Shown here piece after piece: positions 1-64,000 of a DNA stretch of 64,000 nucleotides. Origin of the DNA: Anaerolineales bacterium (GTDB lineage Bacteria; Chloroflexota; Anaerolineae; Anaerolineales; UBA11579); NCBI GenBank assembly GCA_019637805.1, contig JAHBVB010000002.1, forward strand, positions 699,981-763,980, written 5' to 3'. Each line of letters opens with the position of its first letter. Position 1 is the first letter of the stretch. Made by a program: the position numbers and the translations under genes. The notes beneath the pieces were generated by a model, which was not told the DNA's origin, searched no databases, and worked only from the letters and a program-made list of their open reading frames with translations.

Positions 1-550
1 GGCCGCGGCTGCTGAGCTGACCCAGCCGGCCCAGGACGAGGGCCAACAGTTGCAAGCCGCCAATGCTGAAGCTGTAAAAGCCGAGCAAGAATAGAATGGC
101 GTGCAGCCAGGAGAGGCCCAGGGCCTGCAGCAGCAGTGGCCCCAGGATCAGCGCCCAGAACAAATAAGGCCCCGGGCTGAGGAAGATCATCAGGACGCCC
201 TGCGCCAGCCCGCGCCAAGGCGACTGCGGCGTGGCGGCCTGCGGGTTGGACTGTTGACTGCGGCTGCGCATCTCTTGCCACAGCCCCCAGGCCAGCCAGA
301 TCAGCAGGGCGGCCCCCGCCAGGCGAATGAAGCGCAGGAAGTCATCCGGCACCTGGCTGATGAAAAAGACCAGCAGTGTAGCAATTGGAATATCGGCGAT
401 CAGCGGGCCAAAGGTGACCGGGGCCGCCCGCCGCCAACCGCCCAGCAAGCTTTGAGCGATGACCAGCGACTGGAAAGGCCCGGGGCTGAGCGCGGCGTAC
501 AACCCGATGCCGGCGCCCTGCAGGAAGAATGCGATGCTGCTGAAGTCCAT
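1..550 (-). CDS. LysE/RhtB-family amino-acid exporter, C-terminus cut by window edge
   Basis: The minus strand reads openly from an ATG at 550 to the window edge, giving 183 residues beginning MDFSSIAFFLQGAGIGLYAA. The early LSPGP motif (residues 22-26) and a second copy SPGPYLFWAL near residue 127 are hallmarks of LysE/RhtB translocators, inner-membrane proteins that export amino acids or related small metabolites. About five hydrophobic segments are visible; the family usually has 200-210 residues and six helices, so only the last part is missing. The start lies 12 bases beyond the terminator of the preceding operon and has no clear Shine-Dalgarno sequence, so the transcript may be leaderless. 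The substrate cannot be told from sequence. Confidence 0.85.
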   Translation of the reverse strand, partial: MDFSSIAFFLQGAGIGLYAALSPGPFQSLVIAQSLLGGWRRAAPVTFGPLIADIPIATLLVFFISQVPDDFLRFIRLAGAALLIWLAWGLWQEMRSRSQQSNPQAATPQSPWRGLAQGVLMIFLSPGPYLFWALILGPLLLQALGLSWLHAILFLLGFYSFSIGGLQLLALVLGRLGQLSSRG

Positions 551-562
551 GGTGCGGTTTTG

Positions 563-592
563 AAAGGGAGCCTGCGACCGCAGGCTCCCTTT
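563..592 (-). terminator. Rho-independent terminator of the envelope operon
   Basis: A perfect 13-bp stem (563-575 with 580-592) and a GACC-type tetraloop, with A/T runs on both sides. It lies directly after the stop of the EEP-family gene and before the lysE-like gene, both leftward, so it separates two transcription units. Confidence 0.8.
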
Positions 593-598
593 GTCTTT

Positions 599-2512
599 CT
601 ACGGCATCTCTACCGTGACGATCAGAGGCAGGTGGTCTGAGGCTGTCGTGCCGGGGATGAGGAAATCCCGATAGCCCAGGTCCGGACTCAGAAAGATGTA
701 GTCGATCTGGTGCGTTGGGTCGGCCGCGTAGTAGGTATGGGTCGGCGGCTGGCCCAGCTCGCGGGAGACGTCAATGAAGCCGGCCTCCAGCATCAGCTGG
801 ATGGCGGCCGACTCGGGGCGAGCGTTGAAATCGCCCGTCACCACGGTGGTGGGACGCCCATTCCACTCATCCAGGATAGCGGAGGACTGCACCATGCGGA
901 TCTCGTCCTGGCCATCCTTCTCACTGTAGTGCGTGTTGATCAGGGTCAGCACTTGGCCGTTCACATCCACTTCGGCCACGGTGAAGCCGCGCAGCAGCAA
1001 GACGTCATCCGGCGGCAGGTCGAAGAACTCCACATTTTCCAGCGGGTAGCGGCTGTAGATCGCCATGCCCCATTGGCTGTCGGCCGTCGCATCCCAGACG
1101 TACGGCATGTTCAGGCGCAGGGAGAACCACTCGAGCATGTCCATGCCGCCCCAGATCAGCCAACCGCGTGAGATCTCTTGCAGCATGACAATGTCTGCGC
1201 CGCTGTCTTCGATCACGCGGGCCAGCGCTTCGGGGTCGACGCGGCCGTCGGTATTGACCGCATCATGCACGTTGTAATTGATGATGCGCACGCTGCCGGC
1301 AGGCGTGCTGGAGGGGTTGTCGGTCAGTTTCCAGCCCGGCAGCATCAGCAGGGGGATCAGCAACAACGCAGCGGCGCTGTAAGCCGGGGTGAACCCCGCC
1401 GTGTGCGCTTGCGAGCGTCCGGCGGCCATAGCCAGCAGCGTCACCACAGCCGCGGCGGCCAGGGGCAGCACGGGCGGACGGAAACCAAAGTCAATATCAT
1501 ACGAAGCGTAGTACAGGAAAAGCAGCAAGACTAGGAAAACCTGGCTCAGGCCATTGAGCAAGCTGGTCTTGAGCAAACCTGGCTCTCCTTTGACGCCGGC
1601 CGCGGAAAGCAGCAGGAGCAACCCCAAAACCATGCTAAAGGCCTGGCCCAGCAGCAACACCAGGCTGGTCAGCCCGGCGCCAGGGGTGTTAAGCACCAAG
1701 GCCAGCAGCGTCAAGGCGCCGGCCAGCAGGGCGTGCAGCCAGCTCGGGCGCAGGCCTGCGATCTGTGTGCCGATATACAAGCCGAGGAAGTTGCCCAACA
1801 CCAGGAAGATGGCCGCCGCAGGGGTATGCCAGCCGGCATTGGAGGAGATCAGAGGCAGGCTCTGGAAGACGAGCAGCTGCAGGAACAGCCAGGGACCAAC
1901 CGCCAGCGTGGCCAGGTTGGCCTTCCAGCTGCCGTCGTGGGCCGCCGGCGCGCCGGCGGCCTCCCGGTTGAGCGTCCAAAGCTGCACAACCACAAGCGCC
2001 AGCACCACCACTACGGGCCATAAGCCGCTCTGCCACGAGAGGTCCAGCGTGCGTCCGGCGGCGACGATCACGCCGTCCAGCGCCAGGCCCAGCAGGAAAG
2101 CCAGGCCAAAGTGCAGCGGGGCATTGCCACCCTGGGCGCGCACGCTGCCGATGGCTACCGGAATGAAGATGAGGAACAGAACTACCGCCGCGGCGGAAAT
2201 GTACAGGTCCAGCGGGGCCGTCTGAGCGAATTGCTCCGCGGCGCGCAGGAGGGCCAGGCCGCCTGCGCTCACCCACAGCGCATTGCGCGTGCTCACCAGG
2301 CGGTTGAGCAGCCCGGCCAGGAAACTGAGCGCAAAAATGCCGATGGCCACCGGGGCCAGGCTGAGCGAGGACATGCCCACCGAGTCGCGCAGGTAGCCCA
2401 CGAAGCCGACAAAGAGCACGCGCAGCTCCTGCAGGCCGAAGACCACAGTCAGCGCAGTCAGCAGCCAGGCCGGGGCGTGGCGCTGCCAATCTTTCGTGAA
2501 GGTCGATAGCAT
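599..2512 (-). CDS. Polytopic membrane protein with C-terminal endonuclease/exonuclease/phosphatase (EEP) domain
   Basis: A 637-residue protein. Residues 1 to about 395 are almost wholly hydrophobic, with roughly twelve membrane helices. The last ~235 residues are an EEP fold: NYNVHD (active-site Asn), MLQEIS (metal-binding Glu), NTHYS (His), TGDFNARP (Asp/Asn pair), QIDYIF and ASDHLP (catalytic Asp-His). All key residues of the DNase I/sphingomyelinase family are present, so the domain should be an active phosphodiesterase or phosphatase; the substrate is unknown, with a lipid or surface polymer most likely given the membrane anchor. It is last in a leftward operon behind the plsY-like gene (24-base gap), with an AAAGG-type ribosome site before the ATG at 2512. 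Confidence 0.85.
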   Translation of the reverse strand: MLSTFTKDWQRHAPAWLLTALTVVFGLQELRVLFVGFVGYLRDSVGMSSLSLAPVAIGIFALSFLAGLLNRLVSTRNALWVSAGGLALLRAAEQFAQTAPLDLYISAAAVVLFLIFIPVAIGSVRAQGGNAPLHFGLAFLLGLALDGVIVAAGRTLDLSWQSGLWPVVVVLALVVVQLWTLNREAAGAPAAHDGSWKANLATLAVGPWLFLQLLVFQSLPLISSNAGWHTPAAAIFLVLGNFLGLYIGTQIAGLRPSWLHALLAGALTLLALVLNTPGAGLTSLVLLLGQAFSMVLGLLLLLSAAGVKGEPGLLKTSLLNGLSQVFLVLLLFLYYASYDIDFGFRPPVLPLAAAAVVTLLAMAAGRSQAHTAGFTPAYSAAALLLIPLLMLPGWKLTDNPSSTPAGSVRIINYNVHDAVNTDGRVDPEALARVIEDSGADIVMLQEISRGWLIWGGMDMLEWFSLRLNMPYVWDATADSQWGMAIYSRYPLENVEFFDLPPDDVLLLRGFTVAEVDVNGQVLTLINTHYSEKDGQDEIRMVQSSAILDEWNGRPTTVVTGDFNARPESAAIQLMLEAGFIDVSRELGQPPTHTYYAADPTHQIDYIFLSPDLGYRDFLIPGTTASDHLPLIVTVEMP

Positions 2513-2536
2513 AAGTGTTTGCCTTTCTTGGCGAAG

Positions 2537-3181
2537 TTAGGGTTTCTTGCGTTTTTGGGTGCTTTGCCGATATACAGCGTCAGGTTCATGCAGGTAAGCC
2601 TTGAGGGCGCCCGGAGTGCGTAAGGTCTTGATCACATCCGGCAGGCTGGCCAGAAATACCACCCCCCAAGTGGCGATAATAAAGTATACGATCTCGGCAG
2701 GGCGGTTTTGCCGCGCGGCCACCACCAGCATGCTGGCAAAGCCGGCCGTGCTGGTGTAAAGGATGTTGCGGGTAGGCAGCAAGATCGCCATGCCCACTAC
2801 AAAGCTCCAAAAGCCCTCCGGGAAGACGATGTAGCTGATCGCCCCCAGGGCGGCCAGCAGGCCTTTGCCGCCGTGGAAGCGCAGCCACACCGGCCAGTTG
2901 TGGCCCGCCACCACGGCCATACCGTTGAGCAGCCGCTCAGGGTAGTCTACACCAAGCACTTCGGCCAGCCACAGCGCTGCGGCGCCCTTAGCCACGTCCA
3001 GAGCGCCGCCCAGCAGCCCCCAAGCCACGCCCAGTTGGCGTGACAGGTTGCGCCCGCCCACATTGCGGCTGCCCACCTGGCGCAGGTCTATACCCTTGAC
3101 CCAGCGGGCCAGGATTTGTGTAAAGGGGATGGAACCGATCAGATAGCTGGAGACGAGCGAAAGGACAAGCTTGGCTTCCAT
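2537..3181 (-). CDS. PlsY-like glycerol-3-phosphate acyltransferase family protein
   Basis: A 214-residue polytopic membrane protein that begins with the family signature GSIPFTQILAR and has the GHNWPVWLRFHGGKG loop (around residues 93-107), the phosphate-binding region of PlsY. PlsY transfers acyl groups from acyl-phosphate to glycerol-3-phosphate in phospholipid synthesis. The canonical SGNPGATN motif is changed here to SRNVGGRN, and the conserved third motif near the C-terminus is not recognisable. This may therefore be a divergent paralogue rather than the housekeeping enzyme. It sits between the LiaI-like gene (34 bases upstream) and the EEP gene, in an operon that seems concerned with the cell envelope. 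Confidence 0.75.
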   Translation of the reverse strand: MEAKLVLSLVSSYLIGSIPFTQILARWVKGIDLRQVGSRNVGGRNLSRQLGVAWGLLGGALDVAKGAAALWLAEVLGVDYPERLLNGMAVVAGHNWPVWLRFHGGKGLLAALGAISYIVFPEGFWSFVVGMAILLPTRNILYTSTAGFASMLVVAARQNRPAEIVYFIIATWGVVFLASLPDVIKTLRTPGALKAYLHEPDAVYRQSTQKRKKP

Positions 3182-3215
3182 AAGTCCCTAGTATCGGTGA
3201 AAACCGTGATCTTGG

Positions 3216-3857
3216 CTAGCTCTTGCGCAGCGATTGCCAGAGCAGGCAAATGCCGACGACGATAATGATCACCGGCCAAACGTAGTTCCAACTGGCTGCA
3301 CTGCCCAGGCTGACAAACAAGCCGAAAAGGATCAGAGCTCCGGCCGGGAAAATGGCCCAGCCCAAGGGCTCGCTGCTGGTGCGCAACTGGCTGATGACCA
3401 GGAAAGTCAGGCCAATGCCGATAAAGAGCAACCCGCCGGTTTCAAAGGGCAAATCCAGCCGCAGATCATCCAGTACCGAAATGATCGCCAGCGTGAACAT
3501 GACCCCGCTGGGGATCAGCGCCCACCAGTTGCTGGGTTCGCGCCGGAAGATGAACAGGAAGCCTGCTCCAATGGCGCCAAGAAAGACCGCGCCGCCCAGA
3601 GCATCGCCGATGGGCGGGAAGAATAGATCGAGGAGGTTGGAAGCCGCCAAACCCGCCAGCACCAACCCGGCGAAATTCAGCCAGGGATTGTTTTGGAGGC
3701 GCGCCTGGTCAAAGAAATACAAGGCACCCAAGGCCCACAGGCCGGCAAACAAGGCATCGTTCCAGTTGCCTTTCAGGTAACCCCATTGCTGCAGGCCGAT
3801 CAGGATGCCGCCGGCGATCAGCAGCACGCCAAAGATGGTGCGGTAGTCTCTTTGCAT
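3216..3857 (-). CDS. LiaI/LiaF-like multi-span membrane protein
   Basis: A 213-residue protein made almost entirely of short hydrophobic helices (about seven) joined by tight polar turns, beginning MQRDYRTIFGVLLIAGGILIGLQQWG. The repeated pattern 'GxLLIxxGxLxLLxxxG' resembles the LiaF/LiaI transmembrane region found in cell-envelope stress proteins. No enzymatic motif is visible. The start is fixed by an AGGAG site 5 bases before the ATG at 3857, only 7 bases after the stop of the upstream LiaF-like gene, so the two are co-transcribed and probably work together at the membrane. Confidence 0.65.
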   Translation of the reverse strand: MQRDYRTIFGVLLIAGGILIGLQQWGYLKGNWNDALFAGLWALGALYFFDQARLQNNPWLNFAGLVLAGLAASNLLDLFFPPIGDALGGAVFLGAIGAGFLFIFRREPSNWWALIPSGVMFTLAIISVLDDLRLDLPFETGGLLFIGIGLTFLVISQLRTSSEPLGWAIFPAGALILFGLFVSLGSAASWNYVWPVIIIVVGICLLWQSLRKS

Positions 3858-3864
3858 GGTTCTC

Positions 3865-4647
3865 CTATTTCACCTGTACTGAACTGAGGCCAACTTCGAT
3901 CATCAACTCCAGTGTATTGGCCGCTTTGTCATAGTCTACGGATTGGTAGGCATTCAGGTTTCGCGGAAAGCGCTGCTCATTGATCATCACTGAACCCAAG
4001 CCCGATTCGACGCTGATGCGGGCCGCTACGCCTTCCGGCACGGTGATGTCGAAATTGGCCGCCCCGCCGGAGATCTTGGCCCGCGTGTGCCCGGCCCGCT
4101 GTGGCATCACCAGGGTGGTACTGCTGGCCCCCGTCTCGATCTCAATCTCCTGAACTTGGGTATCGCGCAGGTCCAACGTGCTATCCGCCGCGCCGCATTC
4201 CAGTTTGATGATCGCAGGCGTTTTGGCATTGAGCTGTAGTTTGAGACGCTGCGCGCCATTCCAATTCCAGGGGAAGAAAGTGGTCAGGCCGTGCTCCAAG
4301 CGCACTCGCAATGTGTCGCCCTCGCGGCGAGCGGAATGCTGGACCGAGCCTGAACCGCTGAGCAGCTGCGTCCCGCTGCCGCCGCCGCTGAGGCTGAACT
4401 TGCCGGCGCCGTAGGTCAGACGCAGCTCGGCGCGCTTGGCGCCCTCGAGAGGGATTTGGATGCTATCCGCAATGCTGTTCTGGTCGTCCGGCCATTGGCG
4501 GCTGAGCAGGGTGTAGATGCCCAGTGCGATCAACACGATGGGAAAGATGAGCTGCGGCCGAATGCTGAACCAGTTGAGATTGTTGCCCAGAAAAAGAACA
4601 CCGGCCAGGATGAGCAGCGCGCCCCAAAATAGATTGTGTTTATTCAT
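3865..4647 (-). CDS. LiaF-like membrane-anchored toast-rack protein
   Basis: A 260-residue protein. Two N-terminal hydrophobic segments (residues 8-25 and 33-50) are followed by a beta-rich domain with repeating short strands (AELRLTYGAGKFSLSGG; KLECGAADSTLDLRDTQV; ISVESGLGSVMINE), typical of the DUF2154/LiaF C-terminal 'toast-rack' fold. In Firmicutes LiaF proteins repress or tune envelope-stress two-component systems; no such kinase is adjacent, so the role here is inferred only. The start is the ATG at 4647, behind a GAGGAAC ribosome site; a longer open frame running to 5130 lacks such a site and overlaps the methyltransferase gene, so it was not used. Confidence 0.7.
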   Translation of the reverse strand: MNKHNLFWGALLILAGVLFLGNNLNWFSIRPQLIFPIVLIALGIYTLLSRQWPDDQNSIADSIQIPLEGAKRAELRLTYGAGKFSLSGGGSGTQLLSGSGSVQHSARREGDTLRVRLEHGLTTFFPWNWNGAQRLKLQLNAKTPAIIKLECGAADSTLDLRDTQVQEIEIETGASSTTLVMPQRAGHTRAKISGGAANFDITVPEGVAARISVESGLGSVMINEQRFPRNLNAYQSVDYDKAANTLELMIEVGLSSVQVK

Positions 4648-4711
4648 GTTGTTCCTCAAGCTTTCATTCCCATTATACGGTTGCATGCCGCCTGCTGAAG
4701 TGTCAAATGCC

Positions 4712-5434
4712 TCAGGCAAGGCGCGCCCAGGCGAAGTAGGTAGGCACCTCCGCCGTAGGTTGGGCTTGGAGTGCGGCCAGCAGCGCGGCCAAGTCTGCTG
4801 CGGGCAGCAGCCCGGCCAGGTCCGCTTGCAGTACCTCGGCTTCCAGCGGGTTCTCCCCCGCGGCCGGATCGCTTTGCAGCCGGCCGCTTTCCGCGGGCGG
4901 CAGGCCGGCCGCGGCAAAACTGGCGGCCAGTTGCCCGCCAAAACCAGGGTCGGCTCCTTGCTGGCGCAGAGCCTGGACTTGCAACTGATTGACTGTTTGC
5001 AAGGCGCTGCTTGGCGCGGCGCGGGCAGTGTAGTCTGGCTCGGCAAAGGCCAGGACTGTCCCGCCGCGCCGCGTGATTCGGGCGGCTTCCCGCAGAGCTT
5101 GCACCGGGTCAGGCAGCCAAAGCAGCACATAATGGAAGAAGCTCAGATCGAAGCTGTTGTCCGCGTAGGGCAGGTGCAGGGCATCGCCGCAAGTCAAGTC
5201 CGCCGCGCAGACACTTCGCGCCCGTTGCAGGGCAGGGCGGTCAATATCCAAGCCGTGGATGGCTGCGCGAGTGGCGGGCAGACTGCGCAGCACGGCGCCG
5301 GGGCCGCAACCTACCTCCAGCACGCGTTGGGCATGGGCCAGCCCGGCGCGGACGAACAGGTGGCGGCGCAGCGGCTCGGTCCAGCCGGCTTGCTGCTGGT
5401 AACGGCGCTCAGCCAGGTCAGGGGACAGGGACAT
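4712..5434 (-). CDS. Class I SAM-dependent methyltransferase
   Basis: A 240-residue protein with the SAM-binding motif I VLEVGCGPGAVLRSL (near residue 37), motif II acidic residue in HGLDIDRPAL, a CGDALHLPYADNSFDL loop and the later LREAARITRRGGTVLAFAEP segment, as in Methyltransf_11/UbiE-like enzymes. The acceptor is unknown. The start was placed at the ATG at 5434 because a TATAAT box lies 7 bases upstream and no ribosome-binding site is visible, which fits a leaderless message. It is divergent from the radical SAM gene starting at 5517 and precedes the LiaF-like operon by 64 bases. Confidence 0.8.
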   Translation of the reverse strand: MSLSPDLAERRYQQQAGWTEPLRRHLFVRAGLAHAQRVLEVGCGPGAVLRSLPATRAAIHGLDIDRPALQRARSVCAADLTCGDALHLPYADNSFDLSFFHYVLLWLPDPVQALREAARITRRGGTVLAFAEPDYTARAAPSSALQTVNQLQVQALRQQGADPGFGGQLAASFAAAGLPPAESGRLQSDPAAGENPLEAEVLQADLAGLLPAADLAALLAALQAQPTAEVPTYFAWARLA

Positions 5435-5441
5435 CTTGAGT

Positions 5442-5447
5442 ATTATA
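5442..5447 (-). promoter_or_regulatory. -10 box of leaderless methyltransferase promoter
   Basis: TATAAT on the minus strand, 7 bases before the ATG at 5434. The -35 region is poor. The expected transcription start is at or next to the A of the start codon. Confidence 0.55.
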
Positions 5448-5481
5448 GAGCTTGGCAAATTTTGCTCAGGGAAAATCGTAA

Positions 5482-5510
5482 TAGACGGCCGCCTTTACAG
5501 GTTATATACT
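5482..5510 (+). promoter_or_regulatory. Promoter of the radical SAM gene (leaderless)
   Basis: TAGACG (5482-5487), 17-base spacer, TATACT (5505-5510), then only 6 bases to the ATG at 5517. No ribosome site exists in this gap, so the message is predicted to start at the initiation codon. It is back to back with the methyltransferase promoter. Confidence 0.6.
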
Positions 5511-5516
5511 GTATCT

Positions 5517-7136
5517 ATGGCCATCGCTATTCGCCCCACATCCATGAACGCACTTTGGCAGGGCCTTCGCCAGAACTCCAGCAGTTTTCTGGCTGCCCTG
5601 CAGCCCCCTGAAACTCCCAGCCTGGGATTGCATTATTACGATATCGAAGCATCCAACGGGCGCACTTTCCGCATCCACCTGCGCGTGGAGCCCAGCGGCA
5701 ATGGCGTCCTCTTCGTGGATGTGACCGATGTGGTCCACCTGAACCAGACGGCCACCCTGATGGCCAAGATGGCCCTGGATGGCGTGCCGCGCCATGCAGC
5801 GCGGGCGCGCCTGGCCAGCTGGCGCAGCGGCGTGGCCGCTGCGCAGCTGAACAGCGAGCTCGACCAGATCTACGACATGGTCGATGGCTTCCGCCACCCG
5901 GACGGGGACTGTGCCACCTGCCGCCTGTCTGATGCGGTGTCCATGTCGCCCCTGTTCAGCATTGAGATCAATGCGCCGTACAAGGTAGACATGGCGCTGA
6001 CCTACGGCTGCAACAACGAGTGCCCGCACTGTTACAACGAGAATGACCGCCTGCAAATGCCCTCACTGCCCCTGGTGGAGTGGCAGGCCGTGCTGGACCG
6101 CCTGGCTGAGCTGGGTGTGCCGCATTTGATCCTGACCGGCGGCGAGGCCACGCTGCACCCCGACCTGCCGCAGATCATCCAGTACGCCGAGAAGCTGGGC
6201 ATGGTGGTAGGCCTCAACACCAACGGCCGTCACATCGCTCATAAGCCCTATATGGAAGAACTGGCCGAGGCCGGTTTGAACCATGTGCAGATCACGTTGG
6301 GTTCCAGCCGGGGGGAAGTGCACGATGCCATGATGGGGGCGACCTCTTTCGAGCAAACCCTGCGGGGCATCGAGAACGCGGTGGCCAGCCGCGTGCATGT
6401 CATCACCAACACCACGCTGATGCGCGCCAACATGGACCACGCCGAAGAGATCATCGAGTTCCTTTACTCGCTGGGCATCCGCACTTTTGCGATGAACGGC
6501 ATGATCTATTCCGGCGGCGGTTTTGCCCATCCGTCTGCCATCACGGAGGCGGAGATGCCTGCGTTGCTGGTGCGCGTGCGTGATAAGGCGGACGAGCTGG
6601 GCATGCGCTTCCTGTGGTACACGCCCACCGAGTATTGCCGCATGTCCCCGGTGGAACTGGAAATTGGCGCCAAGCGCTGCAATGCCGGGGAGTACTCGCT
6701 GTGCATTGAACCGAATGGCGATGTGCTGCCCTGCCAGTCGTATTACGTGTCCGCAGGCAACATCCTGCATGATCCCTGGGAACAAATTTGGGATGGGGAG
6801 CTGTTCCGCTCTTTCCGCCACCGCGAAGAAGACCCCAAGGGCTATGGCCTGCCGGAGAAGTGCTGGACCTGCCCGGACCTGCCGCTGTGCGGTGGGGGCT
6901 GCCGCATCGAGCGTGAAGCACGCGATGGCGTGCGCATCGCCGGCGAGGGCGGCGGCGGTTGCTCTGGCTGCAGCGGCAGCTGCGGCACCGGCGGGGCGGC
7001 CCACGAGATCAAGAGTCATGTACACACTGCCGGCTATATCCCGACAGGCGGCTTCATCCCTTCGCCCAGCACCACGCGCACCACGGTGCGCTCCAGCGGT
7101 AACATGTCGCTGATCGGCCTGGAGGAAATTCAATAG
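5517..7136 (+). CDS. Radical SAM/SPASM enzyme with N-terminal RRE-like (PqqD-type) domain
   Basis: A 539-residue protein. Residues ~35-120 form a PqqD/RRE-like peptide-recognition region (RIHLRVEPSGNG ... VVHLNQTA). The radical SAM core carries C165-x3-C169-x2-C172 (CNNECPHC), followed by LILTGGEAT. The C-terminal SPASM-type region holds several more cysteines (RCNAGEYSLCIEP, LPCQSYY, KCWTCPDLPLCGGGC), so one or two auxiliary Fe-S clusters are likely. A Gly-rich stretch with C482, C485 and C489 and a Thr/Ser-rich tail extend the C-terminus. RRE plus SPASM architecture is known from enzymes that modify ribosomal peptides or quinone cofactors (PqqE, anaerobic sulfatase maturases). Neighbours encode a GIKRGLT-domain membrane protein and, at 9119, a cysteine-less paralogue, pointing to a shared modification system; the substrate is not proven. 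Confidence 0.85.
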   Translation: MAIAIRPTSMNALWQGLRQNSSSFLAALQPPETPSLGLHYYDIEASNGRTFRIHLRVEPSGNGVLFVDVTDVVHLNQTATLMAKMALDGVPRHAARARLASWRSGVAAAQLNSELDQIYDMVDGFRHPDGDCATCRLSDAVSMSPLFSIEINAPYKVDMALTYGCNNECPHCYNENDRLQMPSLPLVEWQAVLDRLAELGVPHLILTGGEATLHPDLPQIIQYAEKLGMVVGLNTNGRHIAHKPYMEELAEAGLNHVQITLGSSRGEVHDAMMGATSFEQTLRGIENAVASRVHVITNTTLMRANMDHAEEIIEFLYSLGIRTFAMNGMIYSGGGFAHPSAITEAEMPALLVRVRDKADELGMRFLWYTPTEYCRMSPVELEIGAKRCNAGEYSLCIEPNGDVLPCQSYYVSAGNILHDPWEQIWDGELFRSFRHREEDPKGYGLPEKCWTCPDLPLCGGGCRIEREARDGVRIAGEGGGGCSGCSGSCGTGGAAHEIKSHVHTAGYIPTGGFIPSPSTTRTTVRSSGNMSLIGLEEIQ

Positions 7137-7161
7137 GCTATTTGTAGAAGTCTAGAAGGTC

Positions 7162-7194
7162 AAGGCTCCCGGTTATGATTGCCGGGAGCCTTTT
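7162..7194 (+). terminator. Terminator/attenuator after the radical SAM gene
   Basis: An 11-bp perfect stem (7162-7172 with 7182-7192), 9-base loop and a TTTT tail, 25 bases after the radical SAM stop codon. The next gene starts at 7211 on the same strand, so this could reduce rather than abolish read-through. Confidence 0.75.
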
Positions 7195-7210
7195 ACTTGA
7201 TGGAAGACGA

Positions 7211-8077
7211 ATGACACTTCAATACGCGATCCTGGCCGTCTGTGTTCTTTTGCTTTTGTATGTCGGCACGCGCTATTGGCACTGGCGGCAGGCCAACCTG
7301 CAGCCCTACACGCCCGCCCTGGCGCGCATCGAAGGCGGCGGGATCAAACGCGGCCTGACCCCCGCCGAAGGCGCTATCTTGCTGGGCCGTCCTCTGCATA
7401 TCACGCTCACCCTGGTCATTTTCGAGATGCTGCGCAAAGGCTTCCTGCGCCAGGTAGCTGCCGATCCACTGACGGTGGAAGTGGCCGAGGCTTTTCGCAC
7501 CCAGGGCCGCGGCCTGAGTCCACAGGCGCGCGGCGACCAACGCCGGGCGGCTGCGCAGAAGATCAACAGCACATTGCATCTCTACGAAGAACCGTTTCTG
7601 GAGATTATCGAGGCCCATCCGGGCCGCCCGGTGGCCGAGTTGGACCTGGGCGTGGCGGTGCAGCCGTTGGTGCGCTATGTGGCCGGGCGAGTGGGCGGCT
7701 ACAGCCTGGAGGAGAGCCGGGAATACTACCGCCTGATCATCGAGCGTGCCCCGCGTGAAGCGCGCAGCGACGGCCGCCTGACCTTTGAACGCCAGAAAGT
7801 GCTGGACCGCAACTTTGGCTGGGTACTGCTTGGCGACGAGTTCGCCGGTGTGCTGGATACGCCGGAGCTCAGCTACTTGCCGTTGTGGCTGCGCCCGCCG
7901 CGCGGCTCCGGCCAGGAACTGGGCGCAGTGGGCTTCGCTGCTTGGGCTCAGGGTGTGATGGATGGGTTGGCGGGTGTGGTGGCCGAGGAAGATGTCAAGC
8001 TGACCTTGGGCCGTGAAGAGGATGCCACCACCGCGACCTTGCTCAATGACATCACCCGCACCACGTTTTACGGCTGA
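7211..8077 (+). CDS. Membrane-anchored GIKRGLT-domain protein (paralogue of the DUF2207 cytoplasmic half)
   Basis: A 288-residue protein: one N-terminal membrane helix (about residues 4-20), then a cytoplasmic domain. Its opening IEGGGIKRGLTPAEGAILL matches IEGHGIKRGLTAPEAAILL of the DUF2207 protein at 10297-12021, and the two stay alignable through a helical segment (YSLEESREYYRLI versus FSKRETVDFYRKI) to GFAAWAQGVMDGLAGVV versus DFAASMVQGVQNMAGGVV. Unlike that relative it has no signal peptide, no extracellular domain and no Cys-rich tail. A GGAAGACG ribosome site supports ATG 7211. Function is unknown; co-orientation with the intact radical SAM enzyme mirrors the DUF2207/pseudo-radical-SAM pair on the other strand. 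Confidence 0.75.
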   Translation: MTLQYAILAVCVLLLLYVGTRYWHWRQANLQPYTPALARIEGGGIKRGLTPAEGAILLGRPLHITLTLVIFEMLRKGFLRQVAADPLTVEVAEAFRTQGRGLSPQARGDQRRAAAQKINSTLHLYEEPFLEIIEAHPGRPVAELDLGVAVQPLVRYVAGRVGGYSLEESREYYRLIIERAPREARSDGRLTFERQKVLDRNFGWVLLGDEFAGVLDTPELSYLPLWLRPPRGSGQELGAVGFAAWAQGVMDGLAGVVAEEDVKLTLGREEDATTATLLNDITRTTFYG

Positions 8078-8122
8078 TTAATCTCTATTATCATTGTACG
8101 AGCTTGTGTCTGAGGAGCCCTG

Positions 8123-9043
8123 ATGTCTAATTTCCCTACGCTCTACAACAGTGAAGATGCCTTCCGCGACTATGTCCCGCGCACCCAGGAGTTTATGACG
8201 CTGGGAGCCCAAGCCGGCCTACGGCCCGCAGCCGAAGACAAGGCCCGCGCGGCGCTAGTGGTGATCGATATGCAGAACGACTTTGTGCGCCCGGAGGGCG
8301 CACTCAGCGTGCCCGGCTCCGAGGCCGATCTGCAGCGCCTCGTCGAATTCATTTACAACAAAGCCGAGCAGATCAGTGCTATCTACTGCACGCTGGATTC
8401 GCACTATCCGATGCAGATCTTCTACAGCGAGTGGTGGCACAACCCGGCTACTGGCGAGCAGCCGGCACCTTTCACCGTCATCACCGCCGAAGATCTGGCC
8501 CAGGGTGCATGGGTCGCCCGGCAGGATGCGGAGTGGTCGCAGCACTACGTCACCGAACTGGCCAAGCAGAGCCAGAAACAGCTCATGATCTGGCCCAAGC
8601 ACACCATGGTGGGCACCTGGGGCCAGGCCCTCTCGCCAGCGCTGTACGAGGCGATTGCCTGGCACAGCGCCGCCCGGCAGGCCCAGCCGGTCTTCGTGAC
8701 CAAGGGCGACCTGCCGCAGGTGGAGCGCTACGGGGCGTTTGCGCCAGAGGTGGAATATCCCGGCGACCCGCGCGGCCGGGCCGACCGGACCTTGCTGGAC
8801 GAACTCGCCGGTTACGAGCGCACCTGGTGGGCGGGTGAGGCCGAGACACACTGCGTGATTGCCAGCCAGGTACAGGCGGCGGAGTACTATGCCAGTAAGC
8901 CCCAGGTGCTGGAAGGCATGAACTTCCTAACCGACTGCACCAGCCCTATCCTGCACCCTGAGGTTGACTTCGTCGGCCCGACACGCGCCGAGCAGCAGCG
9001 ACTGGCTGCGCTCGGTGTGAAGCTGGTGAAGAGCACGGATTAG
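8123..9043 (+). CDS. Cysteine hydrolase, isochorismatase/nicotinamidase family
   Basis: A 306-residue protein with the isochorismatase-like fold: ALVVIDMQNDF supplies the catalytic Asp and metal-side residues, IWPKHTMVGT the Lys, and GEAETHCVIASQ the nucleophilic Cys, so the Asp-Lys-Cys triad is complete. Nicotinamidases and related amidohydrolases usually have 180-220 residues. This longer form has an N-terminal extension and extra loops, as seen in the larger nicotinamidase-like subfamily, so nicotinamide is possible but not certain. A GAGGAG ribosome site precedes the ATG, with TATTAT at 8086-8091 as a probable -10 box. The gene ends at a bidirectional terminator shared with the facing operon. 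Confidence 0.8.
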   Translation: MSNFPTLYNSEDAFRDYVPRTQEFMTLGAQAGLRPAAEDKARAALVVIDMQNDFVRPEGALSVPGSEADLQRLVEFIYNKAEQISAIYCTLDSHYPMQIFYSEWWHNPATGEQPAPFTVITAEDLAQGAWVARQDAEWSQHYVTELAKQSQKQLMIWPKHTMVGTWGQALSPALYEAIAWHSAARQAQPVFVTKGDLPQVERYGAFAPEVEYPGDPRGRADRTLLDELAGYERTWWAGEAETHCVIASQVQAAEYYASKPQVLEGMNFLTDCTSPILHPEVDFVGPTRAEQQRLAALGVKLVKSTD

Positions 9044-9051
9044 CTATAGAT

Positions 9052-9087
9052 AAAAAAGAGGCCGGTCTTTTGACCGGCCTCTTTTTT
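9052..9087. terminator. Bidirectional Rho-independent terminator
   Basis: A 16-bp perfect inverted repeat (9052-9067 with 9072-9087) with A6 on one side and T6 on the other, between the convergent hydrolase and pseudo-radical-SAM genes. It can serve both strands. Confidence 0.9.
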
Positions 9088-9118
9088 GTCTATGCAATCT
9101 ACAAGCTGATGATAGGGG

Positions 9119-10297
9119 CTATGCCTTAACCTTCCAGATCTTGCTCCACTTGTCATTCAGCATATTGCCCAAAACTTTTTTGCCGCCCTGTCCTGCCAGC
9201 ACGTCGCCATCCGGCTCGACGTACAGCCAGGCGCGGCCGGCCCCGTCGAGCGCTTTGGTTTTCTGGGCTTTGAGCTCCAGGCTCACCGGGTTTAAGCCTG
9301 AGTAAGGCACCGGCATGTCCCAGACCAGCGGCAAGCCCATATGATTGGCGTGGTCGGCGGCGGTTTGCAGCTTGTCGCTGAGCGTTTCGTCACTCTCGCT
9401 CAACGAAAGGGCGCGCACGCCGCTCTCGGCGATACGGTCGATCAGGCTATTGATCTGCTTGGCGTTCTGCTTGGTCAGCGTCAGGTGGGCGGCGATGAAG
9501 ATGTCATCATCCAGCACCTTGCGCCAGTAGGCAAAACTGGCCAGTGATTCCCAGGTTTCCTCTTTGCTGGGCTGCAGCACGATCATGGCGTGGTCCAGGC
9601 CTGCATCTAATAGGGTCTTCAGGTAACGCGTATCGCCCAGCTTGCGGCCGTCGGTGATCAGGCCGCTCACCAAGCCGTGCTCTTCGGCGCGCTGCAGCAG
9701 TTGCGGCAGATCCTCACGCAGGGTGGGTTCGCCGCCGGTGAACAGCACATGCGGGATGCCGATTTCGTAGGCCCTGTCGATGATCTGCGTCCACTCTTCG
9801 GTGCTGAGCTCGCGGGTCACGCGCTTGGTGGGCGCCGCATCGCGCGGGGCTCCGGCGGGCAGCTTGTAAGTCAGCGCGCAATCCAGCCGATAGGGCGCGG
9901 TCATCGAGTCGGTATAGGGCGCCTGGCGTTCCAGGTTCAGGTAGGTCACCGGGTCCAGGTCGGGCGTCTCGATCAATGTTTGCAGGCTTTGCGCAAAGTT
10001 GGCGTAATCGGTGGTTGCCTGTTTTTTGCTGACCCGGTAGCGTTGGCTGATTTTGGCGGCAACTTCATCCGGAGGGGTTAGATGGATGAAGTGATACGCA
10101 TATTCTGCGGCGGACTGGTTGAGGTGCATCACCGTCGAGGCATTCAATACCAGCAGTCCCTGGCCGTTCGGCTCCACGCGCAGATGCAAGCGGTAGTGGA
10201 AGGGATGGCTGGCCGGCGCCGTGTAAGTATAAAAGCCCGGCTCCAGGGGAGCGGCGCGCTCAGTGTCGTTCAAGCCCAGGCGTTCTCGCCAGCCCAT
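9119..10297 (-). CDS. Degenerate radical SAM paralogue lacking all cluster cysteines
   Basis: A 392-residue protein homologous along its length to the radical SAM enzyme at 5517: the RRE-like region keeps RLHLRVEPNGQG and MHLNQSA, the barrel keeps HVLFTGGEPTLREDLPQLL, and the C-terminal part keeps YVEPDGDVL and LGNMLNDKWSKIW. The CxxxCxxC loop is replaced by an equally placed KLPAGAPRDAAPTK stretch, and the SPASM cysteines are gone: only one Cys remains in the whole protein. It cannot bind a [4Fe-4S] cluster in the usual way, so it is probably a pseudoenzyme, perhaps a substrate-binding or scaffold partner. The ATG at 10297 overlaps the stop of the DUF2207 gene by one base (TGATG), behind GGAGGAG, so the two are translationally coupled. 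The frame is intact, arguing against a pseudogene. Confidence 0.85.
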   Translation of the reverse strand: MGWRERLGLNDTERAAPLEPGFYTYTAPASHPFHYRLHLRVEPNGQGLLVLNASTVMHLNQSAAEYAYHFIHLTPPDEVAAKISQRYRVSKKQATTDYANFAQSLQTLIETPDLDPVTYLNLERQAPYTDSMTAPYRLDCALTYKLPAGAPRDAAPTKRVTRELSTEEWTQIIDRAYEIGIPHVLFTGGEPTLREDLPQLLQRAEEHGLVSGLITDGRKLGDTRYLKTLLDAGLDHAMIVLQPSKEETWESLASFAYWRKVLDDDIFIAAHLTLTKQNAKQINSLIDRIAESGVRALSLSESDETLSDKLQTAADHANHMGLPLVWDMPVPYSGLNPVSLELKAQKTKALDGAGRAWLYVEPDGDVLAGQGGKKVLGNMLNDKWSKIWKVKA

Positions 10298-12021
10298 CAG
10301 CGGCCTCCTCCAGCGCAAGCGCAGGCGCAGCCGGCACAAGCGCAGGCGCAGGAACTGCCACCCCCGCTGAAGCCGCCGCCGCTGCTGCTGGTGCGGCTGG
10401 GCGGGGGCGGCGGGTTGGTCACTTTGGTTACGCCGCCGGTAAAGTCGCTCAGGTTGCCCACCACGCCGCCGGCCATGTTCTGCACGCCCTGCACCATGGA
10501 GGCAGCGAAATCCGCCCCCGGCAGGGTGGGCAGCGAAACACCGCCGCCCGTGCTCTTGGTTGGCGCACCGGGGCCGCTGCGGCCCCCGCCGCCCGCGCCG
10601 GCCGTGCGGAAGGTGGGGTCATAGCTGCCCCACCAGCGCGGCACATACACGGAACGCCCGCCACCGCCGAAGACGTCTTGCGTGCGGCGGTTGTAATCCT
10701 TGTCCATCATGGTCCATTCCAGGTTCTCTTCGTACAGTTGGCTCTGGACCTTGGGTGTGTCGGCTGCCTCCACTTGCTTCCAGGCATCCTCAGAAATCTT
10801 GCGATAGAAGTCGACGGTCTCACGCTTGCTGAAGCCGCGCATCTTGGTGGCCACGCCCTTGACCAGGCGCACCATCATGTCTTGCAGTTCTTTGCGGCGC
10901 TTGGTCTTGTTGCTCTGGGCGAAGGCGCCCAGGAATTCCATCTCGTAATCGCGCAGGCCGGCCTCGGCGGGCAGCGGCGAGGCCACTTTGAGTTCCAGTG
11001 GATCACGTTTCTCCACCTCGGCCGCGCCCTTTTTGATCGCCGAGAACAGCATCATGGTCAAGATCTTGTCCATGGGCTGTTCCAGCAGAATAGCCGCTTC
11101 TGGGGCGGTTAGGCCGCGCTTGATGCCGTGGCCTTCAATCGAGATCTTGGGTGGCAGGTATTGCATGCGGCGCCGGCGGTCTGCCGCCACTGCCACCCAG
11201 ATAATGATGCCCATGATCAGGCCGAAGCAGCAGCACACCAGCATGGTGATGACGAAGTCCGGGTCCAGGCCCAGGCGCTGCCAGATGTTGGGTTGCTGGA
11301 TGGTGCTGGCGGGCACGTAGTGAGTGGGAAAAGACGCGCCGAAGATGTACTCACGCGAGGGACTGGCGCTGGGGTTGCGCCAGGTATAGGTGATGCGGCC
11401 CTGGTTATCCCGGCCGGTTACCGGCTCGTCCGGGAACCCCACGTGGCCTTCGGTGTGCCAGCGCGGCTCAGCCGGCTGCACACCGGGGGGCAGGTGGAAG
11501 ATGACGGTCAGGTCTGTCGTGCCGTAGGTGAATTCACTGCCGAAGTAATTCGGCATAAACAAAGCGCTGGCGTAATCGTCGTCCAGGTTGTCGGTATACA
11601 GTACCTGGCGGATGCCGGTCACGCGGGCGCGGAAAGTGCCGCTGCCGCCGGCCGGGATGGGATTGCTAAAGTAGATGGCGGGGCCGGCATCAATGTAAGG
11701 AGATTGCGCCTCGATGCGTGATGCCGCCTGGCCGTTCATGGATGCCGTGATGTTGCCGGCAGAATATTGCCGGTTGGGCAGGCCCAGGTCCACCACGTCG
11801 ATGGGATGCGCCCCTGTGCCGTTTTGGAAAACAACTTCATAGTCAACCGTGACGGTGCCGTCGCTCTCCCAGTACACATCCACCCAGGCGCGTGGCACAG
11901 CGAAATAATAGTCCTGGGCCGAGACACTGAACGGCATGGCCAGCATGACCAGCAGGCCGAGCAGCAGCAGGGCAGAACGCCAGGACGGCTTGCGCAGGTT
12001 CTGCAAAAACTGTCTTACCAT
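10297..12021 (-). CDS. DUF2207-type membrane protein with Cys-Ala-rich cytoplasmic tail
   Basis: A 574-residue protein: signal peptide (residues 1-30), an extracytoplasmic beta-rich domain (to about 260), a membrane helix containing CCCFGLIMGIIIWVAVA, then a cytoplasmic domain starting GIKRGLT that matches the protein at 7211. A Gly/Pro-rich linker ends in a striking tail whose last 19 residues hold six cysteines at 558, 560, 562, 565, 567 and 569, alternating with alanine (CACACAGCACACA), closed by GGGR. The tail should lie in the cytoplasm, within reach of a modifying enzyme. The start overlaps the upstream zinc-ribbon gene by 7 bases and the stop overlaps the pseudo-radical-SAM start, so the three form one coupled operon. 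DUF2207 function is unknown; a metal-binding or modified-peptide role is inferred. Confidence 0.85.
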   Translation of the reverse strand: MVRQFLQNLRKPSWRSALLLLGLLVMLAMPFSVSAQDYYFAVPRAWVDVYWESDGTVTVDYEVVFQNGTGAHPIDVVDLGLPNRQYSAGNITASMNGQAASRIEAQSPYIDAGPAIYFSNPIPAGGSGTFRARVTGIRQVLYTDNLDDDYASALFMPNYFGSEFTYGTTDLTVIFHLPPGVQPAEPRWHTEGHVGFPDEPVTGRDNQGRITYTWRNPSASPSREYIFGASFPTHYVPASTIQQPNIWQRLGLDPDFVITMLVCCCFGLIMGIIIWVAVAADRRRRMQYLPPKISIEGHGIKRGLTAPEAAILLEQPMDKILTMMLFSAIKKGAAEVEKRDPLELKVASPLPAEAGLRDYEMEFLGAFAQSNKTKRRKELQDMMVRLVKGVATKMRGFSKRETVDFYRKISEDAWKQVEAADTPKVQSQLYEENLEWTMMDKDYNRRTQDVFGGGGRSVYVPRWWGSYDPTFRTAGAGGGGRSGPGAPTKSTGGGVSLPTLPGADFAASMVQGVQNMAGGVVGNLSDFTGGVTKVTNPPPPPSRTSSSGGGFSGGGSSCACACAGCACACAGGGR

Positions 12022-12371
12022 TTGGGTTTCTCTTCGACTTGATAGACAGCCCCACAATAGGGGCATTCGACGTTGAGCGCGCCGCCCACCAGGCGCACGT
12101 TTTCACTGCTCAGCGCGCCGCCGCACTGGCGGCACTGGAAGTTCTCCAGATTGACATCGCCGGTGAGCTCTACCTGATAGGTTACCTTGTGTTCTTGGGC
12201 AGCGGGTTCTTTGCGGTTCACGTACCAAATGATGCCCAAACCAATTGCGGTGCTGATGGCGCCAACTGCGATCCAACCAATGCCGCCGCCTTGATCACTG
12301 AACGCACCCCATATAAATAGCACGCCAAAAAAGACCAAAATGGCGGCGAAAATATTGCCAGCTGTCTTCAT
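12015..12371 (-). CDS. Small membrane protein with C-terminal zinc ribbon
   Basis: A 118-residue protein with two membrane helices (about residues 6-24 and 30-50) and a cytoplasmic C-terminal rubredoxin-like zinc ribbon: FQCRQCGGAL and ECPYCGAVY give two CxxC knuckles. No homologous function is recognised. The ATG at 12371 follows an AAGGAG site. The stop codon overlaps the DUF2207 start by 7 bases, so the protein is made together with the Cys-tail protein and the pseudo-radical-SAM protein. It may chaperone metal or assist assembly of that membrane complex, which is speculation. Confidence 0.75.
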   Translation of the reverse strand: MKTAGNIFAAILVFFGVLFIWGAFSDQGGGIGWIAVGAISTAIGLGIIWYVNRKEPAAQEHKVTYQVELTGDVNLENFQCRQCGGALSSENVRLVGGALNVECPYCGAVYQVEEKPKW

Positions 12372-12394
12372 TGAGAACTCCTTGTGTCTTCCGT

Positions 12395-12400
12395 AGTGTA
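12395..12400 (-). promoter_or_regulatory. Possible -10 box for the zinc-ribbon/DUF2207 operon
   Basis: TACACT on the minus strand, 23 bases before the ATG at 12371, leaving room for the AAGGAG ribosome site. No convincing -35 box. Confidence 0.35.
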
Positions 12401-12444
12401 GCCGATTTTTTGGCAAATCTTCGCTATCAGAGTGGCTAGAGGGT

Positions 12445-12450
12445 TAGAAT
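12445..12450 (+). promoter_or_regulatory. Possible -10 box for citrate synthase
   Basis: TAGAAT, 32 bases before the ATG at 12483, with a GGAGCAGGT ribosome site between. The -35 element is not recognisable. Confidence 0.35.
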
Positions 12451-12482
12451 GGGGCCAATTCATCAGAGGTTTAGGAGCAGGT

Positions 12483-13619
12483 ATGTCGCAGAATACTTAT
12501 GTGCCGGGGCTGGAGGGCGTGGTAGCCGCCCAGACCCGGATGAGCAAAGTGGATGGTTTGGCGGGGGAATTGGTCATCGGCGGATTCAAATTAGAAACGA
12601 TTGCCGATAAAGCTAGTTACGAAGAAATGGTCTACCAGTTGTGGTACGGCCAGTTACCAACAGAAATTGACCTGCAGACTTTCACTGCTGAGCTGGCCGC
12701 GCTGCGCAGCCTGCCGGCCGCCGCGCTGGATCTATTGCGTTCCATTGCCCACAAAGATCTGGACATGATGGATGCGTTGCGTGTAGCCACAGGCGTGCTG
12801 GGCACTGAAACTGATGCGCAGGACAGCGATGAGTGGCTGGCGAAGCGGCTGCTGGCCGCCACACCCACGATTGTGGCCGCCGCCTGGCGCCTGCGCAACG
12901 GCCAAGAGCCGCTGTCGCCGGACCCCAAACTGGCGCATGCGGCCAATTATCTGTACATGCTCGAGGGTCAGGCGCCCAGTGCGGCGCGTGCCCGCGGCTT
13001 GGAAACCTATTTGAACACCGTCATCGACCATGGCCTCAACGCTTCGACCTTCACAGCACGCGTGATCGCCTCCACCGGCTCGGATTTCGTCTCGGCGATT
13101 GTCGGCGCGATTGGCGCGCTGAAAGGCCCGCTGCACGGCGGCGCGCCCGGCCCGGCGCTGGACATGGTTTTCGAGATCGGCGAGGTCAGCCGCGCCGAAG
13201 AAGTGCTGCGCAAGAAGCTGGATGCCGGCGAGCGCCTGATGGGCTTCGGCCACCGTGTCTACAAGGTGCGTGACCCGCGTGCCGACGTGTTGGCCAAGGC
13301 GGCGCGTGAATTCTATGAAGCCGATGGCGATATGCAGCTGTACCATTTGGTGGAAGAGGTCGAGAAGATCGCCATCCGCGTGTTGGAGGAGCACAAGCCC
13401 GGCCGCAACCTGCAAACCAACGTGGAGTTTTACACGGCGCTATTGCTGCACGGCCTGGGCTTCTCCGTGCCCTGCTTTACGCCCACCTTTGCCGTGGGCC
13501 GGGTGGGCGGCTGGCTGGCGCACTGCTTCGAGCAGCGCGAGAACGCCCGCATCATCCGCCCGCAATCGGAGTTCATCGGCGATGATAACCGTGCATGGGT
13601 TGAGGTTAGCCAGCGCTAG
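12483..13619 (+). CDS. Citrate synthase family enzyme (citrate/2-methylcitrate synthase)
   Basis: A 378-residue cytosolic enzyme of the type that condenses acetyl-CoA (or propionyl-CoA) with oxaloacetate. Catalytic residues align with the family: H218 in LHGGAPGPA and H257 in GFGHRVYK, with the oxaloacetate/CoA-binding IDHGLNASTFT upstream. The third catalytic residue, normally Asp in NVDFYS, is Glu here (E315 in NVEFYTALLL); a similar Glu may be usual in the 'citrate synthase 2' branch, so this may mark the subfamily rather than a defect. The length matches short type II-like bacterial enzymes. The start was chosen at 12483 because of the nearby GGAGCAGG site. The last 14 bases overlap the facing glycosyltransferase gene. 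Confidence 0.9.
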   Translation: MSQNTYVPGLEGVVAAQTRMSKVDGLAGELVIGGFKLETIADKASYEEMVYQLWYGQLPTEIDLQTFTAELAALRSLPAAALDLLRSIAHKDLDMMDALRVATGVLGTETDAQDSDEWLAKRLLAATPTIVAAAWRLRNGQEPLSPDPKLAHAANYLYMLEGQAPSAARARGLETYLNTVIDHGLNASTFTARVIASTGSDFVSAIVGAIGALKGPLHGGAPGPALDMVFEIGEVSRAEEVLRKKLDAGERLMGFGHRVYKVRDPRADVLAKAAREFYEADGDMQLYHLVEEVEKIAIRVLEEHKPGRNLQTNVEFYTALLLHGLGFSVPCFTPTFAVGRVGGWLAHCFEQRENARIIRPQSEFIGDDNRAWVEVSQR

Positions 13620-14793
13620 ATTTGGCCAGCACTGTGGCGTAAGCTTCCATCAGCAATTCATAGTTCTTGTCAGGCGCGTATCGCTCTTCGTATACGCGCC
13701 TGGCTTTTAAGCCCAGTGTGGCCATATGGGCCGGATTCTCCCATGCCCAGCGTACTTTATTTGCCAGGTCTTTGGCATTTCCCGGCTGGACGTGCAAGCC
13801 ATTAACACCGTCTTGGATCATCTCGGCCATTACCCCGTGGCTGGATGCCAACACGGGCACACCGCAGGCCAGCGCCTCTGCGGCCACAAAACCAAAGGTT
13901 TCATAAAACCCCTCAGAAGGCCACACCAAAAAACGGGCGCCTTTGATAAGTTCGATCAGCTCGGCTTCCGAGAGCCGCTCAACCAACTGGATGTTTGGAT
14001 TGTCGGCGGCGGCCAATTGCACCTGGGGCAGCAGGGGGCCGCTGCCGCGCACGCTCAGCGGGATCTCTGGCAGATGCTCCCAGGCGCGCAGCAACGTGGC
14101 GATGCCCTTTTCGGGATCCAGCCGGCCAATGAATAAGGCGTAGTCGCCCTGGCCTGGGCTGCGGATCTGCGGGTCTGGCGAGACAAAATGCGGTTTGATC
14201 AGCAACTTGTCCGCGGCCAGTCCGGCTTCAATGAACATGTCTCTATAGAACTGGGTCGCCACAAAAAAGGCGGCGACCCTGCGTTTCCAGGTTTTGAGCA
14301 GCTTATGGCTGGTTAGCATGGTCGCTACGGCCGCAGTTTGGCTGCGCGAATCGCGGTAGCACGCGTGAAGAATGCCCGGCCAGGCCAGGGTTTTGTTCAT
14401 ACAATCCTGGCATACCCGCCCCTGGCGGTACAGGCTGGCTGCTGGGCAGATCAGGCGCGGGTTGTCCAGAGATTGCACTACGGGCACGCCTTCGGCTGCA
14501 CAGGCATAGTAGGCGGCTGGCGAGATCATAAAATGCGTGTTGTGAAAATGGGCCAGTTGTGGTCTCTCTTGCTGCACGATCTCGCGAATTTGTCGGGCAG
14601 CCTGGACGGACCAAGTCATGCGCGCTGGGATGCCTGCCTTTGCCAGCAAGCCCATCTGTTGCACTTCTTGATTGCTGCGTTCATAGGTGATGACCTGATG
14701 GCCGTGTTGCCGCAGCAAGGCGACTTCACGCTCATAGGCTGTGTCTTCGCCGCCGGGCAACTGGTAATAGTTGTGCACTGCCAGGATCTTCAT
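13606..14793 (-). CDS. Glycosyltransferase family 4 (GT-B fold)
   Basis: A 395-residue protein. The N-terminal half starts MKILAVHNYYQLPGGEDT, a Gly-Gly acceptor-side loop usual in GT4 enzymes. The C-terminal half has the nucleotide-sugar site FIGRLDPEKGIATLL and the E-x7-E motif region PSEGFYETFGFVAAEALACGVPVLAS. It probably adds a sugar to a lipid-linked surface polysaccharide unit on the cytoplasmic face. A CxxC-type segment (LICPAASLYRQGRVCQDC) is common in this subgroup. It is translationally coupled to the flippase upstream (4-base ATGA overlap, 14790-14793). Confidence 0.85.
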   Translation of the reverse strand: MKILAVHNYYQLPGGEDTAYEREVALLRQHGHQVITYERSNQEVQQMGLLAKAGIPARMTWSVQAARQIREIVQQERPQLAHFHNTHFMISPAAYYACAAEGVPVVQSLDNPRLICPAASLYRQGRVCQDCMNKTLAWPGILHACYRDSRSQTAAVATMLTSHKLLKTWKRRVAAFFVATQFYRDMFIEAGLAADKLLIKPHFVSPDPQIRSPGQGDYALFIGRLDPEKGIATLLRAWEHLPEIPLSVRGSGPLLPQVQLAAADNPNIQLVERLSEAELIELIKGARFLVWPSEGFYETFGFVAAEALACGVPVLASSHGVMAEMIQDGVNGLHVQPGNAKDLANKVRWAWENPAHMATLGLKARRVYEERYAPDKNYELLMEAYATVLAKSSAG

Positions 14794-16061
14794 ATTGCTT
14801 TGTCCACGGTCTGCAGATCTCTATAGAGGAAGAGGGCGGCCGCCGCAAATGCTAGCGCCTGGCCGATCAGCGCGCCGGCAATGCCGTAGCTCAGGGTTAG
14901 CCCTGTGCCCAAGCTAACCGCCAGCAGCGCGGCGATCAAATACCCCTGCATGACTTGCCGCGGGCGCTCCATGGCGCGCAGGCTATTTTCCAACAGTGCG
15001 ACGACCCCGAACAGCAGTGGCACCGCCCCAGCGAAGAGCAGCAATCGGCTTGCCTGGTGATACTGGTCGACGTATAGCAGTCGAAAGATGGGTTCGTGCA
15101 GCCCGGCGAGCAGCAGCCAGTACAACGCGGCCAGGCCAACAAAGCCGCCCAGGAAGCGTTGGGTGGCGTGTAGGACAGGCTGGGAGCCTGACTCGCTATA
15201 GGTTTTCGCCAATTGCGGTAATGTGAGCGTAGTGATTGCCATAGTGCTTTGCATGAGGGGCGTCAGTGTATTGCTGATGGCGCGTAACGCAGCTGGCCCT
15301 TGCAATCCATCTATGTATGGTAAGAGGAAGAATACGTTGAGCGGCACCCAGATAAGCACCGCGGTCCCCGCTGACCAACGGGCGTAGCCCCACTGGGCCG
15401 CCCACAACTCGCTCGGATTCAGTGCGAGTATCGTCTGGTTGGGAATGGGGAAGACTTTTTTCCCGAAGAGCAGGCAGATCAACAGGCTGGAGGCACCCAT
15501 CCATAAGTAGGCCGCTAAGGGTGTGAGCTGTGCATTTTGCTGGCTGGTCCACAGCCCGGCCAGCAGGCAAAATGCAAAAAGCAAACTAGCCAGGGCGGCT
15601 TGCCGGGCCTGGCCTTGCAAGTAAAAGGCGCGGCGCACAAGCCAGGCTGACAGGATCCAAGGCCCGGCAAGGCAAGCCCCCAGCAGAGCTTGGGCCAGTG
15701 TTGCCAGGCCTGTGTAGTGCGCCGCCCCCGCAGCTAGGCCCAGCAACGCTGTGGCCAGCAGGCTGAACCCCAAATGGCCTCTGAGCAGAAAGCGCAAATA
15801 TGCTCCCTGATGAGCACGGAAGCGGCCCGCGGCGAAAATTAGCATCGGGTCGCTGAGTACGGCGGTGTGAACCGCCCCAAAGAACAGGAAAATGGCAAAG
15901 CTCAAGGCAAATGCGCCAAATGCCTCTGGCTGCAGCCACCGCGCCAGTAAGATATTGGCAATGAAGTTGGCCCCGGAGAATAGCCACTGATCGGCCAGGC
16001 TCCAGGTGCCGCGTTGCAACCAGAGCTGGATTTTTGGGGAAATGGCCGGGAATTTTGCCAA
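14790..16061 (-). CDS. Oligosaccharide flippase (Wzx-like, MATE/MOP superfamily)
   Basis: A 423-residue polytopic protein with about twelve hydrophobic segments and the N-terminal signature SLADQWLFSGANFIANILLARWLQPEAFGAFAL typical of Wzx/polysaccharide exporters. It should flip lipid-linked repeat units across the cytoplasmic membrane for the polysaccharide locus around it. The start is a TTG at 16061 behind AGAGG; no in-frame ATG lies nearby, so the exact start is uncertain. It is divergent from the GT26 gene (73-base gap) and coupled to the GT4 gene downstream. Confidence 0.8.
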   Translation of the reverse strand: MAKFPAISPKIQLWLQRGTWSLADQWLFSGANFIANILLARWLQPEAFGAFALSFAIFLFFGAVHTAVLSDPMLIFAAGRFRAHQGAYLRFLLRGHLGFSLLATALLGLAAGAAHYTGLATLAQALLGACLAGPWILSAWLVRRAFYLQGQARQAALASLLFAFCLLAGLWTSQQNAQLTPLAAYLWMGASSLLICLLFGKKVFPIPNQTILALNPSELWAAQWGYARWSAGTAVLIWVPLNVFFLLPYIDGLQGPAALRAISNTLTPLMQSTMAITTLTLPQLAKTYSESGSQPVLHATQRFLGGFVGLAALYWLLLAGLHEPIFRLLYVDQYHQASRLLLFAGAVPLLFGVVALLENSLRAMERPRQVMQGYLIAALLAVSLGTGLTLSYGIAGALIGQALAFAAAALFLYRDLQTVDKAI

Positions 16062-16098
16062 GGATGCCTCTGGGCTGTTTGTACCATGCTTCCGCGGC

Positions 16099-16125
16099 TT
16101 GCAAATTGCAATCCAAGCCTATAAT
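16099..16125 (+). promoter_or_regulatory. Promoter of the polysaccharide operon
   Basis: TTGCAA (16099-16104), 15-base spacer, TATAAT (16120-16125), then 9 bases to the ATG at 16135. There is hardly room for a leader, so the transcript is nearly or fully leaderless. Confidence 0.55.
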
Positions 16126-16134
16126 TTCTGTGGG

Positions 16135-16896
16135 ATGCAGCCAAAAGTGAAACTCCTCGGCGTAGCTGTGAACGCCATCGACCTGCCGGGCACCTTGGAG
16201 CAGATCGCGGCTGGCCTCGCGGCACGCCGCGGCGGCCTGGTGTTGCTGGCCCCGGCGCACAACCTGATGGCCGCCCGGCGTGAGCCCGCCTTGCGCGCCG
16301 TATTCAATGCAGCCGCGCTGGTTGTGCCGGATGGCATGGGCACTGTGTGGTTCTTGCGCGGGCTGGGCGCCCAAGCCGGCCGGGTCTACGGCCCGGACCT
16401 GCTGCGGGCCGCCTGCCAACGCGGCTTGGGCGCCGGTTGGCGGCACGCCTTGCTGGGCGGCTCCCCGCGGGTCAGCCAGGCGCTGGTCGCCAGGCTGCAG
16501 GCAGACTACCCTGGCCTGCAGATCGTCGCCGCGCTCAGCCCGCCGTTTGGCGAACTGGGGCCTGCGGCTGAGGAGCAACTTCTGGCTGACTTGAATGCGA
16601 GCCAGGCGGATATCGTTTGGGTGGCGCTGGGCAGCCCGCGCCAGGAACGCTGGATGGCCGCCGTCCAACCGCGGCTGCAGGCCAGCTGGCTGGTCGGCGT
16701 GGGTGCCGCGTTCGACTTCCTGAGCGGCGCCAAACCGCAGGCTCCAGCCTGGATGCAGCAGGCCGGCTTGGAATGGCTCTTCCGCTTGCTCAGCGAACCG
16801 CGCCGTCTGTGGCGGCGCTATGCCGAATACCCTTTGTTTGTCTGCTTGGCGCTAGGCCAGAAGCTGGGCCTTTTGCGCTTTGAGGAGCCGGCCTGA
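16135..16896 (+). CDS. WecG/TagA/CpsF-family glycosyltransferase (GT26)
   Basis: A 253-residue protein with the GT26 signatures: LLAPAHNLMAARREP (the conserved Asn region), VVPDGMGTVWFLR (catalytic Asp in PDG) and VALGSPRQERWM near residue 162. Family members add N-acetylmannosaminuronate, ManNAc or similar sugars to an undecaprenyl-linked intermediate, normally as the second sugar. The start was placed at 16135 because the TATAAT box just upstream excludes a longer leader. It heads a three-gene operon in which every junction is a one-base TGATG overlap: GT26, sugar transferase, ligase. Confidence 0.85.
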   Translation: MQPKVKLLGVAVNAIDLPGTLEQIAAGLAARRGGLVLLAPAHNLMAARREPALRAVFNAAALVVPDGMGTVWFLRGLGAQAGRVYGPDLLRAACQRGLGAGWRHALLGGSPRVSQALVARLQADYPGLQIVAALSPPFGELGPAAEEQLLADLNASQADIVWVALGSPRQERWMAAVQPRLQASWLVGVGAAFDFLSGAKPQAPAWMQQAGLEWLFRLLSEPRRLWRRYAEYPLFVCLALGQKLGLLRFEEPA

Positions 16897-18263
16897 TGCT
16901 GCGCCGCTTTTCGGTCAACTTCGCCTTGTTTTCGATGGCGCTGGATGCACTATTGGTGGCTCTGGCTTTGTTCGCGGCGGAGCAGTTGCGCCCGGCGCTC
17001 AGCGGGTTGGGTTTTGCCCAGCCGCTGGCTGAGGGCGATGTGCTTGTGCCCGACCTCTTGTATCTGGCTTTCCCGCTGATCTGGCTGGGCGTGCTGCTCC
17101 TCTTTGATTTGTACGATGGCCGCCACAATCTGCGCCTGTTCACCGAACTGAGCAGCCTGACCCTGGCGGGTCTGCTGGCCGGGGTGGCCAGCGCAGGTTT
17201 GCTCTATCTTTCGTTTCGCGATGTTTCGCGTCTGCTGTTCGTCGCTTTCGTCTTGCTGGCCTTCGCCAGCCTGCTGCTGTGGCGCCTGGTTTGGCGCGCC
17301 CTGCAGCGCTGGCGCGGCTTCCGCGTCGCCGAGCGGCGCGTGCTGGTGGTGGGCGCTGGGGAGCTTGGCCAGCGGGTGCGCGCCCAACTGGCGCAGCACG
17401 CTGGGCTGGGCTTGCACTTTATCGGCTACCTGGCCGACTCACAGGCAGAGGAAGTGCTTGGCCGTTTGCAGCAGGCGCGCCAAGTGGTAGACAGCCAGCA
17501 GGTCGATGATGTGGTGATCGCTTTGCCTTCCGCCGAATATGAGCAGATTGGCGGCTTGCTGGCCGAGCTGCACGACCAGCCCCTGCGCACCTGGGTGATC
17601 CCCGACTATTTCTCGCTGGCGCTACACCGGGCCCAGGTGGAAGACTTTGCCGGCCTGCCCATGCTGGACCTGCGCGCCCCGGCGCTCAATGATTCCCAGC
17701 GCCTGTTCAAGCGCGCTTTTGATGTGGCGTTGGTGCTGCTCAGCGCGCCGCTGACTTTGCCGCTGATGGTGTTGTGCGCGTTGGCCGTGCGTTTGCAGGA
17801 CGGCGGCCCCGCTCTGCTGCACCAGACGCGGGTGGGTGAGAATGGCCGCTTGTTCCGCATGGTCAAATTCCGCAGCATGCGCGTGGACGCCGGCAAGCTG
17901 CCCAACGGCGCCCACAAACAGGCCGATGACCCGCGCGTCACACCGGTCGGCCGCTGGCTGCGCCGCACCAGCCTGGACGAGCTGCCGCAGCTATTAAATG
18001 TCTTCAAAGGCGAGATGAGCCTGGTAGGGCCGCGGCCGGAACTGCCGGAGCTGGTCGAGAATTACCAACCCTGGCAGCGCAAACGTTTTGCCGTGCCCCA
18101 GGGCATGACCGGCTGGTGGCAGGTTAATGGGCGCAGCGACAAACCGATGCACTTGCATACGGAGGAAGATCTGTATTACGTGCAGAACTATTCCGTAGCG
18201 CTGGATGTGCTCATCTTGTTGCGCACCTTTTGGGCCGTGCTGGGCGGGCGGGGGGCGTTTTGA
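16896..18263 (+). CDS. Polyprenyl glycosylphosphotransferase (initiating sugar transferase)
   Basis: A 455-residue protein: about four N-terminal membrane helices (residues 1-140), a Rossmann-like central domain (VLVVGAGELGQRVRAQL), another hydrophobic segment (FDVALVLLSAPLTLPLMVLCAL) and the cytosolic catalytic domain with KFRSMR, RRTSLDELPQLLNV and SLVGPRPELPE. This is the WbaP/EpsE-type layout that transfers a sugar-1-phosphate from a nucleotide sugar to undecaprenyl phosphate, the first step of repeat-unit assembly. The ATG overlaps the GT26 stop by one base, and its own stop overlaps the ligase start the same way. Confidence 0.9.
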   Translation: MLRRFSVNFALFSMALDALLVALALFAAEQLRPALSGLGFAQPLAEGDVLVPDLLYLAFPLIWLGVLLLFDLYDGRHNLRLFTELSSLTLAGLLAGVASAGLLYLSFRDVSRLLFVAFVLLAFASLLLWRLVWRALQRWRGFRVAERRVLVVGAGELGQRVRAQLAQHAGLGLHFIGYLADSQAEEVLGRLQQARQVVDSQQVDDVVIALPSAEYEQIGGLLAELHDQPLRTWVIPDYFSLALHRAQVEDFAGLPMLDLRAPALNDSQRLFKRAFDVALVLLSAPLTLPLMVLCALAVRLQDGGPALLHQTRVGENGRLFRMVKFRSMRVDAGKLPNGAHKQADDPRVTPVGRWLRRTSLDELPQLLNVFKGEMSLVGPRPELPELVENYQPWQRKRFAVPQGMTGWWQVNGRSDKPMHLHTEEDLYYVQNYSVALDVLILLRTFWAVLGGRGAF

Positions 18264-20656
18264 TGCAGAGCAAGTTGGACTGGACGTTTTTGGGCCGGCA
18301 GACCTTTTTGATCCTGGCCGCCGCGCTGGCCCTGGTGGCTGGCGGCGGCTTCGGGGCCTTGGTCGACTTTCGCTTGCAGGTCATGCTCAGCGGGCTGGCT
18401 ATCGCCGTCTTGGGTGGCTGGCTGCTGTGGCGGCTGCTGCACCGCCAGCGCCTGGCAGCCGGCGGGCTGGAGTGGGCCTGGCTGGCGTTTCTGCTGGCCC
18501 AACTGCTGGCGGCCGCATTCTCCGAGGATGTGCGCCGCAGCCTGCCGCATCTGGTCACCTGGTGGACCTATTTCGCGGTGTTCTGCCTGGTACTTGACCT
18601 GCTGCGGCGCGGCTGGCCGGCGCGTGATCTGGAACTGGCTTTGTTCGCCGCCCTGGGCTTGGTTTTGCTCTCCGGCAGCCTGGAATGGTGGCAGATGTGG
18701 CAGGGTTGGCGCATGCTGGCGGGGCTGCAGTTCGTGCCAGCCTTTGCCCAGCGGGTGAGCAGTTTGCTGGGCGACCCCAATCTTCTGGCGGCATGTATTA
18801 ACTTGCTGCTGCCTTTGTTGCTCGTGCGCTGGATGCTCTCCGGCCGGTTGTGGCGTGCTTTGCTCAGCCTCTTGATCCTGGTGAGCTTGGGCATGCTCTA
18901 TCTGACCGATTCGCGCGGCGCCTTGCTCGGTTTTGGCGCTTGTATTTTGGTTCTGGCCGTCCTGTGGGTGTGGCGTGTCTCACCGGCGGCGTATGGCCTG
19001 GCGCAGCGCGTTTGGGCTGCGCTGTGGGGGCGTAAATGGCTTCTAGCGGGTCTGGTGCTGTTGCTGGCGCTGGCCGCTGGGCTGTTTGCCTGGCGCATGC
19101 TCAGCTTCCAGGGCGATACCACCCACGGCCCGGTGCTGACCTCGCGTGATGTGTATTGGCAGGCGGCGCGCAACGCGCTGGCCTCGGACCCGCTGACCGG
19201 CGCCGGGCAGGGTCTCTATCCGACATATTTGATGGGCGTCTGGTCCATGCCGCCCGGGCGGCCGTACTTCCATGCCCACAGCCTGTACTTCCACACCCTG
19301 GCAGAGAGCGGCTGGCTGGGTTTGTTGACTTTGGCCGTGCTTGGCTTCAGCTTTGCCCGCCGCGCCTGGAATGCCTGGCAGGGCCAGGAAGAAGCCGGGC
19401 GGGCGCGCTGGGCAGCCGCCCTGGCCGGGCTGGCTGGGTTGGCAATCCATTCGATCGTGGACGACTTCTTCGCCTTTGCCTCAGCCGGCTTGGTCAGCAT
19501 GGCGCTGATGGCCTTTGCGCTGGCTGGTCCCCGCCAGCCGGACCGTCAGCAGCCCAGCTGGCATCCCGCTTGGCTGCTGCTGCCCGGCTTGCTGGCCGCT
19601 GGGTTCAGCCTGTACGCCTTGCGAGCGCATGCGTTGGCTGACGTCGCCTGGCAGCTGGGCCGGGAAGGTGACTGGCCGGCTGCCGCGCAGCAAATGGCCG
19701 CCGCGGCGGCTACCGACCCGGGGCTGGCGGCCTACTGGCTGCAGGCGGGCTATGCCCAGGCGCAGGCCGGTAATTTTGCGGCCGCCATTGAAAGCTACCG
19801 CCAGGGGATCGCCCTTGAGCCGGTGCACGGGCTGAACTACGCCAACCTGGCCGCGATACACTGGGCCGCCGGCGACCCCTCGGCGGCGCTCATCCAGATG
19901 CGTATAGCCACACGGCAATCTCTGGAAGCCTGGCAGTTTTGGTTGACCCAGGCTGTATATGAAGAAAGCTTGGGGGAGAAAGAAGCGCTAAGCGCTTACC
20001 AGCAGGCGCTGTACTTCAATTCCGACTTGAGGGACAGTCTCTTCTGGCAGGGCAGCGCTTTGCGCCAGCAGGCGCTGGCCGGCTCGGACGCGGTTGCGCC
20101 CGGCAACATCCACACCCCGGCCAGGGAGGCCGCTGCGCTGGGCCGGGCAGCTGTAGCGGCCGGTGACCCGGCCGCGGCCGCCGATGCCCTGGGGCTGGCG
20201 TTCAGCCTGAATGATCAGGAAGTGCTGGTGTATGTAGGCTTGGCCGAGTTGGCCATGGCCGAAGGCGACCTGGAGATGGCGCAAGGCTACTTGAACGCAG
20301 CTTTATGGGTGCAAACCACCCGCAACCAATCCAAGGTAGAGGCCATTCTGCTGGCGGCCGAGATCGCCACCCAACGAGGCGATGCAGAACTGGCCTTGCT
20401 GCGCTACGAAGCCGCTTTCGCGTCGATCACAGCCTATGACACCTATGGCTGGGGTTCGTCGAACTGGTCGCCGTACTTCTGGTTTGCTTTTCAGCGCCGC
20501 GCCTTTCCGAACGAACTGCTGCCCTGGCTGGAGCGCGCCGATGTCAGCCCGCTGGTCGCCCAACGCTTGCTGGTCTTGGCTGAATTGTATGAAAAGAGTG
20601 GGAATGAGATTAAGTCCGCCCAGGTACGCACGGCGTTGGCCGGTTACCTGCCCTAA
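18263..20656 (+). CDS. O-antigen ligase/polymerase-like membrane protein fused to TPR repeats
   Basis: A 797-residue protein. The first ~470 residues have about twelve membrane helices with a Wzy_C (O-antigen ligase) region: a large periplasmic loop carrying SRDVYWQAARNALASDPLTGAGQG and the HAHSLYFHTLAESGWLGLL motif with its conserved His residues. Residues ~480-790 are helical repeats of TPR type (AAYWLQAGYAQAQAGNFAAA; LNYANLAAIHWAAGDPSAA), probably extracytoplasmic. It should polymerise or transfer the surface glycan made by the preceding genes, with the TPR part binding partners. The true start is 18263 (TGATG overlap with the sugar transferase). Its end overlaps the facing GNAT gene by 4 bases. 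Confidence 0.85.
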   Translation: MQSKLDWTFLGRQTFLILAAALALVAGGGFGALVDFRLQVMLSGLAIAVLGGWLLWRLLHRQRLAAGGLEWAWLAFLLAQLLAAAFSEDVRRSLPHLVTWWTYFAVFCLVLDLLRRGWPARDLELALFAALGLVLLSGSLEWWQMWQGWRMLAGLQFVPAFAQRVSSLLGDPNLLAACINLLLPLLLVRWMLSGRLWRALLSLLILVSLGMLYLTDSRGALLGFGACILVLAVLWVWRVSPAAYGLAQRVWAALWGRKWLLAGLVLLLALAAGLFAWRMLSFQGDTTHGPVLTSRDVYWQAARNALASDPLTGAGQGLYPTYLMGVWSMPPGRPYFHAHSLYFHTLAESGWLGLLTLAVLGFSFARRAWNAWQGQEEAGRARWAAALAGLAGLAIHSIVDDFFAFASAGLVSMALMAFALAGPRQPDRQQPSWHPAWLLLPGLLAAGFSLYALRAHALADVAWQLGREGDWPAAAQQMAAAAATDPGLAAYWLQAGYAQAQAGNFAAAIESYRQGIALEPVHGLNYANLAAIHWAAGDPSAALIQMRIATRQSLEAWQFWLTQAVYEESLGEKEALSAYQQALYFNSDLRDSLFWQGSALRQQALAGSDAVAPGNIHTPAREAAALGRAAVAAGDPAAAADALGLAFSLNDQEVLVYVGLAELAMAEGDLEMAQGYLNAALWVQTTRNQSKVEAILLAAEIATQRGDAELALLRYEAAFASITAYDTYGWGSSNWSPYFWFAFQRRAFPNELLPWLERADVSPLVAQRLLVLAELYEKSGNEIKSAQVRTALAGYLP

Positions 20657-21177
20657 GATTTGTTAGCCTGTAAATCCAGCCGCCAAATATTGCAGCGGAT
20701 GGGATTCCCTTTGGGGTATTCGTAGTCGCTAACGCCTTCAAGCGTAAAACCGGCCTTCCGGCAGATGGCATTTGACGCCAGGTTTTCCACTGTTGGGAAG
20801 GCATACACAGAACGGCGGCGCCCATCGGCTCGCAGCAGGTCTATCACCGCCAGGGTGGCCCTGGTCGCCAGACCTTGTTGCTGAAAGGCAGGCAAGACAG
20901 ACCAGCCAGTCTCCCAGGCCGCTTCTCCCTGATGCTCATGTTCCCAATAGCCTATGGTGCCGGCCGCTGCGCGTTGCGCTCCAGCCAGGATGACGAACAT
21001 GCGCTCCCACTCGGAATTTCTGAGAGCCAGATAGCGCTCGTGCCGTTGCTGGAGCTTCTCAGCGCTTTCCGGGCCGCCCAGGAACCGGGTCATTTCCGGG
21101 TCGCCCAAGGTTGCCTGCAGCAGTTCAAAGTCGCCTTCCCCATAAGGCCGCAGGGCAATTTGGGGTTCAGGAGTCAT
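20653..21177 (-). CDS. GNAT-family N-acetyltransferase
   Basis: A 174-residue protein of the RimJ/RimL-like group (Acetyltransf_3): IALRPYGEGDFELLQ at the N-terminus, an acetyl-CoA site around VLPAFQQQGLATRATLAVIDLL (the Q/R-x-x-G-x-A motif) and the closing NLASNAICRKAGFTLEGV segment. The acceptor may be a protein N-terminus, an antibiotic or a small amine. It is last in an overlapping leftward operon: its ATG shares four bases with the stop of the FAD oxidoreductase gene upstream. Confidence 0.8.
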   Translation of the reverse strand: MTPEPQIALRPYGEGDFELLQATLGDPEMTRFLGGPESAEKLQQRHERYLALRNSEWERMFVILAGAQRAAAGTIGYWEHEHQGEAAWETGWSVLPAFQQQGLATRATLAVIDLLRADGRRRSVYAFPTVENLASNAICRKAGFTLEGVSDYEYPKGNPIRCNIWRLDLQANKS

Positions 21178-22760
21178 CCGCTCATTTCTCGTGCCGCCTG
21201 GCCGGCGGCCAGCCATCCGGGCAAACCGGTCAGGCCACCGCCGGGGTGGCCACCGGCACCGCACACATACAAGCCTTCAATCGGGGAGCGGTAGCCAATA
21301 AAGCCGGGGGTGGGGCGCATCAGCAACAGTTGGTCCAGACCCATTTGGCCGTGCATTTCACTGCCCTCAGTCAATCCATAAGTGCGTTCGTAGTCCAGCG
21401 GGGTGATCACCGCCTGCTGCGTGATCTGCGCTTTGAGGTTCGGGGCATGCTGCGCCAGTGTCTCTACCGCCAGGTCGCCCAGTCGCCCGCCTTCGGACTC
21501 CCAATCCCCCTGGGCCAGCTTGTAGGGCGCGTAACGCACCAAGACGGACAGCGTATGCTGCCCGCTGGGCGCCAGGCTGGGGTCCAGCAGGCTGGGGATG
21601 CGCGCTTCCAGTACGGGCCGCCCGGCACTGCGGCCATGTTTGGCGTCGTCGTAGGCCTGCTCGGCATAGTCCAGGCTGGGCGAGATGACGATGGCGCCTT
21701 TGAGGCGGTTGGCATCGCCGGCCGCCGCCGGAAAGTCTGGCAGCCCGCTAAGCGCCAGGTGCACGCTGGCTGTGCTGCCGCGCAGTTTGAGGCTGCGCAG
21801 CCTGCGGCTAAAGCGCGGCGTCAGCTGCGGGCCGCCCACCAGGCCCAGGAAGGTGCGCCGCGGGTCGGCGCTGGAGAGCACGATCTTGGCGCGGATCTCC
21901 TCGCCATCGCCCAGGCGTACGCCCACCGCGCGGCCATCCTCGCACAGGATGGTCGCTACCGGGGCACTGGTGCGCAGCTCGGCGCCGTGCGCCTGAGCGG
22001 TCGCGGCCAGCGCGGCGCTCAGGCGGCCCACGCCGCCGCGCGGCAGCAGGCTGCTGCGGTAGCCGCTGTTGGCTTGACCCATCTGCTGGTACAGCATCAT
22101 AAAAGCCGTTCCGGAGGCGCGCGGGCCTTGCATCAACCCGATCGTGCTGGGGTAGGCCAGCAAACCTTTAAGGGCCTCAGTCTCAAAATGTTCGTTGAGG
22201 TATTGCGCGGCGCTCATCGGCAGCACGCGCAAGAATTCCATCATGTCACGCCCGCCCAGCCCGCGTAGGCTTAGGGCCAGCCGGCCCCAGCCCGCCAGGA
22301 CCTTAAGGCTGTTGGCTTTGAGGGCGAAGGGCTGCAGAGCGGCCATCTTGCCCAGCACCGCCGCAAAGCGCTGGGTGCGCTGATAAAAGGGCAGGAAGGC
22401 ACGGGCGTCATCAGCCGAGAAGGCTGCGATTTCCATGGCGCTGCGCTCTGCGTCACGCCACAGGGTCAGGCCGCGGCCATCCGCCAGCGGGGCGAAGGCC
22501 GCCACATCATTTTCAATGAATTCCAAACCATGCTTGTGCAGGCCCAACTCGCCGGCCAGCCCTGGGTGAAACAAGCCGGCGTCCGGCGCGCCGGTGTTGA
22601 AGTGAAAGCCGGGGAAAAGCTCCTCGGTGGCCGCCGCGCCGCCCAGACTGGGACGGGCCTCCAGCAGCAACACTCGCCGGCCGGTTTTGGCTAGCCAAGC
22701 CGCCGCGCTCAAGCCGTTGTGGCCGCCGCCAATCACGATCACGTCTACGCTGCGGCTCAT
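21174..22760 (-). CDS. PYROXD2/CrtI-like FAD-dependent oxidoreductase (copy 2)
   Basis: A 528-residue flavoprotein. The N-terminal dinucleotide motif VIVIGGGHNGLSAAAWLA is followed by LLLEARPSLGGAAATEE. A second FAD-contact region near the C-terminus reads GLYVCGAGGHPGGGLTGLPG. This is the amine-oxidase/phytoene-desaturase superfamily, and the closest match by eye is the PYROXD2 branch rather than true carotenoid desaturases. No carotenoid synthesis genes are nearby. It overlaps the paralogous gene upstream by four bases (ATGA), and the pair look like a tandem duplication that has diverged. The substrate is unknown; an amine or C-N oxidation is plausible given the GcvT-like gene in the operon. 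Confidence 0.8.
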   Translation of the reverse strand: MSRSVDVIVIGGGHNGLSAAAWLAKTGRRVLLLEARPSLGGAAATEELFPGFHFNTGAPDAGLFHPGLAGELGLHKHGLEFIENDVAAFAPLADGRGLTLWRDAERSAMEIAAFSADDARAFLPFYQRTQRFAAVLGKMAALQPFALKANSLKVLAGWGRLALSLRGLGGRDMMEFLRVLPMSAAQYLNEHFETEALKGLLAYPSTIGLMQGPRASGTAFMMLYQQMGQANSGYRSSLLPRGGVGRLSAALAATAQAHGAELRTSAPVATILCEDGRAVGVRLGDGEEIRAKIVLSSADPRRTFLGLVGGPQLTPRFSRRLRSLKLRGSTASVHLALSGLPDFPAAAGDANRLKGAIVISPSLDYAEQAYDDAKHGRSAGRPVLEARIPSLLDPSLAPSGQHTLSVLVRYAPYKLAQGDWESEGGRLGDLAVETLAQHAPNLKAQITQQAVITPLDYERTYGLTEGSEMHGQMGLDQLLLMRPTPGFIGYRSPIEGLYVCGAGGHPGGGLTGLPGWLAAGQAAREMSG

Positions 22761-24340
22761 TTGTGCAAGTCCTTGAGGATCTCGAAGGCCGCCAGTTGGC
22801 CCGGCGCGCCGGAGATGCCGCCGCCGGGGTGCGTGGCTGAGCCGCACTGGTAGTAGCCCTGGATGGGTGTGCGGTACTGGGCGTACCCAGGCGCCGGGCG
22901 CAAGAAGAGCAGTTGCGACAGGCTCAGCTCACCCTGAAAGATGTTGCCGCCGGTCATGCCGATCGTGCGCTCGATATCCCAGGGGCTGAGCACCTGGCGA
23001 TGCAGGATCAGTTGTTTGAGGTTGGGAATGTACTCGGAAAGGGTGTCGACCACTGCATCGCCAAAGGCTTCACGCTGGTCGTCCCAAGTGCCTTCGGCCA
23101 GGTCGTAAGGGGCGTATTGCACGAAGCAGGACATGACGTGCTTGCCCGGAGGGGCCATACCCGGGTCGATCATCGAAGGCAGAATGATGTCAATATACGG
23201 CCGGCGTGAAAAACGCCCATATTTGGCGTCGTCGTAGGCACGCTCAATGTAATCGACGCTGGGGCTGATCGAGATGGCGCCGCGCAGGTGCGGGCCGTTG
23301 CCGGGCAGGCAGCTTAGGTCGGGTACACCATCCAGCGCCAGGTTGACCTTGCCGGAGGAGCCATAGGTGTCGAAATTGCGCACTGCCGTGACCAGGTCGC
23401 CCGGCAGCTGTTCGGGGTCGACCAGCTTGAGGAAGGTCAGCTTGGGATCCAGGCTGGAGACCACCAAGCCGGCTTCGATCTCTTCGCCGCTTTGCAGGAC
23501 TACGCCTGTGGCGCGGCCGTTGCGGTTGAGCACCGCCGCCACTGGGGCGTCGGTGCGGATCTCGGCGCCCAGGCTGCGGGCCGAGGAGGCCAGCGCCTCG
23601 GCCACGCCCCCGGTGCCGCCTTTCTGGAAGCCCCAGGCGCGGAACACGCCGTCGATCTCGCCCATGTAGTGGTGCAGCAGCACATAGGCGCTGCCCGGCG
23701 AGCGCGGCCCCAAAAAGGTGCCAATGATGCCGCTGGCCGAGAGCGTGGCGATCAGCGGGTCGGTCTCGAACCACTCTTCGAGGAAATCGGCCGAACTCAT
23801 CGTCATCAGTTTGGCCAGCGTGTAGATGTTCTCCTCGCCCAGGCCGAGGAAATGCTGGCCCAGCTTGAGCAGAGCCAGCAGCTCACGCGGGTGAAATGAG
23901 GTCGGGTCTGGCGGGCGGATGCCCAGAATGTATTTGACTGCCTTGGCCATTTGGTACATGGCCTGGCCGTATTCGCGATAGGCCTCGGCATCGCGCGGCG
24001 AGAACTGCGAAATATTGCGGAAGGTCTCGTGCGAGTCCGGCCCACGATAGATATAGCGGCCATCCGGCAGGGGCGTGATGGTGCTCTCCAACGGCAGGAT
24101 GGTCAGGCCGTGCTTGGGCAGCTGCAGGTCGCGGATGATCTCCGGGCGCAGCAGGCTGACCACGTAGGAGAACACACTGTATTTAAAGCCGGGGTAGATC
24201 TCTTCGCTGACGGTGGCGCCGCCCAACAGCGGGCGCTGCTCCAGCAGCAGCACGCTCAGGCCGGCGCGAGCCAGGTAGGCTGCGGTGGTCAGACCGTTGT
24301 GTCCGCCGCCAATGATGATGGCGTCGTAGCGCTTAGCCAT
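22757..24340 (-). CDS. PYROXD2/CrtI-like FAD-dependent oxidoreductase (copy 1)
   Basis: A 527-residue flavoprotein parallel to the next gene: AIIIGGGHNGLTTAAYLARAG with LLLEQRPLLGGATVSEE at the N-terminus and YYQCGSATHPGGGISGAPG at the C-terminus. Shared internal landmarks such as GPRSPGSAYVLLHHYMGE versus GPRASGTAFMMLYQQMGQ show the two are paralogues. They may form a heterodimer. The start at ATG 24340 overlaps the GcvT-like stop by 8 bases, so all four genes of this operon are translationally linked. No signal peptide, so it is cytosolic or membrane-associated. Confidence 0.8.
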   Translation of the reverse strand: MAKRYDAIIIGGGHNGLTTAAYLARAGLSVLLLEQRPLLGGATVSEEIYPGFKYSVFSYVVSLLRPEIIRDLQLPKHGLTILPLESTITPLPDGRYIYRGPDSHETFRNISQFSPRDAEAYREYGQAMYQMAKAVKYILGIRPPDPTSFHPRELLALLKLGQHFLGLGEENIYTLAKLMTMSSADFLEEWFETDPLIATLSASGIIGTFLGPRSPGSAYVLLHHYMGEIDGVFRAWGFQKGGTGGVAEALASSARSLGAEIRTDAPVAAVLNRNGRATGVVLQSGEEIEAGLVVSSLDPKLTFLKLVDPEQLPGDLVTAVRNFDTYGSSGKVNLALDGVPDLSCLPGNGPHLRGAISISPSVDYIERAYDDAKYGRFSRRPYIDIILPSMIDPGMAPPGKHVMSCFVQYAPYDLAEGTWDDQREAFGDAVVDTLSEYIPNLKQLILHRQVLSPWDIERTIGMTGGNIFQGELSLSQLLFLRPAPGYAQYRTPIQGYYQCGSATHPGGGISGAPGQLAAFEILKDLHK

Positions 24341-25529
24341 CGGCAACTGCCTTTTTCTGGGGCGGGTTGTAGAAGGGCGGCTTGACCACCTGGGCGCCTG
24401 CCTGGCGGCGTACATACTCCACGGTGATCTCAATATCCAGCGTCGTGCCCGGTTGGGCATAGGCGCTGTCCACCGTGGCCAACGCAATGTAGGTCTTGAG
24501 GATTGGGCTGAAGACCAGGCTGGTGGCCTGGCCGACATGCTTGCCACTGGCATAAACCGGCACCGGGATGCGTGAGGAACGTCCGGCGACCTGCGGCGGC
24601 AGACCCACTTTGCCGAACTCTCGCTCCATTGCGGGCCAGCTTACCTTCAGCCCCACCAACTGTTTGGCGGGCTGCTTGTGCGCCCGCAGGGCGCGCTGGC
24701 CGATGAAGTCAGCTTTGCCTTCGGTCACGGCCCAGCCCAGGCCGATCTCGTAGGGCGTGGACTTTTGGGCTGGGATGTGGGCATGCAAGCTGGAGGTATA
24801 GTCCACCTCGATCAGGATCAGCCCAGCCTCAATGCGCAGCATATCCAGCGCCGCCAGGCCCAGCGGGTGCAGTCCATAACGGCTCCCGACTTCCATCAGG
24901 CGGTCCCACAGTTTGGGGGTCAGCTCAGCCGGCAGCCACAGCTCGTAGCCCAGGTCGCCAGTGTAGCCGGTGCGCGTGATCGTCAGAGGCTTGCCTTCAA
25001 ACTCGGTTTGCAGCAGCCAGTAATAACGCAAGCCGTTCAGCGGCAGGTCGGGGAAGATCTCTTGGAGGAGCGCCCGGCTGTTCGGTCCTTGCAGCGCCAG
25101 AGCGGCCAATTCGGTGGACACGTCGCGCAATTCCACGTCCAGGCCGTAGCCCACGTCTTGCAGCCAGCGCAGGCTGGGGTCGGCGGCGGTCAGCCGGTAA
25201 TGGTCCTTGCCCAGGCGGCCTAAGGTGCCGTCGTCGATCACGTAGCCGTCTTCATCGCACCAGGGCGAATACAGCATCTGGCCGATCTTGCATTTGCTCA
25301 CGTCCCGGGTCAGCAAACGGTTTGCCAGGCGGGCTGCATCAGGCCCGCGCAGTTCATATTTGTACAGTGGGGAGGCGTCCAGCAGGCCGGCGGCGTTGCG
25401 CACGGCGAAGTATTCCACTTCGTGGCTGGTCTGGTAGGTCCCGGCGGCCAGGTAGCCGGACCAGTCACGCCATTCGTGTGTGTGGCACAGTGCGGCCGTG
25501 CGTGAGTGTAGTGGACTGGGGATGGGCAT
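24333..25529 (-). CDS. GcvT-family aminomethyltransferase/demethylase-like protein
   Basis: A 398-residue protein with the GcvT fold: the folate-binding domain (residues ~40-280, with DVSKCKIGQMLYSPWCDEDGYVIDDGTLGRL and TRTGYTGDLGYELWLP) and the C-terminal beta-barrel (GKHVGQATSLVFSPILKTYIALA). In the glycine cleavage system this protein passes a methylene group to tetrahydrofolate, but no gcvH, gcvP or lpd gene is adjacent. Linkage to two FAD oxidoreductases recalls systems where a flavoprotein oxidises an N-methyl compound and a GcvT domain captures the one-carbon unit. That specificity is inference. The first gene of the operon; its ATG is at 25529, with TATGAT about 12 bases upstream. Confidence 0.8.
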   Translation of the reverse strand: MPIPSPLHSRTAALCHTHEWRDWSGYLAAGTYQTSHEVEYFAVRNAAGLLDASPLYKYELRGPDAARLANRLLTRDVSKCKIGQMLYSPWCDEDGYVIDDGTLGRLGKDHYRLTAADPSLRWLQDVGYGLDVELRDVSTELAALALQGPNSRALLQEIFPDLPLNGLRYYWLLQTEFEGKPLTITRTGYTGDLGYELWLPAELTPKLWDRLMEVGSRYGLHPLGLAALDMLRIEAGLILIEVDYTSSLHAHIPAQKSTPYEIGLGWAVTEGKADFIGQRALRAHKQPAKQLVGLKVSWPAMEREFGKVGLPPQVAGRSSRIPVPVYASGKHVGQATSLVFSPILKTYIALATVDSAYAQPGTTLDIEITVEYVRRQAGAQVVKPPFYNPPQKKAVADG

Positions 25530-25572
25530 AGACTGCCGCCCATCATAAATCAGGATGCGAAATTGCGGGCGA

Positions 25573-25607
25573 TTAAAAAAACAAAAACCCCAGCCTTTGC
25601 TGGGGTT
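25573..25607 (-). terminator. Terminator after tRNA-Asp
   Basis: A 9-bp stem (25586-25594 with 25599-25607) and a 4-base loop, followed on the minus strand by TTTTTGTTTTTTT. It ends the tRNA transcript and also insulates the GcvT-like operon that starts 44 bases further on. Confidence 0.9.
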
Positions 25608-25620
25608 ATGCTTTCATCAG

Positions 25621-25694
25621 CGGTCCCGACGGGATTTGAACCCGCGATCTCTGCCTTGACAGGGCAGCGTGTTAAACCGCTACACTACGGGACC
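25621..25694 (-). tRNA. tRNA-Asp (anticodon GTC)
   Basis: A 74-base cloverleaf on the minus strand. The acceptor stem is GGTCCCG/CGGGACC with a G discriminator base, the anticodon stem CTGCC/GGCAG encloses CTGTCAA (anticodon GTC) and the T-arm reads GCGGGTTCGAATCCCGT. The 3' CCA is not encoded and must be added after transcription. Confidence 0.97.
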
Positions 25695-25759
25695 AACGGC
25701 ACGAGAGTCTACCATACGGGAATATCATGGTCAAGCAAAGCAATTGATTCAAATATCGT

Positions 25760-25765
25760 TATACT
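25760..25765 (+). promoter_or_regulatory. -10 box for rel
   Basis: TATACT, 10 bases before the ATG at 25776. No ribosome site in the gap, so the message is short-leadered or leaderless. Confidence 0.45.
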
Positions 25766-25775
25766 AGCCAGAACG

Positions 25776-27944
25776 ATGGAAATTGCCAATCTGCTTGAAG
25801 CGCTGCCCGCTCGTTACACGCCTGCAGACCAGGATTTGCTGCAGCGCGCTTATCGCTTTGCGGCGCAAGCGCACGAAGGGCAGATGCGTCTTTCGGGCGA
25901 GCCCTACGTCAATCATTGTTTGGCGGTCGCCATCATTCTTGCCGAACTACACGTCCCGCCGGTGGTCATCGCCGCGGGACTTTTGCATGATACGGTGGAA
26001 GATACCGACGTCACGCTCGATAATCTGCGCAAGGAATTTGGCGAGGAGATCGCCAAACTGGTCGACGGCGTCACCAAGCTTAGCCACTTGCCGCGTGTCT
26101 CGCGGGTAGGCGCCGGCGCCAATGGCGCCGAAGACCGCAGCCGCGGGGCTGACCTGGCTTCGGAAACCTTGCGCAAGACCTTCCTGGCCATGGGCGAAGA
26201 TGTGCGCGTGGTGCTGATTAAGCTGGCCGACCGCTTGCACAACATGCGCACCCTGGGCCACATGCCCGAGGAGAAGCGCCGCCGGATTGCCCGGCAGACA
26301 TTGGATATTTTCGCCCCGCTGGCCAATCGTTTGGGCATCTGGCAGCTCAAGTGGGAGCTGGAGGACCTGGCCTTCCGCCATTCTGACCCAGAGACCTACA
26401 AACAGATTGCTGCCAGCCTGGCTGATCGCCGTTCTTCTCGCGAAAAACAACTGGACAGCATTGTCGATCGTCTGAAAGAAATGGTGGCGCAGGAAGGCAT
26501 CAAGGCGGAAGTCAGCGGCCGCCCCAAGCACTTGTATTCGATCTACAACAAGATGCGCCGCAAGGCAGTTGGCATCGAAAATTTGATGGACCTGCGCGCC
26601 GTGCGCATCATCGTGCCAGATGTGCCCTCCTGCTACCAGATCCTGGGCCTGATCCACACGCACTGGCGCCCGGTGCCGGGCGAATTTGACGACTACATCG
26701 CCGCGCCGAAGGACAATTTCTACCAGTCGCTGCACACCGCCGTAATTTATGACGACGGCCGCCCGCTGGAAGTGCAGATCCGTACGCCGGAAATGCACGA
26801 GCAGGCGGAGTACGGCATTGCCGCACACTGGCGCTACAAAGAAGGCCGCCCGCAGGACCAGGAATACGAACGCCGCGTGGTTTGGCTGCGCCAGCTGATG
26901 GACTGGATGCAGGATGTGGACGACGCCAGTCAGTTTGTGGACACCATGAAGACGGATGTCTTCAGCGACCGCGTATATGCTTTCACCCCGCGCGGCGACA
27001 TTATTGACCTGCCGGCCGGCGCCACGCCGATCGACTTTGCCTATCATGTGCACACCGATGTAGGCCACCGCTGCCGGGGCGCCAAGATCAACGGCAAGCT
27101 GGTGGCGCTGGATTGTCAGCTCAAGACCGGCGATCAGGTGGAGATCCTGACCACCAAGCGCGGCGGCCCCAGCCGGGACTGGCTCAACGCCAACCTGCGC
27201 CTGTTGAACACTGAGCGCGCCCGTGCCAAGGTGCGCCATTGGTTCAAACGCCAGGCTCAGGAGCAGAACGTGGCCAATGGCCGCTCGCATTTTGAGCGTG
27301 AATTACGCCGCCTGGGCATTGTCGAGCCGGACTTGGAAGACTTGGCCAAAGAGGCCGGCTTCCGCCATGCGGTGGACATGTTCGAAGCCCTCGGCACGGG
27401 CGACATCTCCATGGGCCGGCTGATCAACCGGCTCAACCTGGAGCGCGAAGACAGGACGCCGGAACTGGTGCCCGCCGCCAGCAGCATCCCGCAGGTGGGC
27501 GGCGATGCGGTCAATGTGCTGGGCCTCAAAGGCTTGCTGACCCAGTTCGGCAAGTGCTGCAAACCGGTGCCGGGCGACGAGATCGTGGGCTACATCACCC
27601 GCGGCCGGGGCGCCACCATTCACCGCCGGGATTGCCCCAATATGCTGCGTATTCGAGACCGCGAGCGGCTGGTCCAGGTGTCCTGGGGCGAGCCCAAGTC
27701 CACCTATCCCGTGGCCGTGCGCATTTTTGCCTACGACCGTGACGGGTTGATGCGCGATGTTTCCACGGTGATCGCTGATGAAGGCATCAGCATGAGCCAG
27801 GTCAAGGTCGAAGTCAGCCAGCGCAATGAAGCCACCTTTGACCTGATCCTCAATGTGGACAATATCAGCCAACTCAGTCGCGTGCTCTCCCGGGTGGAGG
27901 CCCTGCCCAACATCATGGAAGCCCGCCGGGTGCGCCCTGGATGA
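25776..27944 (+). CDS. rel: Bifunctional (p)ppGpp synthetase/hydrolase Rel (RelA/SpoT family)
   Basis: A 722-residue protein with the full long-RSH layout: an HD hydrolase domain with AAGLLHDTVEDTDVT and the His-Asp motif (residues ~55-200), a synthetase domain (GEFDDYIAAPKDNFYQSLHTAV ... EVQIRTPEMHEQAEYGIAAHWRYKEG), a TGS domain (VYAFTPRGDIIDLPAGATPIDFAYHVH), a helical/zinc-finger region (KCCKPVPGDEIVGYITRGRG) and a C-terminal ACT domain. Both active sites look intact, so it should make and degrade the stringent-response alarmone. It starts at 25776; a longer reading frame begins inside the tRNA-Asp gene and can be dismissed. The stop overlaps the moeA start by 4 bases. Confidence 0.95.
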   Translation: MEIANLLEALPARYTPADQDLLQRAYRFAAQAHEGQMRLSGEPYVNHCLAVAIILAELHVPPVVIAAGLLHDTVEDTDVTLDNLRKEFGEEIAKLVDGVTKLSHLPRVSRVGAGANGAEDRSRGADLASETLRKTFLAMGEDVRVVLIKLADRLHNMRTLGHMPEEKRRRIARQTLDIFAPLANRLGIWQLKWELEDLAFRHSDPETYKQIAASLADRRSSREKQLDSIVDRLKEMVAQEGIKAEVSGRPKHLYSIYNKMRRKAVGIENLMDLRAVRIIVPDVPSCYQILGLIHTHWRPVPGEFDDYIAAPKDNFYQSLHTAVIYDDGRPLEVQIRTPEMHEQAEYGIAAHWRYKEGRPQDQEYERRVVWLRQLMDWMQDVDDASQFVDTMKTDVFSDRVYAFTPRGDIIDLPAGATPIDFAYHVHTDVGHRCRGAKINGKLVALDCQLKTGDQVEILTTKRGGPSRDWLNANLRLLNTERARAKVRHWFKRQAQEQNVANGRSHFERELRRLGIVEPDLEDLAKEAGFRHAVDMFEALGTGDISMGRLINRLNLEREDRTPELVPAASSIPQVGGDAVNVLGLKGLLTQFGKCCKPVPGDEIVGYITRGRGATIHRRDCPNMLRIRDRERLVQVSWGEPKSTYPVAVRIFAYDRDGLMRDVSTVIADEGISMSQVKVEVSQRNEATFDLILNVDNISQLSRVLSRVEALPNIMEARRVRPG

Positions 27945-29182
27945 ACCACAGCGATTTGCTTAGTGTGGCGGAGGCGCGCCGGCGTTTGCTGGCGGCCCTG
28001 CCGGTGAGCCCGGCGGAGGAGATTGCTTTAGCCCATGCGGCGGGCCGGGTATTGGCTGCACCGCTTGTCGCCCCGTTCCCTTCTCCGCGCTTTGATAACT
28101 CCAGCATGGACGGCTTCGCCGTGCGCGCCGTGGATGTGGCCGGCGCTTCGGCTGAGGCGCCCGTGCAGTTGCAGGTTATCGGCGACCAGCCCGCAGGCGC
28201 AGACTTCCCGAAGCAGGTCGTCGCCGGCCAAACTGTGCGCATCATGACCGGCGCGGCCCTGCCGGCTGGGGCGGACGCCGTGGTGCCGGTGGAGCAGACT
28301 GACGTCCCCGGCGGGCGCGCCGGCCTGGCCCTGCCCGCCAGCGTGCAGGTACAGGCGGCGGTGGCCGCTGGCGACTACGTGCGCCCTGCCGGCGAAGACT
28401 TTGCGGCGGGCGCCGAACTGCTGCCCGCCGGCCACCGCCTGCGGGCGCAAGACGCCGCCTTGCTGGCCATGCTGGGACAGGCCAGGCTGGCCGTGCACCG
28501 CCGCCCGCGCGTGGCCTTGTTCTCTTCTGGTGACGAACTGCTGGCTCCCGGCCAGCCGTTGGACCCCGGCAAGATCTATGAAACCAATTCGTTCCAGCTC
28601 TCCGCGCTGATCGAGAGCTGTGGCGCCGAAGTGGTCTGGCTGGGTGTGGCGCGCGACGAGCGGACGGACGTGCAGGCCCACCTGGAGCATGCCCTGGAGC
28701 AGGACGCCGACCTGATCTTGACTTCGGCAGGCGTCAGCGTGGGCGCCTTTGACTTTTTGCGCGAGGCGGTATTGCAGCGCGGTCATCTGGACTTCTGGAA
28801 AGTGAATATGCGCCCCGGCAAGCCCTTCACCTTTGGGGATTATGCCAGCGTTCCCTATATCGGTCTGCCGGGCAACCCGGCTTCGGCCTTCGCCTGTTTT
28901 GAGGTTTTCGTGCGCCCGGCCCTGGAGCATATGGCTGGCGTGCCCGCCTGGCAGCGCCGCGTGCTGCACGCTGAGATGGGCCAGGACGTCAGCTCAGACG
29001 GCCGCGAATCCTACCTACGCGTGAAGATTAAGCCTGAAGGAGAGACGGTGCGCATATTATTGACAGGCCATCAGGGTTCAGGTAATCTTTACTCGCTCGT
29101 CCAGGCAGAAGGCCTGATGATTGTCCCGGCGGGCATCAAAGAAATTTCTGCAGGCTCTCAAGTGGAAGTATGGCCTTTATAG
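27941..29182 (+). CDS. moeA: Molybdopterin molybdenumtransferase MoeA
   Basis: A 413-residue protein with MoeA landmarks: PRFDNSSMDGFAVRA near residue 48, RIMTGAALPAGADAVVPVE, the MoCF-fold motifs LFSSGDELLAPGQPL, ETNS, TSAGVSVGAFDF and PGKPFTFG, then GLPGNPASAFACF. It inserts molybdate into adenylylated molybdopterin, the last step of molybdenum cofactor synthesis. No other Mo-cofactor genes occur in the window. Instead it is coupled to rel through an ATGA overlap, which suggests convenience of co-expression rather than shared function. No fused MogA domain is seen. Confidence 0.93.
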   Translation: MNHSDLLSVAEARRRLLAALPVSPAEEIALAHAAGRVLAAPLVAPFPSPRFDNSSMDGFAVRAVDVAGASAEAPVQLQVIGDQPAGADFPKQVVAGQTVRIMTGAALPAGADAVVPVEQTDVPGGRAGLALPASVQVQAAVAAGDYVRPAGEDFAAGAELLPAGHRLRAQDAALLAMLGQARLAVHRRPRVALFSSGDELLAPGQPLDPGKIYETNSFQLSALIESCGAEVVWLGVARDERTDVQAHLEHALEQDADLILTSAGVSVGAFDFLREAVLQRGHLDFWKVNMRPGKPFTFGDYASVPYIGLPGNPASAFACFEVFVRPALEHMAGVPAWQRRVLHAEMGQDVSSDGRESYLRVKIKPEGETVRILLTGHQGSGNLYSLVQAEGLMIVPAGIKEISAGSQVEVWPL

Positions 29183-29195
29183 GCGCGGAGGCAGG

Positions 29196-29618
29196 TTGCT
29201 TAGAAAAGCATTGTTAGGTCTGGCTGTCATAGGGTTGATCGATTCGCTCTACTTGACCTACGTCAAGGTTTTTTCGGACGGCGTGTGTGTGGCTGGCGAC
29301 CAATGCGAGATCGTCAACAGCAGCCTGTATTCCAACCTGTGGGGGATTCCCATTGCGGTTTTGGGCGCCAGCGCCTATTTGCTGTTGATCGCCATCCTGC
29401 TGTTGGAAGCGCGCCACGCGTTCTTTGAAGAAAATGGGCCAGTGCTCATTTTGGGCATCACCTTCTTTGGTGTGCTGTATTCCGCTTACCTGACCTACCT
29501 GGAATTGTTCGTCATCCACGCCATTTGCCCGTTCTGCGTGCTTTCTGCAGTGGTCTTGCTGATCATGTTTGTTCTGGCCCTCATTCGTTTTCAAAAGACC
29601 ATGCAGCTCTCTGCTTAG
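29196..29618 (+). CDS. Vitamin K epoxide reductase (VKOR) family protein
   Basis: A 140-residue, four-helix membrane protein. It carries the two VKOR cysteine pairs: C31 and C37 in the loop VCVAGDQCEIVNSS (with the conserved Ser/Asn) and the active-site C111-P-F-C114. Bacterial VKORs re-oxidise a DsbA-like partner and pass electrons to quinone, supporting disulfide formation outside the membrane. No thioredoxin domain is fused here and no DsbA-like gene is adjacent. The start is a TTG at 29196 behind GGAGG, 13 bases after moeA; no ATG is available in frame at this point, so the start is somewhat uncertain. Confidence 0.85.
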   Translation: MLRKALLGLAVIGLIDSLYLTYVKVFSDGVCVAGDQCEIVNSSLYSNLWGIPIAVLGASAYLLLIAILLLEARHAFFEENGPVLILGITFFGVLYSAYLTYLELFVIHAICPFCVLSAVVLLIMFVLALIRFQKTMQLSA

Positions 29619-29626
29619 GAGTCTTC

Positions 29627-29887
29627 GTGCCACGCATTCGTTGTCACTATGCTGACTGTGTCTTTTTAGACGAGGGCTATTGCGCCGCAGCCGCCATTGA
29701 GCTGGATCCGGAAGAAGGCTGCCTGACCTACTCACCTTCGGGTGATGGCGGGGCGGAAGCCTGGGGAGGCGATGATGCCGACCTGGAAGAGGATTGGGGC
29801 GAAGCGGGTTTCGGCCCGGCGGGCGAAGATGATGATGAGGATGACTGGGACGCGGAAGATGACGACGACTTCAGCGATGAAGACTGA
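29627..29887 (+). CDS. Small DUF1540-like Cys protein with acidic tail
   Basis: An 86-residue protein starting at a GTG behind AGGAG, 8 bases after the VKOR stop. The first 35 residues hold four cysteines in a DUF1540-like pattern (RCHYADCVFLDEGYCAAAAIELDPEEGC), which probably binds a metal ion. The rest is highly acidic, ending in runs such as DDDEDDWDAEDDDDF, and likely disordered. No function is known. It ends at a strong terminator, so it closes the rel-moeA-VKOR gene string. Confidence 0.7.
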   Translation: MPRIRCHYADCVFLDEGYCAAAAIELDPEEGCLTYSPSGDGGAEAWGGDDADLEEDWGEAGFGPAGEDDDEDDWDAEDDDDFSDED

Positions 29888-29905
29888 GCGCTAAGCGTTA
29901 CATGC

Positions 29906-29935
29906 AACGGGCGGCCTGATGGCCGCCCGTTTTTT
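29906..29935 (+). terminator. Rho-independent terminator
   Basis: An 11-bp GC-rich stem (29906-29916 with 29921-29931), TGAT loop and T6 run, 18 bases after the DUF1540-like gene. Confidence 0.93.
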
Positions 29936-29961
29936 GATCCTGGCCGGTTGCGCTCCTCCTG

Positions 29962-29967
29962 TATAAT
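29962..29967 (+). promoter_or_regulatory. -10 box of leaderless promoter
   Basis: TATAAT exactly 6 bases before the ATG at 29974; no ribosome-binding site. Confidence 0.55.
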
Positions 29968-29973
29968 CTGCAC

Positions 29974-30555
29974 ATGAGCGCAAAGAGTGACTCGCGGCTG
30001 AAAAAGGCTTTGGACTATGTGCGCAGTCACGATGCCGCTCGCGCTCGTCCTCTGCTGGTCAAGATCCTGCAGGCCGAGCCCAAGAACGCCACAGCCTGGT
30101 ATTTGCTCAGTCACGTGCTGGACGATCCGGAGCGCCAACAGTACGCGCTCTTGCAGGCCTTGCAAGCCGATCCGGATTTTGAGCGCGCCCGGACGCGCTT
30201 GAAAGAGTTACGCAGCGCCAGCATGCTGCCCAAGGCCCGCGTCGGCGCCGAAGAGGTTGCCGCCCTGAGTTTCGAGCCGGGACAGCCGGAGCTTTCCGCG
30301 GACGATGAGCTGCGCGCCAGTGTGGCGCCTTTCATTGCTGGGCCGGATGAGATGGACGGCCCGGTCACTCAGACCGACGGCCGGCCGGCCTGGCTAAAGC
30401 TGGTGCTGGGCCTGCTGCTGGTCGCTCTGCTGGGCTCCATCTTATTGCTGGGCTGGCGTTATGTGGGCAGCGAATTGCTGCAGCCAGGCGCCTCGCCTAC
30501 GCCGGTGGCCTCCCGCACCCTGGTGCCAACCTGGACCCCGACCCCCGCGCCCTAG
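29974..30555 (+). CDS. TPR-like protein with single C-terminal membrane anchor
   Basis: A 193-residue protein. Residues 5-85 look like two helical TPR-type hairpins (ARARPLLVKILQAEPKNATAWYLLSHVL; QQYALLQALQADPDFERARTRLKELR). A polar linker leads to one membrane helix (WLKLVLGLLLVALLGSILLLGWRYV, about 142-166) and a short Pro/Thr-rich tail ending TWTPTPAP. The N-terminal part would be cytoplasmic. No specific role can be named. The last four bases overlap the convergent Ddn-like gene. Confidence 0.65.
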   Translation: MSAKSDSRLKKALDYVRSHDAARARPLLVKILQAEPKNATAWYLLSHVLDDPERQQYALLQALQADPDFERARTRLKELRSASMLPKARVGAEEVAALSFEPGQPELSADDELRASVAPFIAGPDEMDGPVTQTDGRPAWLKLVLGLLLVALLGSILLLGWRYVGSELLQPGASPTPVASRTLVPTWTPTPAP

Positions 30556-30914
30556 AGCTTGATTTCGATCGCTACCGGCAGTGCCGTGGCCGCCCAGCGG
30601 TTCAACGGTCGGCCTGCGCGCCAGTTGTAGTACTTGGCGGCCAGCAGCTGCCGGGCGGTTTGTTCCTCGCTCGCATCGCTCACGATGCGGGCCGTGGCCT
30701 CAAAATGTCGTTTGCCGATCTCAAGGCCCACGGCAGGCTGAGCCGTAAGGTTACGCACCCAGTCCGACTGCTCGCCGCCGCCGGACATCAGGTAGGCGGT
30801 GGAGCCCTGTAAGCTGAACCAGATCTCAATGCGGTGCGGGCTGCCGCTCACCCGGCCGCGAGTGGTCAGGTAGGCGAATTCTTCGCCGGCCAGGGCGGCC
30901 AGTTCGTTTGTCAT
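30552..30914 (-). CDS. Ddn-like deazaflavin/nitroreductase-family protein (DUF385)
   Basis: A 120-residue split-barrel protein. The pattern YLTTRGRVSGSPHRIEIWF ... AYLMSGGGEQSDWVRNLTAQPAVGLEIG matches the DUF385 family, which in actinobacteria includes F420H2-dependent quinone reductases such as Ddn. Whether this organism makes F420 cannot be told from the window, and FMN is an alternative cofactor. The ATG at 30914 has TATTAT 6 bases upstream and no ribosome site, so it is another likely leaderless gene. Confidence 0.75.
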   Translation of the reverse strand: MTNELAALAGEEFAYLTTRGRVSGSPHRIEIWFSLQGSTAYLMSGGGEQSDWVRNLTAQPAVGLEIGKRHFEATARIVSDASEEQTARQLLAAKYYNWRAGRPLNRWAATALPVAIEIKL

Positions 30915-30920
30915 GCGGAC

Positions 30921-30926
30921 ATAATA
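30921..30926 (-). promoter_or_regulatory. -10 box of leaderless promoter
   Basis: TATTAT on the minus strand, 6 bases before the ATG at 30914. Confidence 0.5.
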
Positions 30927-30990
30927 CCCTTGAATTTATCCGCTGACTGCTTTGAGCAATTGCACTCGGAGTCTGGGTCTGAAACTTAAG

Positions 30991-31013
30991 AAAAGACCCC
31001 CGATTTCCGGGGG
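30991..31013 (-). terminator. Terminator after tRNA-Met
   Basis: A 6-bp GC stem (30997-31002 with 31008-31013) and a 5-base loop, followed on the minus strand by TCTTTTCTT. Confidence 0.7.
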
Positions 31014-31019
31014 ATCTAG

Positions 31020-31091
31020 TGGCGAGAGTGAGATTTGAACTCACGACCAAGGGCTTATGAGTCCCCTGCTCTACCACTGAGCTACCTCGCC
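31020..31091 (-). tRNA. tRNA-Met (anticodon CAT)
   Basis: A 72-base cloverleaf: acceptor GGCGAGG/TCTCGCC with an A discriminator, D-arm GCTC...GAGC, anticodon loop CTCATAA and T-arm GTGAGTTCAAATCTCAC. CCA is not encoded. The acceptor pairs fully at position 1, so it is not the initiator. A CAT anticodon can also belong to the modified tRNA-Ile2, but the overall sequence favours elongator Met. Confidence 0.88.
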
Positions 31092-31244
31092 ATTTAGGGC
31101 GGGCACAGTCTACTATGTACCCCCTTGATTGTCAACGCGTGCGATCCGCTTGGCATGAGTTGGCAACCGTTTGTCGGGCGAGAAATCGAGCCTGATTTCA
31201 TACTCTGATAAATGGGTTTCAGTTTATATTTCACTTGAGGGATT

Positions 31245-32499
31245 GATGAAAAGATTACTGCTCTTTGTTCTTGCGGGTTTGGTGTTTGTGGCTTCTGGGT
31301 GCAGCCAAGCTGCTCCTACAGAAGTGGTTGTCCAGGTTACTTCAGTAGAGGCAGCTGAGCCGATAGAAACCTCTCCTGTTATTGAAGTTTCTCCTACGGC
31401 AGAAACAATGCCTGCTTCTTTTGAGAAAAATCGAAGAGCTCTCGAGGAAATGGGATATACCTTCCAATGGGGGAGGGGTATAGAGTTAGTCGGTTCTAAT
31501 GGCAATGTAATTGCTTCCAGCATTGATGGTCTTACTATCAGCATATATGGGCAGAACGGCGAGCTGACTATTTTCCCTGAGCAAGCATTTGCCATCACCA
31601 AAACTTCTGGCCTGGGGATGGAAAATCTTCTTACCCTATCCAACACTCAGGGCGAAGTAACCCAGACATACCTTGAGAACGGCGCCTACTGGGCCCCTTT
31701 AACAGAAATTCAGCGCAACCCAAGAGAAATAGAAAACTATCCCAGAGTACCGATTGAAGCGCTGTGGAGCGGGCAGTTAGCACAATCTGAAGCTCTCACT
31801 GCTGAACCATTTCCAGAAGGAACTGTTCCTCCAGATGGGCTTGCCTACGTATTGTGGAGGGGAAATCAACTGCACTGGGTAACACTCGATAGTGTGATAA
31901 ATGGACAAGGAAACTTTAACAATGAGTCTCATTATTTGACCTTTCATTATCGCTGGGCAAATTTCTATCGTTCCACAACCCCTGAAGGGGTTGAAATAAT
32001 TATTGCTACCGAACAAACCCTTCTGCCAGACGGGGAAACTTCGATGTTTCTACATTACATCTTTGGTCCTGAGTGGGGTTGGGAGGAAAACGGTTCATAC
32101 ACAAACTTTCGTCTTAACTTGATTGAAAGTGTTTTTCTTGCCTATACACAACCCGCAGAGCCTGGTCGCTCTTTAGTTGTAAGGCCCGTTGTTTTTATTG
32201 ATAGCTATGATCCAAACTTCCCTCTAGAGCACTTTGGCAATGGTGTAAGCGGCGAACAACCAATAGCAACGGAAGAATTATATAAACTTCCACAGAATAA
32301 CCCGTCAGAATCAATTCCAGAAATAATCGACTTGGCAAACAATCGTCTGCCAGAAATCACGGGAAATAGCGTTTATTTAGAGTGGGCAAACCATGAAGGT
32401 TTTAAAGAATGGCAAACAATGGGATTTTACGCTAACTGGGGGCAAACTCTTTTTCATCAAGACTCTTTCTTCCGGGGTTTTACGCAGACGAATCCATAA
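31245..32499 (+). CDS. Putative secreted lipoprotein of unknown function, AT-rich gene
   Basis: A 418-residue protein with a lipoprotein signal (MKRLLLFVLAGLVFVASGC, acylated Cys at residue 19), a Pro/Glu/Thr-rich linker (to about residue 60) and a large extracytoplasmic domain with no motif I recognise. Aromatic residues are frequent (YFT, HYRWANFYRS, EWGWEENGSY). It starts at 31245 behind GAGGG. Base and codon use are clearly more AT-rich than in its neighbours (many AAA, GAA, ATT, TTA codons), which suggests recent acquisition. It is alone between tRNA-Met and a QW-repeat protein, and tRNA 3' ends are frequent integration sites, but no integrase or repeat is visible. Confidence 0.7.
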
Positions 32500-32681
32500 T
32501 TGATCTGTAAATATTTGCAAAAGAGGCACGTAGATCTTCGAACATTCTCACACCGCTACTTGCCTCAGGGTTTTTAATAACCTATACTTTTGCAAACATG
32601 TTCGCTTTGGCCCAATACGCGATACCTCTTGGCGCGGTTTGAATCTCTTCTCACCCTTATTTCCCGGTAACGAGGAAAGTA

Positions 32682-33695
32682 ATGGACCCTAAAAAACCTA
32701 AATTGCTAATTCAAAAACCAACGAAGTCGGTCATAGACTGGCTGCTGGCTTCGGATCCAGCCATCCGTTGGCAAGTCATGCGAGACCTGACCGGAGAGTC
32801 CGACGAGGCGGTTGCCGCCGAGCGCGCCAAGGTGGCCAGCGAAGGCTGGGGAGCCGCAATCCTGGCTGCTCAAGCCGATGACGGCACCTGGGCGGGAGAG
32901 GTGCGTATTCCTGAATATCCTACGTTGCGCACGCTGCTGCTCTTGTGCGACATGGGGCTGGACCCAGAGAGCGAACAAGCCCGCCGCGCCCTAAGCCGCG
33001 TCCGGGCCAATGTCAAATGGCTGATGAATATTACTCAGGAAGAACTGCCAAAAGACGAAGATATCAGCTGGTGGCACAAGCCCTTCTTTGCCGGCGAAGT
33101 CGAGCCCTGCATGAATGGCCGGGTTGTGAAGATTGGAGCGTACTTCGGCGAAGACATGCAGCCGTTGGTCGAGCGGCTGCTGGGTGAGCAGATGGCCGAT
33201 GGTGGCTGGAACTGCGAACAAGAGAACGGTTCGACGCGCGGTTCCTTTCACTCTACGATTTGCGTGCTTGAGGGACTTCAGGAATACGAGAAGGCTACCG
33301 GCGGCTCGCCCGCCGTCACCGCCGCCCGGCAGCGGGGAGAGGAATACCTGTTGGAGCGGGGCATGCTCCGCTCACTATCGACCGGTGAGATGCCGGCGTT
33401 TGATCACGCGACCGAAGGGCCGCCAACTTGGACGCTTTTTTCTTATCCGACTTCGTGGCACTACGATGTGCTGCGAGGATTGGACTACATGCGCAGTGCA
33501 GGCGTTACGCCTGATGAGCGGGTTGCTGAAGCCATCGAATTGGTGGCGAAAAAGCAGAACCAAAACGGGCGCTGGCCGCGCGAAAACATTCACGATGATC
33601 CAGTCGCCCTCGAGATGGAAGGCGCCAGCGGTACGGATAGCTATTGGAACACTCTGCGTGCCTTGCGGGTTTTGGATTGGTATTCAAAAACCTGA
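32682..33695 (+). CDS. QW-repeat alpha/alpha-toroid protein (prenyltransferase/squalene-cyclase-like fold)
   Basis: A 337-residue protein containing three QW-type motifs, QADDGTW, QMADGGW and QNQNGRW, spread along helical repeats. These stabilise the alpha/alpha barrel in squalene-hopene cyclases. The catalytic DxDD motif of cyclases is not seen and the protein is about half their length, so it is probably a binding or otherwise different enzyme of this fold, cytosolic with no signal peptide. A GAGGAAAG ribosome site supports ATG 32682. The gene returns to the normal GC-rich codon use of the window. Confidence 0.75.
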   Translation: MDPKKPKLLIQKPTKSVIDWLLASDPAIRWQVMRDLTGESDEAVAAERAKVASEGWGAAILAAQADDGTWAGEVRIPEYPTLRTLLLLCDMGLDPESEQARRALSRVRANVKWLMNITQEELPKDEDISWWHKPFFAGEVEPCMNGRVVKIGAYFGEDMQPLVERLLGEQMADGGWNCEQENGSTRGSFHSTICVLEGLQEYEKATGGSPAVTAARQRGEEYLLERGMLRSLSTGEMPAFDHATEGPPTWTLFSYPTSWHYDVLRGLDYMRSAGVTPDERVAEAIELVAKKQNQNGRWPRENIHDDPVALEMEGASGTDSYWNTLRALRVLDWYSKT

Positions 33696-33751
33696 TGGAG
33701 GGAAAGCCCTGGTCCATTGCGATGCGTCGCGAGTTCAGATCTCCACTCGCC

Positions 33752-33794
33752 ATCAAAACCAATCCCCGAGCAGCGCTCGGGGATTGGTTTTGAT
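33752..33794. terminator. Strong bidirectional terminator
   Basis: A perfect 20-bp inverted repeat (33752-33771 with 33775-33794) with a 3-base loop and T/A tracts within the stem ends, between the convergent QW-repeat and UvrA-like genes. Confidence 0.85.
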
Positions 33795-33819
33795 TTACAA
33801 CCTGTATGCTCGACTTCAG

Positions 33820-36051
<2,232 letters not shown>

Positions 36052-36158
36052 GTCTTTGTGTCCTTGGTGGAGTTTTTAGCGAGTTTAAAAGAGTCTACCC
36101 GCTTACCAGCGGGTGGGCTCAAAATTCTGTTGCGTAAGCGCCCGAGCTAAACGGTCGT

Positions 36159-36551
36159 TCACTTACTGGGTTTGACGGCGTTCAGCTGGATGGCGGCCAG
36201 CACCAGGCTCTGCAGCCCGGCCATGCTAACCACATCCTCAGGACCGAAGTCAATGGCGCGCACGGCACTGCTGTCAAGCCGCGTGTTGAACAGCTTGTCG
36301 GGATCCTTCATCTGCACACCTTTATGAAAGGTGATGCGCACTGCATTTTTGAGGATATCTGCATGGCACAGGATGCCGTTGTGCTCCCACACCGCCACGC
36401 CCTCCGGCTTGGATGGCTTCTTCCACTTGACGGTCTCGGTGATGTCTGCATGGGCCTTGCGGATCACCTCACGCAGCTCTGCCAGTTTCTTGCCCTTCCA
36501 GGCCTCCGCCGCGTGGATGATGGCGTCGATTTCCTGCGAAGCTGTGGCCAT
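36159..36551 (-). CDS. DUF1801-domain protein
   Basis: A 130-residue protein of the DUF1801/YdhG-like fold: EIDAIIHAAEAWKGKKLAELREVIRKAHADITETVKWKKPS, then VAVWEHNGILCHADILKNAVRITFHKGVQMKDP. Members are small alpha/beta proteins, one of which (B. subtilis YdhG) has a known structure but no settled biochemical role. It is the last gene of the ArsR operon, starting 2 bases after the stop of the preceding gene. Confidence 0.75.
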   Translation of the reverse strand: MATASQEIDAIIHAAEAWKGKKLAELREVIRKAHADITETVKWKKPSKPEGVAVWEHNGILCHADILKNAVRITFHKGVQMKDPDKLFNTRLDSSAVRAIDFGPEDVVSMAGLQSLVLAAIQLNAVKPSK

Positions 36552-36553
36552 CC

Positions 36554-36991
36554 TTACCGCAAGGCCTTCTTGATCAGCGCTTTGATCCTTTTCTCTTCTG
36601 CGGGGCCGATCTTGACGATGCCAAACGAGCTGGGCCACATGTTGCCGTCGTCCAGTTTGGCCAGGTCGCTAAACCCTAACGAGGCATGCCGAGTGCCAAA
36701 CTTCTGGGCGGCCTGGAAGAACAGAATGTTCTTGCCCTCACGGTTGGCGTATCCGGGCATGCCGTACATGGTCTTGGGCAGCAGGTCAGGCGCGGTCTCA
36801 CTAACGATCTTGTGCAGGCGTTCCGCCATCTCACGGTCTGGCCCGCTCAGCTTGGCAATCGTGGCCAGCACGTCTTTCTCGCCCTTGGCCTTGTCATTGC
36901 CAAACTTCTCCTGCAGCTTGAGCTCTCGGGCGCGGGCCTTCATGGCCTCCTTTTCGGCGGCAGAGAAACCACTATTCTTGCTTTTATTCAT
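36554..36991 (-). CDS. DUF1801-like protein with charged N-terminus
   Basis: A 145-residue protein. The N-terminal ~50 residues are Lys/Glu-rich (KEAMKARARELKLQEKFGNDKAKGEKDVLATIA). The remainder resembles DUF1801 proteins (LHKIVSETAPDLLPKTMYGMPGYANREGKNILFFQ). Such proteins very often accompany ArsR-SRPBCC pairs, as here. The start at 36991 follows AAGGGATGC, 19 bases after the SRPBCC gene. Confidence 0.7.
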   Translation of the reverse strand: MNKSKNSGFSAAEKEAMKARARELKLQEKFGNDKAKGEKDVLATIAKLSGPDREMAERLHKIVSETAPDLLPKTMYGMPGYANREGKNILFFQAAQKFGTRHASLGFSDLAKLDDGNMWPSSFGIVKIGPAEEKRIKALIKKALR

Positions 36992-37010
36992 GTTATTTGC
37001 ATCCCTTCTT

Positions 37011-37451
37011 TTATAGCGCTTCGATGTACTCGGCCAGGCCTTCCAATGCCTGCATGGCGCCCACAATGGCGCCGTACTTCACAGCCTGCTCGCGGGCTGC
37101 CACAGAGGCAAACACCAGCTGCAGGGTTACCTTGGTCTTGCCGGCTTCTTCTTCGAAGGTGACGTGGGTGCGCACAGGCTCGTCCGCTCCTTCGGCGTCA
37201 TTGCCATAGTCGTAGACCAGGCGGTTGGGCTTGTCAATCTCGATGAAAGTCACTTTGAAGGCGTAGCTCGTGCCGCGTACCGGCATGCTATAGCGCCAGT
37301 GGCCGCCGGGAGTGGCATTCCACTCATGGGTTTCTCCATTGGGCACCCACCACTTTTCTGCGTGCTCTTGCTGCGTGAACGCGTCAAAAACCAGGTCGCG
37401 TGGGGCGTCCAGCACACGCGAGACGACAATTTCTTTCTCTTTGGTAGCCAT
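37011..37451 (-). CDS. SRPBCC/AHSA1-family START-like protein
   Basis: A 146-residue protein with the AHSA1 pattern: VVSRVLDAPRDLVFDAFTQQEHAEKWWVPNGE at the start, YSMPVRGTSYAFKVTFIEIDKPNRLVYDYG and THVTFEEEAGKTKVTLQLVFAS, ending with a helix MQALEGLAEYIEAL. The helix-grip fold encloses a hydrophobic cavity for an unknown ligand. The ATG overlaps the ArsR stop by one base (TAATG), so it is co-expressed and probably controlled by that regulator. Confidence 0.85.
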   Translation of the reverse strand: MATKEKEIVVSRVLDAPRDLVFDAFTQQEHAEKWWVPNGETHEWNATPGGHWRYSMPVRGTSYAFKVTFIEIDKPNRLVYDYGNDAEGADEPVRTHVTFEEEAGKTKVTLQLVFASVAAREQAVKYGAIVGAMQALEGLAEYIEAL

Positions 37452-37795
37452 TAGTCTTCTCCTTTTTGGATCTTGCGCAGGTAGTCTTCCAGACGATCAA
37501 AATTCTCTTCCCAATGCTGGCGGTAGCCTTCCAGCCATTGGGAAGCGTCCTTCAAGGGGGCGGCTTGCAGCTGGGCCGGCCGCCATTGGGCTTCACGCCC
37601 ACGTTCGATCAACCCCGCCCGCTCCAGCACCTTGAGGTGCTTGGAGACCGCCGGCAGGCTGATCGCGAACGGCTCGGCCAGCTCCTTCACCGTGGCCGGC
37701 CCGCGCGAAAGCCGCGAGAGCATCGCTCGGCGGGTGGGGTCGGCCAGGGCGCCGAAGGTCAAACTTAGGGTGTCGTTCATGCTCGGGATGGTCAT
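37451..37795 (-). CDS. ArsR-family winged-helix transcriptional regulator
   Basis: A 114-residue protein with an ArsR-type HTH: TFGALADPTRRAMLSRLSRGPATVKELAEPFAISLPAVSKHLKVLERAGLIERGREAQWRPAQL. No metal-binding cysteines are present, so it is of the SdpR/YczG group that is usually found with SRPBCC genes. An alternative ATG lies at 37780. Inverted repeats in the promoter just upstream are likely operators, implying autoregulation of the four-gene operon. Confidence 0.88.
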   Translation of the reverse strand: MTIPSMNDTLSLTFGALADPTRRAMLSRLSRGPATVKELAEPFAISLPAVSKHLKVLERAGLIERGREAQWRPAQLQAAPLKDASQWLEGYRQHWEENFDRLEDYLRKIQKGED

Positions 37796-37808
37796 TGGGG
37801 CTCGCTAA

Positions 37809-37845
37809 TTAACCAAATGGTAAAATACAATCTTGACAGTGTCAA
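37809..37845. promoter_or_regulatory. Putative ArsR operator region with two inverted repeats
   Basis: TTAACCA-AA-TGGTAAA (37809-37824, 6 of 7 paired positions) and TTGACA-G-TGTCAA (37833-37845, perfect), both in the gap upstream of the ArsR-family gene. The second contains a -35-like TTGACA on both strands. Confidence 0.5.
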
Positions 37846-37907
37846 GTGAGAATTCTTTAATCAGACCCGCAGACCCTTTGGTGATAAGCGCCGACCCCGC
37901 TTCCAAG

Positions 37908-37913
37908 TAGAAT
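37908..37913 (+). promoter_or_regulatory. -10 box of leaderless promoter
   Basis: TAGAAT, 6 bases before the ATG at 37920, no ribosome site. Confidence 0.5.
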
Positions 37914-37919
37914 ACCCCC

Positions 37920-39158
37920 ATGCTGACGATTGACCTCCAGACCGCGCGACGTTTCATCCTCGGCAAGCAGGGTCTGTGGCCGGGCCGCCGCTGGCAGGGC
38001 GCCAAAGGCACCGAGCAGGCGATGCGCGCCATGGAGTACCTGCAGCTGGACCCCCTGCAGATCATCGCCCGCAGCCAGGACATCAAGCTCTACGGCCGTG
38101 TGCTGGACTACATGCCAGGCATGTGGGAAGACGCGGCCTACAAGAAGCGCAAGTTTTTCGACTGGGGCGGTTGGCTGGCTGTGCGCCCGATGGATGAGCT
38201 GCCGTATTGGCGCGTGGTGATGCGCCGCGAGCGTGACGACCCCGCAGCCTGGCGCAAGACCGCCACAGAGCACGCAGAGACAATTGCCGAGATGCGCCAA
38301 ATTCTGCGCGAGCGCGGCACGGTCAGCAATCGTGATTTCAAGATGGCGGACCGCAAGCGCACCGACAGCTATCGCGGCCGCAAGGACAGCGCCATCGCCT
38401 TGTACTACCTCTGGCGCATCGGCGAGGTCATGACCCACCACCGTGAGGGTTTTGAGCGCGTGTACGCGCTGACCGAAGCGGTTGCCCCGGGCGACCTGAT
38501 CCGCGAGAGCAGCGACGACGAGGCCGATCGTTTCCTGATCCGCAAGGAAATCAGTCACAACGGGCTGACCCGCCTCAACCGCACCGCCGAAGCCTACTAC
38601 CGCGGCGTGCCTTTTGATAAGACCGCCAATCTGCGCCACTCGCTCTTGCAAGATTTGGAGATCGTGGAGGTGCAGGTCGAGGGCTGGAAGCAGGTGCACT
38701 GCGCGCTGGCCAGCGACGCTAAACTGCTCAACGAGTTGGCTGCCGGGCGGGTGCCCAAAGCCTGGAAGCCGCTGGGGCCGGATGCCACCGAAGAGGCCGT
38801 CTTCCTGGCGCCGCTGGACCCGGTCAGTGCCCGCGGCCGCGCAATGCCACTGTTTGGCTTTGACTACGTCTGGGAAGTCTACAAGCCGCTGGAGAAGCGC
38901 AAATATGGCTACTACGTGCTGCCAGTGCTGTGGGGCGACAAGCTGGTGGCCCGCTTCGATAGCAAGCTGGACCGCACGACCAACACCTTCGTCATCCTCG
39001 GCCTCTGGCTGGAGGATCAGAGTCTGGCCAAGAATGAAGCGTTTGCTGAGGCTTTGGCGGGCGGCTTCCGCCGTTTTGTTGCCTTCTTGGGTGCAGACAA
39101 GCTGGACGCCAAGGCGATCCAGGCGCCCTTGTTGCGCAAGCGCCTGCAAGCCGGATAG
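37920..39158 (+). CDS. Winged-helix DNA glycosylase of the AlkX/YcaQ (HTH_42) family
   Basis: A 412-residue protein of the HTH_42 family, which includes E. coli YcaQ (AlkX) and Streptomyces AlkZ, glycosylases that unhook interstrand crosslinks. The catalytic Q-phi-D/Q motif appears as QLD at residues 42-44 in MEYLQLDPLQIIARSQDI, which places it nearer AlkX. Further family blocks are FFDWGGWLAVRPMDELPYW, GRKDSAIALYYLWRIGEVM, FLAPLDPVSARGRAMPLFGFDYVWEVY and LPVLWGDKLVARFDSKLDR. It should act alone on cytosolic DNA. Leaderless expression is likely. The UvrA-like gene lies a few kb away but on the other strand, so a shared repair unit is not shown. Confidence 0.85.
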   Translation: MLTIDLQTARRFILGKQGLWPGRRWQGAKGTEQAMRAMEYLQLDPLQIIARSQDIKLYGRVLDYMPGMWEDAAYKKRKFFDWGGWLAVRPMDELPYWRVVMRRERDDPAAWRKTATEHAETIAEMRQILRERGTVSNRDFKMADRKRTDSYRGRKDSAIALYYLWRIGEVMTHHREGFERVYALTEAVAPGDLIRESSDDEADRFLIRKEISHNGLTRLNRTAEAYYRGVPFDKTANLRHSLLQDLEIVEVQVEGWKQVHCALASDAKLLNELAAGRVPKAWKPLGPDATEEAVFLAPLDPVSARGRAMPLFGFDYVWEVYKPLEKRKYGYYVLPVLWGDKLVARFDSKLDRTTNTFVILGLWLEDQSLAKNEAFAEALAGGFRRFVAFLGADKLDAKAIQAPLLRKRLQAG

Positions 39159-39269
39159 TCATTCAGCCTGGTTGAATTCCCTTATCACTTTTGGCGAATT
39201 TTCATATCCACTTGAGGCGTAGATTATTTTTTGTGCGCCGCCTATGCTCTTGAGCAGGAGCATAGACCC

Positions 39270-39659
39270 ATGCACAAAATTGATATTGAACACAAACCCG
39301 TCTACGTCTTTCACAGCATCGAGCCCGTCATGAAAGCGGACATGCAAGCCATCATCGAAATGGGCAACCAGCTGATTGCGGAGAATGAGCCGTTTGCCCT
39401 GGTGATGGTCAGTGTAGGCGAGGACAGCAAAGACCGTGAAAAGGGCGCCAATGCCATGTTGACCCAGTGGGTCAAGGAGAGCAAAAGTGAGTTACAGCGC
39501 TTGTGCGCGGGCATGGCTTCGGTTGTGGCCACCTCTCGTCTGATGGCGATATACAAGCCGATCATGAAGAGCGTAGGTTCACGCATGTATGGCTTTCCGT
39601 TGGAGATGTTCACTGATATTGAAGAGGCCAAGCAGTGGGCTCGTAGTCAGCTGGCCTAG
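39270..39659 (+). CDS. Uncharacterised small protein
   Basis: A 129-residue soluble protein starting MHKIDIEHKPVYVFHSIEPV, with alternating strands and helices (PFALVMVSVGED; MYGFPLEMFTDIEEAKQWARSQL) reminiscent of STAS/SpoIIAA-like folds. The closing 'F-x-D-I-E-E-A-x-x-W' is common in such folds, but I do not recognise the family. It has an AGGAG ribosome site 10 bases before the ATG and its own terminator, so it is a single-gene unit. Confidence 0.6.
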   Translation: MHKIDIEHKPVYVFHSIEPVMKADMQAIIEMGNQLIAENEPFALVMVSVGEDSKDREKGANAMLTQWVKESKSELQRLCAGMASVVATSRLMAIYKPIMKSVGSRMYGFPLEMFTDIEEAKQWARSQLA

Positions 39660-39677
39660 ATCAAGTGCTTAGCCATC

Positions 39678-39702
39678 AAAGCCGCCTTCGGGCGGCTTTT
39701 TT
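39678..39702 (+). terminator. Rho-independent terminator with UUCG loop
   Basis: A 9-bp stem (39678-39686 with 39691-39699) capped by TTCG and ending in T6. Confidence 0.93.
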
Positions 39703-39880
39703 GTTTGCGCGGAGAAAGACGAGCACAAAACCCTATTTTTGGCTACAATTTTATGATTCGCTTCAATATTAATTAGGTCTATGCGACCCAAACTTCTTTA
39801 CTCTGGTTGGACATTACGCTGCCATCTTCGCTTGCCCTCAGTCCAGGTCAGAATGAATGGATTTCCCGACAGGTGCTGAT

Positions 39881-41026
39881 ATGAAACTGGAAACCTTTGT
39901 ATACACCCGTGAGGCTGGCTGGTCTGTAGATGCCTTTCCCGACCTGGATTCAGATCAGTCGATCGTGATTGCCTTTGGCTCCAGCAAATTCCTCGATGAT
40001 CCTGAACCTGTCAATGAACTCATCCAGGCGTATCCCAAAGCCAGGGTGGTGGGCTGTTCAACCGCCGGCGAAATTTCCGACACGCAGATCAACGATGATT
40101 CACTCTCCGTGGCCGTGATCCGTTTTGAAAAGACGCGGGTGGCTTGTTCCAGCACCAAGGTTGCCGCCGCGAAGGATTCCTTTGCGGCCGGGGCCGCGGT
40201 GGCCCATGAACTGGCGGCTCCGGACTTGGTGGCCGTCTTTGTGCTGTCTACGGGTACGGAGATCAATGGCAGCGAACTGGTGCGCGCCCTGAACGAGCAC
40301 CTGCCTGCCCACGTAGTGGTAACGGGCGGCCTGGCCGGCGATGGCGATCGCTTTGAACGCACCTGGGTGATTCGCAATCACCAACTCACGCAAGGCTATG
40401 TCTCTGCCGTGGGCCTGTATGGCGATGCCGTGCAAGTCGGCCACGGCTCCAAGGGCGGCTGGGATGTTTTTGGCCCCCAACGCCGCGTGACCCGCTCGCA
40501 GAGCAATGTGCTTTACGAACTGGATGGCCGGCCGGCGCTGGACCTGTACAAGGAATACTTGGGTGATCTGGTCTCGGGCTTGCCCTCCAGCGCATTGCTG
40601 TTCCCTCTGGCGCTTAGCGAGAACCAGGACGATCAGAAGACCATCGTGCGCACCATCTTGGGCGTGGATGAAGAAGCCAAGTCGCTGATCTTTGCCGGAG
40701 ACATTCCGGTGGGCTATTACGCCCAACTGATGAAGGCCAATTTCGACCGCCTGATCAACGCAGCCAGCGAAGTGGGGCAGATGGCCGGCTTCGCCGGTGC
40801 GGCCAATCCGGATGAGCCGGTGCTTTCCCTGGCGATAAGTTGCGTTGGCCGGCGCCTGGTGCTGGGCGAGCGCACCGAGGAAGAACTGGAAGCTACGCTG
40901 GAAACCCTGCCGCCGGGCGTGAAGCAGATCGGCTTTTATTCGTACGGTGAGATTTCACCGTATGGCAACGGCACCTGTGACCTGCACAACCAAACCATGA
41001 CGCTGACCACACTGCAGGAGATCTGA
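39881..41026 (+). CDS. FIST-domain sensory protein
   Basis: A 381-residue cytosolic protein made of FIST_N (residues ~20-210: ARVVGCSTAGEISDTQINDDSLSVAVIRF; AVFVLSTGTEINGSELVRALNEHLP; VVTGGLAGDGDRFERTWVI) and FIST_C (~220-370, ending GVKQIGFYSYGEISPYGNGTCDLHNQTMTLT). FIST domains are thought to bind small ligands, perhaps amino acids, for signal transduction. The next gene, two bases downstream, encodes a PAS-GGDEF-EAL enzyme, so the pair probably links ligand sensing to cyclic di-GMP. The start was set at the ATG at 39881 (GGTG just upstream); a possible -10 box TACAAT lies at 39744, implying a leader of about 125 bases. Confidence 0.88.
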   Translation: MKLETFVYTREAGWSVDAFPDLDSDQSIVIAFGSSKFLDDPEPVNELIQAYPKARVVGCSTAGEISDTQINDDSLSVAVIRFEKTRVACSSTKVAAAKDSFAAGAAVAHELAAPDLVAVFVLSTGTEINGSELVRALNEHLPAHVVVTGGLAGDGDRFERTWVIRNHQLTQGYVSAVGLYGDAVQVGHGSKGGWDVFGPQRRVTRSQSNVLYELDGRPALDLYKEYLGDLVSGLPSSALLFPLALSENQDDQKTIVRTILGVDEEAKSLIFAGDIPVGYYAQLMKANFDRLINAASEVGQMAGFAGAANPDEPVLSLAISCVGRRLVLGERTEEELEATLETLPPGVKQIGFYSYGEISPYGNGTCDLHNQTMTLTTLQEI

Positions 41027-41028
41027 TT

Positions 41029-42930
41029 TTGTCGCTGCATAAGATCCTCTGGCGCCAACTGAAGCGGCTCGAGCTGGATGCAGATGTGCCGCCTAACGCC
41101 AAGGATTGGCAGCGCTTCCTTGCACATGTTGAGCAGACCTATAAGCAGGGCGACCAGGATCGGTACCTGCTGGAGCGTTCTCTGGCGATCTCGTCTCGTG
41201 AAACGCAGGCGCTATATGACGAAGAGCGCCGCCGGGTTCAGGAAGCGTTGCGCGTCAGCGAGGGCAGGTACCGCACGCTGTTCGACAATGCGGTGGATGC
41301 TATTTTCATTATTGATGTGGAGACTCGCAAGATCTTGGATGTCAACCAAGTGGCATCCAATGCGCTGGGCTACAGCCACGAGCAGCTGCTGCACATGACC
41401 ATTGATGATCTGTATTCGCCGCAAGAGATGGAACGCACAGCACAGCTGGTCGACCAACTGCATAAAGCCGGCAATCTGACTTTTGAGCGCGTCCACATCC
41501 GCAAAGACGGCAGCCAGATGCCGGTGGAGGTCAGCTCGATCGTACTGGAGCAGGATGGGCGCAAGGTTTACCTGAGCATTGCGCGTGACATCACGCAGCG
41601 CAAAGAGGCCGAACAGGAATTGCAGCGCCTGGCCAACTTCGATTCATTGACCGGTCTGGCAAACCGCCTGATGTTCATCGACCGCGTGTCGCACGCCATT
41701 CAAATGGCGACGCGGCGCAACAAGCCTATTCTGGCCGTATTGTTTCTGGATTTGGACGGGTTTAAAGCTGTGAACGATGCGTTTGGCCATGAGCAGGGCG
41801 ATGCTTTGTTGCAGATGATGGCCCAGCGTATCCGCAGCGCAGTGCGCACAAGCGACACGGTGGCGCGGCTGGGCGGCGACGAATTCGCCATTCTGCTGGA
41901 GGGATTGCCAAACGAGACTGCGGTGGAGCCGATCGTGCAGAAGATCATCGAGCAGGTTTCGCAGCCTTTCGAGTTCCATTCCGCACAGGCCTTCATCACT
42001 TGCAGCGTCGGCGTCAGCTTTTTCCCGTCTGGTGGTGAGGACCCGGATGCTCTGGTGCGCAATGCGGACCGGGCCATGTATGCCTCCAAAGGCTCCGGCA
42101 AGAATAGCTACCGTTTGTTTGAAGCCCACATGAAAACCCAGGCTCTGCAGCGGCTGGAGTTGGGCAATGATTTGCGCAATGCCTTGGAGCGCGAAGAAAT
42201 GTTCGTGCTCTTTCAACCGCAGGTCAACATCAAAACCGGTCAACTGTTCGGCTTGGAAACGCTGGCCCGTTGGCAGCATGCCCAGCGCGGTGTTTTGCTG
42301 CCAGATGACTTCATCCCCCTGGCCGAAGAGATGGGGCTGATCATTGCGCTTTCCGACAGGATCCTGCTGCGGGCCTGTGAGCAGGTTAAAGCTCACATCG
42401 ACGCCGGGCAGAACTCGCCCAGGTTGGCGGTCAATCTTTCCTCTCGGGACCTGACCGATGCTCGTTTGCGAGAACGCATCGAAAACGTCTTGGAGCGCAC
42501 CGGTTTTCCGCCGGCTTTACTGGAGCTGGAACTTTCTGAGAACACCATCTTCCGGGACTTGGATTTGGCAGCGGACACGCTGGCCGCGCTCAAGAAGCTT
42601 GGCGTGCGTCTGGCGATTGATGACTTCGGCACCGGCTACTCCACCCTAAGCCAATTGGCTCGCTTTCCTTTCGACACGCTGAAGATAGACCAGCGCTTTG
42701 CGCACAACCTGCCTTCTTCACCGGCTTACGCTGCGATTGTGAATGGGCTTGTCACGATTGCGCATAACCTGGGGGTGGAACTGGTGGCGGAGGGCGTTGA
42801 AACGGAAGAGCAGTTGCGCCTCTACCGCGAAGCCGGTTGTTACTTGGTGCAGGGCAAATTGTTTGGCATGCCCCAATCCATTGAGAATTTGGAGTTGGTT
42901 AACTTCAACGCACAACCTGATGGCGGGTAG
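41029..42930 (+). CDS. PAS-GGDEF-EAL cyclic di-GMP enzyme
   Basis: A 633-residue soluble protein starting at TTG behind AGGAG. A short helical N-terminus leads to a PAS domain (~80-195), a GGDEF domain (~200-365) with an intact RLGGDEFAILLEG (GGDEF at ~282-286) and an EAL domain (~385-625). The EAL signature itself reads ETL (GLETLARW), but the metal and catalytic residues downstream are kept: VNLSS, LELSEN, IDDFGTGYS, LKIDQRF, VAEGVET and the VQGKLFGMP loop. Both diguanylate cyclase and phosphodiesterase activities are possible. The 2-base gap after the FIST gene shows co-translation and a shared signalling job. Confidence 0.93.
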   Translation: MSLHKILWRQLKRLELDADVPPNAKDWQRFLAHVEQTYKQGDQDRYLLERSLAISSRETQALYDEERRRVQEALRVSEGRYRTLFDNAVDAIFIIDVETRKILDVNQVASNALGYSHEQLLHMTIDDLYSPQEMERTAQLVDQLHKAGNLTFERVHIRKDGSQMPVEVSSIVLEQDGRKVYLSIARDITQRKEAEQELQRLANFDSLTGLANRLMFIDRVSHAIQMATRRNKPILAVLFLDLDGFKAVNDAFGHEQGDALLQMMAQRIRSAVRTSDTVARLGGDEFAILLEGLPNETAVEPIVQKIIEQVSQPFEFHSAQAFITCSVGVSFFPSGGEDPDALVRNADRAMYASKGSGKNSYRLFEAHMKTQALQRLELGNDLRNALEREEMFVLFQPQVNIKTGQLFGLETLARWQHAQRGVLLPDDFIPLAEEMGLIIALSDRILLRACEQVKAHIDAGQNSPRLAVNLSSRDLTDARLRERIENVLERTGFPPALLELELSENTIFRDLDLAADTLAALKKLGVRLAIDDFGTGYSTLSQLARFPFDTLKIDQRFAHNLPSSPAYAAIVNGLVTIAHNLGVELVAEGVETEEQLRLYREAGCYLVQGKLFGMPQSIENLELVNFNAQPDGG

Positions 42931-42985
42931 GGCAAGTGGCGATCCATGGTTTGGCTCCTTCTTATTGTGATATGCGAGGATACGA

Positions 42986-43393
42986 ATGAGAACATCTATT
43001 GTTTTTCTGCTGGGTACAACGCTCCTGCTGCTATTGAGTGGCTGTGCGCAGGCGGCTCCTGCCGCGACGATCCGCGGGCAGATCACTTACTTACAGCGCA
43101 TTGCGCTGCCTGAGGGTGCTGTGGTGACCGTGCAGCTGGTCGACATTTCCCGTGCCGATGCCGCCGCAGTGGTGCTTGGCGAGCAAGTGATCACGCCGGG
43201 GACGCAGGTGCCCATCCCGTTCAGCATCTCTTATGATCCCACCGTCATCCAAGATAACCTGAACTATGCCTTGCAGGCCTCCATCCGTGATGCACAGGGC
43301 CAGTTATGGTTCACCACCACCATGGCGCACTTTGTGATCACCCGGGGCAACCCCAGCGATCATGTCGAGTTGCTGTTGGAGATGGTGCGCTAG
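42986..43393 (+). CDS. YbaY-like lipoprotein
   Basis: A 135-residue protein with a lipoprotein signal (MRTSIVFLLGTTLLLLLSGC, Cys 20) and a beta-sandwich domain of the YbaY type: IRGQITYLQRIALPEGAVVTVQLVDIS and VPIPFSISYDPTVIQDNLNYALQASIRDAQGQLWFTT. Such domains occur alone or attached to META domains in envelope proteins of unknown function. GAGGATACG precedes the ATG and a terminator follows, so it is expressed alone. Confidence 0.8.
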   Translation: MRTSIVFLLGTTLLLLLSGCAQAAPAATIRGQITYLQRIALPEGAVVTVQLVDISRADAAAVVLGEQVITPGTQVPIPFSISYDPTVIQDNLNYALQASIRDAQGQLWFTTTMAHFVITRGNPSDHVELLLEMVR

Positions 43394-43410
43394 CCGCCCC
43401 TGCAAATCTC

Positions 43411-43446
43411 AAAACGACGCTTGGAAGCGCAGGCGTCGTTTTTTGT
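43411..43446 (+). terminator. Rho-independent terminator
   Basis: A 10-bp stem (43411-43420 with 43433-43442), 12-base loop, T-run to 43444. Confidence 0.88.
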
Positions 43447-43630
43447 TGCTGTTATACGACAAAGAAACTAATAAAACTTATAGTACATTTACCAATCGGG
43501 TTTAAGATTCTCTTTAGGCATGTTCAAGATGATGTCCCCGCCCGTATATTCATATATCGGGGATGCCCCTCTATACTTCCAACGGATTGAGCCAAATTCC
43601 CCTAAACTATGTCGGCTCAAGAAGGAGAAC

Positions 43631-44710
43631 ATGTCTCGTAAGTTTTTTGCCCTTAGTCTTTTGTTGGTAGCCAGCCTGGTGCTGGGTGCCTGTGCTGCCC
43701 CGGCTCCCCAGGCAACCGAAGTTCCGGTTGCGGTTGAGCCTGAGGTGGTCGAAGTCGAAGTTGAAGTTCCGGCGGATCCGGGTTCCCTGGTGATCTATTC
43801 TGGTCGCAGTGAGAGCCTGGTGGCGCCGATCATTCAACAGTTCGCCGATGCCACTGGCATCAATGTTGAAGTGCGCTACGGCAGCACGGCGGAAATCGCC
43901 GCGGCGTTGCTGGAGGAAGGCGCCAACTCCCCGGCAGATATCTTCTATGCCCAAGACCCCGGTGGCCTGGGCGCCATTGAGGACGCCGGTCTGCTGGCGC
44001 CCATCCCGGCTGATACGTTGGCCAAGGTCGCCCCTGGCTTCGCTTCTCCGAACGGCGCTTGGGTCGGCATCACTGCCCGTGCCCGCGTGGTGGTCTACAA
44101 CACTGGTGTGCTCAGCCCGGCTGACCTGCCTGCTGACATTCGTGATTTCACCAATCCCGAATGGAATGGCCGCTTGGGCTTGGCTCCCACCAATGCTTCC
44201 TTTGTGGTCATGGTGACTGCCATGCGCCAGATGTGGGGCGAAGCAGACACCGAGGCCTGGTTGGCGGGCATTGCTGCCAATAACCCGACCTACTACTCTG
44301 GCAATGGTGGCGTTGTCACTGCTGTTGGCGCTGGTGAGGTGGAAGTGGGCTTTGTGAACCATTACTACCTGTACCAGTTCATGGCGGAGCAGGGCGAAAG
44401 CTTCCCCGTTCGCAATCACTACCTCTCCAATGGTGGTCCTGAATCGCTGGTGATGGTGTCTGGCGCCGGCATTTTGGCCAATGGCGCCAACCAGGACAAT
44501 GCTCAGCGCTTCCTGGACTTCATGCTGTCCACCGTTGCGCAACAGTACTTTGCCAGCCGCACCTTTGAATATCCCCTGGTGGAAGGTGTCGCCACGTCCA
44601 GCTTGCTGGTGCCCCTGGCTGAGATCAACGGCCCGGACATCTCGCTGGGCAGCCTGTCGGATGTGAGCGGTTCTGCCGCCCTAATCGAAGCCGCAGGGAT
44701 GGTGCCGTAA
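43631..44710 (+). CDS. Iron(III) ABC transporter substrate-binding lipoprotein
   Basis: A 359-residue protein starting at the ATG after AAGGAG. The lipoprotein signal ends LVLGAC (Cys about 20), followed by an Ala/Pro/Val-Glu-rich linker. The mature part is a FbpA/FutA-type solute-binding domain: LVIYSGRSESLVAPIIQQFADATGINVEVRYG, ADIFYAQDPGGLGAIEDAGLLAPI and the conserved VVVYNTG and YYLYQF tyrosines near the iron site. It should deliver ferric iron to the permease encoded next. It is tethered outside the membrane, as usual in organisms without a classic periplasm. Confidence 0.9.
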   Translation: MSRKFFALSLLLVASLVLGACAAPAPQATEVPVAVEPEVVEVEVEVPADPGSLVIYSGRSESLVAPIIQQFADATGINVEVRYGSTAEIAAALLEEGANSPADIFYAQDPGGLGAIEDAGLLAPIPADTLAKVAPGFASPNGAWVGITARARVVVYNTGVLSPADLPADIRDFTNPEWNGRLGLAPTNASFVVMVTAMRQMWGEADTEAWLAGIAANNPTYYSGNGGVVTAVGAGEVEVGFVNHYYLYQFMAEQGESFPVRNHYLSNGGPESLVMVSGAGILANGANQDNAQRFLDFMLSTVAQQYFASRTFEYPLVEGVATSSLLVPLAEINGPDISLGSLSDVSGSAALIEAAGMVP

Positions 44711-44714
44711 CTTA

Positions 44715-46352
44715 GTGCAAATTACCGGTACAACCCCGCTGGATGCCGGTAAACAAAAGGCACGGCGGGCTGGGGCAGTCATGCCCAGCCCGCGTGCCTT
44801 TTTGCTGTTGTGGCTGCCCGCTATCCTGGTGGCGGCCGCGGTACTCTTGCCGGTCGTTTACCTGCTCATCCGCGCCTCGGGGGCCGGGGACGCTGTCTGG
44901 GCTACCCTGCTGCGACCGCAAACGCTAACCACGATAGGCAACACGGCGTGGTTAGCGTTTGCGGTTACTCTGGTTTCACTGCTTTTGGCCTTGCCGCTTG
45001 CCTGGCTCACCGTGCGCACGGACCTGCCACTGCGTCGTCTGTGGACGGTGCTGACTCCACTGCCCCTGGTCATCCCCAGCTATGTGGGCGCCTTTCTGTA
45101 TGCCTCGGCCCTGGGGCCGCGCGGTCTGCTGCAAGGCTGGTTGGAAACGCTTTTTGGCATTACGCGTTTGCCGGACATTTACGGCTTCCCTGGCGCACTG
45201 CTGGTGCTTAGTTTGCTGAACTACCCTTACATGCTGCTGGTATTGCGGGCTGCCCTGCAGCGCGTGGACGCCTCACAGGAGGAAGCCGCCCGCAGCCTGG
45301 GGCACGGCGCCTGGTCGGCTTTCTGGCATGTGACCTTTGCCCAGCTGCGGCCGGCCATCGCCTCTGGCGGCTTGCTGGTGGCCCTTTACGTGCTGCGTGA
45401 CTTTGGCGCCGTGGCAGTCATGCGCTACACCACCTTCACCCGTGCCATCTATATTCAATACCAGAGCGCTTTGGATCGCTCGACGGCAGCGGTGCTGGCG
45501 TTGATGTTGATCGTTTTTACTTTACTCGTCCTAGTGCTGGAGAACCGCGCCCGCGGTCGTGTGTATCAGCTCTCCAGCGCCAGCGGTGGCCGTAAACCGC
45601 CGGTGGTGCGCCTGGGGCGTTGGCGCTGGCCCGCCCTGCTTTTTTGTGCCGCCGTGGTTTTCCTGGCGCTGCTGTTGCCCGCCGGTGTGCTGCTTTATTG
45701 GTTGGTGCGGGGGTGGGCTGCCGGCCAGGTGGTGGGCAACCTCGGCCCGCTGGCTTGGAATTCTGTGCTCGCCTCGGGCTTGGGGGCTTTGGCGGTGACC
45801 CTGGCGGCTTTGCCGGTGGCCTATTTGCTGGTGCGTCGTCCGGGAAAGGTCACCAATCTATTGGGCGGCGTCACCAACCTGGCATTTGCCCTGCCGGGGA
45901 TTGTGATCGCCCTGGCCCTGGTTTTCTTCGGCGCCAATTACGCGCTGACCTTTTATCAAACGTTGCCTATGCTGGTGCTGGCTTACCTGATTCTATTTCT
46001 CCCGCAGGCGGTTGCCACGGTGCGCACAGCCTTTCTGCGCATTCCTCCCCAACTGGAGGAAGCCGGTCGCAGTTTGGGGCAAGGCCCGCTGGGCGTGCTG
46101 CGCCGCGTGACCTTACCGCTGCTCAGCCCCGGCATTGGCGCCGCCGCGGCGCTGGTCTTTCTCACCGCCATGAAGGAGCTGCCTACCACCTTGCTGCTGG
46201 CTCCCATCGGGTTCCGCACCCTGGCCACCAACGTCTGGACCATGATCAACGAAGCCTTTTTCGCCCGGGCCGCCGCCCCGGCCTTGCTCCTTATCCTGGC
46301 CTCTTCGGTGCCTATGGCGATCATGGTGCTGCGTGAAGAGAAAGAAAGTTAG
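44715..46352 (+). CDS. Iron(III) ABC transporter permease (fused two-half, FbpB-type)
   Basis: A protein of up to 545 residues with about twelve membrane helices in two repeated halves, each with an inner-membrane ABC permease motif: EEAARSLGHGAWSAFWHVTFAQLRP in the first half and EEAGRSLGQGPLGVLRRVTLPLLSPG in the second. This is the FbpB/ThiP layout. The start is uncertain: GTG at 44715 has no ribosome site, and an ATG at 44781 lies within the strong hairpin that separates this gene from the binding protein. Coordinates give the longer option. The stop codon TAG forms part of the next gene's -10 box. Confidence 0.85.
   Translation: MQITGTTPLDAGKQKARRAGAVMPSPRAFLLLWLPAILVAAAVLLPVVYLLIRASGAGDAVWATLLRPQTLTTIGNTAWLAFAVTLVSLLLALPLAWLTVRTDLPLRRLWTVLTPLPLVIPSYVGAFLYASALGPRGLLQGWLETLFGITRLPDIYGFPGALLVLSLLNYPYMLLVLRAALQRVDASQEEAARSLGHGAWSAFWHVTFAQLRPAIASGGLLVALYVLRDFGAVAVMRYTTFTRAIYIQYQSALDRSTAAVLALMLIVFTLLVLVLENRARGRVYQLSSASGGRKPPVVRLGRWRWPALLFCAAVVFLALLLPAGVLLYWLVRGWAAGQVVGNLGPLAWNSVLASGLGALAVTLAALPVAYLLVRRPGKVTNLLGGVTNLAFALPGIVIALALVFFGANYALTFYQTLPMLVLAYLILFLPQAVATVRTAFLRIPPQLEEAGRSLGQGPLGVLRRVTLPLLSPGIGAAAALVFLTAMKELPTTLLLAPIGFRTLATNVWTMINEAFFARAAAPALLLILASSVPMAIMVLREEKES
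44755..44803 (+). terminator. Attenuator-like hairpin between binding protein and permease
   Basis: A 19-bp stem with one bulged G (44755-44774 with 44784-44802) ending in T5, the form of an intrinsic terminator. It starts 45 bases after the binding-protein stop and overlaps the presumed beginning of the permease gene. Partial termination here would give far more binding protein than permease. Confidence 0.8.
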
Positions 46353-46355
46353 AAT
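46350..46355 (+). promoter_or_regulatory. -10 box overlapping the permease stop codon
   Basis: TAGAAT, its TAG being the stop codon of the permease gene, 6 bases before the GTG start at 46362. It suggests a separate leaderless transcript for the ATPase. Confidence 0.5.
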
Positions 46356-46361
46356 CTGCCC

Positions 46362-47405
46362 GTGGATCATTTGGCTTTAGAACTGAAAAATGTCAGCAAG
46401 CGCTTTGGAGAGCATCCGGCAGTTGAGGGCGTGGATTTGCAGTTGGCTCCCGGTGAGGTGCTGACCTTGGTGGGACCAAGCGGCTGCGGCAAGACCACGG
46501 TGCTGCGCTTGATCGCCGGCTTTGAACGGCCCGATTCAGGCGAGGTCTTGCTCGATGGGCGCTCCGTGGCCAACCGCACAAAATTTGTGCCTCCCGAACA
46601 TCGTGGGGTGGGGATGGTCTTTCAAGACTATGCCTTGTTCCCGCATTTGACTGTGGGCGACAATGTGGCCTTTGGCTTGCCGCGTGCCCAGCGAGATAAG
46701 CGCGCCGAGAAAGTGGAGTTCATGTTGCGTCTGGTGGGCTTGGACGGCCGCCAGGATGCTTACCCCCAAGAGCTCTCTGGCGGGCAACGCCAGCGGGTCG
46801 CCCTGGCGCGCGCCTTGCTGCCCCAACCGGTGCTGATCTTGCTGGATGAACCCCTCAGCAGTCTGGACGCCGACCTGCGCCTCAAGATGCGCGAGGAGTT
46901 GCGCGTGCTGCTCAAGGGCGCCAAGCTGTCTGCCGTATTCGTCACGCATGACCAGGAAGAAGCGCTTTATCTGGGCGACCGTCTGGCGGTCATGAATCAG
47001 GGTCGAGTGGAGCAGGTGGGCACCCCGGAAGAGATCTTCAGCACTCCCGCCAGCGACTTCGTGGCCGTATTTATGGGCAAGGGCGACTTTTTGCCCGGCA
47101 CCTCCACGCCAGCCGGTGTTCAGACCGAGATCGGCCTGATCGGCCCTGCAGTGGATGCGAAGCCAGGCGCTGCGGTGGACTTGGTGCTGCGCGCCGATGA
47201 TGTCCAGTTTGAGGCCGACTCTGCCGGCGACAGCATCATTTTGGCTCGGCATTACCGCGGCACCACCAATTTGTACCGCTTGCGCTTGCCCTCAGGACGC
47301 CTGCTGCATGCCTCTGCGTCGCACACCGTGCGCTACCGGCCGGGCACGCGTGTGCGTGTCTGGGCAGAACCGGGGCACGCGTTGCCTTGGTTTGCCCGAG
47401 ACTGA
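46362..47405 (+). CDS. Iron(III) ABC transporter ATP-binding protein (FbpC-type)
   Basis: A 347-residue ATPase: Walker A GPSGCGKTT (near residue 38), Q-loop VFQDYALFPHLTVGDNVAFGL, signature LSGGQRQRVALARALL, Walker B LILLDEPLSSLDADLR and switch His in VFVTHDQEEAL, then a C-terminal TOBE-type regulatory domain (residues ~240-345). It powers the importer encoded just upstream. It starts at GTG 46362; no ribosome site is visible, in line with the -10 box at the permease stop codon. Confidence 0.92.
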   Translation: MDHLALELKNVSKRFGEHPAVEGVDLQLAPGEVLTLVGPSGCGKTTVLRLIAGFERPDSGEVLLDGRSVANRTKFVPPEHRGVGMVFQDYALFPHLTVGDNVAFGLPRAQRDKRAEKVEFMLRLVGLDGRQDAYPQELSGGQRQRVALARALLPQPVLILLDEPLSSLDADLRLKMREELRVLLKGAKLSAVFVTHDQEEALYLGDRLAVMNQGRVEQVGTPEEIFSTPASDFVAVFMGKGDFLPGTSTPAGVQTEIGLIGPAVDAKPGAAVDLVLRADDVQFEADSAGDSIILARHYRGTTNLYRLRLPSGRLLHASASHTVRYRPGTRVRVWAEPGHALPWFARD

Positions 47406-47443
47406 CTATGAACACGGGTCTGACAAATTTGTGTGTCAAGGAC

Positions 47444-47471
47444 TTGACATTTGTTTTGAAAACGCTATACT
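47444..47471 (+). promoter_or_regulatory. Consensus sigma-70-type promoter for the E1 gene
   Basis: TTGACA (47444-47449), 16-base spacer, TATACT (47466-47471), the best -35/-10 match in the window. It leaves an untranslated leader of about 110 bases before 47589 that contains a C-rich stretch; no known riboswitch is recognised in it. Confidence 0.75.
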
Positions 47472-47588
47472 GTACGTCGATGAACGTCTGGGTGCCCCCC
47501 TCACCTAGGCGTTTGTCATTTAAAGCGCCATTCGCGGGGTAAAACAGGCTGTGATACACTACCGCTGAACCCCCGTACAGGACAGTGA

Positions 47589-49988
47589 ATGGCCACCAAA
47601 TCCAAGAAAGCTTCTTCTACAGAGCATTCCAAAGAGAGTGTGCTGGCGGATTACCGCCTGGGCTGGATCAGCCGCCAGGCTAGCTTGGTGGGGCGCCGCG
47701 AGGTGCTCAGCGGCAAAGCCAAGTTCGGCATTTTTGGTGATGGCAAAGAAGTCGCCCAGATCGCCATGGCAAAATCCTTTCGCAAGGGCGACTGGCGTTC
47801 TGGGTATTACCGCGACCAGTCCTTTATGTTTGCGATTGGCCGCCACACGGTCGATGAGTTCTTCGCTCAGCTGTTCGCCAACACAGATATAGCCATGGAG
47901 CCGGCCACAGCCGGGCGGGCGATGAACGCCCACTTCGCCACTCGCCTGCTGGATGAGGCCGGCAATTGGAAGACCCTGGCCGAGGAGTACAACTCCTCAT
48001 CCGACATTTCGCCCACCGGCGGCCAAATGCCGCGCATGGTCGGCTTGGCTTATGCGTCCAAGCTCTACCGGCAGCTTAAGGCCACCAAAGAGTCCAAGAA
48101 ATTTTCCGACAATGGCAATGAAGTCGTCTTTGGCACGATTGGCAACGCCAGCTGCGCCGAAGGCTTGTTCTGGGAAACCGTCAACGCCATTGGCGTCCTG
48201 CAGGCGCCGCTGGTGCTCTCGATCTGGGACGACGAATACGGCATCTCCGTGCCCAACGAGTACCAGCTCACGGCTGATCTGTCGCGCCTGCTCAGCGGCT
48301 TCCAGCGCAGCCCCGGCGGCGATGATGGCTACGATGTCTACACCGTGGCGGGTTGGGACTACGCCGCCCTGGTGGACGTCTACGCCCAGGCCAGCCAGCG
48401 GGCGCGCCAGGAGCATGTGCCGGCCCTGGTGCACGTCGTCGAGCTGACCCAGCCGCAGGGCCATTCCACCTCCGGCAGTCATGAGCGTTACAAGACCGCC
48501 GAACGTCTGCAATGGGAGCAGCAGCATGACTGCCTGCTGATGTTCCGCAACTGGATCCTCGAGCAGAAACTGGCCCGCGAAGCCGACCTCGAAGCGATTG
48601 AGAGCGAGAGCCGCGTCGAGGTCGAGACCATCCGCCAGCGCGCCTGGGAGGCCTACAAAGAGCCGATTCGCAAGGACATCGAAGCATTTGCGGATCTGCT
48701 CACCGAAGTAGCCGGCGCCTCCCAGCACAAGACCGAATTGGAGGCCTTGGTCAAGAACCTGATTGCCGCCGACAATCCCCTGCGACAGGACATGCTGATT
48801 GCCTATCGCAAGGCCATGACGCTTACCCGTGATGAAGCCCTGCCCGGCAAACCCTTGCTGCTGGGCTGGAAACAGCAACAAGACGCCCAGGCGCAGGACC
48901 GCTACCATTCCAAGCTGTACACCGGCACCGCGTTGCAAGTAGCCGGGGTCAAGCCGGCCTTCGACGCGGATGCGCCTTTGCTCAGTGGCTTCGAGATCGT
49001 CAACAAAGGGTTCGACGCCATCCTGGCCCGCGATCACCGCGTGGTGGCCTTCGGCGAGGACCTGGGCTATCTGGGCGACGTCAACCAGGGCTTTGCCGGT
49101 CTCCAAGAGAAGTATGGTGCGCTGCGCGTCAGCGACACCGGCATCCGCGAGGCCACCATTATGGGCCAGGCGATTGGCCTGGCGCTGCGCGGCTTCCGCC
49201 CCATCGCCGAAATTCAATACCTCGACTATTTGCTCTACGGCATCCAGATCCTGTCGGATGATCTCTCCACGCTGAGCTGGCGCACCAAGGGCGGCCAGAA
49301 GGCCCCCGTCATTATCCGCACCCGCGGCCATCGCCTGGAGGGCATCTGGCACTCCGGCTCGCTGATGGCTGGGGCCTTGCACCTACTGCGCGGCATGCTT
49401 ATCCTCACCCCGCGTGACATGTTGCAGGCGGTGGGTTTCTACAATACGCTGCTCGAGGCCGATGAGCCCGCTTTGGTGGTCGAGGTGCTCAACGGCTATC
49501 GCCTCAAAGAGCGCCTGCCGCACAACTTGGCCGAGTTCCGCGTCCCTGTGGGCGTGCCTGAAGTCTTGCGCGAAGGCGGCGACGTTACCGTGGTCACTTA
49601 CGGCCCGCTGTGCCGCATCGCCCTGGAAGCTGCCCAGGCCCTGGCCGAGCTGGGCGTGGAGACGGAAGTCATCGACGTGCAGTCGCTGATGCCTTTTGAT
49701 GTGCACGGTCGCATTGGGGAATCGCTCAAGAAGACCGGCCGCGTCTTATTCCTGGACGAGGACGTGCCCGGCGGCACCACGGCTTTCATGCTGCAAGAGG
49801 TGTTGGAAAAGCAGGGCGGCTACCAGTGGCTGGACTCGGCGCCGCGTACGCTCTCCGGCCAGGCGCACCGCCCGGCCTACGGAACAGACGGCAACTATTG
49901 GTCCAAGCCCAACGCCGAAGACATCATCTACACGGTCTACGCGATGATGCACGAGGCCGCGCCGCAGCGCTACCCTCTGTTCTTCTAA
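47589..49988 (+). CDS. Fused 2-oxoacid dehydrogenase E1 (alpha-beta) component
   Basis: A 799-residue thiamin-diphosphate enzyme in which E1-alpha (residues ~20-400) and E1-beta (~450-795) are one chain, as in one Bacteroidetes/Chloroflexi-type branch. The alpha part has GYYRDQSFMFAIG and the cofactor segment GNASCAEGLFWETVNAIGVLQAPLVLSIWDDEYGIS, where the usual GDG...NN motif is G185-N186-A187 ... W213-D214-D215, so Asn and Asp appear exchanged. The beta part has VVAFGEDLGYLGDVNQGF and a typical transketolase C-domain (VEVLNGYRLKERLP; VTYGPLCRIALEAAQALAELGVETEVIDVQSLMPFD). It should decarboxylate pyruvate or a branched-chain 2-oxoacid. No E2 or E3 gene is adjacent, so partners must be encoded elsewhere. 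Confidence 0.88.
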   Translation: MATKSKKASSTEHSKESVLADYRLGWISRQASLVGRREVLSGKAKFGIFGDGKEVAQIAMAKSFRKGDWRSGYYRDQSFMFAIGRHTVDEFFAQLFANTDIAMEPATAGRAMNAHFATRLLDEAGNWKTLAEEYNSSSDISPTGGQMPRMVGLAYASKLYRQLKATKESKKFSDNGNEVVFGTIGNASCAEGLFWETVNAIGVLQAPLVLSIWDDEYGISVPNEYQLTADLSRLLSGFQRSPGGDDGYDVYTVAGWDYAALVDVYAQASQRARQEHVPALVHVVELTQPQGHSTSGSHERYKTAERLQWEQQHDCLLMFRNWILEQKLAREADLEAIESESRVEVETIRQRAWEAYKEPIRKDIEAFADLLTEVAGASQHKTELEALVKNLIAADNPLRQDMLIAYRKAMTLTRDEALPGKPLLLGWKQQQDAQAQDRYHSKLYTGTALQVAGVKPAFDADAPLLSGFEIVNKGFDAILARDHRVVAFGEDLGYLGDVNQGFAGLQEKYGALRVSDTGIREATIMGQAIGLALRGFRPIAEIQYLDYLLYGIQILSDDLSTLSWRTKGGQKAPVIIRTRGHRLEGIWHSGSLMAGALHLLRGMLILTPRDMLQAVGFYNTLLEADEPALVVEVLNGYRLKERLPHNLAEFRVPVGVPEVLREGGDVTVVTYGPLCRIALEAAQALAELGVETEVIDVQSLMPFDVHGRIGESLKKTGRVLFLDEDVPGGTTAFMLQEVLEKQGGYQWLDSAPRTLSGQAHRPAYGTDGNYWSKPNAEDIIYTVYAMMHEAAPQRYPLFF

Positions 49989-49990
49989 AA

Positions 49991-51166
49991 TTACTTGTCC
50001 TTGGGACTGGTTATGTCGGCCGGCAGGTGGGCCACGTCAATCGCGGCTTCATCGCAGAAGATCATGGCGCGTTCCACCGCGTTGCGCAGCTCGCGGATGT
50101 TGCCAGGCCAGGGATGTGCCATCAGCGCTTCGATCGCCTTGGGGGTTACGTCCAGAATGTTACGGCCCAGGCGCGGGTTGTTGTATTGGATGAAGAAGCC
50201 CACTAGTTCGGGGATGTCCACCGTGCGCTCGCGCAGGGGTGGAATGTCCATATCCACCACGCGCAGCCGGTAGTACAAGTCGTCGCGGAACTCGTTGTTC
50301 TTCATCATGGTCGGCAGGTCGCGGTTGGACGCCGCAATCACCTGCACGTCTACTTTGACCAGGGTCGTACCGCCGGCCCGCCGGAAGGAACGTTCTTCCA
50401 GGGCGCGCAGCAACTTGCTCTGCATGTCGGCCGGCATGGACGAAATCTCATCCAGAAACAGCACGCCGTCGTTGGCAACTTCCATCAGGCCCTGCTTGCG
50501 CTTGTCCGCACCCGTGAATGCGCCGACCTCGTGCCCAAACAGCTCCGACTCAATCGTCATCGCTGGCACGGCCGCGCAGTTGATATCAATAAAAGGCTTG
50601 TCGGCCCGCGGCCCCATGCGGTGAATCGCCTTGGCCAGCACCTCTTTGCCCGTGCCGGTTTCGCCAGAAATCAGCACTGAGGCGCTGGTCTGAGCCACCC
50701 GCTCGGCCTGGATCAGCAGGGTTTTCATGGCCTCGCTCTGGCCCAGCACAAAGTCGCTCTGCTTTTGTACCTGGCGCAGGTGGTTGAGCTCACGCCGCAT
50801 CGCCACTGTCTGCCCGGCGCGCTGAATGGTCTGTTCCAGCCGTTCAAATTTGAGCGGCTTTTGCAAGAAGTCGTGGGCACCGTTCTTCATCGCCTCTACG
50901 GCCATGTCAATCTCACCTTTGGCCGTAATGATAATAATCGGCGGGCGGTTGGGCATGCGGCTGGTCTCTTCCAGTAGGGTGGTACCCAGGCCGTCCGGCA
51001 GCTCCACGTCCAGCAAAATTACGTCAGCGCTGCCTTCTTGCAGCGCCTTGCGGGCGGACTTAATATCTTCGGCTTCAGAAACTTCGTAATCGTTTTCAGA
51101 GAGGAAAGCGGCGATGTTTTCGCGGGCATTTTTTTCGTCGTCTACGATCAGTACGCTCAAACTCAT
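49991..51166 (-). CDS. NtrC-type sigma-54 activator response regulator without DNA-binding domain
   Basis: A 391-residue protein. A receiver domain (1-120) has the phosphoacceptor D53 in ILLDVELPDG, acidic D9/D10 and K103. The AAA+ domain has Walker A GETGTGKE (168-175), the sigma-54 contact loop GAFTGA (215-220), Walker B VLFLDEISSM and sensor/arginine-finger regions. The chain ends soon after the AAA+ lid (HLPADITSPKDK), with no Fis-type helix-turn-helix. It would have to activate sigma-54 holoenzyme from solution or through a partner. The start overlaps the kinase stop by 4 bases (ATGA), in the operon rpoN-kinase-regulator. It is convergent with the E1 gene, with 2 bases between stops. Confidence 0.93.
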   Translation of the reverse strand: MSLSVLIVDDEKNARENIAAFLSENDYEVSEAEDIKSARKALQEGSADVILLDVELPDGLGTTLLEETSRMPNRPPIIIITAKGEIDMAVEAMKNGAHDFLQKPLKFERLEQTIQRAGQTVAMRRELNHLRQVQKQSDFVLGQSEAMKTLLIQAERVAQTSASVLISGETGTGKEVLAKAIHRMGPRADKPFIDINCAAVPAMTIESELFGHEVGAFTGADKRKQGLMEVANDGVLFLDEISSMPADMQSKLLRALEERSFRRAGGTTLVKVDVQVIAASNRDLPTMMKNNEFRDDLYYRLRVVDMDIPPLRERTVDIPELVGFFIQYNNPRLGRNILDVTPKAIEALMAHPWPGNIRELRNAVERAMIFCDEAAIDVAHLPADITSPKDK

Positions 51167-53139
51167 TCTGCGGGCGTCCCTTCACTCGCCTGGGGGCGGA
51201 CCATGGGCAACAAGACTTTGAATAGTGTACCGCCGGGCATGCTTTCCAGCAGAATTTCACCCTTGTGCATTCGCGCAATCCGGCGGCTGATTGCCAACCC
51301 CAGGCCTGTGCCCTCGCTGCGTTTGGTGGTGAAGTACGGCTCAAAGACGCGCTCTTGCGCTTCCTTGGCGATGCCAGGCCCATTGTCCGAGACGATGATT
51401 TCGACCATATCGGCGTTCTGCGCATACAGGCCGACTTTGATGGCCAGCATGGCGTCTTCCTGACCCTCCAGGGCATGCATGGCGTTGGTAATCAAGTTGG
51501 TGAAGACCTGGTCCAGCGCCCGGCTGTCGCCCAGCACCTGGGGCGTACCTTCGGCCACTTGCAAGAGGCTCTCGATGTTCTTGCGAGCCAGGCGCGGCCG
51601 CCAGCGTTCCAGCTGCATCTGCAGGAATTCCTCAATGTCCATTGGGATCGGGCGCTGCAGATTTTCAATGTTGCGGGCCTGGCTCAACAGCGACTTCATG
51701 CGATGGTCCAATCGGTCGCAGTCATTTTCCATGCGGCGCAGCTGATCTTGCAGAGGATCTTCAGGCGGCAGGTTGCGGCGCATGCGTTGCAACCCGGTGC
51801 TGATGCTGTTGATCGGGTTGCCAACCTCATGGGCGAAGTCCAGCAGCATCTCACCCAAGAAGGCGCGATGCTGCAGCTTTTGGCTTTCGGAATGGAAGAT
51901 TTCATGGGCGGTCAGGTCGCTGAACAGCACGGCCAGCGCCGCGCGGCCTGCGCCGCCGGGGATGGCCGCCACGCGCAGCGCCGCCAGAAATTCGCTGCCG
52001 TCGCGACGGTGCAGCTTGCGCTCACCCAAGTCTATGGCGTGCCCTTCAGACAGGGCCAGCTCCATCGCCGGGGTCAGTGACTGCCCGCTGACCAGCACGT
52101 CATTTGCCGGGCGGCCGTGCACTTCGGCAGTCAGGTAGCCCAGCATGCTCTCTGCGGCCGGGTTGATCTCCAGCACGCGCAGCTCGCCATCGGTGAATAG
52201 GATGCCGTCTTGGGTCTGGCCCTGCAGCAGGCTGCTGACCGCATCGCTTTGCGCGAAACGGTCAAGCTGGTATTGCAAGGCTTGCTGCACCTGGTGCTGC
52301 AGCAGCGCTGTGGCGGCGCTGGCCGCCACGATCTGCAGCTGGGTCAGCAATTCCTGGTTGGGTTGGCCCTGAGTATCGGCGGCGGCCAGCAAGCCGCTCT
52401 CCGGGTTGCTCAGGTCCAGCGGCGTGCTGGCCAGGTAGGCCAGCTTGGCCGCGTGGGCGGCTTTGTGCAGAGGCGATTCCAACGCCCGGCCGGGCTGCCA
52501 GATCTTGGGCACGCGCAAATGGCCCAGGTCGGCGGCGGTCAATGCCGCTGGGAACAGCGCTGGGTCGCCCAACGCATGCTGCAAAGCCAACGTGTCGCCC
52601 TCGCCGCGTACATAGAGTGCCAAAGCGGGCAGGCCGGTCAGCAAGCCGGCCGCCTGCACGGTCTGGCGCAGGCAGGCGCCCAGCTCCTCCTGCTGCTGGG
52701 CCAGGCTGAGCATGTGCAAAGCCTCCCAACGCTGCTGCTGCACGGCCTGCGGGTCTTGTTCGCTTTTCTGCGGGGGTAGGAAGCTGATCGCCACCCAGTG
52801 TTCTGCGCCACCCAGCGTATCCACTTTGACGCTGACCTGCGTCTCTCGGCTGCTGCGCATCACCAGCTTTTGCAGTTGGCTGCGCTCGGCCTCCGAGGCT
52901 TGCCACTCGGCCAGCTTCAGGTCGGGCAGCAAGGTCGGCAGCTCCAGCTCGCTCAGTTCGCGGCGGGTGTAAGCGCTCAATTGGCTCACGCCCCGGTTGG
53001 CGAACAGCACTTTGCCGCTGCGCCCGTCGGCAACCAGGGTCGGGTGGGGCAGCAGATCCAGCAGGGCTTCCAGCTCTTCCGAGCTGTGTGCCCCGCGGCG
53101 TTTGAATAAGGACAGTTCGCCGATGCCGGAGATGGTCAT
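51163..53139 (-). CDS. Soluble PAS-GAF-PAS sensor histidine kinase
   Basis: A 658-residue protein with no membrane segment: a PAS domain (~25-125), a GAF-like domain (~145-290), a second PAS domain (~310-430), a HisKA dimerisation helix with the phosphorylated His in FAHEVGNPINSIS (near residue 440) and a HATPase_c domain with DQVFTNLITNAMHAL (N box), VSDNGPGI (G1) and GTGLGLAISRRI (G2). It reads a cytoplasmic signal, possibly redox or a small molecule, and should phosphorylate the sigma-54 activator encoded next (4-base overlap). It follows rpoN by 6 bases. Confidence 0.92.
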   Translation of the reverse strand: MTISGIGELSLFKRRGAHSSEELEALLDLLPHPTLVADGRSGKVLFANRGVSQLSAYTRRELSELELPTLLPDLKLAEWQASEAERSQLQKLVMRSSRETQVSVKVDTLGGAEHWVAISFLPPQKSEQDPQAVQQQRWEALHMLSLAQQQEELGACLRQTVQAAGLLTGLPALALYVRGEGDTLALQHALGDPALFPAALTAADLGHLRVPKIWQPGRALESPLHKAAHAAKLAYLASTPLDLSNPESGLLAAADTQGQPNQELLTQLQIVAASAATALLQHQVQQALQYQLDRFAQSDAVSSLLQGQTQDGILFTDGELRVLEINPAAESMLGYLTAEVHGRPANDVLVSGQSLTPAMELALSEGHAIDLGERKLHRRDGSEFLAALRVAAIPGGAGRAALAVLFSDLTAHEIFHSESQKLQHRAFLGEMLLDFAHEVGNPINSISTGLQRMRRNLPPEDPLQDQLRRMENDCDRLDHRMKSLLSQARNIENLQRPIPMDIEEFLQMQLERWRPRLARKNIESLLQVAEGTPQVLGDSRALDQVFTNLITNAMHALEGQEDAMLAIKVGLYAQNADMVEIIVSDNGPGIAKEAQERVFEPYFTTKRSEGTGLGLAISRRIARMHKGEILLESMPGGTLFKVLLPMVRPQASEGTPAE

Positions 53140-53145
53140 GTGTCT

Positions 53146-54561
53146 TTACGCGGCTTGTGCCTTGCGCATGTGCGCAGGCTCAATATTTTCCATCATACGA
53201 TATTTGGCCACGGTGCGCCGCGCAATCGCAAAGCCTTGTTGCTCCAGCAGGCGGGCCAGCTTGGTGTCGCTGTAAGTTTTGCCTTCCTGGGATTCTTGGC
53301 GGATGATCTGCTTGAGCGCCGTGCGGATGTGTAGGCTGCGGTCAAAGAACTGCGAAAGCGGCACGATCTTGCCGGAGGGCAGCTGCACGCTTTTGCCGGA
53401 CACCGCCCGGGAAATGGTCGACTCGTGTACGCCAAGCTCATCGGCGATCGAAGCCCGCGTGATCGGTTTCAGGTGCGCGTCGCCGGCAGTGATGAAGTGC
53501 CGCTGCAGGACAGCCAAGATCTGCATCAGGCGCACGATGGTGTGGTTGCGCTGCGCCAGGCACTTGATCAGCAGGTTGGCCTGTTCCAAGTCTAGCTTCC
53601 ATTGCTCGGCTTTGTCTTCCGGCGCTTCGCGCAGGGCTTGCTGGAACAGCGGGTTGACCCGCAACAGGCCGCGCAGCGGCCACATCACTTCCACCACCAG
53701 GCGCAGGTCCTCCTGCTGGCGAATGGCGATATCTGGTCGGGAATACGTGCTGGGTGTATCGGCGTTGGGTGTGCCCAGGTTGCCCCAATGCGCCCGGGCC
53801 GGGTAGGGGCTCAGGTTTTGGGTGATGAAGTCAGCAATTTGTTCGGCCTTGGCCTTGCTCACGCCCAGCAGGTTGCCCAGTTCGGCGTATTGGCGCTTGC
53901 CCAGCATGGTCATGCCTTCGCGGATGGCTTTAGCGCACAGTTCGGCATTAGGGGCTTGGTTGCCCAGGCTCTTCAGCTGCACCAGCAGGGCTTCGGTGGG
54001 GCTGCTGGAAGCCACGCCCAGCGGGTCGGCCTGCTGGATGCGCTGGACGACTTCCTCCACTACCACCAGGGGCACATGGTGATAGCGGGCCACTTCCAGC
54101 AGCGGGAAGGTCAGCAGGCCATCTTCGTCCAGACCGGTGAGGATGTGGGCGGCGATCTCCTGTTCCAAAGGATCCAGTTCGGTGGCGATTTGGCGCAGTA
54201 CATAGGTACCCAGTGTTTCGGGCTGCGCGCCGGTGTAATCTTCGGGAAGTTCTTCGCCGCTGCGTCCCTCGGCGCTGAAGCCGGAGTCGGTCGGCGCCAG
54301 GAAGACCAGTGGCTCATCGCCCTGGGCCTTGGTCTGGGTGCAGGCCTGGCAGCTGGCCCCGCTGCGCAGGGTGCGCCCACAGCTGGGGCAGTGGCGGCCT
54401 TCTAGGAGCTCTAGGGCGGGGTTTTCCGCCAGCGCGGCTTCGATGCGCGCATTCAGCTCTTGGGCATTCAGCCCCAACAAACTCATGGTTTGTGCCAGGT
54501 GGGCGGTTGCCTGAGGGCGTTGTTGGGCGCCTTGGTAGAGGATTTGAGAGGGCAGGGCCAT
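53146..54561 (-). CDS. rpoN: RNA polymerase sigma-54 factor with inserted zinc ribbon
   Basis: A 471-residue sigma factor: an N-terminal activator-contact region (LAQTMSLLGLNAQELNARIEAALAENPALEL), a core-binding domain (~115-300), an HTH region (ASIADELGVHESTISRAVSGK) and the RpoN box ARRTVAKYR (447-455), which reads the -24 element. Region I is followed by an extra CPSCGRTLRSGASCQAC element with C58, C61, C71 and C74, which looks like a zinc ribbon and is absent from the standard E. coli-type protein. The gene starts at ATG 54561 behind GGAG and heads an operon with its own kinase and activator. No clear -24/-12 promoter was found in the window, so its regulon lies elsewhere. Confidence 0.93.
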   Translation of the reverse strand: MALPSQILYQGAQQRPQATAHLAQTMSLLGLNAQELNARIEAALAENPALELLEGRHCPSCGRTLRSGASCQACTQTKAQGDEPLVFLAPTDSGFSAEGRSGEELPEDYTGAQPETLGTYVLRQIATELDPLEQEIAAHILTGLDEDGLLTFPLLEVARYHHVPLVVVEEVVQRIQQADPLGVASSSPTEALLVQLKSLGNQAPNAELCAKAIREGMTMLGKRQYAELGNLLGVSKAKAEQIADFITQNLSPYPARAHWGNLGTPNADTPSTYSRPDIAIRQQEDLRLVVEVMWPLRGLLRVNPLFQQALREAPEDKAEQWKLDLEQANLLIKCLAQRNHTIVRLMQILAVLQRHFITAGDAHLKPITRASIADELGVHESTISRAVSGKSVQLPSGKIVPLSQFFDRSLHIRTALKQIIRQESQEGKTYSDTKLARLLEQQGFAIARRTVAKYRMMENIEPAHMRKAQAA

Positions 54562-54575
54562 AATATGCTCCAGTG

Positions 54576-54604
54576 ATTATAGAGAAGTATCCCCCTGGAT
54601 GCAA
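54576..54604 (-). promoter_or_regulatory. Promoter of rpoN operon
   Basis: Minus strand TTGCAT (54599-54604), 17-base spacer, TATAAT (54576-54581), 14 bases before the ATG at 54561, with a GGAG ribosome site in between. It is a sigma-70-type promoter, so rpoN is not self-driven. Confidence 0.65.
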
Positions 54605-54626
54605 GTTCTGTGCCAAATCAATTTGA

Positions 54627-54632
54627 TAGAAT
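54627..54632 (+). promoter_or_regulatory. -10 box of leaderless trmFO promoter
   Basis: TAGAAT, 7 bases before the ATG at 54640, without a ribosome site. It is divergent from the rpoN promoter. Confidence 0.5.
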
Positions 54633-54639
54633 TCACCCA

Positions 54640-56013
54640 ATGTCCAAGAAACGTGCCGATTTGATCGTCGTGGGTGGCGGCCTGGCCGGCAGCGAAGCCG
54701 CCTGGCAGGCCGCCGAGCAGGGCTTGCGCGTCGAGCTGTACGAGATGCGCCCGCTGCAGCCCACCGGGGCGCATGTCAGCCAGTCGCTCGCCGAGCTGGT
54801 TTGCTCCAATTCGCTGGGTTCAGACCTGCCCGACCGCGCTTCGGGCCTGCTTAAAAATGAGCTGCGCCGCATGAATTCGATGCTGATGCAGGCTGCCCAG
54901 GCCACTGCCGTGCCGGCCGGCGGCGCGCTGGCCGTCGACCGGGAGGGTTTTGGTCACGAAGTCACCCGACGCATTGAAGCGCACCCCAATATAGACCTGC
55001 GCCGCGCCGAGATGCCCGAGGTGCCGCCCGGCCTGACCGTGATCGCTTCGGGGCCGCTGACCTCATCAAAACTGTCCCAGTCCATCGCCGCCCTTAGTGG
55101 GGCGGGGCACTTGTATTTCTACGATGCGATCTCACCGATCGTCAGCCTCGAGTCGATTAACTTTGATACCGCTTTCCGCGCCTCTCGCTATGACCGCGGC
55201 CAGGAAGAAGAGGGCGATTACATCAACTGCCCCTTCAACAAAGAGGAATATGAGGCCTTTGTGGCAGCCCTGGCCGGGGCCGAGCGCATTGAGCTGCGTC
55301 ACTTTGAGCAAGACATCGACCAGGGCGTGCGCGCCGGATTGCACGAATATTTTGAAGGCTGCCTGCCGGTCGAAGTGATTGCCCAGCGTGGCGATAAGGC
55401 GCTGGCCTTTGGCCCCATGCGCCCGGTCGGGCTGGATGACCCGCGTACCGGCCGGCGGCCCTACGCTGTGCTGCAGCTGCGCCAGGACAATCTGGCCGGG
55501 ACACTCTACAACCTGGTTGGCTTCCAAACCAACCTGACCTTTCCCGAACAGCGCCGCGTCTTCCGCATGGTGCCGGGCCTGGAGCAGGCCATCTTCGAGC
55601 GCTACGGCCAGATGCATCGCAACACTTTCATCAATTCGCCGGAATTGCTGCGCCCCAGCCTGCAGTTCCACAACCGGGACGATCTGCTCTTTGCTGGGCA
55701 GATCACCGGCGTCGAGGGTTATGTAGGCAACATCGCTACCGGCCTGCTGGCCGGCCTGAATGCCGCCCGTCTGCATCGCGGTGAGACGCCGTTGGTGCTG
55801 CCGCCCACCACTATGCTGGGCGCCCTGTGCCACTATGTCACACATGCCAGCCCGGCCGACTTCCAGCCCATGAAGGCCAACTTCGGCATTCTGCCGCCGC
55901 TGGCCCTCAGCGGCAAAAGCGGCCGTCGCCAGCGCGCCGCTGGCTACGCCGAGCGCGCCCTGGCCGACCTGGATGCTTACCTGGCGCAAACCGCCGCCGT
56001 ACCTGCTGGCTGA
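54640..56013 (+). CDS. trmFO: Folate-dependent tRNA (uracil-5-)-methyltransferase TrmFO
   Basis: A 457-residue flavoenzyme: [21 protein letters not shown] binds FAD, then the diagnostic [25 protein letters not shown] and [11 protein letters not shown] blocks, YYDAISPIV-like [24 protein letters not shown] and [23 protein letters not shown]. The catalytic cysteine corresponds to LVCSNS (near residue 63). It makes m5U54 in tRNA using methylene-tetrahydrofolate. The start is set by the -10 box immediately upstream. Its stop overlaps the M28 peptidase start by one base (TGATG). Confidence 0.96.
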
Positions 56014-56900
56014 TGCGCAAGCGCGTCTATCTCGTCGTTGCGGTTGTGGCTTTGGCGCTGGTGGCGCAATCTTTGTTTGCCAGCCTGCAGGGCGCTCAGC
56101 AGCCGGCCTTCAATGGCCAGCGCGCCCTGGCCGATATTGAGTATCAGCTGGCCTTGGGGCCGCGCACGCCCGGGTCTGCCGCCCACGCCAATACGGTGGA
56201 GTGGATGCTGCGCAGCTTGCGCGCTGCCGGCTGGGCGGCCGAAGTGCAGGACACCGAATGGCTCGGCCAGCCGGTGCGCAATGTTATCGCTAAGCGCGGG
56301 GCGGGCGAACCATGGCTCATTCTGGGGGCCCACTACGACAGCCGCTTGTCCGCCGACTTTGACCCCGACCCGGCGGCCCATGCCCACCCGGTGCCCGGTG
56401 CCAATGACGGCGCCTCGGGCGTGGCGGTGCTGCTGGAATTGGCGCGGGTGCTGCCGCCAGACCTGCCGGGGCAGATCTGGCTGGTTTTCTTCGATGCCGA
56501 GGACAACGGCCGCATCGCAGGCTGGGACTGGATCATGGGCTCGCGCGCTTTTGCCCAATCGCTGAGTGAACATCCGGACGCGGTCATCATCCTGGACATG
56601 ATCGGCGATACCGATTTGCAGGTCTATTACGAAGCCAACTCTGACGAAAGTCTGCGCGCTGAGATCTGGGACACAGCCGCTGAGCTGGGCTACGCCGATC
56701 TGTTCATCCCCAGCGTGCGTCACAGCATGCTGGACGACCACACACCCTTTATTGAGCTGGGCATTCCCTCTGTACTGCTGATCGACTTCGATTATCCCTA
56801 TTGGCACACCCGCCAGGATACGCTCGACAAGGTGTCTGCGCATAGCCTGCAAGCCGTCGGGGATACCATGCTGGCCTGGCTGCTGGGACGGACCGACTAA
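56013..56900 (+). CDS. M28-family zinc peptidase / glutaminyl cyclase-like protein
   Basis: A 295-residue protein with one N-terminal membrane helix or signal anchor (VYLVVAVVALALVAQSLFA), so it is probably extracytoplasmic. The M28 core shows GAHYDSR (metal His and Asp), GANDGASGVA (bridging Asp), DAEDNGR (Glu/Asp pair), ILDMIGD and the final HTRQDT His. The pattern is closest to bacterial/animal-type glutaminyl-peptide cyclotransferases, but aminopeptidase activity is also possible. The TGATG overlap with trmFO shows coupling, with no obvious functional link. Confidence 0.85.
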   Translation: MRKRVYLVVAVVALALVAQSLFASLQGAQQPAFNGQRALADIEYQLALGPRTPGSAAHANTVEWMLRSLRAAGWAAEVQDTEWLGQPVRNVIAKRGAGEPWLILGAHYDSRLSADFDPDPAAHAHPVPGANDGASGVAVLLELARVLPPDLPGQIWLVFFDAEDNGRIAGWDWIMGSRAFAQSLSEHPDAVIILDMIGDTDLQVYYEANSDESLRAEIWDTAAELGYADLFIPSVRHSMLDDHTPFIELGIPSVLLIDFDYPYWHTRQDTLDKVSAHSLQAVGDTMLAWLLGRTD

Positions 56901-56902
56901 GC

Positions 56903-57295
56903 GTGCACGTCTTCCTCAGCGCCAAGGCCAAGCTCGCCGAGTCGCTTGCCTTGGCGGACTTGATCGAAAGGCAGGTGCATGCGACGGGGATGACTTGTTT
57001 TGTGGCGCCGCGTGAGCTGCAGCGCCGCGGCCTGCATGCCGGCTTCATGCAGACCATCCGCGCCGAAATCCAGCGCTCCGACTTGATGATCGTGCTCTAT
57101 GCGCCGGAATTGCGCGGCGGCCTGGTGGAGTTGGGCATGGCCTATGCTATAGACATTCCTATTTGGCTGCTCTGTCGGGCACAAGAGAAAGTCTCGAGCA
57201 CGGCTTTGGAGTGTGCCTCAAAAATCCTCCGCTATCAGGATGCGGATGATTTGGGGGATCAATTGCAGAGTGCAGTGAAGCAGTTCTTCGAATAA
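56903..57295 (+). CDS. Nucleoside 2-deoxyribosyltransferase-like small protein
   Basis: A 130-residue protein starting at GTG 56903, two bases after the peptidase stop. The order MHVFLSAKAK ... LADLIERQVHATGMTCFVAP ... IQRSDLMIVLYAPELRGGLVELGMAYAIDIPIWLL matches the Rossmann-like NDT/DUF4062-TIR-type fold. The 'VELGMAYA' segment holds the Glu that is the nucleophile in deoxyribosyltransferases. A nucleotide-hydrolase or TIR-like NAD-processing role is possible too. It ends at a terminator. Confidence 0.6.
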   Translation: MHVFLSAKAKLAESLALADLIERQVHATGMTCFVAPRELQRRGLHAGFMQTIRAEIQRSDLMIVLYAPELRGGLVELGMAYAIDIPIWLLCRAQEKVSSTALECASKILRYQDADDLGDQLQSAVKQFFE

Positions 57296-57330
57296 TGTCC
57301 TGCCTGACGCCGGCGCCGTATTCTGCGACG

Positions 57331-57358
57331 AGTTTAGCCAGCGCAGGCTAACTTTTTT
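57331..57358 (+). terminator. Rho-independent terminator
   Basis: An 8-bp stem with one bulge (57331-57339 with 57346-57353), then a T6 run, 36 bases after the NDT-like gene. The remaining ~130 bases before the aminotransferase hold no recognisable gene. Confidence 0.75.
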
Positions 57359-57473
57359 AGGACATAAACAGTGTTTCTGGTGCACACACCTTGCGTGGGG
57401 TTTTGGGGCGATGCAATCGCCTAAGCGAGGTCAGGGGCGGCTGCCCTGCGAGGATAGGGATGCGGCACAGTGG

Positions 57474-57479
57474 TAAACT
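57474..57479 (+). promoter_or_regulatory. -10 box for the aminotransferase
   Basis: TAAACT, 8 bases before the ATG at 57488; no ribosome site or -35 match. Confidence 0.35.
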
Positions 57480-57487
57480 ACTGCCTT

Positions 57488-58654
57488 ATGCCACTTCAAC
57501 CTGCCCATCGCATCTCTCACATCAAGCCGTATTTCTTCTCGGAACTGGCCAAGCGCATTACTGCCATGCGCGCGGCAGGGGTGGATGTAGTCCGTTTGGA
57601 CATTGGCAGCCCGGACCTGCCGCCTCCCGGGTTCATCTTGGAGAGCCTGTTTGCCGCCGCCAGCCAACCGAGCACCCACGGCTACATGCTGGGGCTTACC
57701 GCGCCTTTCCGAGCGGCTGTGGCCCAATACTACAAGCAGCGTTTTGGCGTAGAGCTGGATCCCAAGAGCGAGGTTGTCGACCTGATCGGCTCGAAAGAAG
57801 GCTTGTTCATTCTCAGCCAGGCCGTGCTTAACCCCGGCGACCTGTCTCTAGTGCCGGACCCGGGGTATTCGGTCTATGCCATGAGCACGCAGATCGCCGG
57901 CGGCGAAGTCTACAAGATGCCGTTGCTGGCTGAGAACGCTTTCCTACCAGACTACGACAGCATCCCGGCCGATGTGCTCCAGCGCGCCAAGATCCTCTGG
58001 CTCAACTACCCGAACAATCCCACCGGCGCCATTGCGGATATGGCCTTTTTTGAGCGTACCATCGCCTTTGCTCGTAAGCATGACCTGTTGGTGGCCCACG
58101 ATAACCCCTACTGCGACGTGGGCTACAACGGCTACCAGGCGCCCAGTTTGCTGCAGGTGCCGGGCGCCAAAGAAGTCGCCCTGGAGTTCAACTCGCTTTC
58201 CAAAACGTACAACATGGCAGGCTGGCGCGTCGGCATGGCCGTCGGCCAACCTGAGGCCATCAAATACATCGAGACCTACAAAAGCCAGCAGGATTCGGCC
58301 ATCTTTGCGCCGCTCATGGCGGCTGGTGAAGCCGCCATGCTGGGCGACCAAAGCTGGCTGGCGGAGCGCAACCGCATCTACCAGGACCGCCGCGACGCCG
58401 CCATCGACGGCCTGCACCGCGCCGCTATTCAGGTGGCCCCGCCACAGGCTTCGCTCTACATTTGGGCTCCGGTACCCGGCGGCGAGCCGAGCATGGATTT
58501 CTGTGCCCGCCTGCTGGAGGACACCGGCGTCAGCGTCACGCCGGGCGTGGTCTTCGGCCAGCACGGAGAAGGCTATTTCCGCATTTCGTTGGTCACCGAC
58601 ATCGAGCGGATTCGCGAGGGTGTAGAACGCATCGCCAAGTGGCTGCACAAGTAG
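57488..58654 (+). CDS. Class I/II PLP-dependent aminotransferase (DapL/AspC-like)
   Basis: A 388-residue PLP enzyme: VVRLDIGSPDLPPP at the N-terminus, VVDLIGSKEGLFILSQAVLNPGD, WLNYPNNPTGAIA (substrate/PLP Asn), AHDNPYCDVGY (PLP-ring Asp and Tyr) and the Schiff-base Lys in FNSLSKTYNMAGWRVG, with the C-terminal YFRISLV Arg. The pattern LDIGSPD plus SKEG is closest to LL-diaminopimelate aminotransferase-like and related aspartate/methionine aminotransferases. The substrate cannot be fixed from sequence. The stop TAG is also the start of the -10 box for hflX. Confidence 0.85.
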   Translation: MPLQPAHRISHIKPYFFSELAKRITAMRAAGVDVVRLDIGSPDLPPPGFILESLFAAASQPSTHGYMLGLTAPFRAAVAQYYKQRFGVELDPKSEVVDLIGSKEGLFILSQAVLNPGDLSLVPDPGYSVYAMSTQIAGGEVYKMPLLAENAFLPDYDSIPADVLQRAKILWLNYPNNPTGAIADMAFFERTIAFARKHDLLVAHDNPYCDVGYNGYQAPSLLQVPGAKEVALEFNSLSKTYNMAGWRVGMAVGQPEAIKYIETYKSQQDSAIFAPLMAAGEAAMLGDQSWLAERNRIYQDRRDAAIDGLHRAAIQVAPPQASLYIWAPVPGGEPSMDFCARLLEDTGVSVTPGVVFGQHGEGYFRISLVTDIERIREGVERIAKWLHK

Positions 58655-58657
58655 AAT
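58652..58657 (+). promoter_or_regulatory. -10 box overlapping the aminotransferase stop codon
   Basis: TAGAAT, the TAG being the aminotransferase stop, 6 bases before the hflX ATG at 58664. Confidence 0.5.
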
Positions 58658-58663
58658 AGGGTA

Positions 58664-60004
58664 ATGCCCAAAGGGAATACGCGTTCCAATCTTAAGGAGC
58701 TGGAACGGGCCTTGATCGTCGGCGTGCAAATCGCCGGCCAGCCTGCCTTGCTCTCGATGGACGATTCGTTGGAGGAATTGTCTGTTTTGGCGCGCACTGC
58801 CGGGCTGGAAGTTGTCGGCGGCACGTCCCAACAACTGGAGAAGCCCAACCCCAAAACGCTGATCGGCAAAGGCAAGGTCGAAGAAGTCCAAGCCCTGGCC
58901 GATGAATTGAACGTCAGCGTGATTCTCTTCGATGATGAGCTCTCCCCGCGCCACCAGCGCGAACTGGAAAAAGTGTTTGGCGACAATCGCCGTGTAGTCG
59001 ACCGCACGGCCCTGATCCTGGACATCTTTGCCCAGCACGCCAGCACACATGAAGGCGCCCTGCAAGTGGAGCTGGCCCAGTACGAGTACCGCCTGCCGCG
59101 CCTTACGCGCGCCTGGACGCACTTGGCCCGCCAGGGCGGCGGTGGCGGCGGCCGCAGCGGCGTGGGCGGCGTGGGTCTGCGGGGCCCTGGTGAAACCCAG
59201 CTGGAAGTTGACCGTCGCGAGATTGGACGCAAGATCGCCAAGCTCAAGCAAGACCTGGAGAAGGTCAGCGCCCGCCGCGGCCGCTACCGCGCCCAGCGCA
59301 AGCGCGCCAGGCTGCCGGTCATCGCTCTGGTGGGCTATACCAACGCCGGCAAATCCACACTGCTCAACGCCCTGGCCGGCGCCGAGGTCTACGTGGCGGA
59401 TCAGCTTTTCGCCACCCTGGACCCAACCACGCGCAAAGTGGACCTGCCCGGTGGCCGCGAGGCGCTCTTCACCGACACGGTCGGTTTCATCCAAAAACTG
59501 CCCACTACCTTGGTGGAAGCCTTCAAAGCCACGCTGGAGGAAATCCAGGAAGCGGACCTGCTGCTGCACGTGGTCGATACTACGCACCCCAATGTGCATG
59601 AGCAGGCCGAGGCCGTGCTGCAGACCCTGGCAGAGATTGAGGCCGACCATATTCCGATCCTGACCGTCTTGAACAAGATCGACCGCTTGGATAATCCGGA
59701 CGCCGCCCAGGAAGCCTTGCAGGATTTTGAAGACGCCGTGGCCGTCTCGGCTTTGCGCCGTCAGGGATTGGACGAGCTTCTGGCCGCCATCAGCCATAAG
59801 CTCTACGAAGCGCTTGCCCCGGTGGAGGTCTTGCTGCCTTACCAGGAGGGCGCGCTGATTGCGCTCTTCCACGAGCAAGGCAAGGTGGACCGTATCGAGC
59901 ACACCCGCAGCGGGGTGCATATTCAAGGCCGCATTCCCGGCCGCATGCTGGCCCGCTACAGCGCCTTCGCCACCCGCGGCGTGCCGGCTGCCGAGGACGA
60001 ATAA
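58664..60004 (+). CDS. hflX: GTPase HflX
   Basis: A 446-residue protein. The N-terminal HflX domain (residues ~20-190) contains NPKTLIGKGKVEEVQ and VDRTALILDIFAQHASTHEGALQVELAQ; a Gly-rich loop and a GPGETQLEVDRR helix follow. The G domain has G1 GYTNAGKSTLLN, G2/G3 region FATLDPTTR and DTVGFIQKLP, and G4 NKID. HflX binds the 50S subunit and splits or rescues stalled 70S ribosomes under stress. A leaderless promoter box lies at the end of the previous gene, and the stop overlaps the next start by one base (TAATG). Confidence 0.95.
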   Translation: MPKGNTRSNLKELERALIVGVQIAGQPALLSMDDSLEELSVLARTAGLEVVGGTSQQLEKPNPKTLIGKGKVEEVQALADELNVSVILFDDELSPRHQRELEKVFGDNRRVVDRTALILDIFAQHASTHEGALQVELAQYEYRLPRLTRAWTHLARQGGGGGGRSGVGGVGLRGPGETQLEVDRREIGRKIAKLKQDLEKVSARRGRYRAQRKRARLPVIALVGYTNAGKSTLLNALAGAEVYVADQLFATLDPTTRKVDLPGGREALFTDTVGFIQKLPTTLVEAFKATLEEIQEADLLLHVVDTTHPNVHEQAEAVLQTLAEIEADHIPILTVLNKIDRLDNPDAAQEALQDFEDAVAVSALRRQGLDELLAAISHKLYEALAPVEVLLPYQEGALIALFHEQGKVDRIEHTRSGVHIQGRIPGRMLARYSAFATRGVPAAEDE

Positions 60005-62955
60005 TGGCGCAGCAGCTCGCCCAGTTTGCGGCGCAGGCGCGCCAGCAAGACTTGGGCGATATCCGCCTGGACGCGGCCACGCGCCAGCTCTACAGCACCG
60101 ACGCCTCTATTTACCAACTTCGCCCGCTGGGCGTGGCCTTCCCCCGCCATGAAGACGAGTTGTCCGGCTTGCTGGAACTGGCGGCCAGGGAGGGTTTGCC
60201 GGTACTGCCGCGCGGCTCCGGCACCAGCCTGGCCGGCCAAAGCATTGGCCCGGCGCTGGTGATTGACTTCACCCGCCACCTCAACCAGGTCTTGGAGATC
60301 GAGCCTGATGCCCGCCGCGCCTGGGTACAACCCGGCCTGGTGCTCAATACCTTTAACCGTCAGACCGCCCGGCATGGCCTCATGTTCGGCCCCGACCCGG
60401 CTTCGGCCGACCGGGCCACCTTTGGCGGCATGCTCGGCAACAACTCCACCGGCGCGCACTCCATCAGCTATGGCATGACCGCTGACAATGTGCTGGCGCT
60501 GGATGTCTTGCTGTCTGATGGCAGCCAGGCCGGCCTGAAGAGCCTGCCGCTCAAGCAAGCGGTGCAGCGCGCTGCGGGCGATACGCTCGAGGCGCAGCTC
60601 TACCGCCAGGCGCTGCGCATCCGCGAGGAAGGCGCCGAGGCCATTCGCCGGGACTGGCCGCGCACCTGGCGGCGCGCTTCTGGCTACAGCCTCAATTATT
60701 TGCTGCCCTGGTCGCCCAGCCAGCCGCCGCTCTGGACGCGCACCGGGGCAGGCGAAGCGTACCCGCCCATCCCGGCTGGCCAGATCAACCTGGCCCCGCT
60801 GCTGGTCGGCTCCGAGGGCACCCTGGCCGTATTCAAACGCATTCAGGTGCGCCTGGTGCCCAAGCCGGTCTTCACCGTGCTGGGAGTGGTGTCCTACCCA
60901 GGCATCGCCGAGGCCTGTGACGCCGCCCCCGGCCTGCTGGCGCTGGAACCTTCAGCCATCGAACTCATCCCGCAGGCGATGATTCGCCTGGCGCGCTCCG
61001 TGCCCGCCTATGCCAAACGCCTCGACTTCGTCAAAGGCGATCCCGAAGCTATTCTGATCATTGAATTCAGCGGTGACACTCTGGCAGAGGCGCAGGCCAA
61101 GCTGGCCCGCCTGGGGCCGGAGACGGTGCATGCCATCAGCCCCGAGCAGCAAGACCAGGTTTGGTCGGTGCGCAAAGTCGGTCTGGGCCTGCTCATGTCG
61201 CGTCCCGGCGACGCCAAGCCGCTGCCTTTTATCGAGGATGTGGCCGTGCCGGTCGAGCACCTGGGCCAGTTCGTGCGTGAGTTCCGCGCCGTGCTGGAGG
61301 CCAACGGCACCAGCGGTGATTTCTACGCCCATGCCTCGGCAGGCTGCTTGCATGTCCGCCCGCTGATCAACCTCAAGACCCTGCGCGGTCTGGAACAGAT
61401 GCGTGCTATCACTCAAGGGGTGATGGCCGCCGCCAAACGCTACGGTGGGGCGATGAGCGGCGAACATGGCGACGGCCTCTCGCACGGTGAATGGCTCAAA
61501 GATACCTTCGAGCCGCAGATCATCCGCCTCTTCGACGACCTCAAGCGCACTGCTGACCCGCAGGGCCGCCTCAACCCCGGCAAGGCGCCAGACCCGCAGC
61601 CCATGCATGAGAACCTGCGTTTTGGGCCGGACTATCAGGCCGACCCGTGGCTGCCTGTGCTCGACTTCGGCGTCCAGGGTGGGCTGGGCGGCGCCATCGA
61701 GATGTGCAACGGTGCCGGCGTGTGCCGCAAAGACGGCGGCGTGATGTGCCCTTCGTTCCAGGCCACTCGCGAAGAGATGCACAGCACGCGCGGCCGCGGC
61801 AACCTGCTGCGCGCCATGATCAGCACCGGTCTACCGGACGCGGCCGATGCGCAGCGCGCCGCCCAACAGGCCGCGCATGCTGCCCTGGACCTGTGCCTGG
61901 AATGCAAGGGCTGCAAGGCCGAATGCCCCTCGGGCGTGGACATGGCCAAGCTCAAATACGACTTCCTGCACAACTATTACCAGACCCATCGCCGCCCGTT
62001 GCGTGATTACCTCTTCGCTTACATCGGCGAACTGGGCCGCCTGGCACGACCGTTTGCGCCGCTGGTCAACCTGCTCACCCACAGCGCGCCCGGCAAGTTC
62101 CTCGCCGAACGCTTGCTGGGCCTGGCCGCCCGCCGCAGCCTGCCGGTCTTCACCTGGCGGCGCGCCGAAGTTGCCTCGCTGTCCGCCGCCGAGGCGGATG
62201 TGCTGGTGCTCAGTGACCCCTTCAGTGACCTCTTCTATCCTGAGTTGGCGGCCGCGGCGGCCAAAGTGCTGCGCGCCGCCGGACTGCGTCCGCATCTGCT
62301 GCCGGTTTCCGGGGCAGGACGGCCGCTGATCTCCAAAGGCTTCCTGCCGCAGGCCCGCCGACACGCCCAGAAGGTGGTGGCTGCGCTGCGCAAAGCCGAC
62401 CCGGCCGGGCGCCTGCCGGTGCTGGGTTTTGAGCCTTCTGAGATCTACGCGCTGCGCGACGAATATTTGGATCTGCTGCCTGCTGAACAAGGCATGGCCG
62501 CACTGGCCAAGCGCACCTTCATGTTCGACGAGTTCCTGCTGCGCCAGCCGGATTATGGCCCGGCGCCACTGGAGACCCTGCGCACCGCGCTGGCGCCCGA
62601 AGACGCCGCGCCCGTGCTACTGCACGGCCACTGCTATCAGAAGAGCCAGCCGCCCGCTGATGACGGCCTGCCCACTGGGCAAGCCGCCACCGCCGTCTTG
62701 CTCAACGCGCTGGGCTACTCGGTGGAGCTAATCAATTCGGGTTGCTGCGGCATGGCCGGCTCCTTCGGCTACGAAGCCGAGCATTATGAGCTCTCCATGC
62801 AGATCGGCGAGCTGGCCTTGTTCCCGGCCGTGCGGGCGGCAGATGGCCGCCAGGTGGCCGCCTCCGGCCTCTCGTGCCGCGCCCAGATCGCCGGCGGGGT
62901 AGGCGTCCAGGCTCCGCACCCCCTCGAGCTGATCGCCGCCCGGCTGGCGGATTAG
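60004..62955 (+). CDS. Fused FAD-linked oxidase / Fe-S protein (GlcD-GlpC type, D-2-hydroxyacid dehydrogenase)
   Basis: A 983-residue protein with three parts. Residues ~20-540 are a GlcD/D-lactate dehydrogenase-type FAD domain (PRGSGTSLAGQSIGPALVIDF; FGGMLGNNSTGAHSISYGMT; SGEHGDGLSHGEW). A ferredoxin-like region follows, with one cluster from MCNGAGVC...MCPSF and a second from C631-x2-C634-x2-C637-x3-C641. The C-terminal cysteine-rich domain carries HGHCYQKSQ and NSGCCGMAGSFGYE. This single-chain arrangement equals E. coli YdiJ, a D-2-hydroxyglutarate dehydrogenase, so D-lactate, glycolate or 2-hydroxyglutarate are candidate substrates. Electrons would go to quinone or an ETF. Coupled to hflX by a one-base overlap. 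Confidence 0.92.
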   Translation: MAQQLAQFAAQARQQDLGDIRLDAATRQLYSTDASIYQLRPLGVAFPRHEDELSGLLELAAREGLPVLPRGSGTSLAGQSIGPALVIDFTRHLNQVLEIEPDARRAWVQPGLVLNTFNRQTARHGLMFGPDPASADRATFGGMLGNNSTGAHSISYGMTADNVLALDVLLSDGSQAGLKSLPLKQAVQRAAGDTLEAQLYRQALRIREEGAEAIRRDWPRTWRRASGYSLNYLLPWSPSQPPLWTRTGAGEAYPPIPAGQINLAPLLVGSEGTLAVFKRIQVRLVPKPVFTVLGVVSYPGIAEACDAAPGLLALEPSAIELIPQAMIRLARSVPAYAKRLDFVKGDPEAILIIEFSGDTLAEAQAKLARLGPETVHAISPEQQDQVWSVRKVGLGLLMSRPGDAKPLPFIEDVAVPVEHLGQFVREFRAVLEANGTSGDFYAHASAGCLHVRPLINLKTLRGLEQMRAITQGVMAAAKRYGGAMSGEHGDGLSHGEWLKDTFEPQIIRLFDDLKRTADPQGRLNPGKAPDPQPMHENLRFGPDYQADPWLPVLDFGVQGGLGGAIEMCNGAGVCRKDGGVMCPSFQATREEMHSTRGRGNLLRAMISTGLPDAADAQRAAQQAAHAALDLCLECKGCKAECPSGVDMAKLKYDFLHNYYQTHRRPLRDYLFAYIGELGRLARPFAPLVNLLTHSAPGKFLAERLLGLAARRSLPVFTWRRAEVASLSAAEADVLVLSDPFSDLFYPELAAAAAKVLRAAGLRPHLLPVSGAGRPLISKGFLPQARRHAQKVVAALRKADPAGRLPVLGFEPSEIYALRDEYLDLLPAEQGMAALAKRTFMFDEFLLRQPDYGPAPLETLRTALAPEDAAPVLLHGHCYQKSQPPADDGLPTGQAATAVLLNALGYSVELINSGCCGMAGSFGYEAEHYELSMQIGELALFPAVRAADGRQVAASGLSCRAQIAGGVGVQAPHPLELIAARLAD

Positions 62956-63104
62956 GCAACGGCTCAGCTTCCTGCCTTAGCTTGTTACTCTGTTAATTGC
63001 ATATTAGCCTGTCCCCTGCCCCCTGTAGGCCCCATAACGGGCGGCATACCGCCCCGTTCGCCTCTTTGTACTTTCGCGTATCCTGCCCTTAGGAGGGTTG
63101 TCCC

Positions 63105-63398
63105 ATGTTGAATAAGAAAAGAATACTGATCGCGCTGATTGGCCTGTTGCTGGGCAGTTCCTTGCTCACGGCTTGCGCCGGAGGCGCCCGCGTGGATATC
63201 GATGTGGACCCGGAAACCGGTCAGGGGACCATTGACATCTTCGGTGCCGACGGCCAGAATCAGCAGGATAGCGCCTCGAGCAGGGGTTTGGGCACTGACA
63301 ATGTGGTCGTGCTGGCGGTTGTGGCCGCGCTGTTTATCGCTGTCATCGCTTTGGTGATTGCCCTGGTCAGCCGCAGGCCGACTCCGCCGAGCGGATAA
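63105..63398 (+). CDS. Small lipoprotein-like protein with C-terminal membrane helix
   Basis: A 97-residue protein. The signal LIALIGLLLGSSLLTAC has a lipobox with Cys at residue 24. A short polar stretch (ARVDIDVDPETGQGTIDIFGADG) follows, then a second hydrophobic helix (VVVLAVVAALFIAVIALVIALV) and a short basic tail. No known family. AGGAGGG precedes the ATG. Confidence 0.6.
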   Translation: MLNKKRILIALIGLLLGSSLLTACAGGARVDIDVDPETGQGTIDIFGADGQNQQDSASSRGLGTDNVVVLAVVAALFIAVIALVIALVSRRPTPPSG

Positions 63399-63406
63399 AA
63401 TGCCTG

Positions 63407-63434
63407 GTACGGGCGGCTTGCAAGCCGCCCGTAC
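63407..63434. terminator. 28-bp perfect palindrome, probable bidirectional terminator
   Basis: The 14-base half-site GTACGGGCGGCTTG and its exact complement abut between the lipoprotein-like gene and rpiA, which converge. In the minus direction it is followed after a few bases by TTTT. The plus direction has no T-run, so termination is better supported for rpiA. Confidence 0.6.
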
Positions 63435-63442
63435 TGCTTCTG

Positions 63443-64000
63443 TCAACTCGGTGAAGTAAAGGCGTCCGCCCTCAAGTGTCTGACCCCGCCCGCGCCGGCC
63501 ACGAACACGTCGGTCGCCAGGCCCAGAAACAAACCGTGCTCTAAAACGCCGCTGCGGGCCTCCAGCGCCGTCGCCAGCGCGACCGGGTCGGTGATCGACC
63601 CGAAGTCGCAGTCCAACAAATAGTTGCCCTGGTCGCTCAGGGCGGGCTCGCCGCCTGCGGTTACCCGCAGGCTGGCCACGCCGCCTAGAGCGACGACGAA
63701 GCCGGCTTGGCGCTCCCAGCCGAAGGGCAGCACCTCCAGCGGCAGCCGGAAGCGGCTGCCGACCCGTTCGGAGAGCTTGCCCTCGTCCACGATGATCGCC
63801 AGCCGCTGGCTGTTCTGCGCCAGGATCTTCTCGCGCAGCAGCGCGCCGCCGCCGCCTTTGATCAGGTTGTAGTGCCCATCCACCTCGTCGGCGCCGTCGA
63901 TGGTCAAGTCTAACTGCGTATAGTCGTTCAGGTTGCCCAGTGGAATGCCCAGACGCTCGCATTCGGCCTGGGTCTGCAAAGAGGCTGGCACGGTGATGAT
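63443..64000 (-). CDS. rpiA: Ribose-5-phosphate isomerase A, N-terminus cut by window edge
   Basis: The frame is open to the window edge, giving 185 residues of the C-terminal part. RpiA motifs are clear: LTIDGADEVDG (catalytic Asp region), LIKGGGGALLREK (phosphate/catalytic Glu-Lys loop) and IIVDEGKLSERVG. It interconverts ribose-5-phosphate and ribulose-5-phosphate in the pentose phosphate pathway. Full-length RpiA has about 220-230 residues, so roughly 40 N-terminal residues lie outside. The reading frame continues upstream of a GTG at 63991, so that codon is not the true start. Confidence 0.93.
   Translation of the reverse strand: MITVPASLQTQAECERLGIPLGNLNDYTQLDLTIDGADEVDGHYNLIKGGGGALLREKILAQNSQRLAIIVDEGKLSERVGSRFRLPLEVLPFGWERQAGFVVALGGVASLRVTAGGEPALSDQGNYLLDCDFGSITDPVALATALEARSGVLEHGLFLGLATDVFVAGAGGVRHLRADAFTSPS

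Follow-up and report, generated by a model that had tools for sequence, protein, structure and literature searches.

The locus analysed here occupies positions 4712-12371 of a 64-kb stretch of DNA (the window), and is best read, with a probability of roughly 70%, as a protein-modification system acting on an integral membrane protein, whose C-terminal Cys-Ala tail would be the substrate. As judged from sequence comparison, a Cys-Ala sequence of 17-21 residues that hardly varies between groups as far apart as Chloroflexota and Asgard archaea, in the company of one radical SAM enzyme family, is strong evidence for a defined chemical product. This pairing of tail and enzyme is apparently undescribed: no relevant paper was found for DUF2207 with radical SAM, for the CHSAC or CACAGGGR strings, for RiPP tails of SPASM enzymes in Chloroflexi or for SPASM RiPPs in Asgard archaea, a search of the open-access literature that carries little weight as evidence.

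Composition of the locus

The locus was taken to comprise the following features:

4712..5434, minus strand: class I SAM-dependent methyltransferase (Methyltransf_11, Pfam E 9.9e-22)
5517..7136, plus strand: active RRE-radical SAM-SPASM maturase of type B (CxxxCxxC; Pfam Radical_SAM and SPASM)
7211..8077, plus strand: small membrane protein with only the GIKRGLT cytosolic domain, a DUF_B paralogue without ectodomain or Cys tail
9119..10297, minus strand: pseudo-radical-SAM protein (dead twin), with RRE and barrel retained, cluster cysteines gone and the second half of SPASM missing
10297..12021, minus strand: DUF2207-like tail protein (signal peptide, ectodomain, TM segment, GIKRGLT domain, linker, Cys-Ala tail)
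10300..10350, minus strand: conserved C-terminal tail CACACAGCACACAGGGR, the proposed substrate (residues 558-574; position derived from residue numbering)
12051..12371, minus strand: ZR, a small membrane protein; two TM segments at the N-terminal end, zinc ribbon (CRQCG...CPYCGAVYQVEEKPKW) at the C-terminal end

The four proteins of the initial annotation are real, an ORF having been found for each, while its gene list overlooked two conserved members, the methyltransferase and ZR, as well as the conservation of the tail across phyla. Both added genes belong to the unit found in other genomes, which runs ZR, tail protein, RRE/radical SAM/SPASM enzyme and methyltransferase. The methyltransferase gene is divergent from the radical SAM gene and recurs beside tail and radical SAM genes; its nearest NCBIfam model was the DVU_1556 family methyltransferase, with a score below the cut-off, and its ORF can also be read from a TTG at 5458. 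A gap of 29 bp separates the ZR gene from the tail protein gene downstream, whose stop codon in turn overlaps the start of the 9119-10297 gene (TGATG). The isochorismatase-like gene at 8123-9043 was considered as a further member and placed outside the unit, since it was present in a near relative (L125) and missing from L136. A scan of the locus for promoters and terminators gave nothing above chance level.

The tail protein has 574 residues, ending in ...GGGSSCACACAGCACACAGGGR, and presents a ribophorin-I/M1-aminopeptidase-N-like ectodomain (residues 36-235), a single TM segment (~256-281) and a cytosolic GIKRGLT domain (~296-450), followed by the linker and the tail. The predicted topology supports the cytoplasmic location proposed for the tail in the initial annotation, and the GIKRGLT domain it had assigned to both membrane proteins was found in each. 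The fold of the ectodomain resembles that of OST1 (6ezn_A; Z 17.1, rmsd 2.9, 185 aligned residues) at an identity of 11-15%, while no match to the Ribophorin I / OST1 Pfam family appeared at E<=10; the M1 aminopeptidase N-domain followed at about Z 12, and a search of the PDB sequences with the tail-protein profile found no relative. The DUF2207 label stands as remote homology, co-linear with a Pfam-confirmed DUF2207 set (hhalign 99.1% over 478 columns), and not as a Pfam call, as the tail protein remained below the gathering threshold, with no match at E<=10. DUF2207 proteins (PF09972/PF20990) share the order of signal peptide, ectodomain, TM segment, cytosolic domain and Gly-rich tail, but the ordinary members compared had poly-Gly ends without Cys.

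Conservation of the tail and its pairing with radical SAM enzymes

The tail, which takes up the final ~17-21 residues of the DUF2207-like protein, follows the pattern (CA)n-G-(CA)3-4-GGGR. Among the matches listed, it appeared in Chloroflexota, Armatimonadota, Planctomycetes, Fermentibacterota and Asgard archaea, and 98 of the 99 complete copies had it at the extreme C-terminus, ending exactly in ...GGGR. The invariance lies at the protein level: at 173 loci among those matches, the tail is encoded by 133 distinct DNA sequences. Of the 28 columns that are invariant across 42 diverse tail proteins, 17 fell within the last 21 residues (gap-free count of the listed columns). Moreover, the pattern occurred once in each of 28 out of 400 genomes of the phylum and never when read backwards, which is far beyond chance. 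A matching tail in Hungatella, rare in its family (1/150 genomes), was initially a candidate for a chance match, a reading dropped on finding a related enzyme next to it. A 1139-aa kinase/ATPase protein bearing the tail (L100) was not taken as evidence that the tail is modular, because it looks like a contig chimera with the C-terminus of a tail protein.

The initial annotation had proposed to look for a conserved neighbourhood and co-occurrence in other genomes, and both were found. Among the matches listed, 72 of 100 copies of the tail gene had a CxxxCxxC radical SAM gene as neighbour, contig ends notwithstanding. Of the tail genomes lacking a complete enzyme gene beside the tail, 12 were checked, and all 12 had a relative of the enzyme elsewhere or on another piece, those of Loki- and Sigynarchaeota at 53-54% identity. 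Every tail genome examined for it had a matching enzyme, at times at another locus. Within 199 genomes of the class, the enzyme family was present in 22/22 genomes with the tail protein vs. 5/177 of the others (Fisher p 8e-25). Furthermore, distant relatives carry another repeated Cys tail, (CHSAC)n, paired with a related enzyme.

The enzyme at 5517-7136 has the motif TYGCNNECPHC (CxxxCxxC), which appeared in all active clades, and matched Pfam Radical_SAM (E 1.3e-27) and the SPASM auxiliary-cluster domain (PF13186, E 1.4e-12), in agreement with its description as an intact RRE-radical SAM-SPASM enzyme in the initial annotation. Its PqqD-like RRE was recognized by alignment of its N-terminus to homologues matching PF05402, such as the dead twin and the CHSAC enzyme, without a direct match of its own. 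SkfB and PqqE were its closest solved proteins, SkfB being the best match, and it shares a C-terminal extension (GGGCSGCSGSCGTGG) with L125 and L136.

Two lineages and a cysteine-less twin

In the trees, the active enzyme grouped in clade rSAM_B (97*), while the small GIKRGLT protein nested among the DUF_B membrane proteins, which are the partners of rSAM_B (95*); L125 and L136 have a like arrangement of the small gene. In the window's lineage, this type-B enzyme differs from the type that usually partners a type-I tail, so its action on the window's tail is assumed. Since the usual DUF_B partner of the type-B enzyme is absent, the tail-less small protein is probably its adaptor.

The dead twin is a true paralogue (Radical_SAM E 1.9e-10, PqqD E 4.2e-5), whose predicted fold matches SkfB, its best solved match, end to end (TM 0.62). 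Its clade, which joins the type-A enzymes of the same class, has 34 members, all 34 of them without CxxxCxxC, and the GGE motif of the twin is invariant. Radical SAM relatives filed as catalytically degenerate exist in TIGR04347 (pseudo-SAM/SPASM), whose equivalog cut-off was not reached (61.8 vs. 525 bits). The twin is also absent from many tail systems, including those of Asgard archaea, Fermentibacterota and several Chloroflexota families, and is therefore accessory.

The loss of every cluster cysteine and the truncated SPASM would suit a decaying pseudogene rather than a working subunit, but decay is very improbable in view of the long intact frames in 34 genomes, a mean column identity of 54% in a 25-member alignment, dN/dS values of 0.04-0.20, and a second, separate clade of dead twins (twinC) in type-B systems, where 10 out of 10 members lack CxxxCxxC. 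On these comparisons, the cysteine-less paralogue of the initial annotation is a pseudo-maturase, conserved and subject to purifying selection, and probably serves as a binding subunit. The origin proposed there, a local duplication of one pair of radical SAM and GIKRGLT genes with one copy turned into a scaffold, drew on what the two halves have in common, namely a relative of radical SAM enzymes plus a GIKRGLT domain. It is scarcely credible and contradicted by the trees, which put the active enzyme and the dead twin into separate starred clades and place the small GIKRGLT protein within DUF_B rather than beside the tail protein of the window; in related genomes, dead twins of this clade also coexist with active enzymes of type A2. 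Only a misplaced root together with strong rate artefacts would restore it. By its phylogeny, the locus is instead a hybrid of two lineages, type B (active enzyme and small protein) and type A/I (dead twin and tail protein).

Proposed modification and its alternatives

In the proposed mechanism, the tail protein would sit in the membrane with its ectodomain facing outwards and both the GIKRGLT domain and the tail in the cytoplasm, where the RRE-radical SAM-SPASM enzyme would dock, probably via the cytosolic domain. It would then oxidise the tail, most likely forming thioethers between Cys sulfur and Ala/Gly carbons across a (CA)n-G-(CA)n hairpin. The dead twin, a catalytically dead maturase, would probably bind and present the substrate, while possible targets of the methyltransferase are the tail and its terminal Arg. 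After modification, the tail would remain part of the protein and provide the inner face of the membrane with a rigid, metal- or redox-active element.

Such thioethers are made in RumC by the RRE-SPASM enzymes RumMC1/2 (PMC8188230). Sactipeptide maturases (RumMC1/2, AlbA, SkfB, StsB) share with the present system the RRE, the radical SAM CxxxCxxC, the SPASM domain and a Cys-containing candidate substrate encoded next door. However, the candidate here is a large membrane protein (574 aa; 500-700 aa elsewhere) with an apparently uncleaved C-terminal tail, rather than a short leader/core precursor, and the system further includes Asgard archaea, a methyltransferase, a zinc-ribbon protein and a dead twin. 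TIGR04222 membrane proteins also combine a Cys-rich, Gly/Ser-rich C-terminal tail with a neighbouring candidate modifying enzyme (PMC12452194), in their case an MNIO enzyme instead of a radical SAM one, and their tails are predicted to be periplasmic instead of cytoplasmic; the tail protein gave 0 NCBIfam matches to TIGR04222, and MNIO (PF05114) was absent from the window's genome (95% complete).

Thioether cross-links are probably the chemistry of the enzyme, as the invariant stretch is Cys-rich and the best family matches include sactipeptide maturases of the SkfB, AlbA and StsB type. These same observations make it rather unlikely, though a possibility to be reckoned with, that the enzyme targets a different residue in the tail protein or performs an epimerisation, a C-C link or an oxidation, with the tail working as cofactor or scaffold; the diversity of RRE-SPASM enzymes speaks for it, PqqE forming a C-C bond and the epimerase EpeE being among the fold neighbours. 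The CxC repeats and (CHSAC)n could also hold Zn, Cu or Fe unmodified, in the manner of a metallothionein, next to ZR as another predicted metal binder, in which case the enzyme would act on something else, for example another cell component or a cofactor. This is improbable, given that tail and enzyme co-occur without exception in the genomes checked, even when unlinked, that two unrelated types of Cys tail show the pairing, and that Ala, Gly and the terminal Arg are invariant besides Cys. Modification of the Cys tail, the candidate substrate of the initial annotation, is the likely reading.

That tail and enzyme occur together across many phyla of bacteria as well as in Asgard archaea suggests an ancient chemical modification of a membrane protein at its cytoplasmic end. 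We give about even odds to the fuller picture, in which a RiPP-type maturase, often with a dead twin, would cross-link the permanent cytoplasmic tail of a ribophorin-like membrane protein; the product would then be a membrane component with a structural or metal/redox role, rather than a peptide for secretion. If true, RiPP-type chemistry would move from small natural products to the permanent tail of a membrane protein, dead radical SAM twins of at least two lineages would gain a testable role, and a DUF2207-like family without annotation would gain a function.

Composition of the locus

The four open reading frames claimed by the initial annotation were real, at the coordinates given below, in a genome of 2.34 Mb in which the window lies on contig C2. 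When 199 class genomes were searched and all the open reading frames near the matches were clustered, two conserved members were added, the methyltransferase and the zinc-ribbon protein (ZR).

4712-5434: class I methyltransferase, added conserved member (clustering of open reading frames around matches)
5517-7136: P0001, complete radical SAM/SPASM enzyme
7211-8077: P0002, TM segment and GIKRGLT domain only
9119-10297: P0003, radical SAM relative lacking CxxxCxxC and the second SPASM half (the twin)
10297-12021: P0004, tail protein with signal peptide, ectodomain, TM segment and cytosolic domain, C-terminal end SCACACAGCACACAGGGR
12051-12371: small membrane/zinc-ribbon protein (ZR), C-terminal end CPYCGxxYQxxEEPKW (clustering of open reading frames around matches)

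The P0004 and P0003 genes are coupled by a TGATG overlap, and the usual order in other genomes was ZR, tail protein, radical SAM, (twin) and methyltransferase. By locus match, MAGs of Anaerolineales (Chloroflexota) were close relatives of the window. Upstream of the methyltransferase, outside the conserved unit, genes resembling LiaF/DUF5668-type membrane proteins were observed (3216-5130, minus strand).

The tail protein and an accompanying enzyme family

In the AlphaFold model of the tail protein, the ectodomain is predicted with confidence, a single TM segment precedes an RRRR cluster, the cytosolic domain has a winged-helix-like part and a helical part, and the tail is disordered; because of the RRRR cluster, the C-terminus is predicted by the positive-inside rule to be cytoplasmic. 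The best fold match of the ectodomain (residues 36-235) was ribophorin I/OST1 (Z 17.1 over 185 residues); M1 aminopeptidase N-domains ranked lower, at a Z of about 12. OST1 is reported from Asgard archaea (PMC11417166), and tail proteins of the present family occur in Asgard archaea. Although no Pfam or NCBIfam model matched the tail protein, profile comparison supported a remote relationship to DUF2207 (99.1%, a single-comparison hhalign value and not a database E-value); the ordinary DUF2207 proteins compared had a poly-Gly end in place of the Cys-Ala tail.

A DNA pattern for CACAGCACACA was run over 85,000 species genomes, finding at least 119 stretches, 80 of which were taken as loci. Bacterial hosts among the matches listed include Chloroflexota, Armatimonadota, Pirellulales, Fermentibacterota, Aminicenantes, Zixibacteria, Coatesbacteria and Acidobacteriota, and archaeal hosts include Hodarchaeota, Heimdallarchaeota, Lokiarchaeota and Sigynarchaeota. 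In 173 loci, some overlapping, 133 distinct DNA strings encoded the tail, and therefore selection acts on the peptide. Moreover, the last 21 residues held 17 of the 28 invariant columns of a 42-sequence alignment. In 400 genomes of the phylum, the pattern matched once in each of 28, while the reversed-pattern control gave no match. Among the matches listed, the class genomes and the window, 98 of the 99 copies with a readable end finished exactly in GGGR, the exception being Hungatella, with some twenty further residues. In Hungatella hathewayi (L229:1539-4063), the same tail is followed by AGCSQKDFYNSIHVPKEIPKI, in a shorter membrane protein adjoining a related radical SAM enzyme; of 150 genomes searched in the family of this species, one had this type of tail.

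The co-occurrence check suggested by the initial annotation bore out the association: among the class genomes, all 22 in which the tail protein matched strongly also had a strong match to the enzyme family, as did 5 of the remaining 177 (Fisher p 8e-25, which overstates independence because the genomes are related). Among the same matches, class genomes and window, an active-type radical SAM gene adjoined the tail gene in 72 of 100 copies, despite the MAG contig ends interrupting many loci. Twelve tail genomes in which no complete neighbour was visible were also searched throughout, and an enzyme relative was present in each, with 54% identity in Lokiarchaeota and 53% in Sigynarchaeota. In two of the twelve (L178 and L137), the matches, on short contigs, were partial or twin-like.

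The twin and a candidate tail modification

The twin is not decaying: dN/dS was 0.04-0.20 between close pairs, and 25 twins shared an invariant GGE motif as well as invariant stretches of the RRE. The predicted P0003 structure (mean pLDDT 82) matched the RiPP maturase SkfB along its whole length, the next matches being PqqE and SuiB with its precursor peptide. On the simplest reading, the twin would bind or present the substrate.

In the best-supported mechanism, the RRE-SPASM enzyme would modify the tail. The nearest solved enzymes are SkfB and PqqE. RumMC1/2, of the same general kind, put thioether bridges on Cys-rich peptides; their substrate engagement needs the RRE, and an RRE in trans rescues it partly (PMC8188230), so that there is a precedent for binding by a separate subunit, as the twin may be. 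Since the tail is made solely of Cys, Ala, Gly and Arg, Cys-to-Ala/Gly links across a (CA)n-G-(CA)n hairpin would be the natural guess.

Of the literature found, the work closest in concept concerns the TIGR04222 membrane proteins, which have Cys-rich tails and lie near MNIO enzymes (PMC12452194). However, those systems use MNIO whereas the window has a radical SAM enzyme, with no MNIO match in its genome; the window's tail protein had no NCBIfam match, and the predicted side of the tail differs. No paper describing the window's system was found in the open-access literature.

Lineages of the locus and a sister system

In a tree built from 134 enzyme and twin sequences, P0001 was placed in the type-B enzyme clade (13 rows, 97*), while P0003 fell in a 34-member clade (96*), all 34 without CxxxCxxC, which is joined to type-A enzymes from the same class. 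Elsewhere, type-B systems carry a twin of their own (10 rows, 10 of 10 without CxxxCxxC), and thus cysteine-less twins occur in at least two separate clades. In the cytosolic-domain tree, P0002 nested among the tail proteins of type B (17 rows, 95*), with a long branch under one of the three GIKRGLT rows. Both trees contradict, and exclude as the origin, the local duplication of one radical SAM and GIKRGLT pair that had been proposed. Because of these placements, the window is, as judged from sequence, a hybrid of a type-B enzyme, a tail-less and ectodomain-less remnant of a type-B tail protein, a type-I tail protein and a type-A-derived twin. The same layout appeared in L125 and L136, and the type-A2 enzyme, customary companion of P0003-type twins, was not found in the window's genome.

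P0002 (7211-8077) differed wholly from its counterpart in a near relative (L125:4322-5194) in the N-terminal TM segment, the remainder being almost identical. The C-terminal extension of P0001, GGGCSGCSGSCGTGG, was kept in L125 and L136, and was loose or missing in other type-B enzymes. Two type-B systems (L106 and L107) each had a tandem pair of tail proteins.

More distant class members (L073-L086) carried a DUF2207-like protein with a C-terminal (CHSACHSACHSACVHDACHSAC...)n, this (CHSAC)n tail being almost letter-perfect in 11 genomes. After it came genes for a related radical SAM enzyme, for a coiled-coil protein and for a second membrane/zinc-ribbon protein, and no description of this sister system was found in the open-access literature. 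Its tail-protein family matched that of the window with 99.9% probability in profile comparison (again a single-comparison hhalign value, not a database E-value). With a related enzyme beside the CHSAC tail and homologous membrane proteins, the enzyme family therefore accompanies two different Cys-repeat tails.

Follow-up and report, generated by a model that had tools for sequence, protein, structure and literature searches.

The closest described relatives of the protein considered here, in structure and in sequence, are the radical-SAM/SPASM enzymes SkfB, SuiB and PqqE (with PqqD), which share one layout of barrel plus SPASM domain. The RRE is fused in maturases of the SkfB/SuiB type, whereas for PqqE it is supplied by PqqD. 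SkfB, SuiB and PqqE all retain the CxxxCxxC cluster motif, and on Cys-rich substrates an enzyme of this type usually produces thioether cross-links. Pseudoenzymes, well known among kinases, are hardly described among radical-SAM proteins. One pseudo-SAM/SPASM family is nevertheless named, TIGR04347 (pseudo_SAM_Halo), haloarchaeal to judge from the family name, and in the GeoRSP system (TIGR04304) the NCBIfam names pair a radical-SAM enzyme with a SPASM-domain partner protein. For thuricin CD, two homologous RRE-containing radical-SAM/SPASM proteins, TrnC and TrnD, work together. The partners bind through RREs, TrnD chiefly contacts the leader in an AlphaFold 3 model, and the TrnD radical-SAM cluster is dispensable, only one partner's SAM cluster being essential (PMC12093266).

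The window (the whole stretch of 64,000 nucleotides that was analysed, from an Anaerolineales bacterium) encodes a protein that the initial annotation had described as a radical-SAM fold that lost every cluster cysteine and kept the GGE motif, the barrel and an RRE-like region. Its coordinates, frame, fold and cysteine loss are confirmed. The frame opens with an ATG at 10297 and closes with a stop ending at 9119 (Table 1), and the only Cys among the 392 residues is that in YRLDCALTY. Alignment with the canonical enzyme encoded at 5517 (411 columns, 29% identity, E 5e-56) places ALTYKLPAGAPRDAAP in register where the canonical protein has ALTYGCNNECPHCYNE; over a wider stretch of the same loop, canonical GCNNECPHCYNE is replaced by KLPAGAPRDAAP, again in register. 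GGE is retained as TGGEPTL. Lacking are both the CxxxCxxC of the PF04055 superfamily and the auxiliary-cluster cysteines of SPASM domains. The protein nonetheless matches Pfam Radical_SAM (PF04055) at 41.5 bits (cut-off 29.5) and PqqD (PF05402) at 24.1-24.2 bits (cut-off 23.4), and TfuB1 was matched in an RRE search. An AlphaFold2 model (pLDDT 92, pTM 0.90) has a complete RRE plus radical-SAM fold; its N-domain consists of strands and then three helices, in support of the RRE-like region. The best PDB match of the model is SkfB (Z 23.2 over 303 residues), and PqqE and SuiB are other top structural matches.

Unlike SkfB, SuiB and PqqE, the window protein has no cluster motif. TIGR04347 is its second-best NCBIfam match, at 61.7 bits, far under the cut-off of 525 bits and exceeded by the active paralogue (98 bits); membership is ruled out by this score, and pseudo-SAM/SPASM proteins are thus already named, in another family. 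TIGR04304 was matched weakly, and only by a degenerate second pseudo type described below (16.6 bits, cut-off 300). Unlike the GeoRSP partner, the window protein retains the barrel and has no SPASM cysteines. The pseudo family matched no Pfam or NCBIfam model at cut-off, except for generic domains. Literature searches on pseudo-radical-SAM proteins, on TIGR04347 and on DUF2207 together with radical SAM, in a scope that took in few of the subscription journals, returned nothing relevant: no paper on a pseudo-radical-SAM protein and none describing the tail/radical-SAM system set out here.

Table 1. Features of the window and of related loci (domain limits are in residues of the pseudo protein; locus labels precede coordinates outside the window).
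Feature	Position	Strand	Basis or remark
Pseudo-radical-SAM protein, 392 aa	9119..10297	(-)	frame, Pfam, alignment, AF2 model
RRE-like domain of pseudo protein, N-terminal	residues about 20-110
Radical-SAM barrel of pseudo protein, without cluster cysteines	residues about 131-301
Truncated pseudo-SPASM end of pseudo protein			WLYVEPDGDVLAGQG
DUF2207-like membrane protein P0003, 574 aa, proposed substrate	10297..12021	(-)	sequence
C-terminal tail codons, CACACAGCACACAGGGR	10300..10350	(-)	near-invariant in orthologues and other phyla
Shine-Dalgarno-like GGAGGAGG	10304..10311	(-)	within Gly-Gly-Gly tail codons, six bases 5' of the pseudo-radical-SAM ATG
Small TM + zinc-ribbon protein	12015..12416	(-)	directly upstream of tailed gene
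Canonical radical SAM/SPASM enzyme P0002, 539 aa, proposed catalytic partner	5517..7136	(+)	CNNECPHC, GGE, SPASM cysteines
300-aa membrane protein, tailless	7175..8077	(+)	resembles TM + cytoplasmic part of tailed protein
Inverted repeat, AAAAAAGAGGCCGGTC-tttt-GACCGGCCTCTTTTTT, flanked by A and T runs	9052..9090		sequence; between convergent genes
Second, degenerate pseudo type	L180:7647-9125, L181:5582-7060, L183:3963-5261, L188:2335-3711		adjoins same kind of tail
Related system, families f40/f46/f20	L184:4076-7228, L185:2226-5582, L189:4291-7529		CHSAC-type tail

The gene is maintained. Matches were found in 20 of the 24 genomes of the window's family, and 19 of the 24 encode the pseudo protein itself (49-97% identity), in every case without the cluster motif (19/19) and with an intact frame. 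Close pairs have an omega of 0.04-0.14 in the pseudo gene, against 0.01-0.05 in the active one; these are pairwise estimates, and several of the synonymous distances are large. The values for the pseudo gene indicate strong constraint. The initial annotation had proposed that selection maintains the frame, and had named relaxed selection or frameshifts in close relatives as signs of decay. Neither was seen in the family genomes, and the proposal is borne out by the omega values, the intact frames, a single old origin and conserved replacement residues (both below). Loss of every catalytic cysteine is the one point in favour of a decaying pseudogene; the omega values and the 19 intact frames rule that reading out, and with a single origin across the class we regard it as virtually impossible.

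The class survey comprised 346 genomes, and GTDB genomes were additionally scanned at the DNA level for the tail described below. There are 66 non-redundant pseudo sequences in Chloroflexota, all without the CxxxCxxC motif, and among the loci fetched such proteins occur in Chloroflexota only. So consistent a lack of the motif, in the 19 family orthologues and in these 66, goes far beyond chance. In an unrooted tree of 141 proteins, all 66 lie on one side of a single branch (SH-aLRT 100). In a second tree, rooted with a related radical-SAM group as outgroup, they are nested within the active radical-SAM/SPASM family; all of the pseudo sequences together with three single-copy active Anaerolineae enzymes have support 98, and the pseudo sequences minus the degenerate second type have support 90. 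Some of the single-copy active Anaerolineae enzymes that group with the pseudo sequences sit just downstream of a CACACA tail. From this grouping and the nested position, the older state was most likely one active enzyme, of which one copy later lost its cysteines, once. Repeated convergent loss of the cysteines was considered and is not supported, since a single pseudo clade was recovered even though the cluster-loop columns were excluded from both trees.

Two variants of the pseudo protein were observed. In one protein (L131:2315-3475) the first cluster cysteine survives and the other two are gone (ALTYRCDPDGTLDP), possibly a relic of the loss. The second pseudo type, in families f54, f39 and f25, is very degenerate: the cluster loop is deleted and GGE is lost, and the cysteines of the SPASM end are retained. 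It sits on a branch of length 3, where placement is unreliable.

Comparison of the two kinds of protein indicates which parts were given up. Among 58 active enzymes, 79 columns are conserved in at least 90%; 27 of these are lost in the pseudo sequences and 42 remain in over 80% of them, including GGE, which is present in 64/66. Lost are all of the cysteine columns (8/8), the C-terminal Cys columns 398, 439, 447 and 457 being retained in 0/66. Also lost or deleted are a strand-4 Ser, a strand-5 Asn and the strand-6 Asn/Ile/Gly, residues presumably placed around SAM, as is general for this fold. Many of the replacement residues are fixed: Asn to His271 (58/66), Tyr to Asp327 (62/66), Cys to Ser333 (59/66) and Cys to Asp115 (57/66).

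Conservation is distributed differently in the two copies. In the RRE region the pseudo proteins of 51 genome-matched pairs have a mean identity of 51% among themselves and the active partners one of 42%, a difference of +9.3 points (bootstrap CI 6.8-11.8). The middle barrel, which holds GGE, shows no difference, and across the cluster loop, the late barrel and the C-terminal half it is the active copy that is higher, by 20-29 points. The RRE-to-mid-barrel ratio is 0.89 in pseudo proteins, 0.68 in their paired active enzymes and 0.69 in single-copy active enzymes, this last comparison being rough in that the single-copy set covers more phyla. Since the two active ratios agree and the pseudo ratio is higher, the recognition domain is under extra constraint in the pseudo copy rather than relaxed in the active one. 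Counts of PqqD Pfam matches (E up to 0.01) do not differ significantly between pseudo (53/66) and active proteins (22/36; p 0.06), and loss of the RRE from the active partner was therefore rejected as a conclusion from these counts alone.

The gene directly upstream of the pseudo gene encodes the candidate substrate. This protein has an N-terminal hydrophobic helix, an extracytoplasmic beta domain and one TM helix (about 254-287), followed by a winged-helix-like domain, a disordered linker and a Cys-Ala tail. Its C-terminus reads SSCACACAGCACACAGGGR, and the consensus tail, CACACA(CA)GCACACAGGGR-stop, is near-invariant. The initial annotation had the pseudo gene overlap the stop of a DUF2207 gene by one base, downstream of a strong ribosome site. 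The overlap (TGATG) and the ribosome site, GGAGGAGG six bases 5' of the ATG, are as described, but the upstream protein has no Pfam or NCBIfam match, PF09972 (DUF2207) included. A related CHSAC-tailed protein (in L185) does match DUF2207, at 30.9 bits (cut-off 24.4). A fold search with the window's tailed protein gave weak partial matches only, to an oligosaccharyltransferase subunit and M1 peptidase beta domains, and these probably fall on its extracytoplasmic domain.

Tail and pseudo gene are closely linked. The one-base overlap of stop and start is present in most of the 19 family members, and in 19/19 family genomes the pseudo start lies -1 to +22 bases from the host stop. A survey of the family in which the tail was not a search criterion likewise shows, in the loci whose frames were listed, a similar tail and then the pseudo gene immediately. 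The invariant GGGR codons of the tail also serve as the Shine-Dalgarno sequence of the pseudo gene. The tail scan of GTDB genomes returned at least 119 stretches, and among the matches listed the tail is the exact C-terminus in 80/80 loci. Those listed include Anaerolineae, Aminicenantes, Zixibacteria, Coatesbacteria, Edwardsbacteria and Fermentibacteria-like groups, as well as Acidobacteriota, Actinomycetota and four Asgard lineages.

The tail also co-occurs with radical-SAM enzymes. The tail DNA pattern is present in 51 of the 346 class genomes, a radical-SAM match in 55 (at E < 1e-36, a threshold chosen after the list was seen) and both in 50 (Fisher 2e-53); a reversed-tail-pattern control found none in these genomes. 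Five tail loci without an adjoining radical-SAM gene have the enzyme elsewhere in the genome (E < 1e-163). Asgard archaea and several other phyla, Zixibacteria among them, combine the tail with a single active enzyme alone, and many Anaerolineae have an active enzyme and a pseudoenzyme at one locus. Ornatilinea, Levilinea and Bellilinea, Anaerolineae with cultured isolates, each carry the tail together with active and pseudo genes. The order host, active, pseudo on one strand is the rule for such pairs, with 40 loci outside the window's family. Within that family the two radical-SAM genes are on opposite strands, and in one genome (G007) they are 129 kb apart. The window's active partner comes from a different active lineage than the partner enzymes of the other families with a pseudo gene (AU p 0.0017, for a group named after the tree was seen). 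This separate lineage suggests that the catalytic subunit was replaced, the pseudo subunit remaining with the tail protein.

We propose that the pseudo copy is the non-catalytic, substrate-binding or scaffold half of a two-subunit tail maturase, with a probability of about 0.6. The pseudo protein would itself do no radical chemistry, since its sequence has neither the cluster site for SAM cleavage nor the auxiliary SPASM sites. With its RRE-like domain and the barrel surface that it has kept, it may bind the C-terminal region of the DUF2207-like protein, translated just ahead of it, before modification, and, in a heterodimer with the active SPASM enzyme, it could pass the CACACAGCACACAGGGR tail to that enzyme. 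The active enzyme would then modify the tail cysteines, most likely with thioether cross-links, as expected for a maturase of this type. Two jobs of one ancestral enzyme would in this way have been split, with recognition best kept in the pseudo copy and catalysis in the active one. The genomic evidence, the conservation contrast in matched pairs and the functional precedent are all in line with a subunit role alongside the enzyme at 5517.

That precedent is TrnC/TrnD, in which two homologous RRE-containing radical-SAM/SPASM proteins work together (PMC12093266). The systems differ in that TrnD retains its clusters and cleaves SAM, whereas the window's pseudo partner is naturally without every cluster cysteine, and in that the peptide likely to be modified here is the C-terminal end of a membrane protein. 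Several observations count against a two-subunit maturase. The opposite-strand arrangement in the window's family, with the large separation in one genome, is one of them. Other phyla use the active enzyme alone, and a pseudo subunit is thus not inherently needed. The window's active partner retains its own RRE-like region, and the crossover in RRE conservation could reflect dimerisation and not tail binding. The analogy with RiPPs is also imperfect, because the tail ends a large membrane protein and not a small precursor.

A different role for the pseudo protein, in which it serves the tailed protein as its own chaperone, escort or regulator, binding the tail in modified or unmodified form and making no complex with the active enzyme, is unlikely but deserves the most serious attention among the alternatives. 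Translational coupling in the family is tight with the tail protein and not with the active enzyme, and the family's active enzyme comes from another lineage, as though the pseudo protein tracks the tail protein and not any one enzyme. Yet at 40 loci the pseudo gene comes after the active gene, both on one strand, and almost all genomes of the fetched pseudo loci encode an active enzyme, either nearby or, for the family survey, at another site.

Improbable, in our assessment, is a reading of the Cys-Ala tail as a metal- or cluster-binding device that the two radical-SAM proteins assemble or sense with no covalent modification. CxC repeats are typical metal ligands, as in metallothionein-like sequences, and a conserved zinc-ribbon membrane protein is encoded directly upstream. 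Against this, the active enzymes carry GGE, CxxxCxxC, SPASM cysteines and mostly a recognisable RRE, which is a peptide-modifying toolkit, and a related radical-SAM family adjoins a different Cys-repeat tail, CHSAC. Still harder to sustain is the idea that the pseudo protein remains an enzyme, either using SAM through GGE with no cluster or holding a cluster through ligands other than Cys. The retention of GGE and the fixation of some replaced pocket residues as His or Asp would be in keeping with it, but the SAM-site residues of strands 4-6 are lost or deleted, the letters of the cluster loop vary freely, and the most degenerate members have no GGE either.

The wider proposal has about even chances in our view. 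It holds that Asgard archaea and many bacterial phyla share a previously undescribed, phylum-crossing post-translational system, the near-invariant Cys-Ala tail of a DUF2207-like protein being modified by a radical-SAM/SPASM enzyme, and that in Anaerolineae this system came to have two subunits, with an obligatory pseudo recognition subunit and a catalytic partner exchanged at least once. Such a system implies a tail modification, apparently not described before, on a membrane protein common to these groups. With an ancient, strongly maintained clade, an active sister, the single-enzyme ancestor type and a candidate substrate, the split between recognition and catalysis becomes directly testable.

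Other features of these loci were also noted. The canonical enzyme has a Cys-rich segment after its SPASM domain (6926-7010, GGGGCSGCSGSCGTGG), conserved within the family and not seen in most other active partners, and the tailless 300-aa paralogue adjoins this enzyme in many genomes of the family. Of the loci fetched, 93, some of them from Asgard archaea, have the gene for the TM + zinc-ribbon protein directly before the tailed gene. An isochorismatase-like gene (8123-9043) was rejected as part of the system, as it occurs only in the closest relatives among the fetched loci. The perfect-looking inverted repeat is probably a shared two-way terminator. In families f40, f46 and f20 a single active radical-SAM enzyme comes right after a DUF2207-type protein with the second kind of Cys-repeat tail. 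In eight f54 genomes (G197, G210, G242, G282, G334, G340, G354 and G366) the tail DNA pattern occurs twice, mostly with a spacing of about 2 kb, which suggests two tailed proteins in tandem.
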